In this document: positions 1-34,069 of the stretch, piece by piece
Position numbering within the stretch: position 1 is the stretch's first letter
Layout of the letters: every line of letters starts with the position of its first letter
Assembly (NCBI GenBank): GCA_014376935.1
Contig: JACMQO010000187.1
Location: forward strand, 1-34,069
From: Bdellovibrio sp.
Lineage (GTDB): Bacteria; Bdellovibrionota; Bdellovibrionia; Bdellovibrionales; Bdellovibrionaceae
Length of the DNA stretch: 34,069 nucleotides
Direction: 5' to 3'
Position numbers and translations under genes: made by a program
The notes under the pieces: generated by a model
What the model was told of the DNA's origin: nothing
Databases searched by the model: none
The model's input: the letters and a program-made list of their open reading frames with translations, nothing else

Positions 1-110
1 AGACAACCAGCCTGCAGGCAAAGAAAACCCAAGAGTGGCAGTTAAAGTTTTTCTTAGATGTTTCCAACACTAACAGCACAGAGTTAAAAAAGACTCTTCT
101 TTTTAAATAG
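1..110 (+). CDS. 3' end of an unidentified protein (partial)
   Basis: An open frame enters from the left edge (first full codon at 3) and ends at the TAG at 108-110. It encodes about 35 residues, ending in KKTLLFK, and no start codon is visible inside the window. The visible part mixes Lys/Thr/Ser with hydrophobic residues (WQLKFFLDV), which would fit a beta-rich secreted domain, but I recognise no family. The stop overlaps, in another frame, the beginning of the metallopeptidase-like remnant at 107-304. Confidence 0.3.
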   Translation, partial: TTSLQAKKTQEWQLKFFLDVSNTNSTELKKTLLFK

Positions 111-304
111 ATCTTATTACAACCGGTCCAATTTATTCGGCCTATGCCCGGACTGATCATAAAGAATACTTCGCCGAAATCAGCGAAGCGTATTTTGGAA
201 AAAATGATTACTATCCGTTTAATCGTGCCCAGTTAAAAACCTATGATCCTGAAGGTTACAAACTTGTGGAACGCTTTCTTGATGAAAAACCAGCAGCAAA
301 ATAG
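107..304 (+). pseudogene. C-terminal remnant of an anthrax-lethal-factor-like (M34/ATLF-type) zinc metallopeptidase
   Basis: The frame from 107 to the TAG at 302-304 encodes about 65 residues containing AYARTDHKEYFAEISEAYFG, followed by KNDYYPF and a DPEGYKLVE segment. This resembles the C-terminal part of ATLF-like zincins, where the E of YFAE is the third zinc ligand. The frame is closed upstream by TAA at 104-106. It has no ATG, GTG or TTG before the conserved block, and the HExxH helix that should lie upstream is absent in all frames of the visible sequence. I read it as a truncated or frameshifted remnant. A real gene interrupted just outside the window, or a sequencing error, cannot be excluded. 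Confidence 0.5.
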
Positions 305-928
305 TTATTGAGGGCACGGATCATAAAAATCAGGGCCGACTACACACCATAAATTTTTATGTAACGTTTTATTTTCTAAATTTTGAACGCTATTCTTCGG
401 CGTAATAATGTTTGTTTGATACGTGTACTTTAAATCACTGACTTCGAAAAAAGTTTGCGCGCCTTCAGATGGAAGCTGTCGAACCAGATTCATTTTCGTC
501 ACCGCTATCACGATCGATTCAAATCCGGGAATGATTTTTCCGCCCTGCTCAAAACTGCCTTCATGAATAGAACCTTCGATATGGGTTATTTTACCCGCCA
601 TGAAATCGTCTAAAGAAAAATTAGCGCTGGGCTCGAAAGTAAACCCTTGGTTAGAAAAATCGGGAGTAAGTAATTTTCCAGTTTTATCCAAAATTTCAAC
701 ACTGGCCACGATTTGAAAGTCGTGCGGCGCGTGAAGCATTGGAATGTGCTCTATAAAGTATGGTCCGCTGCCGAAAATAACCATTCCATGAACGCTGACA
801 CGGCCGCCTTCAGACGGCAAACTCAGCACAGCCTGTTCGTGATTGCCGGCGACGTGCCTAGTTGCGGTCGTGCAAGCGCTGGCATTTATTGCAGCTAATA
901 AAATTGTAATGGCTAGTTTTAATTTCAT
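305..928 (-). CDS. Secreted or lipoprotein-like hypothetical protein
   Basis: This encodes 207 residues. The N-terminus MKLKLAITILLAAINASAC is a signal peptide. The A-S-A-C junction would suit either signal peptidase I (after ASA) or a loose lipobox with Cys19, so periplasmic or membrane-anchored placement is likely. The mature part is rich in beta-prone segments, with a short Cys-containing tail (WCVVGPDFYDPCPQ) whose two cysteines could form a disulfide. I recognise no family. The start is supported by a ribosome site (AAGGAAATTTTATG). The gene is divergent from the LysR-type regulator at 1046, and the 117-base gap holds an LTTR-like inverted repeat, so it is a plausible target of that regulator (inference). 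Its stop directly abuts the metallopeptidase remnant on the other strand. Confidence 0.7.
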   Translation of the reverse strand: MKLKLAITILLAAINASACTTATRHVAGNHEQAVLSLPSEGGRVSVHGMVIFGSGPYFIEHIPMLHAPHDFQIVASVEILDKTGKLLTPDFSNQGFTFEPSANFSLDDFMAGKITHIEGSIHEGSFEQGGKIIPGFESIVIAVTKMNLVRQLPSEGAQTFFEVSDLKYTYQTNIITPKNSVQNLENKTLHKNLWCVVGPDFYDPCPQ

Positions 929-1009
929 AAAATTTCCTTCAGACCAATTGGCCTATCGATTGCGACCTTAAGCAGAAAAATACTACCTAGACCAATGTTA
1001 GTAAAATTA

Positions 1010-1028
1010 ATTGATCTAATGTATCAAT
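1010..1028. promoter_or_regulatory. Candidate LysR-type operator (ATTGAT-N7-ATCAAT)
   Basis: A perfect 6-bp inverted repeat with a 7-base spacer sits 17 bases upstream of the LysR-type gene, between it and the divergent secreted-protein gene. It contains the T-N11-A arrangement typical of LTTR boxes. The placement suits autoregulation and control of the divergent gene. Functional assignment is inference. Confidence 0.4.
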
Positions 1029-1045
1029 CGAAATAACTTATACAA

Positions 1046-1900
1046 ATGACAATGACCTCCTCCCACTTAGAAGCCTTCTTTGCCGTCACCCAAACTTTGA
1101 ACTTTACAAAGGCGGCAGAGAAGCTTCACATCACCCAGTCCGCCCTTTCGCAACGTATTTTGAATTTAGAAAAAGATTTAGAACTAACGTTATTCATCCG
1201 TGACCGCGCAGGCCTTCGCCTGACCGATGCCGGCACAACGCTTGTTCGTTATTGCCAATTAAAAAACAATTTAGAACTTGAAGTGATGACGTCGCTAAAA
1301 CCCAATGACCCTAAGGGCGTCAGTGGCTATATCCGTATTGGTGGCTTTTCATCGGTGATGCCTTCGATCGTAGTCCCTGCTTTAGCGCAACTAGCTTCGA
1401 CCAACAAAAACGTAAATATTCAAACAACCACAAAAGAGATGTCTGAACTATTAGAACTTTTAAAACGCGCAGAAATTGATTTTGTCATTTTAGATGACCG
1501 CCTTGAAAGAGATGAGTTAGAGCGGGTTCTATTAGGAAAAGAAAAGAACGTTTTAGTGCAGCACAAAAAATATAATGGCGCAGACGTTTACTTAGATCAT
1601 GATGCCAATGACGATGTGACACTTAAGTATTTAAAACAGGCAAAGGCAAAAACCAAAGATATTAAAAGGCAATACTTGGATGATATTCACGGATTAATAC
1701 AAGGTGTTGATCACCGCTTAGGAAAAGCCGTACTACCTATGCACTTAATAAAAGACCGTTCTAATTTTGAAATCATCGACAAGAACCAGATCTTAGAAAT
1801 TCCGGTTTATTTGTATTACTACCGTCAGCCCTACTATTCAAAACTGCATCAGCAAGTGCTAAACACGCTAAAAACAACTTTTGAAAAGTACTTAGCCTAA
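1046..1900 (+). CDS. LysR-family transcriptional regulator
   Basis: This is a full-length LTTR of 284 residues. The N-terminal winged helix-turn-helix (about residues 5-65) has the signature pattern F-T-K-A-A-E-K-L-H-I-T-Q-S-A-L-S-Q-R-I, followed by a linker helix. The rest (about 90-280) is a periplasmic-binding-protein-like co-inducer domain containing GYIRIGGFSSVMPSIVVPAL. The effector is not predictable. Two in-frame ATGs (1046 and 1052) are possible and neither has a clear Shine-Dalgarno sequence. The gene diverges from the secreted protein at 305-928. It converges on fliA, with a shared hairpin terminator between them. Confidence 0.9.
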   Translation: MTMTSSHLEAFFAVTQTLNFTKAAEKLHITQSALSQRILNLEKDLELTLFIRDRAGLRLTDAGTTLVRYCQLKNNLELEVMTSLKPNDPKGVSGYIRIGGFSSVMPSIVVPALAQLASTNKNVNIQTTTKEMSELLELLKRAEIDFVILDDRLERDELERVLLGKEKNVLVQHKKYNGADVYLDHDANDDVTLKYLKQAKAKTKDIKRQYLDDIHGLIQGVDHRLGKAVLPMHLIKDRSNFEIIDKNQILEIPVYLYYYRQPYYSKLHQQVLNTLKTTFEKYLA

Positions 1901-1902
1901 AA

Positions 1903-1930
1903 ATAAAAAAACGAGCTTTACGCTCGTTTT
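1903..1930. terminator. Bidirectional intrinsic terminator between lysR-type gene and fliA
   Basis: The stem ACGAGC (1911-1916) pairs with GCTCGT (1922-1927) around a 5-base loop, extended by A/T pairs. On the minus strand the stem is followed by a long T run (complement of the A run at 1903-1910), making it a good terminator for the flagellar operon. On the plus strand a four-T tract follows, so it can also serve the regulator gene. Confidence 0.75.
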
Positions 1931-1994
1931 ACTAAAGTATCTCTTAAATCTACCGCAATGACGCAAAGCCATGCCAAAAGTGAACAGGTACCTT

Positions 1995-2780
1995 TTAGAT
2001 CGCTTCTAATTCGCCGGCCGCGATTGTGATTGCAAGCTTAGCTCTTAAACGTGTTACCGCTTGTGCATGTAACTGCGATACGCGGGATTCAGTCACGCGT
2101 AACACTTGGCCGATCTCTTTTAAGTTTAGATCTTCGAAATAATATAATGATAAAACTAATCTTTGGCGTTCTGGTAATTCTTCGATGGCTTTTGCTACCA
2201 CATCTTTGATTACTTTTACGTTGAGCTGATTAAATGGATTTCCGGATTTAGATCCTTCTAATAAATTTGAAATTGATTTTTTATCAGAATCACTAAACGT
2301 TGGCTGATCATCGATTGATAATAACGAAACCGGACGAACTTGGTTCACAAGATCGTGGAATTCATCCATCGACATACTTAATTTCGAAGAAATTTCTTCG
2401 TCTGTAGGATTTCTTCCTAAGTCGATTTCTAATTGCGCAACCGTTCTATCCAAAGCTTTTGATTTATCACGAACTGAGCGTGGAACCCAGTCTTGCGCGC
2501 GCAATTCATCTAAGATCGAACCGCGAATACGGAACTCAGCATATGTTTTAAATTTATTATCGCGTGATGGATCCCATTTGTCGATCGCATCCATTAGACC
2601 AATAGATCCCGCCGAAATAAGGTCATCTAATTCAATATTTGGTGGCAGACGTACCGCAATTTTTTGCGCGACGAATTTAATAAGAGGAGCATACTCTTTA
2701 ATTAATTCTTCTTTTTGATCCCGTTTAATATTTTTTTTGGGCTCATTACTATACTTCTTAAGAAGACTAGCTTTCTTCAT
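1995..2780 (-). CDS. fliA: Flagellar RNA polymerase sigma factor FliA (sigma-28)
   Basis: This encodes 261 residues, normal for the family. Region 2 is clear (LIKEYAPLIKFVAQKIA, then LDDLISAGSIGLMDAIDKWD and FKTYAEFRIRGSILDELR, followed by DWVPRSVR). Region 3 spans about residues 105-150. Region 4 has ELPERQRLVLSLYY and the helix-turn-helix LNLKEIGQVLRVTESRVSQ. FliA directs RNA polymerase to late flagellar and chemotaxis promoters. It is the last gene of the flagellar operon, 65 bases after flhG, with a ribosome site (GAGGGGTAACACGGAATG). I found no convincing separate promoter in that gap. No flgM anti-sigma gene lies nearby. Confidence 0.95.
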   Translation of the reverse strand: MKKASLLKKYSNEPKKNIKRDQKEELIKEYAPLIKFVAQKIAVRLPPNIELDDLISAGSIGLMDAIDKWDPSRDNKFKTYAEFRIRGSILDELRAQDWVPRSVRDKSKALDRTVAQLEIDLGRNPTDEEISSKLSMSMDEFHDLVNQVRPVSLLSIDDQPTFSDSDKKSISNLLEGSKSGNPFNQLNVKVIKDVVAKAIEELPERQRLVLSLYYFEDLNLKEIGQVLRVTESRVSQLHAQAVTRLRAKLAITIAAGELEAI

Positions 2781-2845
2781 TCCGTGTTACCCCTCAGCAT
2801 TTAAATTCTAACCGATACCGTGTGAAAACTCATAATCATAATTTA

Positions 2846-3652
2846 CTAAGCATGACCAGAGACTGGTCTAAATAACATGTCTAGACCTTTGACGTTGGCT
2901 TGTCCCGCACCTGTAGTTTTGTTTTGAGACTCGATTTCAGCACAAATCACCTTAATCGCCGACGTCGAAATTGATTTCGGGTCTTGCCTTAAAATGAGAC
3001 GCTGATGTTGGTTCGAAATCTTTAAATTAACATCGTAAGGAATGCTTCCCTTATATCGAATACGTACTGACAAGAACTGCTGAACAACGTCAGCAAAGCG
3101 TAAGAACAAACTTGCACCCTGCTGTTCGTCTTTAACTTGATTGCAAATGATCGAAAATTTTTGTGTTTTATATTTCTGCTGAAGAACCTTAATTAAGGCA
3201 TACGAGTCTGCAAAGCTGGATGGATCGGGCGTTAAGATAATATGACAGTCATCGGCAACCGCGTTTAAGTGAAGTACGTGATCATGTAACCCCGGCGCCG
3301 TATCGATAATCAAATAGTCGTACTGGTAATTGACTGACTCTAATCTAGAAATCACTTCGCGTCGTTGAAACGCATTCATATGGCTTAGTTCATAAACGCC
3401 ATTACCCCCCGCTAATAAATCAATATTTTGCGCCACCGAAGTTAGGCACTCATGAAGAGGAGTTCCTAGTAACAAATCATTGATATTTTTCTTCGGATGC
3501 ACGCCAAAAAAAATATCGACATTCGCCATACCCAAGTCGCCATCTAAAATCAGAACTTTTTTTCCAAGTTGCGCTAAACCCAAGGCTACGTTGCTGGTGA
3601 TTGAGGTCTTACCGACGCCGCCCTTACCTGATGAGAAACTGATAATCTTCAT
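2846..3652 (-). CDS. flhG: MinD/ParA-type ATPase FlhG (FleN/YlxH), flagellar number regulator
   Basis: This encodes 268 residues. The deviant Walker A motif GKGGVGKTS lies at about residues 9-17, followed by the switch I region LDGDLGMANVDI and the Walker B-like YLIIDTAPG. It belongs to the FlhG/FleN branch, which limits flagellar number by acting on FlhF. The protein starts almost directly at the Walker A strand. The short N-terminal extension with the DQAxxLR motif, through which other FlhGs stimulate the FlhF GTPase, is absent. The ATG has an upstream AGGA and lies 13 bases after flhF, so the two are co-translated neighbours. The C-terminal helix expected to bind membranes is not obvious. 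Confidence 0.92.
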   Translation of the reverse strand: MKIISFSSGKGGVGKTSITSNVALGLAQLGKKVLILDGDLGMANVDIFFGVHPKKNINDLLLGTPLHECLTSVAQNIDLLAGGNGVYELSHMNAFQRREVISRLESVNYQYDYLIIDTAPGLHDHVLHLNAVADDCHIILTPDPSSFADSYALIKVLQQKYKTQKFSIICNQVKDEQQGASLFLRFADVVQQFLSVRIRYKGSIPYDVNLKISNQHQRLILRQDPKSISTSAIKVICAEIESQNKTTGAGQANVKGLDMLFRPVSGHA

Positions 3653-3665
3653 TTTTAAGTCCTAA

Positions 3666-5126
3666 CTAGTAAGAAAAGTTGCTGTTGTTTGAATCGTGAT
3701 TTTGGTTTTTAGAGATTTCTAAAATTAAATCCACGACCCGTTCTGGTGTTGCACGTTCAAAGTCTTCGGGTACCTGCTGCCCAATACCGAAAGCAAATAA
3801 TTTTGTTTTATGTGTGTGCACGAAATTATAGATATTTCCGTGCGTATTCGCTTTATCTAGATCTGTAAAGATCGCATCATCAAAGCCAAACTGCCCAAAG
3901 CGCGTCGCGATGTCGGTTAAGTCTTGGTCTTTAACTAACGTTGAAACAACTAAATGCGTGCGCATCGAATGAAACACAGGCGGCGACATTCTTTTTAAAT
4001 AATTTAATTCTTCTGTTGTGCGCATGTTCACACCCGCAAAATCCACTAATATATGATCAATTTGATCTAAGTGCGGAATGATATGAGCCCAATCTTGTTG
4101 CGAGCGTAAAAGTAAAAATGGCACATTTAAAATTTGGCAAAATATTTTCATTTGCTCGGCCGCGCCAACTTTAAAAGTATCGGCCGAAATAATAGCGACC
4201 CGCTTACGTTTATTAATAATTAAATCACTGGCTAATTTAATTAACGAACTGGTTTTACCCGAACCCGATGGGCCGACGAACAGATGAAACTGCTCGTTCG
4301 CTTCTTTTACCACCGGAACAGTGTCTAAGATATATTTACCAATCCAATTTTCAATTAAGTTCTTATTCTGAACGTGTTTACGTTCAATTTGCTTTTGTGC
4401 ATGAACGATGATTTCAGCGGCGACATCCGGCAACAGTCCACGCGTTAATAATTTTTTATAATACGATGAGTATTCATAGTGAACTCCCATTTCAGCACCT
4501 GGATGACCGTGCACAAAGTTTTGCGGCACGGGCTTAAACTGCGTCATCATACTTTTTAAACTTTCAATTTCACTTTTCAGCGAATTGACTTCCATATCGT
4601 TCCACGTTTTTTGTGCTGCTTGCGTGACCGGTACGTTTGTTTTTGCACGCGGAGCTACCGTTACGTTTTCACGATCGATATCGACGTAATTTGTAGCCGT
4701 TGCCGCATTATCATTATCGATATCAATGTATCTTCGTTCTGTGCGTCTATAATCTGCATTCATGTTGACGTTACCGGCCGCACGAGCTTCGGTCGCGGCC
4801 GTCTTTTTCATGATAGTTGTCGCTTGCTGATTCATGCGTGAAACTTGATTTTCGATCATCTTTTGCATGACATCTTTTTGGTTCTTGGCGCTGATCTTTT
4901 GAAATTTATCGCGATCTGCATCCATCATTTTAGATTCAGCAAATTTCTTTTTTTGAATGCCACCTTCCGTGTAGGCCGCCGTGATTTCAATGCTTTTTTC
5001 TCCGCCAAGTCCGAAACCTTTGGTGATTTCTTTTGCGGATAAAATAATCGCGTCAGGGCCCAGCTGGGTTTTCACCATCTCGAGCGCTTCTTTCATAGTT
5101 CTGGCTTCAAACTTTTTCATCAACAT
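3666..5126 (-). CDS. flhF: Flagellar biosynthesis GTPase FlhF (SRP family) with altered G motifs
   Basis: This encodes 486 residues. The N-terminal domain has the typical start (KKFEARTMKEALEMVKTQLG, then PDAIILS), followed by a long low-complexity linker (about 60-200). The SRP-type NG domain follows. G1 is GPSGSGKT (285-292) and G2 is SADTFKVGAAEQ (314-325). The usual DTAGR is DFAGV (362-366), and the nucleotide-specificity motif TKLD is TDLD (421-424). FlhF marks the cell pole for flagellum assembly. Its location between flhA and flhG is the conserved arrangement. The domain assignment is solid. Whether it still hydrolyses GTP is uncertain because of the two altered motifs. Confidence 0.93.
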   Translation of the reverse strand: MLMKKFEARTMKEALEMVKTQLGPDAIILSAKEITKGFGLGGEKSIEITAAYTEGGIQKKKFAESKMMDADRDKFQKISAKNQKDVMQKMIENQVSRMNQQATTIMKKTAATEARAAGNVNMNADYRRTERRYIDIDNDNAATATNYVDIDRENVTVAPRAKTNVPVTQAAQKTWNDMEVNSLKSEIESLKSMMTQFKPVPQNFVHGHPGAEMGVHYEYSSYYKKLLTRGLLPDVAAEIIVHAQKQIERKHVQNKNLIENWIGKYILDTVPVVKEANEQFHLFVGPSGSGKTSSLIKLASDLIINKRKRVAIISADTFKVGAAEQMKIFCQILNVPFLLLRSQQDWAHIIPHLDQIDHILVDFAGVNMRTTEELNYLKRMSPPVFHSMRTHLVVSTLVKDQDLTDIATRFGQFGFDDAIFTDLDKANTHGNIYNFVHTHKTKLFAFGIGQQVPEDFERATPERVVDLILEISKNQNHDSNNSNFSY

Positions 5127-5142
5127 CTTTTATTCCTATCCC

Positions 5143-7230
5143 TTAAGCCATTCCAACGGTCGCCACGGATTGAACCCGCGCATCGGCCGTAATTTCATTG
5201 TGCGATAAAACGATTAGTTGTGGAATAAACCGCGAAACTAATTTAAAAATATGACGACGAATTGTCGGACTTGTTAACAAAATAGGTTGCCCGGCAATTT
5301 CTGGATGATTTTCAATTTTTTGCGCAATGCTAGAAATCATTTTTGAAGCTGACTGCGGATCCATCACTAACTGCACGCCTTGCTCTGTCTGTAATAACGA
5401 ATTTGAAACTAGTTCTTCTAATCGTCCATCAAAGGTCATGACGTTAACCGCGCCGTCACCATCGACGTACTTAGCGGTAATTGATCGTGATAACTGTTTT
5501 CGTACGGCCTCGGTCAATAGATCTAAATCTTTTGTGCGAACGGCCTCATCCGCTAAAGTTTCAAAGATAGTTAAAAGATCGCGCACTGAAATCGATTCTT
5601 TTAACAAATTTTGCATCACGCGTACGACGCCACCTAAAGTTAAAGCATCTGGAATCAAATCTTCGACAACTTTTGGATGCGTTTTCTTTAAATTATCAAT
5701 TAACTGCGAAACCTCTTGGCGACCTAACAACTCGTGCGCATGAGTACGAACCATCTCGGTGATGTGAGTCGCCATAACTGTCGGAAGATCAACGACCGTG
5801 TAACCGGCCATTTCAGCTTCTTCGCGTCGGGCTGGCGTAATCCAAACAGCATCTAAACCAAATGCCGGTTCTTTCGTCGCGACTCCTGGAATTTTATGCG
5901 TAACTTCTCCGGGGTCCATCGCCAGTAAGCTGTCGGGTTTTAAAGTTCCGCCACCTATTTTTGAGCCCTTCATCATGAAACGATATTCACCTGCAGCTAA
6001 TTGCAAATTATCGCGAATATGCACACTGGGAACAACGATCCCTAAATCTAAAGCGAACTGTTTTCGAATCGATGCGATACGCTCTAATAGATCACCTGAT
6101 TTCGATGAATCGACAACGCTGATCAGCCCGTAACCGACTTCAAGTTCAACCATATCTAACGGAAGCATACTTTCGACGTTCTCTTTTTTCGGAGCCGCTA
6201 ATTCAATATCTTCTTTACGTTTAAGTTCAACTGCCGCTTCAGCTCGGTATTGATTGATCGTCCACGCTACGGCTCCCATTAAAATGGCCATGACCATAAA
6301 TGGAATTCCAGGCAAACCCGGGATAATTGCAAGAATCGCCAACACGGCTCCGCAAATATAAATGGCTTTCGGGTTCATCATTAACTGACCCGAAACCTCG
6401 TCGCCCATGCTTTCGCCCGAGCCACTTCGAGTCACGATCATACCGGCCGCGGTTGAAATAATTAACGCGGGAATTTGGGCTAATAGACCATCACCGATCG
6501 TTAACATCGTGTAGTATTTAGCGGCTGTTGATACATCTAGATTTTTTTGCATCACGCCGATCAAAAGACCACCGACAATATTCACAACCGTAATGATGAT
6601 ACCGGCAATGGCGTCACCGCGAACAAACTTACTGGCACCGTCCATCGCTCCGTAAAAATCCGCTTCTAATTCAATTTCTTTACGACGTTTTTTAGCTTCG
6701 CCTTCATTGATGATTCCGGCATTCAGCTCGGCATCGATCGACATTTGCTTACCCGGCATCGCATCTAAAGTGAACCGCGCTGCGACCTCGGCCACGCGCC
6801 CAGAACCCTTCGTGATGACCACGAAATTGATGATGACTAGAATGATAAACACGATCATACCGATCACGTAGTTACCACCGACAACGAAATTACCAAACGC
6901 TTCGATCACGTGACCCGCCGCTGAAGGACCTTCGTGTCCGTGAGTTAAAATCAAACGCGTTGTCGCCACGTTCATTGCTAAACGAAACAGAGTCGTCATT
7001 AAAAGTAATGACGGAAATGATGTGAAATCTAAAGTACGGCGAACGTAAATAGCTGTTAATAAAATCAATAAACTTAAAGATAAAGAAAATGTTAAAGCGA
7101 TATCTAGCATGACCGGAGGAAGCGGGATGATCATCACTCCGACGATCGCCAATAAACCAAACGCGATAAATAAATCGGTATTTTTAGTGTATTTTTCAAA
7201 GCGTTTAATAAACTGAAAAATTTGCGGCAT
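5143..7230 (-). CDS. flhA: Flagellar type III export apparatus protein FlhA
   Basis: This encodes 695 residues, standard for the family. About eight membrane helices occupy residues 20-330, interrupted by the cytoplasmic loop carrying the FHIPEP-family signature (RFTLDAMPGKQMSIDAELNAG region, about 150-170). The C-terminal half is the soluble chaperone-substrate docking domain with EVGYGLISVVD and the MATHITEMVRTHAHELL helix. FlhA forms the nonameric ring of the export gate and couples proton flow to export. Its ATG overlaps the flhB stop as TAATG (7228-7232), indicating translational coupling. It is followed by flhF after 16 bases. Confidence 0.97.
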   Translation of the reverse strand: MPQIFQFIKRFEKYTKNTDLFIAFGLLAIVGVMIIPLPPVMLDIALTFSLSLSLLILLTAIYVRRTLDFTSFPSLLLMTTLFRLAMNVATTRLILTHGHEGPSAAGHVIEAFGNFVVGGNYVIGMIVFIILVIINFVVITKGSGRVAEVAARFTLDAMPGKQMSIDAELNAGIINEGEAKKRRKEIELEADFYGAMDGASKFVRGDAIAGIIITVVNIVGGLLIGVMQKNLDVSTAAKYYTMLTIGDGLLAQIPALIISTAAGMIVTRSGSGESMGDEVSGQLMMNPKAIYICGAVLAILAIIPGLPGIPFMVMAILMGAVAWTINQYRAEAAVELKRKEDIELAAPKKENVESMLPLDMVELEVGYGLISVVDSSKSGDLLERIASIRKQFALDLGIVVPSVHIRDNLQLAAGEYRFMMKGSKIGGGTLKPDSLLAMDPGEVTHKIPGVATKEPAFGLDAVWITPARREEAEMAGYTVVDLPTVMATHITEMVRTHAHELLGRQEVSQLIDNLKKTHPKVVEDLIPDALTLGGVVRVMQNLLKESISVRDLLTIFETLADEAVRTKDLDLLTEAVRKQLSRSITAKYVDGDGAVNVMTFDGRLEELVSNSLLQTEQGVQLVMDPQSASKMISSIAQKIENHPEIAGQPILLTSPTIRRHIFKLVSRFIPQLIVLSHNEITADARVQSVATVGMA

Positions 7231-8330
7231 TATAATCCTCGCTCAGGTTGTTTAGGCGCTTGCTGCGGTCTACGTTTTTTACGACGTAAACGGAATACGT
7301 AAGAAAGAACTTCGGCTACCGCCACGAACAGATCACGTGGAATCACTTGTCCGGTCTTCATTGTTTTAAAAATCGTGCGTGCTAAAGGTTTATTTTCAAT
7401 GATCGGAATATTATGCTGACGAGCGACTTCTTTAATTCGTTCAGCCATAAAATCCGCGCCCTTAGCAATTAACTGCGGAGCCGGTAATTTATCCGAGTAT
7501 TTTAAAACCACGGCGATATGGGTTGGGTTCGTGATCACCACATCACCTTTAGGAACTTCGCTGATCATTTTACGAGTGGCCATTTCGCGCTGCGTACGAC
7601 GCATACGGGCCTTGATCATCGGGTCACCATCTCTAGATTTATGCTCTTCTTTAACTTCTTGTTTGGTCATCATCATTTCTTTTTCAAGCTGCCAACGTTG
7701 AAAGAAATAATCAGCTAAGGCTAAAACCAGCATGAACATTCCAGTCCCCGTTAAAAGCTTAAAAAGAACCGTGCCTAAGTAAGTTAGTAGTTGCGCGATT
7801 GAATAACCAGCTAAGTAAGGAATCTGCGTGATCTGACTGCGTAACAAAACGTACATGACGTAACCAATCACGCCCATCTTCAATACAGATTTGAAAAGTT
7901 CGGCCACGCCCTTCATTGAAAAAATACGGCCGATACTATTTAAGGGATTTAATTTATTAAGATCGGGAGTCAAAGCGTCTTCAATTTGAAGTAAACCCGT
8001 TTGAATAATTTGTGATCCGATACCAATCACAACGGCCACCGCAAATACAGGTCCGGTTAACATGATAAGTTTAAGACCCACGAACATAAATACATCGTTT
8101 AAGCGCCCTTCGCGAAAACTTAATACAAATTCGCCACCAAGGGTGCGATTAAAAATATCAAAAATGTTTGTAAGAAAAAACCGACCCGATACGTACATTA
8201 GACCTGCAGCAACTAAAAAGAAGACCGCCGAGCCTAATTCTCGAGTCATAGGCACTTGACCACGCTTGCGATACTCTTCGCGTCGGGAGTCTGTTGCTTC
8301 TTCGGTTTTTTCGCCCTGGTCTTCTGCCAC
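7230..8330 (-). CDS. flhB: Flagellar export switch protein FlhB
   Basis: This encodes 366 residues. The N-terminus has the typical GEKTEEATDSRREEYRKRGQ region, followed by four membrane helices (about 30-210). The cytoplasmic domain carries the autocleavage motif NPTH at 268-271, within DVVITNPTHIAVVLKY. Cleavage between N and P switches export specificity from rod/hook to filament substrates. The basic, Pro-rich tail (RRKKRRPQQAPKQ) lies beyond the conserved domain, as in many homologues. It follows fliR after about 50 A/T-rich bases and overlaps flhA by one base. Confidence 0.97.
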   Translation of the reverse strand: MAEDQGEKTEEATDSRREEYRKRGQVPMTRELGSAVFFLVAAGLMYVSGRFFLTNIFDIFNRTLGGEFVLSFREGRLNDVFMFVGLKLIMLTGPVFAVAVVIGIGSQIIQTGLLQIEDALTPDLNKLNPLNSIGRIFSMKGVAELFKSVLKMGVIGYVMYVLLRSQITQIPYLAGYSIAQLLTYLGTVLFKLLTGTGMFMLVLALADYFFQRWQLEKEMMMTKQEVKEEHKSRDGDPMIKARMRRTQREMATRKMISEVPKGDVVITNPTHIAVVLKYSDKLPAPQLIAKGADFMAERIKEVARQHNIPIIENKPLARTIFKTMKTGQVIPRDLFVAVAEVLSYVFRLRRKKRRPQQAPKQPERGL

Positions 8331-8381
8331 TTAGTTCCTTCCTAGAACAAATTGGTTTCTTATTTTATAAAAAATCTTTTT

Positions 8382-9167
8382 TTATAAAACTTTAATAATT
8401 TTAAAGAACTCGACCGTCGTAAAATCCAACAGTCCCGTCATTTGCATTACTAATAATGGTAAACTTATAAAAAGAATTAAAAAGCCAAGCATCGTCGTAA
8501 TGGATGCCGATGTGACCATCACATTGATTTGCGGAACGGCACGGCTTAATAGCGCGATTCCCACTTGAACGATAATCATCGAAATTAAGATAGGCGCGGC
8601 AATGCGAATGCCCAAAACAAAAAACTCTTGGGTCTTTAAAACGATTTCGGGGAATGAACTGATGTTATAACTTGTTTGTGCCAACGTCGCGGTTGAAAAA
8701 CTTTGAACAATCCCCTGTAAAAGCATATGGTGACCATTCAGTGATAAGAAAATTAAGGTGCCTATCGCTACGTAGAACTGTTCGATCGCGTTACCCATCG
8801 AACCCATCAACGGATTAAAAATTTGACCTTGGCTTAAACCCATCGAAATAGAAACGATTTCTCCACCCATGGATAAAGCAAAAAAGAAAATGCGAGTCAC
8901 AAAACCTAATACCAAACCAATAAAAAGTTCGCGAACGCACAATAGAATAAGTTGATCTTGATACTGACTAATTCGCGCGACCACTTCGTTCGTTCCGACC
9001 GACTTAAATACACACAAAGTTAAGATAACCGATAATAAAACCTTCACTGCGACATTGATCGCCGGCGAACTAAAGATGGCCGAAGACACAACGAAGGCCG
9101 TCATTCGTAATAGAATAAGTCCAAACATTAATATTTGAATTTCATTCAATTGCGAAAAATTAATCAT
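8382..9167 (-). CDS. fliR: Flagellar export gate protein FliR
   Basis: This encodes 261 residues and is very hydrophobic, with about six membrane segments. The characteristic region LSQGQIFNPLMGSMGNAIEQF appears in the middle. FliR contributes one subunit to the FliP5-FliQ4-FliR1 export gate. Its ATG overlaps the fliQ stop (TAATG at 9165-9169), so the two are translationally coupled. Position and order (fliP-fliQ-fliR-flhB) are the conserved arrangement. Confidence 0.95.
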   Translation of the reverse strand: MINFSQLNEIQILMFGLILLRMTAFVVSSAIFSSPAINVAVKVLLSVILTLCVFKSVGTNEVVARISQYQDQLILLCVRELFIGLVLGFVTRIFFFALSMGGEIVSISMGLSQGQIFNPLMGSMGNAIEQFYVAIGTLIFLSLNGHHMLLQGIVQSFSTATLAQTSYNISSFPEIVLKTQEFFVLGIRIAAPILISMIIVQVGIALLSRAVPQINVMVTSASITTMLGFLILFISLPLLVMQMTGLLDFTTVEFFKIIKVL

Positions 9168-9442
9168 TAAGGTCCTCTAACAATCGTAGAAATGTTTTCA
9201 AATAAATGAACGGTATAAACACTTAACGTGTCTAGCATCCATGGACCGGCAATAATTAGCACTATCCCTATGACAATCATCTTCGGAACAAAAGTTAGCG
9301 TATTTTCATTGATCTGGGTCAAAGCCTGGAAAATACTAATTATTAACCCGATGATCAGTGTACTTAACAGCATCGGAGCTGCCACCATCGCCAGGGTTTT
9401 TAAAGCATCTTGTCCAAGTTGAACCACTACGTCATCAGTCAT
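9167..9442 (-). CDS. fliQ: Flagellar export gate protein FliQ
   Basis: This encodes 91 residues, the normal FliQ size, with two membrane hairpin helices (about 17-37 and 50-70). Conserved features include the Q-A-L-T-Q-I-N-E-N-T-L-T-F-V-P-K-M segment, typical of FliQ/SctS. It assembles around FliP/FliR in the export gate. It starts with ATG 15 bases after fliP and overlaps fliR by one base. Confidence 0.96.
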   Translation of the reverse strand: MTDDVVVQLGQDALKTLAMVAAPMLLSTLIIGLIISIFQALTQINENTLTFVPKMIVIGIVLIIAGPWMLDTLSVYTVHLFENISTIVRGP

Positions 9443-9457
9443 CTTAATTTACCGCCT

Positions 9458-10201
9458 TCAACCGAAACTTTTGACCATAGAACCTATGATCAGACTCCAA
9501 CCATCGACCAAAACAAAAAGCATAATTTTAAACGGCAAAGAAATAACCACCGGCGGAACCATCATCATACCCATTGCCATTAAGACACTGGCTGCCAGAA
9601 TATCGATTATTAAAAAAGGTAAGAAAACGATAAATCCGATCATAAAAGACGTTTTCAGTTCAGAGACGATGAAAGCCGGAACCAGGACCAAAGTCGGAAC
9701 GTCGGCGCGGGTCTTTGGCTTTTCAACCTGAGCTAATTTAATAAATAACGCTAAATCTGGATCGCGCGTTTGATTAAACATAAATTTACGAAGCGGAGCC
9801 ACAGCCGTTTCTAAAGCCACATCTTGGCTTAAATTCCCGGCGATATAAGGCTGCAATGCTTTTTCATTAATTTCTTTAAACGCAGGGCCCATCACGAAAA
9901 AAGTTAAAAACAAAGACAAACCAACAAGCAATTGGTTCGGCGGCATTTGTTGCACGCCCAAAGCTTGTCTTAAAAAAGAAAGTACGATCAAGATGCGCGT
10001 AAAACCCGTCATCATAATTAAAATGGCGGGTGCTAAAGTTAATACCGTCATGATAATCACAAGTTTAATTGCATTCACAACTTCAGTCGGATTTTGCGTC
10101 GTCTTAAAACCTAAATTCATAGTCGGTAACGTCACTTGAGCGAAAGCCCACGACCCTAGAAAAAGAATAGAAAATGGCACAAGCCATTTAAGTAACTTCA
10201 C
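9458..10201 (-). CDS. fliP: Flagellar export gate protein FliP
   Basis: This encodes 247 residues. A cleavable signal peptide (ending in SWAFA) is followed by four membrane helices. Family hallmarks are MTGFTRILIVLSFLRQALG with QMPPNQLLVGLSLFLTFF, and the C-terminal DGWSLIIGS. FliP forms the pentameric core of the export gate. The start codon is GTG (10201), one base after the fliO stop, with GAGG upstream inside fliO. This tight spacing suggests coupled translation with fliO, its dedicated assembly scaffold. Confidence 0.97.
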   Translation of the reverse strand: MKLLKWLVPFSILFLGSWAFAQVTLPTMNLGFKTTQNPTEVVNAIKLVIIMTVLTLAPAILIMMTGFTRILIVLSFLRQALGVQQMPPNQLLVGLSLFLTFFVMGPAFKEINEKALQPYIAGNLSQDVALETAVAPLRKFMFNQTRDPDLALFIKLAQVEKPKTRADVPTLVLVPAFIVSELKTSFMIGFIVFLPFLIIDILAASVLMAMGMMMVPPVVISLPFKIMLFVLVDGWSLIIGSMVKSFG

Positions 10202-10202
10202 G

Positions 10203-10943
10203 TTAGATGCTCCTCATTGATTTCAATTTTTTTGAAACAGAGTCTTTTAATCCCGAGAATGAAAATTCTTCTTCTAATTCATCTACGTTCATGCCGGTAA
10301 CGCCACCCGTTTGGCCCGCCGAATTATACTGTCCCGCTGCTTGCGCTTGGGCGGCGGCAGAAATTTTAGTTTTAGCGGCGGCCGTTGAGGTCATTGCTTT
10401 ACTGTCTTCAACATTCATTGCGTCAGAAAAATTTTGCGGCATTGCTACGTCGGTCGGAACTTCATCATCCAATAAAGATAATGATTTAATCATTGAAATA
10501 TTTGAATCCGTGACACCAATTAAGATTGATTCCCCGGCTACGCGTACGATCGCTAAACTTTTCTTAGGACCTAAATAATGTTGCGATAAAACTTTGATCT
10601 GCATGTTTGATTTGTTAATCGTATTTGAAATTTTGTATTTTTTAACAAAGTAGTAAGCCGACCCTAACAAGGCCGCCACAATTACAAACGTCATCAATAG
10701 TCGTGATGACATCGGCCCGGCATCAGCTGTCTTCTTAACTTGATCAATATTTAAAGGAATTTGATTTTCAGGCTTAGAAACTGTAATGACTTTGGCTTCA
10801 TCTTTTTGAACCTGTAAAGTATTGGCGGGTTCAGTCGCCGCCGCCGTGCCCGATATATCAGAACCTAAAGTCGTCTCTTCAGACGCAAAAGTGGTTAAGC
10901 TTAAGCATAAACAAGATAAGAAAATAAGTCCTAGTTTCTTCAT
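10203..10943 (-). CDS. fliO: FliO-type flagellar export gate assembly protein
   Basis: This encodes 246 residues. A signal peptide (cut near TTFA) precedes a low-complexity periplasmic stretch. One membrane helix follows ([18 protein letters not shown], about residues 82-99), then a cytoplasmic domain containing [20 protein letters not shown], which is the recognisable FliO core. The C-terminal 80 residues are Ala/Ser-rich and poorly conserved. It is longer than enterobacterial FliO (about 120 residues), as often seen when an N-terminal signal and periplasmic region are present. FliO stabilises FliP during gate assembly. Its start overlaps the fliN stop (ATGA). Confidence 0.88.
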
Positions 10944-11287
10944 TTTAACTGCTCGATTCTTTCTGAAGGAGAAATAATATCTGTTAAACGAACACCAAAT
11001 TTTTCATTCACCACGACGGCTTCACCACGTGCGATCAATTTGCCGTTGACTAAAACTTCCATTGGCTCGCCGGCTAATTTTGAAAGCTCTAGTACTGACC
11101 CCTGGGTTAAGTTCAATAATTCGCTGACGGCCATTTTTGTGCGACCTAATTCTACGGTTACTTTAAGTGGGATATCTAAAATTAGATTCAGATTTCTATC
11201 TTTTATTGGACTTAATTTTTCTGCGGCCGCGGCTTTAACCGGTGCTTCAGCTTGGTCTTCAGCATTATCTAATGGATCATTTGCCAT
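10940..11287 (-). CDS. fliN: Flagellar motor switch protein FliN
   Basis: This encodes 115 residues. A variable acidic N-terminus (about 1-30) is followed by the SpoA/FliN domain, with [39 protein letters not shown] and [19 protein letters not shown], then VRLTDIISP. FliN forms the lower C-ring and binds the export ATPase complex. It has a strong ribosome site (GGGGA) and follows fliM after 17 bases. Confidence 0.97.
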
Positions 11288-11304
11288 ATTCTACATTCCC
11301 CTTT

Positions 11305-12297
11305 TTATTTCTCGATAGAACGCGTGATCTGCATCGCTACCGTACCGTGATGAATTCCGTAATAACCTTTAAACTTTTTAACATCTTCAACTTGAATATC
11401 TAATTCACCCGATGAATCTTGAGTTAAGGGGATAATGTCGCCCACTTTTAGGCTCATTAAATCTTTTAATTTAATTTCGGTTTCGCCTAAGTTCACATTG
11501 ATATCTAGTTCAGTATCTAATAATTGCTCTTTAATAATTGCCGTCCAAAGTTTTTTATCCGTTTGATCTGATTCAACTTGGAAACCCGTTGATAATTTTT
11601 GCTTGATGGGCTCGATCGTCGAATACGGAATCACGATCGATATCGTTCCCGAAGCGGCTTCAAGTTCGATATCAAAGGTTGTCGCGATCACAACGTCAGT
11701 AGGTGGCACGATACCCACAAACTGTGGATTGATTTCAGTTCTTTGAAATGAACAACCAATTTTTTCGATCGTTGACCACGCTTGCTCTAAATCATTAATC
11801 GCTAATTCCACAACTTTTTTAACGATCTGTAATTCAATCGGGGTAAACTCTTTACCGTCTAACTTGGCATACGGACGATCGGCTCCCCCAAAGAAAGAAT
11901 CAACAAGCGCGTAAGCTAGTTTAGCTTCGATTACAAATAAGGCCGAACCACGAAGTGTGTTAAAACGTAAAACACTCATGCAAGTTGGAATCGGTAACGT
12001 ATTAATAAATTCGCCGAATTTTAAAAACTCAGTCGAAGTTAGGGTGATTGACGCAATTTTACGAAGTGACGATGACAAAGACACGCGAAACGAACGCATG
12101 AACTTTTCGTAGATCACTTCTAATTGCGGAAGCCTTCCACGGATAATTCTATCTTGGCTTGTCAGGTCGTAATTAATAACATTTTTGTTTTCAACTTTAC
12201 CCGGCTTGACGGCCGCAGATTCAGCAACCGGAACGTCTCCGTCGGTTACTGCTGCCAATAGCGCATCAACTTCACTTTGTGATAGAATTTGACTCAT
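11305..12297 (-). CDS. fliM: Flagellar motor switch protein FliM
   Basis: This encodes 330 residues. The extreme N-terminus has LSQSEVDALLAAV, the EIDALL-type motif that binds phosphorylated CheY. The middle domain (about 50-230) is CheC-like, and the C-terminus (about 250-325) is a SpoA domain (LDINVNLGETEIKLKDLMSLKVGD). It forms the C-ring and, with FliN and FliG, sets rotation direction. A good ribosome site (AAGGAAG) precedes the ATG, and it follows fliL after 16 bases. The intact CheY-binding peptide implies chemotactic control. Confidence 0.97.
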   Translation of the reverse strand: MSQILSQSEVDALLAAVTDGDVPVAESAAVKPGKVENKNVINYDLTSQDRIIRGRLPQLEVIYEKFMRSFRVSLSSSLRKIASITLTSTEFLKFGEFINTLPIPTCMSVLRFNTLRGSALFVIEAKLAYALVDSFFGGADRPYAKLDGKEFTPIELQIVKKVVELAINDLEQAWSTIEKIGCSFQRTEINPQFVGIVPPTDVVIATTFDIELEAASGTISIVIPYSTIEPIKQKLSTGFQVESDQTDKKLWTAIIKEQLLDTELDINVNLGETEIKLKDLMSLKVGDIIPLTQDSSGELDIQVEDVKKFKGYYGIHHGTVAMQITRSIEK

Positions 12298-12313
12298 GCA
12301 AAAACTTCCTTTT

Positions 12314-12841
12314 CTAGTTGTAAATCAGTTCCGTGAAGTAAACGTTCATGATTTTACCTTTGCTTAAAAACGAATTCACTTGGTCTTTAATTTCATTTCT
12401 TAAGTTGTCTTTACCCTCTTTGGTACTGACTTCGTCGTAAGTTTTGCTAGATAAAATGATGATGATAAAATCACGAATTTGCGCTTTGCGATTATCGATC
12501 TCTTGGATGATATCTTCGCCTTTAACTTCTAATTCCATGTTTACTTTTAATACTTTACGACCTTTTGATCCGGCTAAATTCACGATAAAAGTTTCTAAAG
12601 GAATCACTTTTCCGACCTCTTCAACTTTTTCGGCTTCGGCGTGATCGTCGTGCTTAACGCCTTCAACCACTTGATCAATTGTCGAAGTTGGCTTTTGACT
12701 ATTTTTATAAAGCATAAATCCAACACCCGTAACGACAAGCATGTTCACCACCACTAATATAATTAGAACGATAGGCTTTGATCCAGATGGGGCTCCGGCG
12801 GCTGCAGCGGGGGCGGCTTCTTTGGCTTTTTCTTCTGACAC
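12314..12841 (-). CDS. fliL: Flagellar basal-body-associated protein FliL
   Basis: This encodes 175 residues. A short Ala/Lys-rich cytoplasmic N-terminus precedes one membrane helix (about 25-46). The periplasmic FliL domain follows, with VIPLETFIVNLAG, KVNMELEV, and a C-terminal YFTELIYN. FliL supports stator function near the motor. The start is GTG at 12841, preceded by GGAGG with a 5-base spacer; a nearby ATG is immediately followed by TAG. It is the first gene of the operon, about 67 bases downstream of the predicted sigma-54 transcription start. Confidence 0.95.
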   Translation of the reverse strand: MSEEKAKEAAPAAAAGAPSGSKPIVLIILVVVNMLVVTGVGFMLYKNSQKPTSTIDQVVEGVKHDDHAEAEKVEEVGKVIPLETFIVNLAGSKGRKVLKVNMELEVKGEDIIQEIDNRKAQIRDFIIIILSSKTYDEVSTKEGKDNLRNEIKDQVNSFLSKGKIMNVYFTELIYN

Positions 12842-12919
12842 TACATCCTCCGTGATGTGAGTTCGACTACACTATGCCGTCAAATATATGAATGACATTT
12901 GTTTCCACAAAATAAGAGA

Positions 12920-12934
12920 GCAACAGAAGTGCCA
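12920..12934 (-). promoter_or_regulatory. Sigma-54 (-24/-12) promoter of the fliL-fliA operon
   Basis: Read on the minus strand, the sequence is TTGGCACTTCTGTTGCT. It matches the sigma-54 consensus TGGCAC-N5-TTGC exactly, with GG and GC elements separated by 10 bases. The predicted start is near 12908, giving a 67-base leader to the fliL GTG. Sigma-54 promoters need an enhancer-binding ATPase, and inverted repeats lie upstream at 13031-13155. Confidence 0.85.
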
Positions 12935-13010
12935 ACTAGACATTGATAGGGGTTGTTTTATTTTAACAGTGTAGGAGTCAAAAAAATGGACTTATAGGTT
13001 TTGAAGAAGG

Positions 13011-13085
13011 CTAGTCTAGGAAAAAATACGCCTAGATCCTGACTGGTCCTGTCGGGATTTTGTCGGAGTCAGGACTGGCCTAGAC
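13011..13085. repeat. CTAG-rich inverted and direct repeat cluster
   Basis: CTAG occurs four times in about 75 bases. TCTAGG (13015-13020) is inverted as CCTAGA (13031-13036). TCCTGACT (13037-13044) is inverted as AGTCAGGA (13067-13074) around a 22-base loop. GACTGGTCCT (13041-13050) is repeated directly as GACTGGCCT (13073-13081). It lies about 100-180 bases upstream of the predicted sigma-54 start, a normal distance for an enhancer. Function is not established. Confidence 0.5.
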
Positions 13086-13102
13086 CTAACGGCGATTCGC
13101 CT

Positions 13103-13155
13103 TAACCACGATGTTGACCGTCGGTACGGCGTGCCGACGGTCAACATCGTGGTTA
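13103..13155. repeat. Near-perfect 53-base hairpin
   Basis: Arms 13103-13127 and 13131-13155 pair over 25 positions with a three-base loop. The outer 22 pairs (TAACCACG... with ...CGTGGTTA) are perfect, and the tip contains one G-T pair. It begins 18 bases after the stop of the inositol-monophosphatase-family gene and about 195-250 bases upstream of the predicted fliL transcription start. No T run follows on either strand, so it is not a standard intrinsic terminator. Confidence 0.85.
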
Positions 13156-13173
13156 GCCCGCATCGACATGAAC

Positions 13174-13989
13174 TTAATTAAGTTTTTTCTCGCGGCACAA
13201 ATGAAGTTGCGCCAAAAACTTTTCAACTAAAACAGGATTGCCGGCAATCACACTTTTTTCAAACGGCGAATACGGAGTGCCTTCGTACGTACGAAGTATT
13301 CCACCCGCTTCCTCTACTAATAACTGCCCGGCAGCAGTATCCCAGGGTTTTAGATTCTTCTCCCAGAATAAATCAAACACACCACTACTTACTAAAGCTA
13401 AGTCGTAAGCGGCGGCACCCGGCCTACGAATGCCGCGCGAAATTCTGACGAAGTGAGAAAACATTCTTAATTGTTCATCTAAGTGCGTGGGATCTTCGGC
13501 GAAAAATCCCGTTGATAAAAGTGCGTTTGAAAATTCGGTCGTGGTCGATACCGAAACTTTTTTACCATTACAAAAAGTGCCTTGGCCGCGAACAGCCGTC
13601 CACGTTTGTTTCAAGATCGGCATATCTAAAATCGCTAATTCAATTTTTCCATCGACTTCTAAACCTAAAGAAATACAAAAAATTGGAAATTGATGAATGA
13701 AGTTTGTCGTTCCGTCTAAAGGATCTAAAATCCAGCGACCGTTTTTAGACGCGGTTTTGAATTCGGTTTGATTCTCTAGAAAGCTGGTCTCTTCGCCCAA
13801 AAATTCGATTTCGGGGTAGTGCTTGGCTAGCTCGGCCTTGATGATATTTTCAGATTCGCGGTCAGCTTCGCTAACTAGACCTGCTTTTTCTTTTGATTCT
13901 ATGTGGCTAATTTTTCCAAAATATCCCAATAAACAGGCTCGACCTAATTCTACGGCACCAATGGCGGCTTCAAACCTAGACTTTTTCAT
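13174..13989 (-). CDS. suhB: Inositol-1-monophosphatase family protein
   Basis: This encodes 271 residues, normal size. Metal-binding and catalytic residues are all present: EFLGEE (E66/E67), WILDPLDGTTNF (D89, D92, G93, T94) and the C-terminal WDTAAG (W216, D217). These define the Li+-sensitive, Mg2+-dependent phosphatase family (SuhB/IMPase), which also includes 3'-phosphoadenosine phosphatases. The exact substrate cannot be fixed from sequence. The ATG has AGGGA upstream. It diverges from the SPOR-domain gene, and downstream lies the long hairpin instead of a T-tract terminator. The symbol reflects the family and is not proven orthology. Confidence 0.9.
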   Translation of the reverse strand: MKKSRFEAAIGAVELGRACLLGYFGKISHIESKEKAGLVSEADRESENIIKAELAKHYPEIEFLGEETSFLENQTEFKTASKNGRWILDPLDGTTNFIHQFPIFCISLGLEVDGKIELAILDMPILKQTWTAVRGQGTFCNGKKVSVSTTTEFSNALLSTGFFAEDPTHLDEQLRMFSHFVRISRGIRRPGAAAYDLALVSSGVFDLFWEKNLKPWDTAAGQLLVEEAGGILRTYEGTPYSPFEKSVIAGNPVLVEKFLAQLHLCREKKLN

Positions 13990-14005
13990 ATTTTTTTTCC
14001 CTGAT

Positions 14006-14035
14006 TTGACGATTTTTTCATCTATAGGTTACACT
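14006..14035 (+). promoter_or_regulatory. Sigma-70-type promoter for the SPOR-domain gene
   Basis: TTGACG (14006-14011) and TACACT (14030-14035) are separated by 18 bases, 37 bases or so upstream of the predicted leader. The match is 5/6 and 4/6 to the -35 and -10 consensus. Confidence 0.5.
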
Positions 14036-14078
14036 AGAGTAAGATTGTTACTAAGTCATTTGAAACGGAGTCAGACCC

Positions 14079-14876
14079 ATGAGTCAAAAAACAGATAAAA
14101 TGTTAAAACTAGCTTTGGTATTTTTCATTTCTTTATTATCGTTTTCAATCGGTACATTTGTCGGCAAGAAATATTCTGACAACCAACACAAACTAGCGAC
14201 GTTAGAGCCACATGCTAAATCAGAAGACGGTGCGCAAGAATTCGCGACAACTGAAGAAGGCCATGAAGCGGCCGGCGAACACACAGCTGCAGCCCCGGCT
14301 AAAAAAGAAGGTGATGCTGTATTAACAGATCACGAAGTAGCTAAAATCGCTGAAGAGTTTGCAACCGATTCAAACGACGTCGATACGGCAACAGAGAAAA
14401 CAATCAAAACGGCTGACTCGGAAGAAAAAGATATTAAAGAGATCGCCGTAGCGGCACCGAAAAAAGCAACGGCAGCTGTAGCGCCGAAAGCTGAAGCGAA
14501 GCACACAGAAGCTGCGGCCACAACGCCGACAGCCGCAAAACACGAAGCGACAACTCATGAAGTAGCGGCAACTAAACCCGCAGCAACTACATCAACGGCA
14601 CGCGCAGTGGCAAGCATCCCGCCAGCAACGGCTGGCAGCCAGTACACGGTTCAAGTCGGATCATTTGCAACGACGGCTGAAGCACAAAAGTTGAGTCAAG
14701 ATTTAATGAACAAAGGCTACAAAGCTAGTTTCGTTTCAGCACAAGTGAATGGCCAAACATGGAATCGCGTTCAAGTTGGAATTTTTGGATCAGTTAAAGA
14801 AGCTCAAGATTACAAAAAAGATTTCTTAGAAAAAACGCATTTAACATCAGCTATCGTTCAACGCGTTCAAAAGTAA
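14079..14876 (+). CDS. SPOR-domain cell-division/peptidoglycan-binding protein
   Basis: This encodes 265 residues. A short cytoplasmic N-terminus is followed by one membrane helix (LALVFFISLLSFSIGTFVG, about 11-29). A long Ala/Thr/Glu/Lys-rich periplasmic linker (about 40-185) leads to a C-terminal SPOR domain (SQYTVQVGSF onward, about 189-265, with NRVQVGIFGSVKEAQ). SPOR domains bind denuded septal glycan strands, so the architecture is FtsN-like and suggests a role at the division site. The sequence does not prove it is FtsN. The start has GGAG nearby (AACGGAGTCAGACCCATG). Its stop directly abuts the stop of the convergent gene at 14877. Confidence 0.85.
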   Translation: MSQKTDKMLKLALVFFISLLSFSIGTFVGKKYSDNQHKLATLEPHAKSEDGAQEFATTEEGHEAAGEHTAAAPAKKEGDAVLTDHEVAKIAEEFATDSNDVDTATEKTIKTADSEEKDIKEIAVAAPKKATAAVAPKAEAKHTEAAATTPTAAKHEATTHEVAATKPAATTSTARAVASIPPATAGSQYTVQVGSFATTAEAQKLSQDLMNKGYKASFVSAQVNGQTWNRVQVGIFGSVKEAQDYKKDFLEKTHLTSAIVQRVQK

Positions 14877-15431
14877 TTAAATAGGAATTGTCAGTCCAAG
14901 TTTCAACTGTGAACTAAACACGGTGCTTGGGCTGAAACCTTTCGAATTCAAAGCTTTCACATCGGCTTCCAGCACAAAATACTTCACTCTAAAAACTGCA
15001 GCCGCCCCTAAGCCAAATACCGGATTTTGATCACCGACTGAAGACGACGACGAACCTAATAAATTGGTTTTGACTTCGGTTTCACTCACTCCTGCAATGC
15101 CATTAGCGAATAAGCCCACATGCCAAATTGAATCTTTGTTTTGAATTAAATAAACTTGGTAACCGACCGAAAGTAAGAAATCTTTTTTCTTGGTTTCAAT
15201 GTTTAAACTGGCGTTTCCCGTGCTGTCTTTTCTGATGGCTGCGTCGATTCCTAGTCTAAATTTTTCAACCTGTATCGCCGCGCCAAATGACTGATAAGAC
15301 AAATAGTCTTTTGATTGGTTCACGGTGTCTTCGTAGCGGTACTGAAGCTGTAGCGGCAAGATGTCGACGTAATTATCGGCCAATGACATTTGCGATGCGA
15401 ATATAAGAAAAACTAAAACGTATTTCTTCAT
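14877..15431 (-). CDS. Predicted outer-membrane beta-barrel-like protein
   Basis: This encodes 184 residues. A signal peptide (MKKYVLVFLIFASQMSLA) precedes repeated alternating hydrophobic/polar strands of about 10 residues, each separated by short polar turns (for example LLSVGYQVYLIQNKDSIWHVGLF and AAAVFRVKYFVLEADVKAL). This would suit a small eight-strand barrel. No family is recognised. Its ATG overlaps the stop of the upstream putative zincin lipoprotein (ATGA), so the two are translationally coupled and may work together at the outer membrane. Confidence 0.6.
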   Translation of the reverse strand: MKKYVLVFLIFASQMSLADNYVDILPLQLQYRYEDTVNQSKDYLSYQSFGAAIQVEKFRLGIDAAIRKDSTGNASLNIETKKKDFLLSVGYQVYLIQNKDSIWHVGLFANGIAGVSETEVKTNLLGSSSSSVGDQNPVFGLGAAAVFRVKYFVLEADVKALNSKGFSPSTVFSSQLKLGLTIPI

Positions 15432-16732
15432 TTTGAGGCCACACTAGACGTCGACGTCAAAACAACCTGATTATCTTTTGTTTCACATTTCACTTGGCTT
15501 TTTTCGGCTGCGTAATTTAAATATTTTGCCAAAAACTGACATGTTTGATCCGTCATAGTTTTGTCTTTGGCGCGTTGATCCGCCATGAATTGAAACAAAC
15601 CATCTGCCGCAAGCCCCTGATCATCTTTTAACGACGTTAAGTTCTGTTGAAGCGACTTCAGAAACAAAATCACATCTTGCGCCACTTTTAATTTCGCATT
15701 AGCGATCGTCGCTTTAGTTTCGTTTGCGTAAATATTTGTTAACATTTTCAGAAAGCGCGCATGAGGCGTACCGACTGTGTATGAATAGCTCATGATTGAA
15801 TTGTGAATTTCGCTGCTGGTGGCTTGAAAGTTATCAATCTGAATTTCAATGCCCGACTTCGTTTGGTAACGACCAATGCCAGATTCACTTAATGCTAACG
15901 TGCGGTCACCCACGTAAGCCGGTAACGACCACTTCATAAAATTAATATCTTCGGTATAAGTCCATCCCCAAAAATCGGCGATGCCTTCATTCACGCCGCG
16001 TAAGTACGCTTCGTTATAAAGCTGAACTTTTTGAACGGCTTCGGTATTTTGATTCTGCATTTTTGAAGCAGGTTTTAATTCTAAAGAGGCTCCATCGTGA
16101 ATCGAAGCGGCGTTCGTTAGAACTTTATTATTTTGTACGGCCGTTTTTAAAACCAATTTATAGAACAATGAATGAAAGTGTTCGTGCGCGATAATTCCGG
16201 CATTCACCGAAATGGGTAAATCTTGATTTGTAAACGGCACGAACATCATCGCGTCTGTTTGCCCATCATAGAACGCGTTATTTTTACGAAACCCATCTTC
16301 TTCTTTGATGATCGTTTCTAAACCGACCGCGCGTGGCCACGTGTTGACCGAACCCGCACCTATTTGATTATCAAAGGCCGCTAAGTTTTGCATGTGGTAA
16401 TAGATGGTTGCCATTTGGGCTGAAATATAATCGGTCGGAAAAAAAACTGAGCCGGTTTCGGCAAAATGAGCCATGGGAGCCTTTCCCGTAAGCTCGGAAC
16501 CCGTTGACCCGGGAGAATAAAAAAACTTGGTGAACGATCCCGCAACCGTTTTCATGTCAGCGATGCCTAACAGCGTAACTGTTTTCAAACTATAAGCATC
16601 TGCACTATCTTGAACAGGTATTTGAACAGAAACTGAGCCTTCCGCTTTTTCAGTGTTCGACTTTTCTGAGCAGCTGGCGACGAATGACGAGACGAAAATT
16701 AGAAGTAGAAAGCAATACTCGTTTTTTGACAC
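15428..16732 (-). CDS. Putative zinc metallopeptidase lipoprotein (zincin, HExxH)
   Basis: This encodes 434 residues. A lipoprotein signal ends in VASC (Cys21). HEHFH at residues 183-187 gives the HExxH zinc/catalytic motif, preceded by GIIA. The helix containing NEGIADFWGW (E249 onward) offers the third zinc ligand, in the manner of thermolysin/fungalysin-like gluzincins (E-x2-x-D-F). No complete family match is claimed. The protein is expected to be anchored in the outer membrane facing the periplasm or the surface. It starts with GTG at 16732, preceded by GGGGGA. The overlapping downstream barrel-like gene suggests a functional pair. Confidence 0.65.
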   Translation of the reverse strand: MSKNEYCFLLLIFVSSFVASCSEKSNTEKAEGSVSVQIPVQDSADAYSLKTVTLLGIADMKTVAGSFTKFFYSPGSTGSELTGKAPMAHFAETGSVFFPTDYISAQMATIYYHMQNLAAFDNQIGAGSVNTWPRAVGLETIIKEEDGFRKNNAFYDGQTDAMMFVPFTNQDLPISVNAGIIAHEHFHSLFYKLVLKTAVQNNKVLTNAASIHDGASLELKPASKMQNQNTEAVQKVQLYNEAYLRGVNEGIADFWGWTYTEDINFMKWSLPAYVGDRTLALSESGIGRYQTKSGIEIQIDNFQATSSEIHNSIMSYSYTVGTPHARFLKMLTNIYANETKATIANAKLKVAQDVILFLKSLQQNLTSLKDDQGLAADGLFQFMADQRAKDKTMTDQTCQFLAKYLNYAAEKSQVKCETKDNQVVLTSTSSVASK

Positions 16733-16824
16733 TGAAATTCCCCCTGAAGGCCGATCACGAGCCTTCGCGATCAGATAGCGACTTGCGTTACATTTAGACT
16801 ATTTCGTCGAAAATCTCAATTTTT

Positions 16825-16847
16825 ATGGGTATTTACTATGTACCCAT
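16825..16847 (+). promoter_or_regulatory. Inverted repeat covering the pcrA start codons
   Basis: ATGGGTA (16825-16831) pairs with TACCCAT (16841-16847) around a 9-base loop. Both candidate initiation codons lie in the arms, so an RNA hairpin would partly sequester the start region. The short size makes chance a real possibility. Confidence 0.3.
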
Positions 16848-19131
16848 GAACCCTATTGAAACCATTACAAATAATTTGAATCCCGAACAGAAAAAAGCCG
16901 TCCAAACTTTAGACGGTCCGGTATTAATTTTAGCCGGCGCCGGCTCTGGAAAAACCAGAGTCCTAACACATCGTATGGCGAATTTAATCGTATCCGGAGC
17001 CGCGTCTCCGGATGAAATTCTTTGCGTTACTTTTACAAATAAAGCCGCCAAAGAAATGGAGCACCGAAGCTTTAAAATATTAAGCGATCTAGGTGTGCCG
17101 TTAACGCGCGATTTATGGATCAACACTTTCCATTCTTTCTGCGTGCGCATTTTACGTAAACACATTGATTTATTAGATTATAAAAAGCCTTTCATTATTT
17201 ACGATTCGGGTGATCAATTAGCGCAAATTAAACGCGTGATGGGCGCATTAAATATCAACGATAAAATGTTTCCGGCTAAGAACTTTCAATCCCGCATCAG
17301 TAACGCAAAAATGTTGGGCCTAACACCGCAAATGCTGAAAGGCCAAGGGCACAATAATTTAATTAAGCTAGATCCAAAATCATTAGACGTGTTTGAGCGC
17401 TACGAAGAAGAAATGAAACGTTCAAACGCTTTAGACTTTGATGATCTACTTTTAAAAACACATGAATTATTCCGCATGTATCCCGTTTTGTTAGAAGAGT
17501 ATCAAAATAAATTCAGATACGTCATGGTCGATGAGTATCAAGATACGAATCGCATTCAGTATTTATTGGTACAGCAGTTAGCGTACGCGCATCGTAACTT
17601 ATGCGTAGTCGGAGACGAAGATCAGTCGATCTATTCTTGGCGCGGGGCCGATATTTCGAATATCTTAAATTTTGAAAAAGATTTTCCAGATGCCGTCGTG
17701 ATTAAGTTAGAAGAAAATTACCGTTCAAGTGGAAATATTGTCACGGCCGCGACAAAATTAATTAGTAATAATACGCAACGCAAAGAAAAAACTTTGTTTA
17801 CTAGTAATGCCGATGGCGACCTGATTCAAATTCGCGAAGAGCGCAATGAATACGACGAAGCCCGCTTTGTCGCGAAAACGATTCAAGCGTTGATTTCTTC
17901 TGGCGAAAATAATTTAAACGACTACGCCATTTTCTACCGCACGAATGCACAATCACGCGTACTTGAAGAACAACTACGCGCCTTGGCTTTACCCTATCGA
18001 TTAATCGGCGGCATTCGTTTCTACGAACGCGCCGAAGTAAAAGATATTTTAGCCTACTTACGTCTATCGATTAATTTCAGCGACGACATCGCCTTAAAAC
18101 GCATCATCAATGTTCCCGCGCGCGGCCTAGGTAAAACGACGGTCGAGCAATTAGAAACAATGGGAAGCCAAAGAAAAATTTCGATGTTCGAAGCCACGCA
18201 AGTCTGCGTGAACGAAAAAGTTTTCAACGCCGGAACCACTTCAAAGCTTCGCCGCTTTATCGATATCATTGAAGACTTACACAACCAGCAACACAATTTT
18301 AAATTATCTGAATTTTACTCGATCGTTTTAGAAAAGACCGAGTACGTTCAAATGTTAAAAAAAGAAGACACGCCCGAAGCCGAAGCCCGTCTAGACAATT
18401 TAGAAGAATTAGACAACGCCATCGCGCAATTTGAAAAAGAGCGCGGCGATGAAGCCAGTCTTTCAAACTACTTAGAAGAAATGACTTTAGCATCTGATTT
18501 GGATAAAGCCGATACGACGAACACGCAAGCCATCACCATGATGACGATGCATATTTCAAAAGGGTTAGAGTACCCGTACGTATTCATCATCGGCTGCGAA
18601 GAAAACTTATTCCCATCTGTTCGCGGTGACACCGAAGACGCTGACGACATGGAAGAAGAGCGTCGCCTAGCCTACGTAGGCATCACGCGCGCTAGACAAA
18701 AACTGTGGCTCACCCACACGAAAATGCGCCGCGTGTGGGGCCAAGAGCAAATGAATCCACCGTCGCGGTTCTTACGTGAAATTCCGCAAGACTTAGTTTC
18801 GTTTACAACGGCCGTGTTATCACCGCAGACGCCAAGCTTTGCCAGTCGTTACGCTGACCGTAAATCGTCATCATTCGACGATATAGATCAACGTAATAGT
18901 TATTCGTCATCAAACACAACGACTGACTACGACGAGTATTCGCAAGTGACTTCGCGTATTCCGAAATCAACAGGATACGAAAAAGGACAACGCGTTCGTC
19001 ATCCAACGTTTGGTGCCGGTTCTATTTTTGCCGCCGAGGGTTCTGGGGATGAATTGAAAATCAGTGTGTTATTTCAAGATAATACAATTAAGAAATTCGT
19101 CGCTAAGTATGCGCGTTTAGAAAAATTATAA
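16846..19131 (+). CDS. pcrA: UvrD/PcrA-type 3'-5' DNA helicase
   Basis: This encodes 761 residues from the preferred ATG (16846); an in-frame ATG at 16825 adds seven. Superfamily 1A helicase motifs are complete: Q motif and Walker A (NPEQKKAV, LAGAGSGKTR), motif Ia (CVTFTNKAAKEM), Walker B (VMVDEYQDTN), motif III (GDEDQSIYSWRGA), motif IV (LEENYRS), motif V (MTMHISKGLEYPYVF) and motif VI (EERRLAYVGITRARQ). The C-terminus ends in a Tudor-like domain (RVRHPTFGAGSIFAAEG) known to contact RNA polymerase. The enzyme acts in nucleotide-excision repair, mismatch repair and removal of blocked polymerase. uvrD is an equally valid label. A 7-bp inverted repeat covers both start codons. Confidence 0.95.
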   Translation: MNPIETITNNLNPEQKKAVQTLDGPVLILAGAGSGKTRVLTHRMANLIVSGAASPDEILCVTFTNKAAKEMEHRSFKILSDLGVPLTRDLWINTFHSFCVRILRKHIDLLDYKKPFIIYDSGDQLAQIKRVMGALNINDKMFPAKNFQSRISNAKMLGLTPQMLKGQGHNNLIKLDPKSLDVFERYEEEMKRSNALDFDDLLLKTHELFRMYPVLLEEYQNKFRYVMVDEYQDTNRIQYLLVQQLAYAHRNLCVVGDEDQSIYSWRGADISNILNFEKDFPDAVVIKLEENYRSSGNIVTAATKLISNNTQRKEKTLFTSNADGDLIQIREERNEYDEARFVAKTIQALISSGENNLNDYAIFYRTNAQSRVLEEQLRALALPYRLIGGIRFYERAEVKDILAYLRLSINFSDDIALKRIINVPARGLGKTTVEQLETMGSQRKISMFEATQVCVNEKVFNAGTTSKLRRFIDIIEDLHNQQHNFKLSEFYSIVLEKTEYVQMLKKEDTPEAEARLDNLEELDNAIAQFEKERGDEASLSNYLEEMTLASDLDKADTTNTQAITMMTMHISKGLEYPYVFIIGCEENLFPSVRGDTEDADDMEEERRLAYVGITRARQKLWLTHTKMRRVWGQEQMNPPSRFLREIPQDLVSFTTAVLSPQTPSFASRYADRKSSSFDDIDQRNSYSSSNTTTDYDEYSQVTSRIPKSTGYEKGQRVRHPTFGAGSIFAAEGSGDELKISVLFQDNTIKKFVAKYARLEKL

Positions 19132-19162
19132 TTAAGAAACAAAAACAACAGGAGAAATCAAA

Positions 19163-19780
19163 ATGAAAAACATCATATTCGTAATCGCATCAGCTTTAAT
19201 ATTATCCCTAACAGCAAACGCTCAAACTAAAAAAGCTGTACCTGCGGCACAACCACCTGCTCGTAAAATGGTAACGCCAGGATATTCTCCGGCGACAGTA
19301 TCTTCACCTTCGATTGCTTCATCTTGGGGACACGGCTTTCAAAACGAATTCGATTTAAATTTGTCTGAAGGTTATTTTAAAACTTACAAAGTTGGATCGA
19401 AATCATACACAGACTTTAACGTATTCGGAGCTTACAGCTACGACCTAGGCCAAAATATTCAAGTGGGTGGAGATGTGGGACTACGTTCTTACGATTCATC
19501 AACACGCATCACGCTAGTTGCAACAGGCACTTACAACATCGAACCAAACTACGCTGATTCCGTATTTTTTAAAGCTGGTTTAGGTTTATACCCAATTGAT
19601 AAAGGTTCAAACGGCAATACTGATATCAAAAGTGAATTTGGCCTATACGTTGCGGCCGGCAAACGTTTCAAATTATGGGACCACGTCAACTACAAACCCA
19701 TGGTTAAAATTGCGAAAATCAGCGACCTTGATGCAGAAATCACAATCCAGTTCTTAAACGTTTCTGTGAACTGGAATTAA
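19163..19780 (+). CDS. Secreted beta-barrel-like envelope protein
   Basis: This encodes 205 residues. A signal peptide ends in TANA-Q. A Pro/Ala-rich spacer follows (about 20-50). Then come regular amphipathic strands (FQNEFDLNLSEGYFKTYKV, FNVFGAYSYDLGQNIQVGG and others) ending in VSVNWN, like a small outer-membrane barrel. No named family is recognised. A good ribosome site (CAGGAGAAATCAAAATG) precedes it. It follows pcrA by only 31 bases, so it could be co-transcribed, although the products are functionally unrelated. Confidence 0.6.
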   Translation: MKNIIFVIASALILSLTANAQTKKAVPAAQPPARKMVTPGYSPATVSSPSIASSWGHGFQNEFDLNLSEGYFKTYKVGSKSYTDFNVFGAYSYDLGQNIQVGGDVGLRSYDSSTRITLVATGTYNIEPNYADSVFFKAGLGLYPIDKGSNGNTDIKSEFGLYVAAGKRFKLWDHVNYKPMVKIAKISDLDAEITIQFLNVSVNWN

Positions 19781-19787
19781 GAAAATT

Positions 19788-19821
19788 AAAAAGCACTATC
19801 CTTGAAAAGGGGTAATGCTTT
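19788..19821. terminator. Imperfect bidirectional hairpin terminator
   Basis: AAAGCACTATCCTT and AAGGGGTAATGCTTT form an imperfect stem with a small loop between the envelope-protein gene and the YefM-type operon. The minus-strand copy is followed by a T-rich tract (TTTTTAATTTTC), so it best serves the antitoxin operon. It may also act on the plus strand. Confidence 0.5.
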
Positions 19822-19829
19822 GATGAAAA

Positions 19830-20000
19830 CTAGTCTTCAGAATCAAAAGTATATTTATAACGTAATTCTTTGGGTCGTTCGTTATCTATAAGACGAAGGA
19901 CTGAAACAATTTTATTAACCGAATCCAAAACCCAGTCATACGCTTCAGTCAGGTCTTCGATAAAATCTTGAGTGCGAGTTACCGTGTTATTTTGAACCAT
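19830..20000 (-). CDS. 56-residue unrecognised partner of the YefM/Phd-type antitoxin
   Basis: This is a small gene with ATG at 20000. The upstream antitoxin stop and this ATG share a base (TGATG), giving translational coupling as in toxin-antitoxin operons. The product starts MVQNNTVTRTQDFIEDLTEA and ends KYTFDSED. It has about 12 acidic and 7 basic residues and looks helical. It is much shorter than YoeB, RelE or ParE toxins (about 80-100 residues) and is acidic where those are basic. A short shared feel with ParE (EAYDW, RPKELRY) is too weak to call. It could be a degenerate toxin, a novel small effector or an accessory protein. Confidence 0.55.
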   Translation of the reverse strand: MVQNNTVTRTQDFIEDLTEAYDWVLDSVNKIVSVLRLIDNERPKELRYKYTFDSED

Positions 20001-20305
20001 CAAACAGCGGCTTTCTTTGAATGGCGCGCTTTGAAGCGAGCCTCGGCTCCGTCGGAAACTTTCTTTACATCTTCTGAAGAGTATTTCATTGTACGCCCTT
20101 CCACTACAGCTCGTAACCCCTTTACAACTCCACGGAGTTCAGCCAAATCAAGAGCCATTTTTTCATAGGTTTCTGCATCAAGCAAAACTACGGCTTTACC
20201 GTTTGGGCGGTTCACTCTAACAGGACCCTCTTGAGCCTTATCCATCCATTCTTTTAATTGAGCGCGAAATTCAGTTATGTTTGTTCCGTTAATAAGAACC
20301 TCCAA
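20000..20305 (-). CDS. Phd/YefM-family antitoxin
   Basis: Up to 101 residues. The N-terminal Phd/YefM fold is clear: NITEFRAQLKEWMDKAQEG, then VRVNRPNGKAVVLLDAETYEKM. The C-terminal tail is basic and expected to be disordered, where toxin binding normally occurs. The longest frame begins with TTG at 20305, which has no room for a ribosome site. A GGAGG at 20299-20303 lies 5 bases before an ATT at 20291-20293, which would give a protein beginning (M)NGTNITEFR, the usual Phd length. An ATT start is therefore plausible but unproven. A TGTACA double box lies just upstream, as expected for autorepression. No conventional toxin gene follows. Confidence 0.85.
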   Translation of the reverse strand: MEVLINGTNITEFRAQLKEWMDKAQEGPVRVNRPNGKAVVLLDAETYEKMALDLAELRGVVKGLRAVVEGRTMKYSSEDVKKVSDGAEARFKARHSKKAAV

Positions 20306-20312
20306 CCTATAA

Positions 20313-20329
20313 TGTACACTATCTGTACA
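20313..20329. promoter_or_regulatory. YefM-type operator (TGTACA-N5-TGTACA)
   Basis: Two perfect TGTACA palindromes (20313-20318 and 20324-20329) are spaced 11 bases centre to centre. They lie directly upstream of the antitoxin gene. TGTACA is the core of the E. coli yefM-yoeB operator, which also uses two copies about one helical turn apart. The antitoxin probably autorepresses here. Confidence 0.7.
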
Positions 20330-20392
20330 GATTTATTTAGGCCAAATTAATCCATTTTTTTCTGCAGAAACTAGATATATTTGAGATGACAG

Positions 20393-21598
20393 TTATTTCT
20401 TAGCCGCTTTCAAAGATTCCCACTCATCCAAGTACAATTCATAATCCAAGGGCTTCACGATGTGCGAAGCTTCTGGGTTAACATAGTCGGCTTCGACTCC
20501 GTCCCAGCCAATATAAGATCTTTTTTCCAAAGACGATGACGTTTCAAAGTCAGGTGTGTAATAAGTTTTACCACCACCATCTGGAATATCGACCGCTAAA
20601 TTTGGCATCGCTAGGCCAGACAGATGACCCCAAAGTTCTTTTTGAATTTGTAACGAGTCTTCAATCGTTGTGCGCAAATAATCTGTACCGATCGAAGGGT
20701 CGCACTGAAACATATAGTACGGTTTTGCTCGTAGATACAAAAGTCTTCGTGATAGTGCTTGCACGATGGCCGGATGATTATTCACTCCGTTTAATAACAC
20801 CATCTGATTCATCACCGGAATTCCGTTATCAACAAAACGCTCGACCGCTTCGGCCGCTTCTGAAGTTAGTTCACGTGGATGATTAAAGTGAGTCATCAAG
20901 AAAACGGGTTTAGCTTTTTTAATAATTTTAACTAAGTTATCTGTCACGCGCATTGGCGCCACGACCGGCATCCGTGTGCCGATACGAATAATTTCGACGT
21001 GATCTATGGCGCGTAAATCAATTAATACACGCTCAAGCTGGCCATCCGAAATTGTGAGCGGATCGCCACCCGATAAAATCACTTCGCGTAACCCTGTGGT
21101 CTTTCGAATATATTCGATCGCATTTTCATATTCTGAATTTTTAATAAAGGCTTGGTCTGAACCTGTGAAATGTTTACGAGTGCAGTAGCGGCAATACACG
21201 CTGCAAATATCAGTTATTAAAAATAAAACGCGATCTGAATAACGATGAATAATTCTTGGAACAGGATTGTTCTTACTTTTACGTTCGCCCAAAGGGTCTA
21301 GCATCGCCTGTTTGGGATCAAAAAGTTCTTTTTCGTGAGGCACCAGAATTCGACGAATGGGGTCATTCACAATTGTCTTCGAAGCTAGGCTTGCATAATA
21401 AGGCGTTGTTCTGATGTTAAAAACTTCTTTAGCATTTTCAGATGTCGCAAAAACCTTGCGTTCACTTTCGGCCAAATCAAAATACGTCGAAAAATCTTTT
21501 TCGGATTTCAGTGAATGACGTAATTGCCATGTCCAATCGTCCCAGTCTTGTGAACTGACTGATTCGGGCTTGGGGCTGGGGGTATAGGTTAACTTCAT
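20393..21598 (-). CDS. kamA: KamA-family lysine 2,3-aminomutase (radical SAM, PLP)
   Basis: This encodes 401 residues. The radical-SAM cluster motif C-x3-C-x2-C occurs as CSVYCRYC (C132, C136, C139), followed by TRKHFTG. VILSGGDPLTISDG is the SAM-binding GGDPL motif. The C-terminal DIPDGGGKTYYTPDF contains the family's PLP-binding lysine. Lysine 2,3-aminomutase converts L-lysine to L-beta-lysine. The length fits KamA better than the shorter EF-P lysylation enzyme EpmB (about 340), but substrate is not proven, and no neighbouring lysine-fermentation genes exist. The ATG lies inside a 7-bp inverted repeat and lacks a clear Shine-Dalgarno sequence. It diverges from the dehydrogenase-like lipoprotein. 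Confidence 0.88.
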   Translation of the reverse strand: MKLTYTPSPKPESVSSQDWDDWTWQLRHSLKSEKDFSTYFDLAESERKVFATSENAKEVFNIRTTPYYASLASKTIVNDPIRRILVPHEKELFDPKQAMLDPLGERKSKNNPVPRIIHRYSDRVLFLITDICSVYCRYCTRKHFTGSDQAFIKNSEYENAIEYIRKTTGLREVILSGGDPLTISDGQLERVLIDLRAIDHVEIIRIGTRMPVVAPMRVTDNLVKIIKKAKPVFLMTHFNHPRELTSEAAEAVERFVDNGIPVMNQMVLLNGVNNHPAIVQALSRRLLYLRAKPYYMFQCDPSIGTDYLRTTIEDSLQIQKELWGHLSGLAMPNLAVDIPDGGGKTYYTPDFETSSSLEKRSYIGWDGVEADYVNPEASHIVKPLDYELYLDEWESLKAAKK

Positions 21599-21620
21599 CT
21601 GGCCTAGATATTTGCCAGAT
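21597..21620. promoter_or_regulatory. Inverted repeat between kamA and the dehydrogenase-like gene
   Basis: ATCTGGC (21597-21603) and GCCAGAT (21614-21620) flank a 10-base loop in the 41-base divergent gap. The left arm covers the first bases of the kamA start codon. It could be an operator or leader hairpin for both genes. On the plus strand four T follow the stem. Confidence 0.35.
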
Positions 21621-21639
21621 TTTTGATAAAGTGCAATAT

Positions 21640-23379
21640 ATGACGATCAATAAATTAAATAACATTCGCGGTTTGCTTTTTACGATGCTTTTGACTTCGG
21701 TTTTATCGTGTTCGACACCGAATCCAAAAGCTAACGATGTGGCACCCACCCCCGTTAAAACACTAAACCCCGTCAGTTACGGCTTTGATCCCGTTCGTAA
21801 AGAAGCTAGTGCGCCTTCTGTTTACAAAACAGTCGGAGTTTGTAACGGCTTACCCCGCGTGAACGTTAAAACGGCCCCTGGATTTTGCCTAGGTCTAGTT
21901 GATAATGGCGAAGGCATGATTAAGCCACGCTACACATTAGCCATTGATGCGACCCATTTACTAGTGACCGATATGGGTAGCTGGAACGCCAACAAAGGAA
22001 AAATTTATTTATTAACATTTGAAAATAAAAAATGGAGCCGAAAAACTTTAGTTGAAGCGACCCAGCTACCAGAACCACAAAAATGTATTTTAGATCGCCC
22101 GAACCAAGCTGTGATAGGACCTAAAAACGAAATCTACTTAGCATCGGCCCGTTGTATCGCTACCATTAAACCTTTAGATAAAAATGCGGCGGCAACAATT
22201 CAAGTTAAAATTGGAAACCTACCCAGCGAAGGACTACATCCCATCAAAGCGATCACTTTCGATCCGGATGGAAACATCTACATGAACGTGGGTTCAGTCA
22301 CTGACAATTGCGAATTAGAAACATCAGACGTTTGCCAAGAGCTTGAAGGAAATCCCGCCCGCGGAGTCATTCGCAAGTACACACGCTTAGCAGATAATTC
22401 GTACGAACAAAATTTTGAAATCTTTGCGAAGGGCCAACGTAATTCAATGGCCTTAGCGTGGAATGAGCTCAATCAAACATTGTGGACCGGAGAAAACGCG
22501 CGTGATTATATCGAACGCAAAGATTCGGCGCTAAACGGACAAGAAAAACCGAGTGATAAAATGAACGTCGTTCAAAAGGGCGATCAACTTGGATGGCCTT
22601 ATTGTTATGATGCTGGCAAAGTCAGTCCTGAGTTTCCGCATGCCAATTGTTCACAGTACAAACAACCCCACTTGTTATTTCCGGCGCATTCGGCTCCTTT
22701 AAGTTTTCTAAAATATAACGGCACGCTATTTCCGGCATGGTATAAAAATCGTTTGCTGGTCACATTTCACGGATACGCACACTACGGCCACCGAATCGTC
22801 ACTTATAAAAGAAATGATCAATTAGAACCTGTGGGTGATCCGCTCAGCGTGGTTTACGGGTGGGATGCTCAGGGCGGGCAAGGGGTCGGAACTCCGGTTG
22901 GTCTAACGCAAGGCTTAGACGGCAGTGTTTTTATTACCGAAGATAACAGTCAAAAAATTCTGCAGCTTTATTATAACGAAAAAGAAGGCGCCGGTGCCCC
23001 CGTCGCAGAACTTAAAGTGGGAACGATCATACAAGATAATAGCCAACTGGCGATTGATTTCGCACGCGCTGAAGAAAAAAGAAAAGTCGTCTTCACGGCT
23101 AAATTAACCAATAAAGAATTACCGCTGTTCACACAAATTCAGAATAAATTAATCGATCAAAACTGTACAATGTGCCACGGCGGTTTAAGTTATCCCAGTT
23201 TACAGATTTTAAAATATGATGATGTCGGTAATTACAAAAAATTAAAAGATCAACTTTGGCCACGCCTGCAAGGCCAAAGCGTTCCGCAAATGCCGCCGGG
23301 TGGATTAATCAGCACGAATAAAGACGAGCTATTTAATTTAGTGAAAAGATGGGTCGAAGCTGGGTATCCAGCTCCGTAA
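21640..23379 (+). CDS. PQQ-dependent sugar-dehydrogenase-like lipoprotein with C-terminal cytochrome c domain
   Basis: This encodes about 579 residues from the ATG at 21640; a GTG nine bases earlier is possible. A lipoprotein signal ends in SVLSC. The long middle part (about 60-460) has the six-bladed propeller pattern of glucose/sorbosone dehydrogenases (AITFDPDGNIYMNVGS, FAKGQRNSMALAWNE, DQLGWPYCYDA, GLTQGLDGSVFITED). The C-terminus has a single c-type haem site, CTMCH, and a likely distal Met in QMPPGG, so oxidation at the propeller could feed electrons directly to the haem. Substrate unknown. It diverges from kamA and its stop lies 19 bases from the convergent lipoprotein gene. Confidence 0.8.
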   Translation: MTINKLNNIRGLLFTMLLTSVLSCSTPNPKANDVAPTPVKTLNPVSYGFDPVRKEASAPSVYKTVGVCNGLPRVNVKTAPGFCLGLVDNGEGMIKPRYTLAIDATHLLVTDMGSWNANKGKIYLLTFENKKWSRKTLVEATQLPEPQKCILDRPNQAVIGPKNEIYLASARCIATIKPLDKNAAATIQVKIGNLPSEGLHPIKAITFDPDGNIYMNVGSVTDNCELETSDVCQELEGNPARGVIRKYTRLADNSYEQNFEIFAKGQRNSMALAWNELNQTLWTGENARDYIERKDSALNGQEKPSDKMNVVQKGDQLGWPYCYDAGKVSPEFPHANCSQYKQPHLLFPAHSAPLSFLKYNGTLFPAWYKNRLLVTFHGYAHYGHRIVTYKRNDQLEPVGDPLSVVYGWDAQGGQGVGTPVGLTQGLDGSVFITEDNSQKILQLYYNEKEGAGAPVAELKVGTIIQDNSQLAIDFARAEEKRKVVFTAKLTNKELPLFTQIQNKLIDQNCTMCHGGLSYPSLQILKYDDVGNYKKLKDQLWPRLQGQSVPQMPPGGLISTNKDELFNLVKRWVEAGYPAP

Positions 23380-23398
23380 TTCTTTGATGATCAGTAGA

Positions 23399-24394
23399 TT
23401 ATTTTAAACATTCATTTTCAACAAGGTACGAACCATCGCTAGCTTCTTTTAATTTAGAAACTAGCGCGCGACCGCTTGCACACGAATGGGCCGCTACTAA
23501 TCGTGAATTCGCCTGAGCACTATTTTCTTTCGAACCAAATTGCAATGATACCGCCACTTTACTGCCGCTATCTTCGCTTTCAGTTCCTAAAATACGGTAA
23601 CCGGCACATAAGAATTTATCTTGGCTGGCCAACGGCGAAAAATCGCTAGCGACACAACCCGTTTGAACTTCGCGAACCGCGCGTTCACCTGGATTTAAAA
23701 CTTTCACTGAAACTTGATTCGTCCGACAAACCAACTGACCTTTTTCATCAAAAACTTCAGCTGATCTGGTGTACACGCCCGCTTTCGACGGATCGTTCAC
23801 AACGTGAACGGCATGACCTAAGCGATGACTTTCTAATGGCTGTCTTTCGCGAACGGCCAAAACTCCAGCTGCATTTCTATTGTAGCCAACCGCATCGATG
23901 CGCGAAAGACCCGCAACAGGAAATTTAAAGAAGTTTCCTGATCCGTCTTTATAAGAATCAAAATGTTCTTTACCCGCCAGATCGTACATCATTAACATGA
24001 ACGAGGCCGTTTCACCGACTTCAACGACAGGACGCGCGAATAATTTGCAGACCACACTTTTATTAACAGCATCCGGATTCAAGGATTGAATGGCCGAAAT
24101 TTCAGATTTTGAAATTGTAAAACCAGGTAAAAGGGCATCACCTGAAAATTGCTCGATACCACCTTTGCCACCGATGGTTCCAACAGGATCTGATCCCGAA
24201 TTGCCACCCATGTTTTTAGAAACAGACGTATCCGTTGCGGTAGAAGATGTCGAGGCTGCCGAAACACCGACTTGATTTGAACCGGTATTAGCACCAGCGC
24301 AATTTTGAAAGAACACCATGGTTGTCGCCGATGCGACCGCTAAAGAAGTAATAGCAATGAACCTTCTTTTAGTCTTAAAAAAAGTATAATCCAT
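23399..24394 (-). CDS. Lipoprotein with F-Q-N-C lipobox, unknown function
   Basis: This encodes 331 residues when started at the ATG at 24394, which has GGGGGA six bases upstream. A GTG at 24418 adds eight residues but has no such site. The signal segment (ITSLAVASATTMVFFQNC) ends in F-F-Q-N-C, a variant lipobox I associate with Bdellovibrio lipoproteins. A Ser/Gly/Thr-rich linker follows. The mature protein has three or four cysteines in pairs (CKLF, CRTN, CVAS, CAGY) and beta-rich segments like Ig-type domains. No enzyme motif seen. The gene is convergent with the dehydrogenase-like gene. Confidence 0.65.
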   Translation of the reverse strand: MDYTFFKTKRRFIAITSLAVASATTMVFFQNCAGANTGSNQVGVSAASTSSTATDTSVSKNMGGNSGSDPVGTIGGKGGIEQFSGDALLPGFTISKSEISAIQSLNPDAVNKSVVCKLFARPVVEVGETASFMLMMYDLAGKEHFDSYKDGSGNFFKFPVAGLSRIDAVGYNRNAAGVLAVRERQPLESHRLGHAVHVVNDPSKAGVYTRSAEVFDEKGQLVCRTNQVSVKVLNPGERAVREVQTGCVASDFSPLASQDKFLCAGYRILGTESEDSGSKVAVSLQFGSKENSAQANSRLVAAHSCASGRALVSKLKEASDGSYLVENECLK

Positions 24395-24642
24395 GATGAG
24401 TCCCCCTTCTATAATCACATCATATAGATACGGCGCGGGCCAGTTCGTAATTCAGAAATTTCAGAATAAGACATAAAAAAGAGCGCAAAAAAGTCACCTC
24501 CAATCAAGTTAAACGCCCATCCCGATACGGCACACTTTTATTTCTTCGATTTCATAGGTTCTTTCGTGCAGTTACACAACCTGGTTCAGAACAAGACATG
24601 GCTTGGCATTCGCTTTGGTATATCAGTGTAATTAAAAAATAT

Positions 24643-24659
24643 GTAACCCGGATGGTTAC
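24643..24659 (+). promoter_or_regulatory. Leader hairpin upstream of the coiled-coil protein gene
   Basis: GTAACC (24643-24648) pairs with GGTTAC (24654-24659) around a 5-base loop. It is 17 bases before the ATG at 24677 and just before the GGAGG ribosome site. The 258-base gap to the left otherwise shows only a weak sigma-54-like sequence (TTGGCA... TTTGG near 24604) and no gene. Confidence 0.35.
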
Positions 24660-24676
24660 TACTAAACGGAGGATTT

Positions 24677-26050
24677 ATGAAACAGTTATCTGGTGCAAAA
24701 CAAAAGTGGGTCTTATCATTAGCTTTATTAGCCGTACTTGGTACGCAGTCATACTTTCAAATGTCTTCAAACACTTTGAATTCGTATGAATTAGCGTCAC
24801 GCGAACCGGCCGAAGCTTCACCAGGACCTAAGGGAAAGCACTTCGATCCTAAATCCCCAACCGGAATTTCAGACCCAGATGCAAAAAAAGAGACTGGCGC
24901 CACATCCGCATCCGTCGATCCAAATAAAGCCAGCAGTAAAGATTCAGGCAGCCAAACACCGAAGGCTTGTGCTGAATGTGTAACGACTGACGATTTTCAA
25001 AAAGCAATTACGTCACTAGAACTACAAATCAAAGAATTAAAATCAGGTGTTCTAAAAGACGCTCCAAAAGTAGCTGTGGCTGATAAAAAAGAAGAAGCTA
25101 AAGCCGACGAAGAATCACCAAAAGAAAGACGCGAGCGCATCGCCCAAGAAAAAGCAGAAAAGAAACAAGCTAAAGAAGATGCTAAAAAAGAAAAAGAAGA
25201 AGCCAAAGCCGAATTAGCTAAAGAGAAAAAAGATCAAGCTAACGAAGATTTTCAAGACGCTATGAAGACAATCAATGACGATTGTTCAGATTCAGATTCG
25301 ACATCAGCCGTACAATGTATCGCTGAAAAAATGGCAACCCTATTGAAAAAAGTATCGAAAGATAAGGATGCTAAGCCAGACAATTCAGTCGTACAAAAAG
25401 CATTTAGTTCATACTTTTCGAAAGCATTCGTAGCCTCAATGCAGGATCCTTCTTTTGAAATGTCTGGCACCTTAGATGCGATCATGAAAGACATTCCAAA
25501 CGAATACAGCGTATTAAAAAATAACGCGATGAACGCCATTGCCAAAGTGACGGCCGATAAAACTGCCGAAATTAAAAAGAATTACGTCTTAGCGCAAGAG
25601 TTGAAAAAACAAAACAAGCTTGGTCCCGCTTTAGAAATGCAACAAGCCGCCGACAGCAGCCGTGATGCTTTAAAAGCAAACTCAAGCACGATTTACAAAA
25701 CATTATTAACTGATGTGACAGAGTCTAAAGACTTCAACGCGATGACCTACTTACGTCAGAACTACTACACGAACATCAACGACTTGATGACTAGTTTAGA
25801 CCAATCATCAACGGCGACTATGAATGTGATGGCCGGAATCAATACGAATGCGAACGGAACTCGTTCAAATGCTCGCGGCGGTAATGCTTCGAATATCTTA
25901 GTGAACAATGCGAACGCGAACACATTAAATAACGCTCTTCAAAATAACGGAACGGGCTTTATCACGAATGGTAACTCGATCGGCACAGGAATTACAGTTG
26001 GCGCGCCAAACAGCCAAAGACAAATTCAACGTATCGGAATTGGTCAGTAA
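24677..26050 (+). CDS. Secreted coiled-coil protein with Asn-rich tail, unknown function
   Basis: This encodes 457 residues. A hydrophobic segment (WVLSLALLAVLGTQSYF, about 11-27) acts as signal peptide or anchor. A Pro/Ser/Lys-rich stretch follows (about 40-95), then a highly charged Lys/Glu/Ala helix (about 135-205, EKAEKKQAKEDAKKEKEEAK) that should form a coiled coil. A helical middle domain (about 210-370) has a Cys pair (DCSD, QCIAE). The tail (380-457) is Asn/Gly/Thr-rich (NTNANGTRSNARGGNASN). No family recognised. A strong ribosome site (ACGGAGGATTTATG) and a strong terminator at 26090 suggest a well-expressed single gene. Confidence 0.7.
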   Translation: MKQLSGAKQKWVLSLALLAVLGTQSYFQMSSNTLNSYELASREPAEASPGPKGKHFDPKSPTGISDPDAKKETGATSASVDPNKASSKDSGSQTPKACAECVTTDDFQKAITSLELQIKELKSGVLKDAPKVAVADKKEEAKADEESPKERRERIAQEKAEKKQAKEDAKKEKEEAKAELAKEKKDQANEDFQDAMKTINDDCSDSDSTSAVQCIAEKMATLLKKVSKDKDAKPDNSVVQKAFSSYFSKAFVASMQDPSFEMSGTLDAIMKDIPNEYSVLKNNAMNAIAKVTADKTAEIKKNYVLAQELKKQNKLGPALEMQQAADSSRDALKANSSTIYKTLLTDVTESKDFNAMTYLRQNYYTNINDLMTSLDQSSTATMNVMAGINTNANGTRSNARGGNASNILVNNANANTLNNALQNNGTGFITNGNSIGTGITVGAPNSQRQIQRIGIGQ

Positions 26051-26089
26051 TCCAGAAATAGTTTTTTTCAAAAATTAATTCAGACTCCG

Positions 26090-26117
26090 ACCAGTTCATG
26101 GCTGAACTGGTTTTTTT
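26090..26117 (+). terminator. Intrinsic terminator of the coiled-coil protein gene
   Basis: ACCAGTTCA (26090-26098) and TGAACTGGT (26103-26111) form a perfect 9-bp stem with a TGGC loop, followed by seven T. A second, weaker stem (AACCGG/CTGGTT, about 26124-26139) followed by T's lies just downstream. Confidence 0.92.
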
Positions 26118-26152
26118 CGTTTTAACCGGAAGTCTGGTTTTTCAAGAAGCTT

Positions 26153-26182
26153 TTGACAGAAAATCGCCTTGTTGTGTTTAGT
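26153..26182 (+). promoter_or_regulatory. Possible sigma-70 promoter of the TIGR02147-family gene
   Basis: TTGACA (26153-26158) is a perfect -35. TTTAGT at 26177-26182, 18 bases on, is a 4/6 -10. A start near 26189 would give a short leader with AAAGGA before the GTG at 26205. Confidence 0.4.
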
Positions 26183-26204
26183 TAAATAAGCACAAAGGAC
26201 ACAC

Positions 26205-27092
26205 GTGAAAGCCGATCCGAATTTCATTCCTAGTTTATTTCAGTATCTTTCGATAACCAAATATCTTGAAGATCTTTATTTATTCAAAAAGAAACAAAAT
26301 CCGGGATTTTCTTTTGACAGTTGGGCTAGCGACTTAGGTTTCAAAAGCCGTTCTTTTATCAGGATGATAATAACCGGAGAACGTAATATCACCTTGCAAT
26401 TTATTGATGTTTTTAGCCAATCTATGAACTACAGCGCCGAAGAAAAAATATTTTTTTCTTTATTAGCTAACTACAGCCAGTGCGAAAATGAAGACGAAAA
26501 AAAATATTATCAAGACAGGCTATTTGAAATTCAAGGTCAGCAAAAAGAATTAGTCGAAATCATCCATTACACCGAGTTTTTATCTTCTAAACTTTTACCA
26601 CAGCTTTTGGTTCTACTTAGCTTTACTGATATCGACCGAACCGACATAGGGTTATCATTACTTTTAGAAATACCCCTAGCGCAAATTCAAAATGATTTAC
26701 AGTCTTTAGAAAAAATGCAGTTGATCACTCAAGAAAATGGCATCTGGATTCCAACAAAGAAATCTTTCAAAGTTCAAAAAAACGCTAACTGCGACGCATT
26801 GCTTAATTGTCGCAATAATTCTTTAACAGAAGCCATAGACGCACAAAGCTTACCTGCCGAACAACGCCGTTACCGCAGTATTTTATTGCCATTAGCACAA
26901 GCCGATTACGATAACCTTTTACAAGATATTGAATCCTTAATCAGCAAAGCCGTTGCAAAGTATGACAGCGAAACGCTAGGACAAAAAAAGCTTTATAAAA
27001 TGAATATCAATGTGATACCGACCCTACACACCGACGGCTTAAATGGACCAGGACTCAAACCTGAGCACGCAACTAGACTTTTAGAAATTTAA
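26205..27092 (+). CDS. TIGR02147-family putative regulator
   Basis: This encodes 295 residues starting from GTG (AAAGGA upstream). It has the family layout: an N-terminal region with KYLEDLYLFKKKQNPGFSF and the helix-turn-helix-like FKSRSFIRMIITGERNIT. The acidic YSAEEKIFFSLLANYSQCENEDEKKYY block and a C-terminal DUF4423-like part follow (LGLSLLL-type winged helix, QSLEKMQLITQENGIW). TIGR02147 proteins are common, and often expanded, in Bdellovibrio and Fibrobacter. A DNA-binding regulatory role is suspected but uncharacterised. It lies between two secreted-protein genes, 54 bases before the lipoprotein at 27147, which may be its target (inference). Confidence 0.8.
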   Translation: MKADPNFIPSLFQYLSITKYLEDLYLFKKKQNPGFSFDSWASDLGFKSRSFIRMIITGERNITLQFIDVFSQSMNYSAEEKIFFSLLANYSQCENEDEKKYYQDRLFEIQGQQKELVEIIHYTEFLSSKLLPQLLVLLSFTDIDRTDIGLSLLLEIPLAQIQNDLQSLEKMQLITQENGIWIPTKKSFKVQKNANCDALLNCRNNSLTEAIDAQSLPAEQRRYRSILLPLAQADYDNLLQDIESLISKAVAKYDSETLGQKKLYKMNINVIPTLHTDGLNGPGLKPEHATRLLEI

Positions 27093-27146
27093 GTCATCCC
27101 AGATACTAGACGAAAAGATCTATACCATTCACAACAAGGAAGCTTT

Positions 27147-27932
27147 ATGAAATTGAATTTATTCGTCGCCGCAATCTCAATCGCATTATTCACCGTCGGT
27201 TGTGTTTCAAAACCTGTCGATAATAGAAACCCAGCCGGAACAGGCGATATCGGCTCTTCAACCGATCAATTCAGTTTTGAAAGCTTCAAACTGCCCGTCA
27301 CGCGTGAAAATAAAGTTGCAACCCGCGTGGCTTACAACTCTTGGAGTGGAGAATGGCCAAGCCCAGTTATCGATGTTAGGTCAGAAGAGCCAGGGGTAAC
27401 TCAAATCACAGGTTATACAAATCTTCGCAACCCGGTGGCGTCAGATAAAACGAACTGCACAATTAAGAATGGACTTTACCACCCGTGGTCTCAAACAGAT
27501 CCATCATCAATTACCTATTACACAATTCAGGGCGAAGCCGACTTCAAAACAGTTCGCGACACAACCAAAACTTTTTATAACGAAAAAACGCACAAGACTG
27601 AAAAAATTAAAATTCCAAAAGGAACCCTATTTTCAAACGTTGTTTACTACGGAGAAAATTTTTGCGGATCAATCCAAACTGTTGGAAAAACAAAACGTCC
27701 TTTTTCTGAAGGCTGCGATTTCTTTTTCGACAACAAAGATATGGTTCGTATCGCTGACGGTGGTGATTTTTCAGAGCAATGGCTTTACTTAAAATGTGAA
27801 GAAAAAGATAGTAACGGAAAAAATGTGAAAGCGTTCGTCAAGGACACTGACTTATTAAGCCAACCAAGAATCTCTAAAGGTTGCCCCGCAGAATACGGAA
27901 AAGTTCAAAGCGCAAAAAACTGCGCACAATAG
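27147..27932 (+). CDS. Lipoprotein, unknown function
   Basis: This encodes 261 residues. The lipoprotein signal ends in FTVGC (Cys19). The mature part carries several cysteines (CTIKNG, FCGSIQ, GCDFFF, LKCEEK, GCPAEY, NCAQ) that could form three disulfides, and a central Lys/Thr-rich region with KIKIPKGTLFSN. The protein is probably periplasm-facing or surface-exposed. No family recognised. The start has AAGGAAGC upstream. It follows the TIGR02147 gene in the same direction and may share its transcript. Confidence 0.7.
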   Translation: MKLNLFVAAISIALFTVGCVSKPVDNRNPAGTGDIGSSTDQFSFESFKLPVTRENKVATRVAYNSWSGEWPSPVIDVRSEEPGVTQITGYTNLRNPVASDKTNCTIKNGLYHPWSQTDPSSITYYTIQGEADFKTVRDTTKTFYNEKTHKTEKIKIPKGTLFSNVVYYGENFCGSIQTVGKTKRPFSEGCDFFFDNKDMVRIADGGDFSEQWLYLKCEEKDSNGKNVKAFVKDTDLLSQPRISKGCPAEYGKVQSAKNCAQ

Positions 27933-27941
27933 TTATTTTAA

Positions 27942-27974
27942 ACAAAAAAAATCCGGAGGGGTTTCCCCCTCCGG
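27942..27974 (-). terminator. G/C-rich intrinsic terminator of the DUF507-groES-porin operon
   Basis: CCGGAGGGG (27953-27961) and CCCCTCCGG (27966-27974) form a perfect 9-bp stem. On the minus strand eight T (complement of the A run at 27944-27951) follow, with more T/A beyond. On the plus strand no T run follows, so it serves the porin gene ending at 28048. Confidence 0.88.
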
Positions 27975-28047
27975 CCCTGCTCACCACCGACAAACTGTCT
28001 TCTAAGCTGATTCAAGATGTCGTACTAACTGCATATCACGTTGTATT

Positions 28048-29475
28048 CTAAAAGGTGATGGCGGCTTTCGTTGCTAATCCAAAGTTTAACTTGTTATCAA
28101 GATTGTTAGATCCATCTTGCCAAGCTTTTCCGGGCATAAAGATCCCGATTTCATTTGACCAAGTTACGCGTTCACGTGGCTTGTAAATGACTTCCACATC
28201 TAATTCTGTTCCTAAGTCTTTTGAAAAGTCCATTGAATTAGTTGGATTCACCATTAACTGACCGTAAATCAAAGTCGACTTCACATCGACTTTTTCATTC
28301 CATTGATATTTAGCAGAAGGTGCTAAGTAAAATACGTTTCCGATCGCTTCATCATCCGCCGAGTTTCCAACATTCAAAGTTGAATCCGTGTGGATCATAC
28401 CCGTCGTTAAGAAATCTTTTTGTCCCATTCTATGATTGAACAACAACATCGCTACGTCATAGTTGCGATCCATTTGGTAACCTTCAATCACGTTTGTTGT
28501 TTTAGGATCATCACCACTAGCCACACCGAACTTAGCGCTGTATTCCCATTTCGCATCGGCTTGTGCCGGCCATAACATTTCAGCCGCAACCGCATACGCA
28601 TTCAACTTCACTTGCGAACCCGCAACCAAAAATCCACTGTCACCCGTTAAGAAGCTGGCTTCTAATCTAAATTGAAAAGCTTCCCAAGAACGACCAAAGA
28701 ATAAATTGATCGTTTGAGTCGCCCAAGCCCCTGAAAGAGTCGCCGATCCGGCCGGTACTCCCGCGATCGGGAAAGCATGACCCGTCGTTAATCCATCATT
28801 TGACTCAAGACTACTGCGACGAGTTTGGTGAAGAATTCCGGCTTTAGCGCCGATTTCTTTATTGTCGTATTCAAACATAAACATTTGATCAGAGATCGTA
28901 ACACCTTGACCAAAATCTTTTTGAGCCACACGTGACCAAATTGGCGTGAATGAAATATTATCAACTAAGAAACGGTAGCTGATCAAATCCTGTGTATCAT
29001 ACCAGTGATCAAACGCACCTTTACCCGCATTGTGAGTCATACCAAGACCGAATTCAAACGGGGCACGACCAACAACAAAGTTACCGAATTCGTTATCAAC
29101 CGTTAAATACAATTGGCTGATACGCATAATGCTAGAATCAGATGTTTCTGAATTCACGTTATTTCCGTTTGCCGCAGCAGAACTGTAAGAGCTTAAACCG
29201 CTACCAAACACCGTACCCAACTGAGAATTCTTGTAAGCCGGATGTGTATTCGAAAACACATCAAAACGCGAATTGATCGTGATTCCATCTGAAGCCAAGA
29301 TCTTAGGTTGTAAATACAGAAAGTTAAGACCATAGGCTTTTCTTTCTTTGCTATCAGCCAAAGAGGGTCTATCGATTTCAGTGTACTCGATACGGTAACC
29401 GCCGGTCCAGTCGATCGATAATGCCATCGCTTTTGTCGCAAGCATTGCTAAACTTAAAAAAATTATTTTTTTCAT
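28048..29475 (-). CDS. Porin-like outer-membrane beta-barrel protein
   Basis: This encodes 475 residues. A signal peptide ends near TKAMA. The rest is a long series of amphipathic strands and turns. Segments such as TGGYRIEYTEIDRPS, LYLTVDNEFGNFVVGRAPFEF and VEVIYKPRERVTWSNEIGIF lead to a C-terminus ending in aromatic Phe (KAAITF), the signature recognised by the barrel assembly machinery. Length and pattern suit a 16-18-strand porin or alginate-export-like barrel. Substrate unknown. A ribosome site (AAAGGACGTTATATG) is present. It lies only 28 bases downstream of the groES-like gene with no terminator between them, so co-transcription is likely. Confidence 0.75.
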   Translation of the reverse strand: MKKIIFLSLAMLATKAMALSIDWTGGYRIEYTEIDRPSLADSKERKAYGLNFLYLQPKILASDGITINSRFDVFSNTHPAYKNSQLGTVFGSGLSSYSSAAANGNNVNSETSDSSIMRISQLYLTVDNEFGNFVVGRAPFEFGLGMTHNAGKGAFDHWYDTQDLISYRFLVDNISFTPIWSRVAQKDFGQGVTISDQMFMFEYDNKEIGAKAGILHQTRRSSLESNDGLTTGHAFPIAGVPAGSATLSGAWATQTINLFFGRSWEAFQFRLEASFLTGDSGFLVAGSQVKLNAYAVAAEMLWPAQADAKWEYSAKFGVASGDDPKTTNVIEGYQMDRNYDVAMLLFNHRMGQKDFLTTGMIHTDSTLNVGNSADDEAIGNVFYLAPSAKYQWNEKVDVKSTLIYGQLMVNPTNSMDFSKDLGTELDVEVIYKPRERVTWSNEIGIFMPGKAWQDGSNNLDNKLNFGLATKAAITF

Positions 29476-29503
29476 ATAACGTCCTTTTAATTTTTCTTTT
29501 TAA

Positions 29504-30127
29504 TTATTTTTGAACAATACCCATGACGTCAGCTTCATGGACAACTTGCAATTCTTCAGAGTTGAACTCGATTTTAGTTCCGGCGTGCTCGGCAAATAAA
29601 ACGAAATCACCTTTTCTAACGTCTAAAGGACGCACGGCGCCTTTTTTATTTTTTCCACCGCCACCGACTGCTAAGACTTCGCCTTTTAAGTGACCCGCAG
29701 CATCGCTAACCATGTCTGGAATATACAATCCGCCAGCGGTCATCTTTGCCGCTTGCACAACGCGTAGAACTAAACGATCACCTAATGGCGTAATCGCTTT
29801 TGAGTAATCTAAATTTTTAATCACAGGCTTAGCCGTCGTTAAAACTGGAGCCGTCGCTTTTTTGACGGCGGGCTTTTCATTGACTTGAGCCTTCGTTTTT
29901 TTAGTCGAAGTTTTCGCAACTGCTTTTTTTGCAATCGCTTTAACTGGCTTTTTAACTGCGGTTTTTTTAACTGCTTTTGCAGGTGACTTCTTAGAAACCG
30001 CTTTGCTGGCTTTCTTCGCCGCAGGCTTAGTCGCTTTTTTTACTACTGCTTTTTTTGCTACTGGCTTTTTAGCCGCAACTTTTTTTACAGGTTTTTTTGC
30101 AGCGACTTTTTTTGCTTTACTTGCCAT
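29504..30127 (-). CDS. groES: GroES co-chaperonin fused to a histone-H1-like Lys/Ala-rich N-terminus
   Basis: This encodes 207 residues from ATG 30127 (GAGGA 12 bases upstream); an upstream ATG at 30148 adds seven but has no ribosome site. Residues 1-110 are built of Lys/Ala/Pro/Val repeats (AAKKPVKKVAAKKPVAKKA style), as in bacterial H1-like and AlgP proteins. Residues about 112-207 are a complete GroES fold: TPLGDRLVLRVV, mobile loop TAGGLYIPDM with a hydrophobic tripeptide that suits GroEL binding, GEVLAVGGG, PLDVRKGDFVLF and a VMGIVQK end. No groEL is adjacent, so this is probably an additional, specialised copy. The basic tail is likely to bind nucleic acid. It overlaps the upstream DUF507 gene. 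Confidence 0.87.
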   Translation of the reverse strand: MASKAKKVAAKKPVKKVAAKKPVAKKAVVKKATKPAAKKASKAVSKKSPAKAVKKTAVKKPVKAIAKKAVAKTSTKKTKAQVNEKPAVKKATAPVLTTAKPVIKNLDYSKAITPLGDRLVLRVVQAAKMTAGGLYIPDMVSDAAGHLKGEVLAVGGGGKNKKGAVRPLDVRKGDFVLFAEHAGTKIEFNSEELQVVHEADVMGIVQK

Positions 30128-30389
30128 GACGGTTTTTTTCCTCTTCATAATACTTTTTGTACATAATTTCCCACTCTGGAGAACCTTCCATAACGCCTCT
30201 TTTCAAAGACGCCACTTTTTCACGGGCTTTTTTATCAATATCAGAATCTTCTTTAACGTAATCGAAGATGGCTTTTTTGGTCGCCTTAAGGGCTAAGTCA
30301 TCATCAGAAAAGTCGGCGATATCATCGCCCCATACTTTGTCTGTCACTTTATGAGCCAAGTGACTTTGGCGGTCTTCAGAAATAATCAT
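30117..30389 (-). CDS. DUF507-family protein (second copy)
   Basis: This encodes 90 residues. It resembles the DUF507 helical protein family: DDDLALKATKKAIFDYVKEDSDIDKKAREKV fits the family's conserved middle, followed by EWEIMYKKYYEEE. Function unknown for the family. The ATG overlaps the stop of the first DUF507 gene (ATGA) and its own stop overlaps the start of the groES-like gene by about 11 bases. The three proteins are therefore made from one transcript with coupled translation. Confidence 0.75.
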   Translation of the reverse strand: MIISEDRQSHLAHKVTDKVWGDDIADFSDDDLALKATKKAIFDYVKEDSDIDKKAREKVASLKRGVMEGSPEWEIMYKKYYEEEKNRHGK

Positions 30390-30667
30390 AAAATTAGTTT
30401 TCTTTCTTTGGCCAATTTGGTTTTTAAAATCGGAAACATTTTATGGCGTTGAAATTCATCACCGTGTTGGCGTTGAAGTTCATCGATCATTCCCATGATT
30501 TCGCGGTCTAATAAATCTTCTTGTTTGTAATTATCAGTGATCGTATCAACGATGGTTTTTAAAACGACTTTTTCGTCGACTTTAAAAGTAATAAGGTTTT
30601 GCTTTTTCCATTCATTTAAAATCTTTTCTGAAAGTCTTTGTATTTGACTTGTCGTGAGCTTCATCAT
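30386..30667 (-). CDS. DUF507-family protein (first copy)
   Basis: This encodes 93 residues beginning MMKLTTSQIQRLSEKILNEW (ATG at 30667; the second Met at 30664 is equally good). The family pattern is clear: sEKIL..W....LITFK-VDE...V...IVDTITDN, then LLDREIMGM and a C-terminal KLAKERKLIL. Small helical protein, function unknown. It opens the minus-strand operon, with a ribosome site (AGGAG) and a strong sigma-70 promoter immediately upstream. Confidence 0.82.
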   Translation of the reverse strand: MMKLTTSQIQRLSEKILNEWKKQNLITFKVDEKVVLKTIVDTITDNYKQEDLLDREIMGMIDELQRQHGDEFQRHKMFPILKTKLAKERKLIL

Positions 30668-30698
30668 TTTATGTTTCTATGCTCCTTATTTTGAAACA

Positions 30699-30727
30699 AT
30701 TAAAGACCATTTGTAATTCGATGACAA
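30699..30727 (-). promoter_or_regulatory. Sigma-70 promoter of the DUF507-groES-porin operon
   Basis: On the minus strand TTGTCA (30722-30727) and TTTAAT (30699-30704) are separated by 17 bases, 5/6 matches each. A start near 30692 gives a leader of about 25 bases containing AGGAG. The -35 overlaps the candidate start codons of the divergent PBP gene. Confidence 0.65.
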
Positions 30728-30729
30728 GC

Positions 30730-33006
30730 ATGAACTACCAGCAGAATACGAAGGCTCTGATTCTGACTTTTCTTCTCGTTTTTCAGGCTTCAACCGCCCA
30801 TGCGATTTGGCCCTTCGACAGCGAAGCCGACAAAGCCGCAGTCACGGCGTCGAATGAAAAAATTGAAAAAAAACTGCAACAAAAAGAACTGACTGTTTCG
30901 ACCCGCTATTTCGCACGCGGCCCGTCGTACACACCTGGCCAAAAATGGAGCGAATCTGTTTTCGAAAGTCAGTTGCAAAAGCAGAATTACCGCATCCGCG
31001 AAGGCGCTCAGAGCTTATTAACTGGCGATGCGAAGAAAATAGATGAACGCGAGTGCAAATCGTTCATCCCTTCCGAACAGCAAAGTTTCTTTGAAACACA
31101 AAAAGTAAGCTGCTGGGTCTGGCAAACTCATGAATCTGAAAATTATTTAGTCGTCATTTCTGCAGAAAACATCGTCTTAGGAACCTTCAAAGGTTTACCT
31201 TGGAAAATCGACTGGCATGCCGCATTGGATCCGAATTTGGTCGCGCAATTTCGTGGCAAAGAGCCCATCATGCAAAGTGATCACAAGATCTCTGACTTTC
31301 CGGTCAACTGTTTGAACGCCGTTATGGCTATCGAAGACAATGATTTCTTAGACCACTCGGGCGTCAGTTACACAGGCATGGGCCGCGCCTTCGTAAAAAA
31401 TATTATCAAACTTCGCGCCGCCCAAGGCGGAAGTACGATCACCCAACAGCTTGTAAAAAATTATTTTTTAACTCCTGAAAAAACGTTAAAAAGAAAATTA
31501 AAAGAATTCTATTTGGCGATCAAAGTTGAATCTGAATGGAGTAAAGACGAAATTTTAGAAACGTACTTGAACATTATCTACATGGGGCAATATGGCGCCT
31601 TTCAAGTTCATGGTTTCGGGTCAGCCGCTCAAGTTTATTACGGTAAATCCATTCAAGATTTATCTTTACCTGAATGCGCCCTATTAGCCGCGATCATTAA
31701 CAACCCATCGCAAAATAATCCATGGAAGAAAGCTGAAAAAGCTTTAGGCCGTAGAAATTTAGTTCTTTCTAAAATGAACGAACTTAAATTAATTTCACCA
31801 GAAGAATTTGAATCGGCTAAGGCATCGCCACTACCGATTCAACCCACCGCAAAAGCATCTGAAACGGCTCCGTACTTCTTTGATGCCGTTCGAAAACAAA
31901 TGGCGCAATTAAATATTCCGATCGAGGGCGCCAGCATCGTGACTAGCCTTGATTTAGATGCGCAAGCTCGTGCGCAAAAATCATTACTGGCCCAAATCAG
32001 CGCCTTAGAATTAAGTCGTAAAAATATACAAACAAATAAAGAAAAAGGATTTCGCTTAGAAGGTTTAGTGCTTTCTTCCGAAAATGCGACGGGCTTAGTG
32101 AATGTTGTGGTGGGTGGTCAAAGTTACCGTCAAACCCAATTCAATCGCGCCGTTGAAAGTCATCGTCAAATTGGTTCCTTGGTAAAACCGTTCGTTTATT
32201 TAACGGCACTTCTTTACGGCTACGAAGGAACGACGGACGTAAATCCGTTAACACTGATTCAAGACGAAAGATTTGAATGGAAGTACGACAAGAAAAAGTG
32301 GGCGCCAGATAATTACGAAAAAACATTCAACGGAGAAATTCCTTTGTATTTCGGCTTGGCGCACAGTTTAAATGCCGCAACGGCGCAACTGGCAATGAAA
32401 ACCGGAATTCATAAGGTCATCGACACGGCTCAAAAAATGGGTTTCACATCAAAAATGGACGAAGTGCCTTCAACAAGCCTTGGGGCCACTCAACACTATC
32501 CCCTTGAACTTTTGCAAGCTTATCAAACGCTGGGTTCACTGGGTGAATTCACGCCGATTTCTTTCATCGAAAAAATTGAAGATCGCGATGGAAAAGTAGT
32601 TTACGAACACCAACCAAAAAAAGAATTCAAAGTAGATCAAACGGCGGTCGAAGTTTTAGTTGGTATGATGCAAGAAACGTTAAAGACCGGAACAGCCCAA
32701 GCTTCTAAAGCTTTAGGTTGGCTCCAACCTTCGGGCGGTAAAACCGGTACAACTTCAGACAACAAAGATGCGTGGTTTGCGGGTTTCACCCCGCACCAAA
32801 CGACCATCACATGGCTAGGTTACGATCAAAGTTTATCCAGTAAATTAACCGGTGCCAGCGGGCCTGTTCCGATTTGGGTTCAGTTTATGAAGGGTTACGA
32901 CCAAACATGGCCGGCCGATGATTTTAAATGGACCGACAAGGTCGAAAAAAGAAAAGTAAATTTATTTAAAACAGAAAAAGAAACAGAGTTTATTTTTAAA
33001 AAATAA
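30730..33006 (+). CDS. PBP1b-like bifunctional peptidoglycan synthase (glycosyltransferase/transpeptidase)
   Basis: About 758 residues from ATG 30730; in-frame ATGs at 30721 and 30679 are alternatives, none with a clear ribosome site. The N-terminus is a signal-like helix ending in STAHA, not the usual cytoplasmic tail plus membrane anchor. A UB2H-like region follows (about 50-180, FARGPSYTPGQKWSE). The GT51 domain has the catalytic IEDNDFLDHSG, GGSTITQQLVKNYF and LNIIYMGQYGAFQVHG. The transpeptidase has S-L-V-K in RQIGSLVKP (like E. coli PBP1b RSIGSLAKP) and KTGT in GGKTGTTSDNKDAW. It polymerises and cross-links peptidoglycan. It is divergent from the DUF507 operon and convergent with the MBL-fold gene. 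Confidence 0.85.
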   Translation: MNYQQNTKALILTFLLVFQASTAHAIWPFDSEADKAAVTASNEKIEKKLQQKELTVSTRYFARGPSYTPGQKWSESVFESQLQKQNYRIREGAQSLLTGDAKKIDERECKSFIPSEQQSFFETQKVSCWVWQTHESENYLVVISAENIVLGTFKGLPWKIDWHAALDPNLVAQFRGKEPIMQSDHKISDFPVNCLNAVMAIEDNDFLDHSGVSYTGMGRAFVKNIIKLRAAQGGSTITQQLVKNYFLTPEKTLKRKLKEFYLAIKVESEWSKDEILETYLNIIYMGQYGAFQVHGFGSAAQVYYGKSIQDLSLPECALLAAIINNPSQNNPWKKAEKALGRRNLVLSKMNELKLISPEEFESAKASPLPIQPTAKASETAPYFFDAVRKQMAQLNIPIEGASIVTSLDLDAQARAQKSLLAQISALELSRKNIQTNKEKGFRLEGLVLSSENATGLVNVVVGGQSYRQTQFNRAVESHRQIGSLVKPFVYLTALLYGYEGTTDVNPLTLIQDERFEWKYDKKKWAPDNYEKTFNGEIPLYFGLAHSLNAATAQLAMKTGIHKVIDTAQKMGFTSKMDEVPSTSLGATQHYPLELLQAYQTLGSLGEFTPISFIEKIEDRDGKVVYEHQPKKEFKVDQTAVEVLVGMMQETLKTGTAQASKALGWLQPSGGKTGTTSDNKDAWFAGFTPHQTTITWLGYDQSLSSKLTGASGPVPIWVQFMKGYDQTWPADDFKWTDKVEKRKVNLFKTEKETEFIFKK

Positions 33007-33015
33007 AGCAGGGAA

Positions 33016-33978
33016 CTAAAGCTTAACGATCTGCCCTTCGAAAGCATAATCCCATTTAAACTCGGGATTTTTTGCCAGCATAAAGAATTGCTTTTTTAAG
33101 ATTTGTTCCGCTTCTTCCTTATTGTGCCAAATTTTCTGAAGATCAGCAGAAGGATCATGGTGAGCAAAAAGAATTTGTTGAACACCAAAATTGTAAGCAA
33201 CTTCAAAACCTCGATCGCAAGTTCCATGGCCCCACCCTTTGTGTTTTTCCATATCAGACTCCGAATACTGGGCGTCGAAGTAAAGTAAATTCGCATTTTT
33301 AAACAGACCTGCATCTAATCCAAGCTGGTCTGGCGTGCGACGGATGGCTTCATGATCGACCGCGTGCGCGTAAACCATATTATTTTTTTCAACCCGAAAT
33401 CCGTAACACAGATCGGGATGATCTAATTGAAATGCCGTCACATCAAACCCATTGATCACATGTTTTTCATGCGGAACAAGCGTATGAAACTGTATTTGTC
33501 CGGGTAAACTTTCATACGTCACAGGAAAAGTCGGCTTTTGAAACATGCTACGTACGATATTTTCGGTTTCAGGCTGCACAGAATAATAGTGAACTGTTTT
33601 GCCTTTCATAAAATGCGGACTAAAAAATGGAATTCCTAAAATATGATCGAAATGAAAATGCGACATTAATACGTGAAACTCGGTTTGAGTTTTCAACTGA
33701 CCACTTTGCTGAAGCTGATCATTTAAATTCTTTACGCCGCTACCCATATCAATGATCAGCGATTGGTTATGATCAGTCACTTCAACGCACGTTGTGGCAC
33801 TTCCGTACCCACCAACATAAGGCAAAGATTTTTTTCGAATAAAAGATTCAATATGCTCGGGCCCGCGGTGACCGTCTTTGAAAAATTCGTGCATCAATCT
33901 TTCAAAATGCTTCGCCCAATCATTTGTATTGAGCGAACTTGGTAATGAACCGCGTACGCCCCAAAAGTGAATATACAT
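33016..33978 (-). CDS. Metallo-beta-lactamase-fold hydrolase
   Basis: This encodes 320 residues. The metal-binding motif is HFHFDH, within LMSHFHFDHILGIPFF (about residues 106-121). The N-terminus has the typical IHFWGVRGSLPS, with YGSATTCVEV and IIDMGSG. The remaining ligands are provided by DHPDLCYGFRV, FDAQYSE and FAHHDPS. This subfamily is mostly annotated as phosphodiesterase or RNase Z-like, but substrate cannot be fixed from sequence. An insert between GVRGSLPS and the YGSAT strand carries the helical HFERLMHEFFKDGHRG segment. It is convergent with the PBP gene (9 bases apart) and no terminator is visible between them. Confidence 0.85.
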   Translation of the reverse strand: MYIHFWGVRGSLPSSLNTNDWAKHFERLMHEFFKDGHRGPEHIESFIRKKSLPYVGGYGSATTCVEVTDHNQSLIIDMGSGVKNLNDQLQQSGQLKTQTEFHVLMSHFHFDHILGIPFFSPHFMKGKTVHYYSVQPETENIVRSMFQKPTFPVTYESLPGQIQFHTLVPHEKHVINGFDVTAFQLDHPDLCYGFRVEKNNMVYAHAVDHEAIRRTPDQLGLDAGLFKNANLLYFDAQYSESDMEKHKGWGHGTCDRGFEVAYNFGVQQILFAHHDPSADLQKIWHNKEEAEQILKKQFFMLAKNPEFKWDYAFEGQIVKL

Positions 33979-34069
33979 TTGTTTATTTTTTCTTATCTTA
34001 GCGGCCGGGTCATCCTAGTTCAGAATAAATTAGACTAGACACTTATCGAGATTCGCGAATCGCCGCCCG

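Follow-up and report, generated by a model that had tools for sequence, protein, structure and literature searches.

A conserved lysine-rich tail, probably translated, on the second GroES of the order Bdellovibrionales, and its possible role in an alternative GroEL lid

The Bdellovibrio sp. contig analysed here (34,069 nucleotides in all, referred to below as the window) contains a gene for a co-chaperonin in which a complete GroES domain is preceded by a long Lys/Ala-rich tract. This tract is called the tail throughout, in the sense of a leading arm, as it lies N-terminal to the GroES domain. Comparison with relatives indicates that the tailed protein, GroES2, is a conserved second GroES of the order, that its tail is almost certainly translated, and that the tail evolves under purifying selection. 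We propose, at about even chances, that GroES2 serves the cell's single GroEL as an alternative lid, with polycationic disordered arms that would dock the chaperonin on a polyanion. The relevant features of the window are as follows.

29504..30127, minus strand: groES2 coding sequence, 207 aa and stop (open reading frame and translation; Cpn10 match).
29816..30127, minus strand: N-terminal Lys/Ala-rich tail, residues 1-104 (composition; conserved in 104 loci; related tails under purifying selection).
29507..29815, minus strand: GroES/Cpn10 domain, residues 105-207 (Pfam E 1.2e-21; PDB sequence and fold matches).
29714..29746, minus strand: mobile loop KMTAGGLYIPD, the expected GroEL-binding site (tripeptide region conserved in 92/92 GroES2).
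29621..29665, minus strand: basic roof hairpin GGGGKNKKGAVRPLD, charge +3 (+2 to +5 in 92/92 GroES2).
30139..30145, minus strand: AAGAGGA, the likely ribosome-binding site, its AGGA core 11 nt ahead of the ATG (in 96/100 loci the tail start has an SD-like site).
30117..30389, minus strand: gene for the C-terminal half of DUF507, overlapping the groES2 start (Pfam PF04368 positions 95-181).
30386..30667, minus strand: gene for the N-terminal half of DUF507, overlapping the C-half gene (Pfam PF04368 positions 1-93).

The groES2 frame opens with an ATG at position 30127 on the minus strand. A Pfam search with the 207-aa product returned Cpn10 (PF00166) only, with an E value of 1.2e-21 and a match to profile positions 2-93 of 93, and all matches in a PDB sequence search were Cpn10/GroES-type chains. 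An AlphaFold model of full-length GroES2, built from three sequences, was of low confidence (pLDDT 43) and contained no predicted structure in the tail; a model of the domain only was of modest confidence (pLDDT 60), its best matches were GroES/Cpn10 chains (E 3e-6), and the best 34 fold matches were all of GroES/Cpn10 type. A complete domain, the mobile-loop tripeptide and a GroES-like fold were thus all found; a further usual trait of GroES, being encoded with groEL, is not required for membership and is lacking in the tailed gene. The tail comprises 36 K, 25 A, 15 V and 8 P in 104 residues. The initial annotation had described a fusion of a co-chaperonin domain to a histone-H1-like tract, and the fusion is real: Cpn10 is complete and the architecture is the same in all assessable relatives (see below). 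The H1-like character holds for composition (Lys/Ala/Pro-rich, with high positive charge), and the likeness is compositional only.

The source genome encodes one GroEL, a 545-aa frame with a GGM-rich C-terminus. As the initial annotation had noted, groEL is absent from the window; the single copy lies on a different contig, C55, immediately downstream of a canonical groES, and the canonical pair that the annotation had proposed to look for was found there. The tailed protein is the second GroES of its genome and not the sole copy, and the possibility that all GroES copies of the lineage are tailed was ruled out, the canonical copies being short. We take genome G003 of our set to be that of HD100. 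The tailed gene corresponds to groES2 (bd3349) of B. bacteriovorus HD100, originally annotated as a 224-aa ORF with a repetitive N-terminal region (PMC3464611), and in the G003 frame (L039) an internal Met gives exactly the 117 aa quoted in that paper. In that 2012 paper the repetitive nature of the region ahead of the internal Met was the reason for moving the bd3349 start to this Met. The groES2 transcript was reported to be very low in attack phase, to be turned on 2-4 h into predation, and to be de-repressed in a bd0743 sigma-factor mutant (PMC3464611). Our literature search returned Bd3349 in one relevant paper only.

Relatives were gathered by whole-genome family searches; a similarity scan of contigs was swamped by low-complexity tail candidates. 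In 63/66 genomes of the family there was a second GroES whose open frame is long. Across the order, a Lys-rich tail was found in 104 of the 105 GroES2 loci read; L145, which runs off the end of its contig, was left out, so that the architecture recurs in 104/104 assessable loci. These come from seven families (f1, f2, f3, f5, f7, f9 and f10) among the ten of the order; the search for the fusion in other genomes, suggested by the initial annotation, was thus positive in many of them, and the idea of a tail confined to the source strain was ruled out. Judging from this recurrence, a chance origin of the architecture is excluded. Outside the order, second GroES copies of the phylum have short frames, and no Lys-rich tail was present in either of the two inspected; tail matches in other phyla (L036, L037) look compositional, the query being of low complexity. 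Composition of the tail is conserved while its sequence and length drift widely: tails range from about 41 to 208 residues, bearing out the predicted length variation of the tract, and their net charge in 100 loci was always strongly positive (17 to 99, order-wide median +34.5). Only canonical GroES was found in two nearly complete genomes of the family (G031 and G042) and in several small f9 genomes (1.2-2 Mb); GroES2 seems to have been lost in all of them.

Directly upstream of groES2, on the same strand and usually overlapping, DUF507 genes were found in about 59/92 loci. Genus g4 (Bdellovibrio proper) and most of f7 do not show this linkage; in most loci outside these groups the groES2 start overlaps the gene for the C-terminal half of DUF507.

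Where translation begins decides whether the tail exists as protein. The published reading of bd3349 makes the tail an annotation artefact: translation would start after the tract and yield a normal GroES2 of 95-117 aa, leaving the Lys/Ala region unmade. The authors of PMC3464611 preferred such an internal start for HD100, and candidates for it do occur, with an ATG near the domain in 28/100 loci, some start codon there in 78/100, and a GTG just before the domain in the window. An ATG near the domain is, however, absent from 72/100 loci, and only 6/100 have one that is accompanied by an SD-like site (at least 4 nt), against 96/100 loci with an SD-like site before the tail start. The second residue of the tail is Ala, again in 96/100 loci. 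The window GTG is accompanied by a sole TAAG 3 nt away, a spacing too short for a normal SD site, and the internal Met of HD100 is absent from its sister genome G006 (L042), removed by a 10-residue deletion, the domains being 98-99% identical. In about 10,470 tail codons there was no in-frame stop, even though one substitution would turn any of the 3,990 Lys codons among them into a stop, and changes in tail length preserve the reading frame in loci across the order. Selection on the tail points the same way. In close pairs tail dN/dS was mostly 0.06-0.26, well below 1, with the reservation that gapped low-complexity alignments can bias dN downward; for this reason weight is carried by two ungapped pairs, in which tail dN/dS was 0.09 and 0.16 and substitutions were mainly at third positions. 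These values show that the tail is under purifying selection.

Taken together, the SD-like sites, the conserved start, the operon overlap, the dN/dS values and the absence, in most species, of any internal ATG argue against a start after the tract, the outcome named in the initial annotation as the one that would leave a normal GroES. We therefore regard the artefact as very improbable and translation from the upstream start, tail included, as almost certain on comparative grounds, and the 2012 reannotation of bd3349 is contradicted by the same comparisons. The selection, start-site and open-frame data likewise rule out that a low-complexity ORF just happens to precede a normal groES. Trypsin would cut the Lys-dense tail into tiny peptides. 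The same caution about Lys-dense tails was voiced for AlgP (PMC9239181). In the main text of a 2025 predation proteome, GroES1 was the sole GroES mentioned.

The GroES domain of GroES2 retains the hydrophobic tripeptide of the mobile loop, through which GroEL is bound, in 92/92 sequences aligned (GGLYIP in the window). The roof hairpin (E. coli positions 44-58) has a charge of +2 to +5 in the same 92/92, with a typical sequence GRGHxNKKGxxRPxD; in the canonical set, which includes E. coli GroES, its charge was 0 in 31 and -1 in 2. In a quick tree GroES2 formed one group with weak support (0.39; 0.85 for the canonical group), and a single origin of GroES2 appears likely.

Since the mobile loop is retained, GroES2 should be able to close GroEL, and such capping is quite probable. 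We propose that each subunit would carry a translated, probably disordered, polycationic N-terminal arm, that the heptamer would present seven arms around the lid (each with a median of about 34 net positive charges, order-wide) together with a lysine ring at the dome roof, and that the domain would cap GroEL through its normal mobile loop. The arms would attach to a polyanion, of which nucleoid DNA, or nucleic acid generally, is the most likely, and would hold GroEL-GroES2 chambers there, much as the tails of PhaF and AlgP serve as tethers. Binding of a polyanion by the arms is probable, though a little less firmly so than capping. AlgP KPAA-tail peptides bind DNA, and the tails of AlgP and PhaF organise polyphosphate or PHA granules (PMC9239181). 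Docking on a polyanion is favoured, with the nucleoid surface as the leading candidate, because such tails bind polyanions and because groES2 expression coincides with chromosome re-compaction; the nucleoid as the in vivo target nevertheless falls somewhat short of an even chance. Re-compaction of Bdellovibrio chromosomes precedes the closure of the septum, and in attack phase the chromosome keeps out fluorescent proteins, even small ones (PMC11318664). Such a nucleoid would exclude GroEL, so that at most the nucleoid surface could be occupied. The timing would be late in predation, near re-compaction; the attack-phase or dormancy role suggested in the initial annotation fits the published transcript profile less well than late maturation does. 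In its widest form, in which a polycation-armed GroES stations GroEL chambers on the nucleoid during chromosome condensation throughout the order, as a chromatin-tethered chaperonin, the idea is tentative and rather unlikely to be right. The absence of the gene from two nearly complete genomes of the family counts against the proposal, and a search of the literature on nucleoid-associated GroEL1 yielded nothing directly usable.

RNA, ribosomes and polyphosphate are serious rivals to the nucleoid as targets of the arms. With such targets, GroEL would be brought close to nascent chains or granules at the time of the late surge in protein synthesis. Polycations bind any polyanion; AlgP, with its KPAA tail, associates with polyphosphate granules (PMC9239181), and groES2 is expressed at a time of intense protein synthesis for septation (PMC3464611). 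No paper linking Bdellovibrio polyphosphate granules to GroES was found in the literature search, and we consider these targets in place of the nucleoid unlikely. The tail might instead need no specific partner and act as a bristle, electrostatic or entropic, with effects on solubility, on the kinetics of lid exchange or on the choice of GroEL clients. The wide drift of tail sequence and length at conserved composition is what a bristle would show, and the basic roof hairpin suggests that the chamber itself is modified; but a simple bristle needs less Lys than the consistently high charge of these tails implies, and the tail has been kept through the whole order, which makes this explanation improbable. 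Least probable of the three, to the point of being hard to credit, is that GroES2 caps a partner other than GroEL, as Chlamydomonas Cpn11/20/23 does on ClpP (PDB 7ekq), or acts together with the DUF507 proteins transcribed with it. Chains of 7ekq are among both the sequence and the fold matches of GroES2, and the gene is linked to DUF507 and not to groEL; against this stand the GroEL-type tripeptide in every sequence aligned and best matches that are GroEL co-chaperonins.

Parts of the arrangement put forward here, an alternative lid with docking arms, have counterparts in known systems. HD100 GroES2 is also a second GroES away from groEL with a repetitive N-terminal region, but in PMC3464611 the tail is dropped, whereas here it is conserved, selected, and preceded by an SD-like site order-wide. 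With canonical GroES/Cpn10 (E. coli, T. thermophilus, M. tuberculosis) the window protein shares the full Cpn10 domain, the mobile-loop hydrophobic tripeptide and the fold, but it has about 104 extra N-terminal residues, a basic rather than neutral or acidic roof hairpin, and no groEL partner gene. Helicobacter pylori GroES (HspA) likewise bears a lineage-specific extension, domain B, modelled from SAXS as seven protrusions on the ring (PMC5116745); that extension is, however, C-terminal, 28 residues long, His/Cys-rich and nickel-binding, and unrelated to the Lys/Ala tail. Pseudomonas AlgP and PhaF combine a partner- or granule-associated domain with a long disordered Lys/Ala/Pro DNA-binding tail, and PhaF oligomerises (PMC9239181), but their tails are C-terminal, the partner domain is another and no chaperonin is involved; homology of the tails cannot be shown. 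Chlamydia Hc2 has H1-like Lys-rich repeats whose size varies between strains (165-237 aa; PMC2848022) but is a stand-alone DNA-binding protein without a GroES domain.

The groES2 gene, its tail (seen, then discarded) and co-chaperonins with other extensions are thus already known; the tailed GroES as a conserved protein appears to be new, no description of an H1-like-tailed GroES of this kind having been found in the literature searched. GroEL-GroES is usually regarded as a freely diffusing cytosolic machine, and a conserved lid with cationic arms suggests that a bacterial chaperonin can be sent to a cell site via its co-chaperonin. The published gene model is corrected by our reading, and work on groES2 with the 117-aa version would miss the unusual part of the protein. 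The question is directly testable in HD100, a genetically tractable predator.

Several minor observations were made. In Aquifex, DUF507 is a protein of 183 aa that has internal twofold symmetry (PMC10439177); at 30117-30667 (minus strand) of the window it is split into two overlapping half-length genes leading into groES2, an arrangement that recurs in the DUF507-linked loci. The tail DNA contains runs of A, eight of them seven long and one six long (window 29863-30113, minus strand), which may favour slippage and frameshifts; the frame is nonetheless kept in all relatives. Families f9 and f10 (L117, about 3.6-4.4 kb, and L109, L114, L138 and L140) have tails with a near-perfect KKKATKKKV-type repeat, up to about 200 residues long and about 40-55% Lys. 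When the window tract was compared with the rest of its own genome, no protein matched at E<=0.001, and one other K/A-rich protein was found at E 0.04. A 185-aa protein of the same genome (L132, 1231-1788, minus strand, contig C81 of G000) has a similar Lys/Ala start (MAKKKKAAPKAAKK...) and a long Asp/Glu-rich end, and is a basic/acidic two-block protein.
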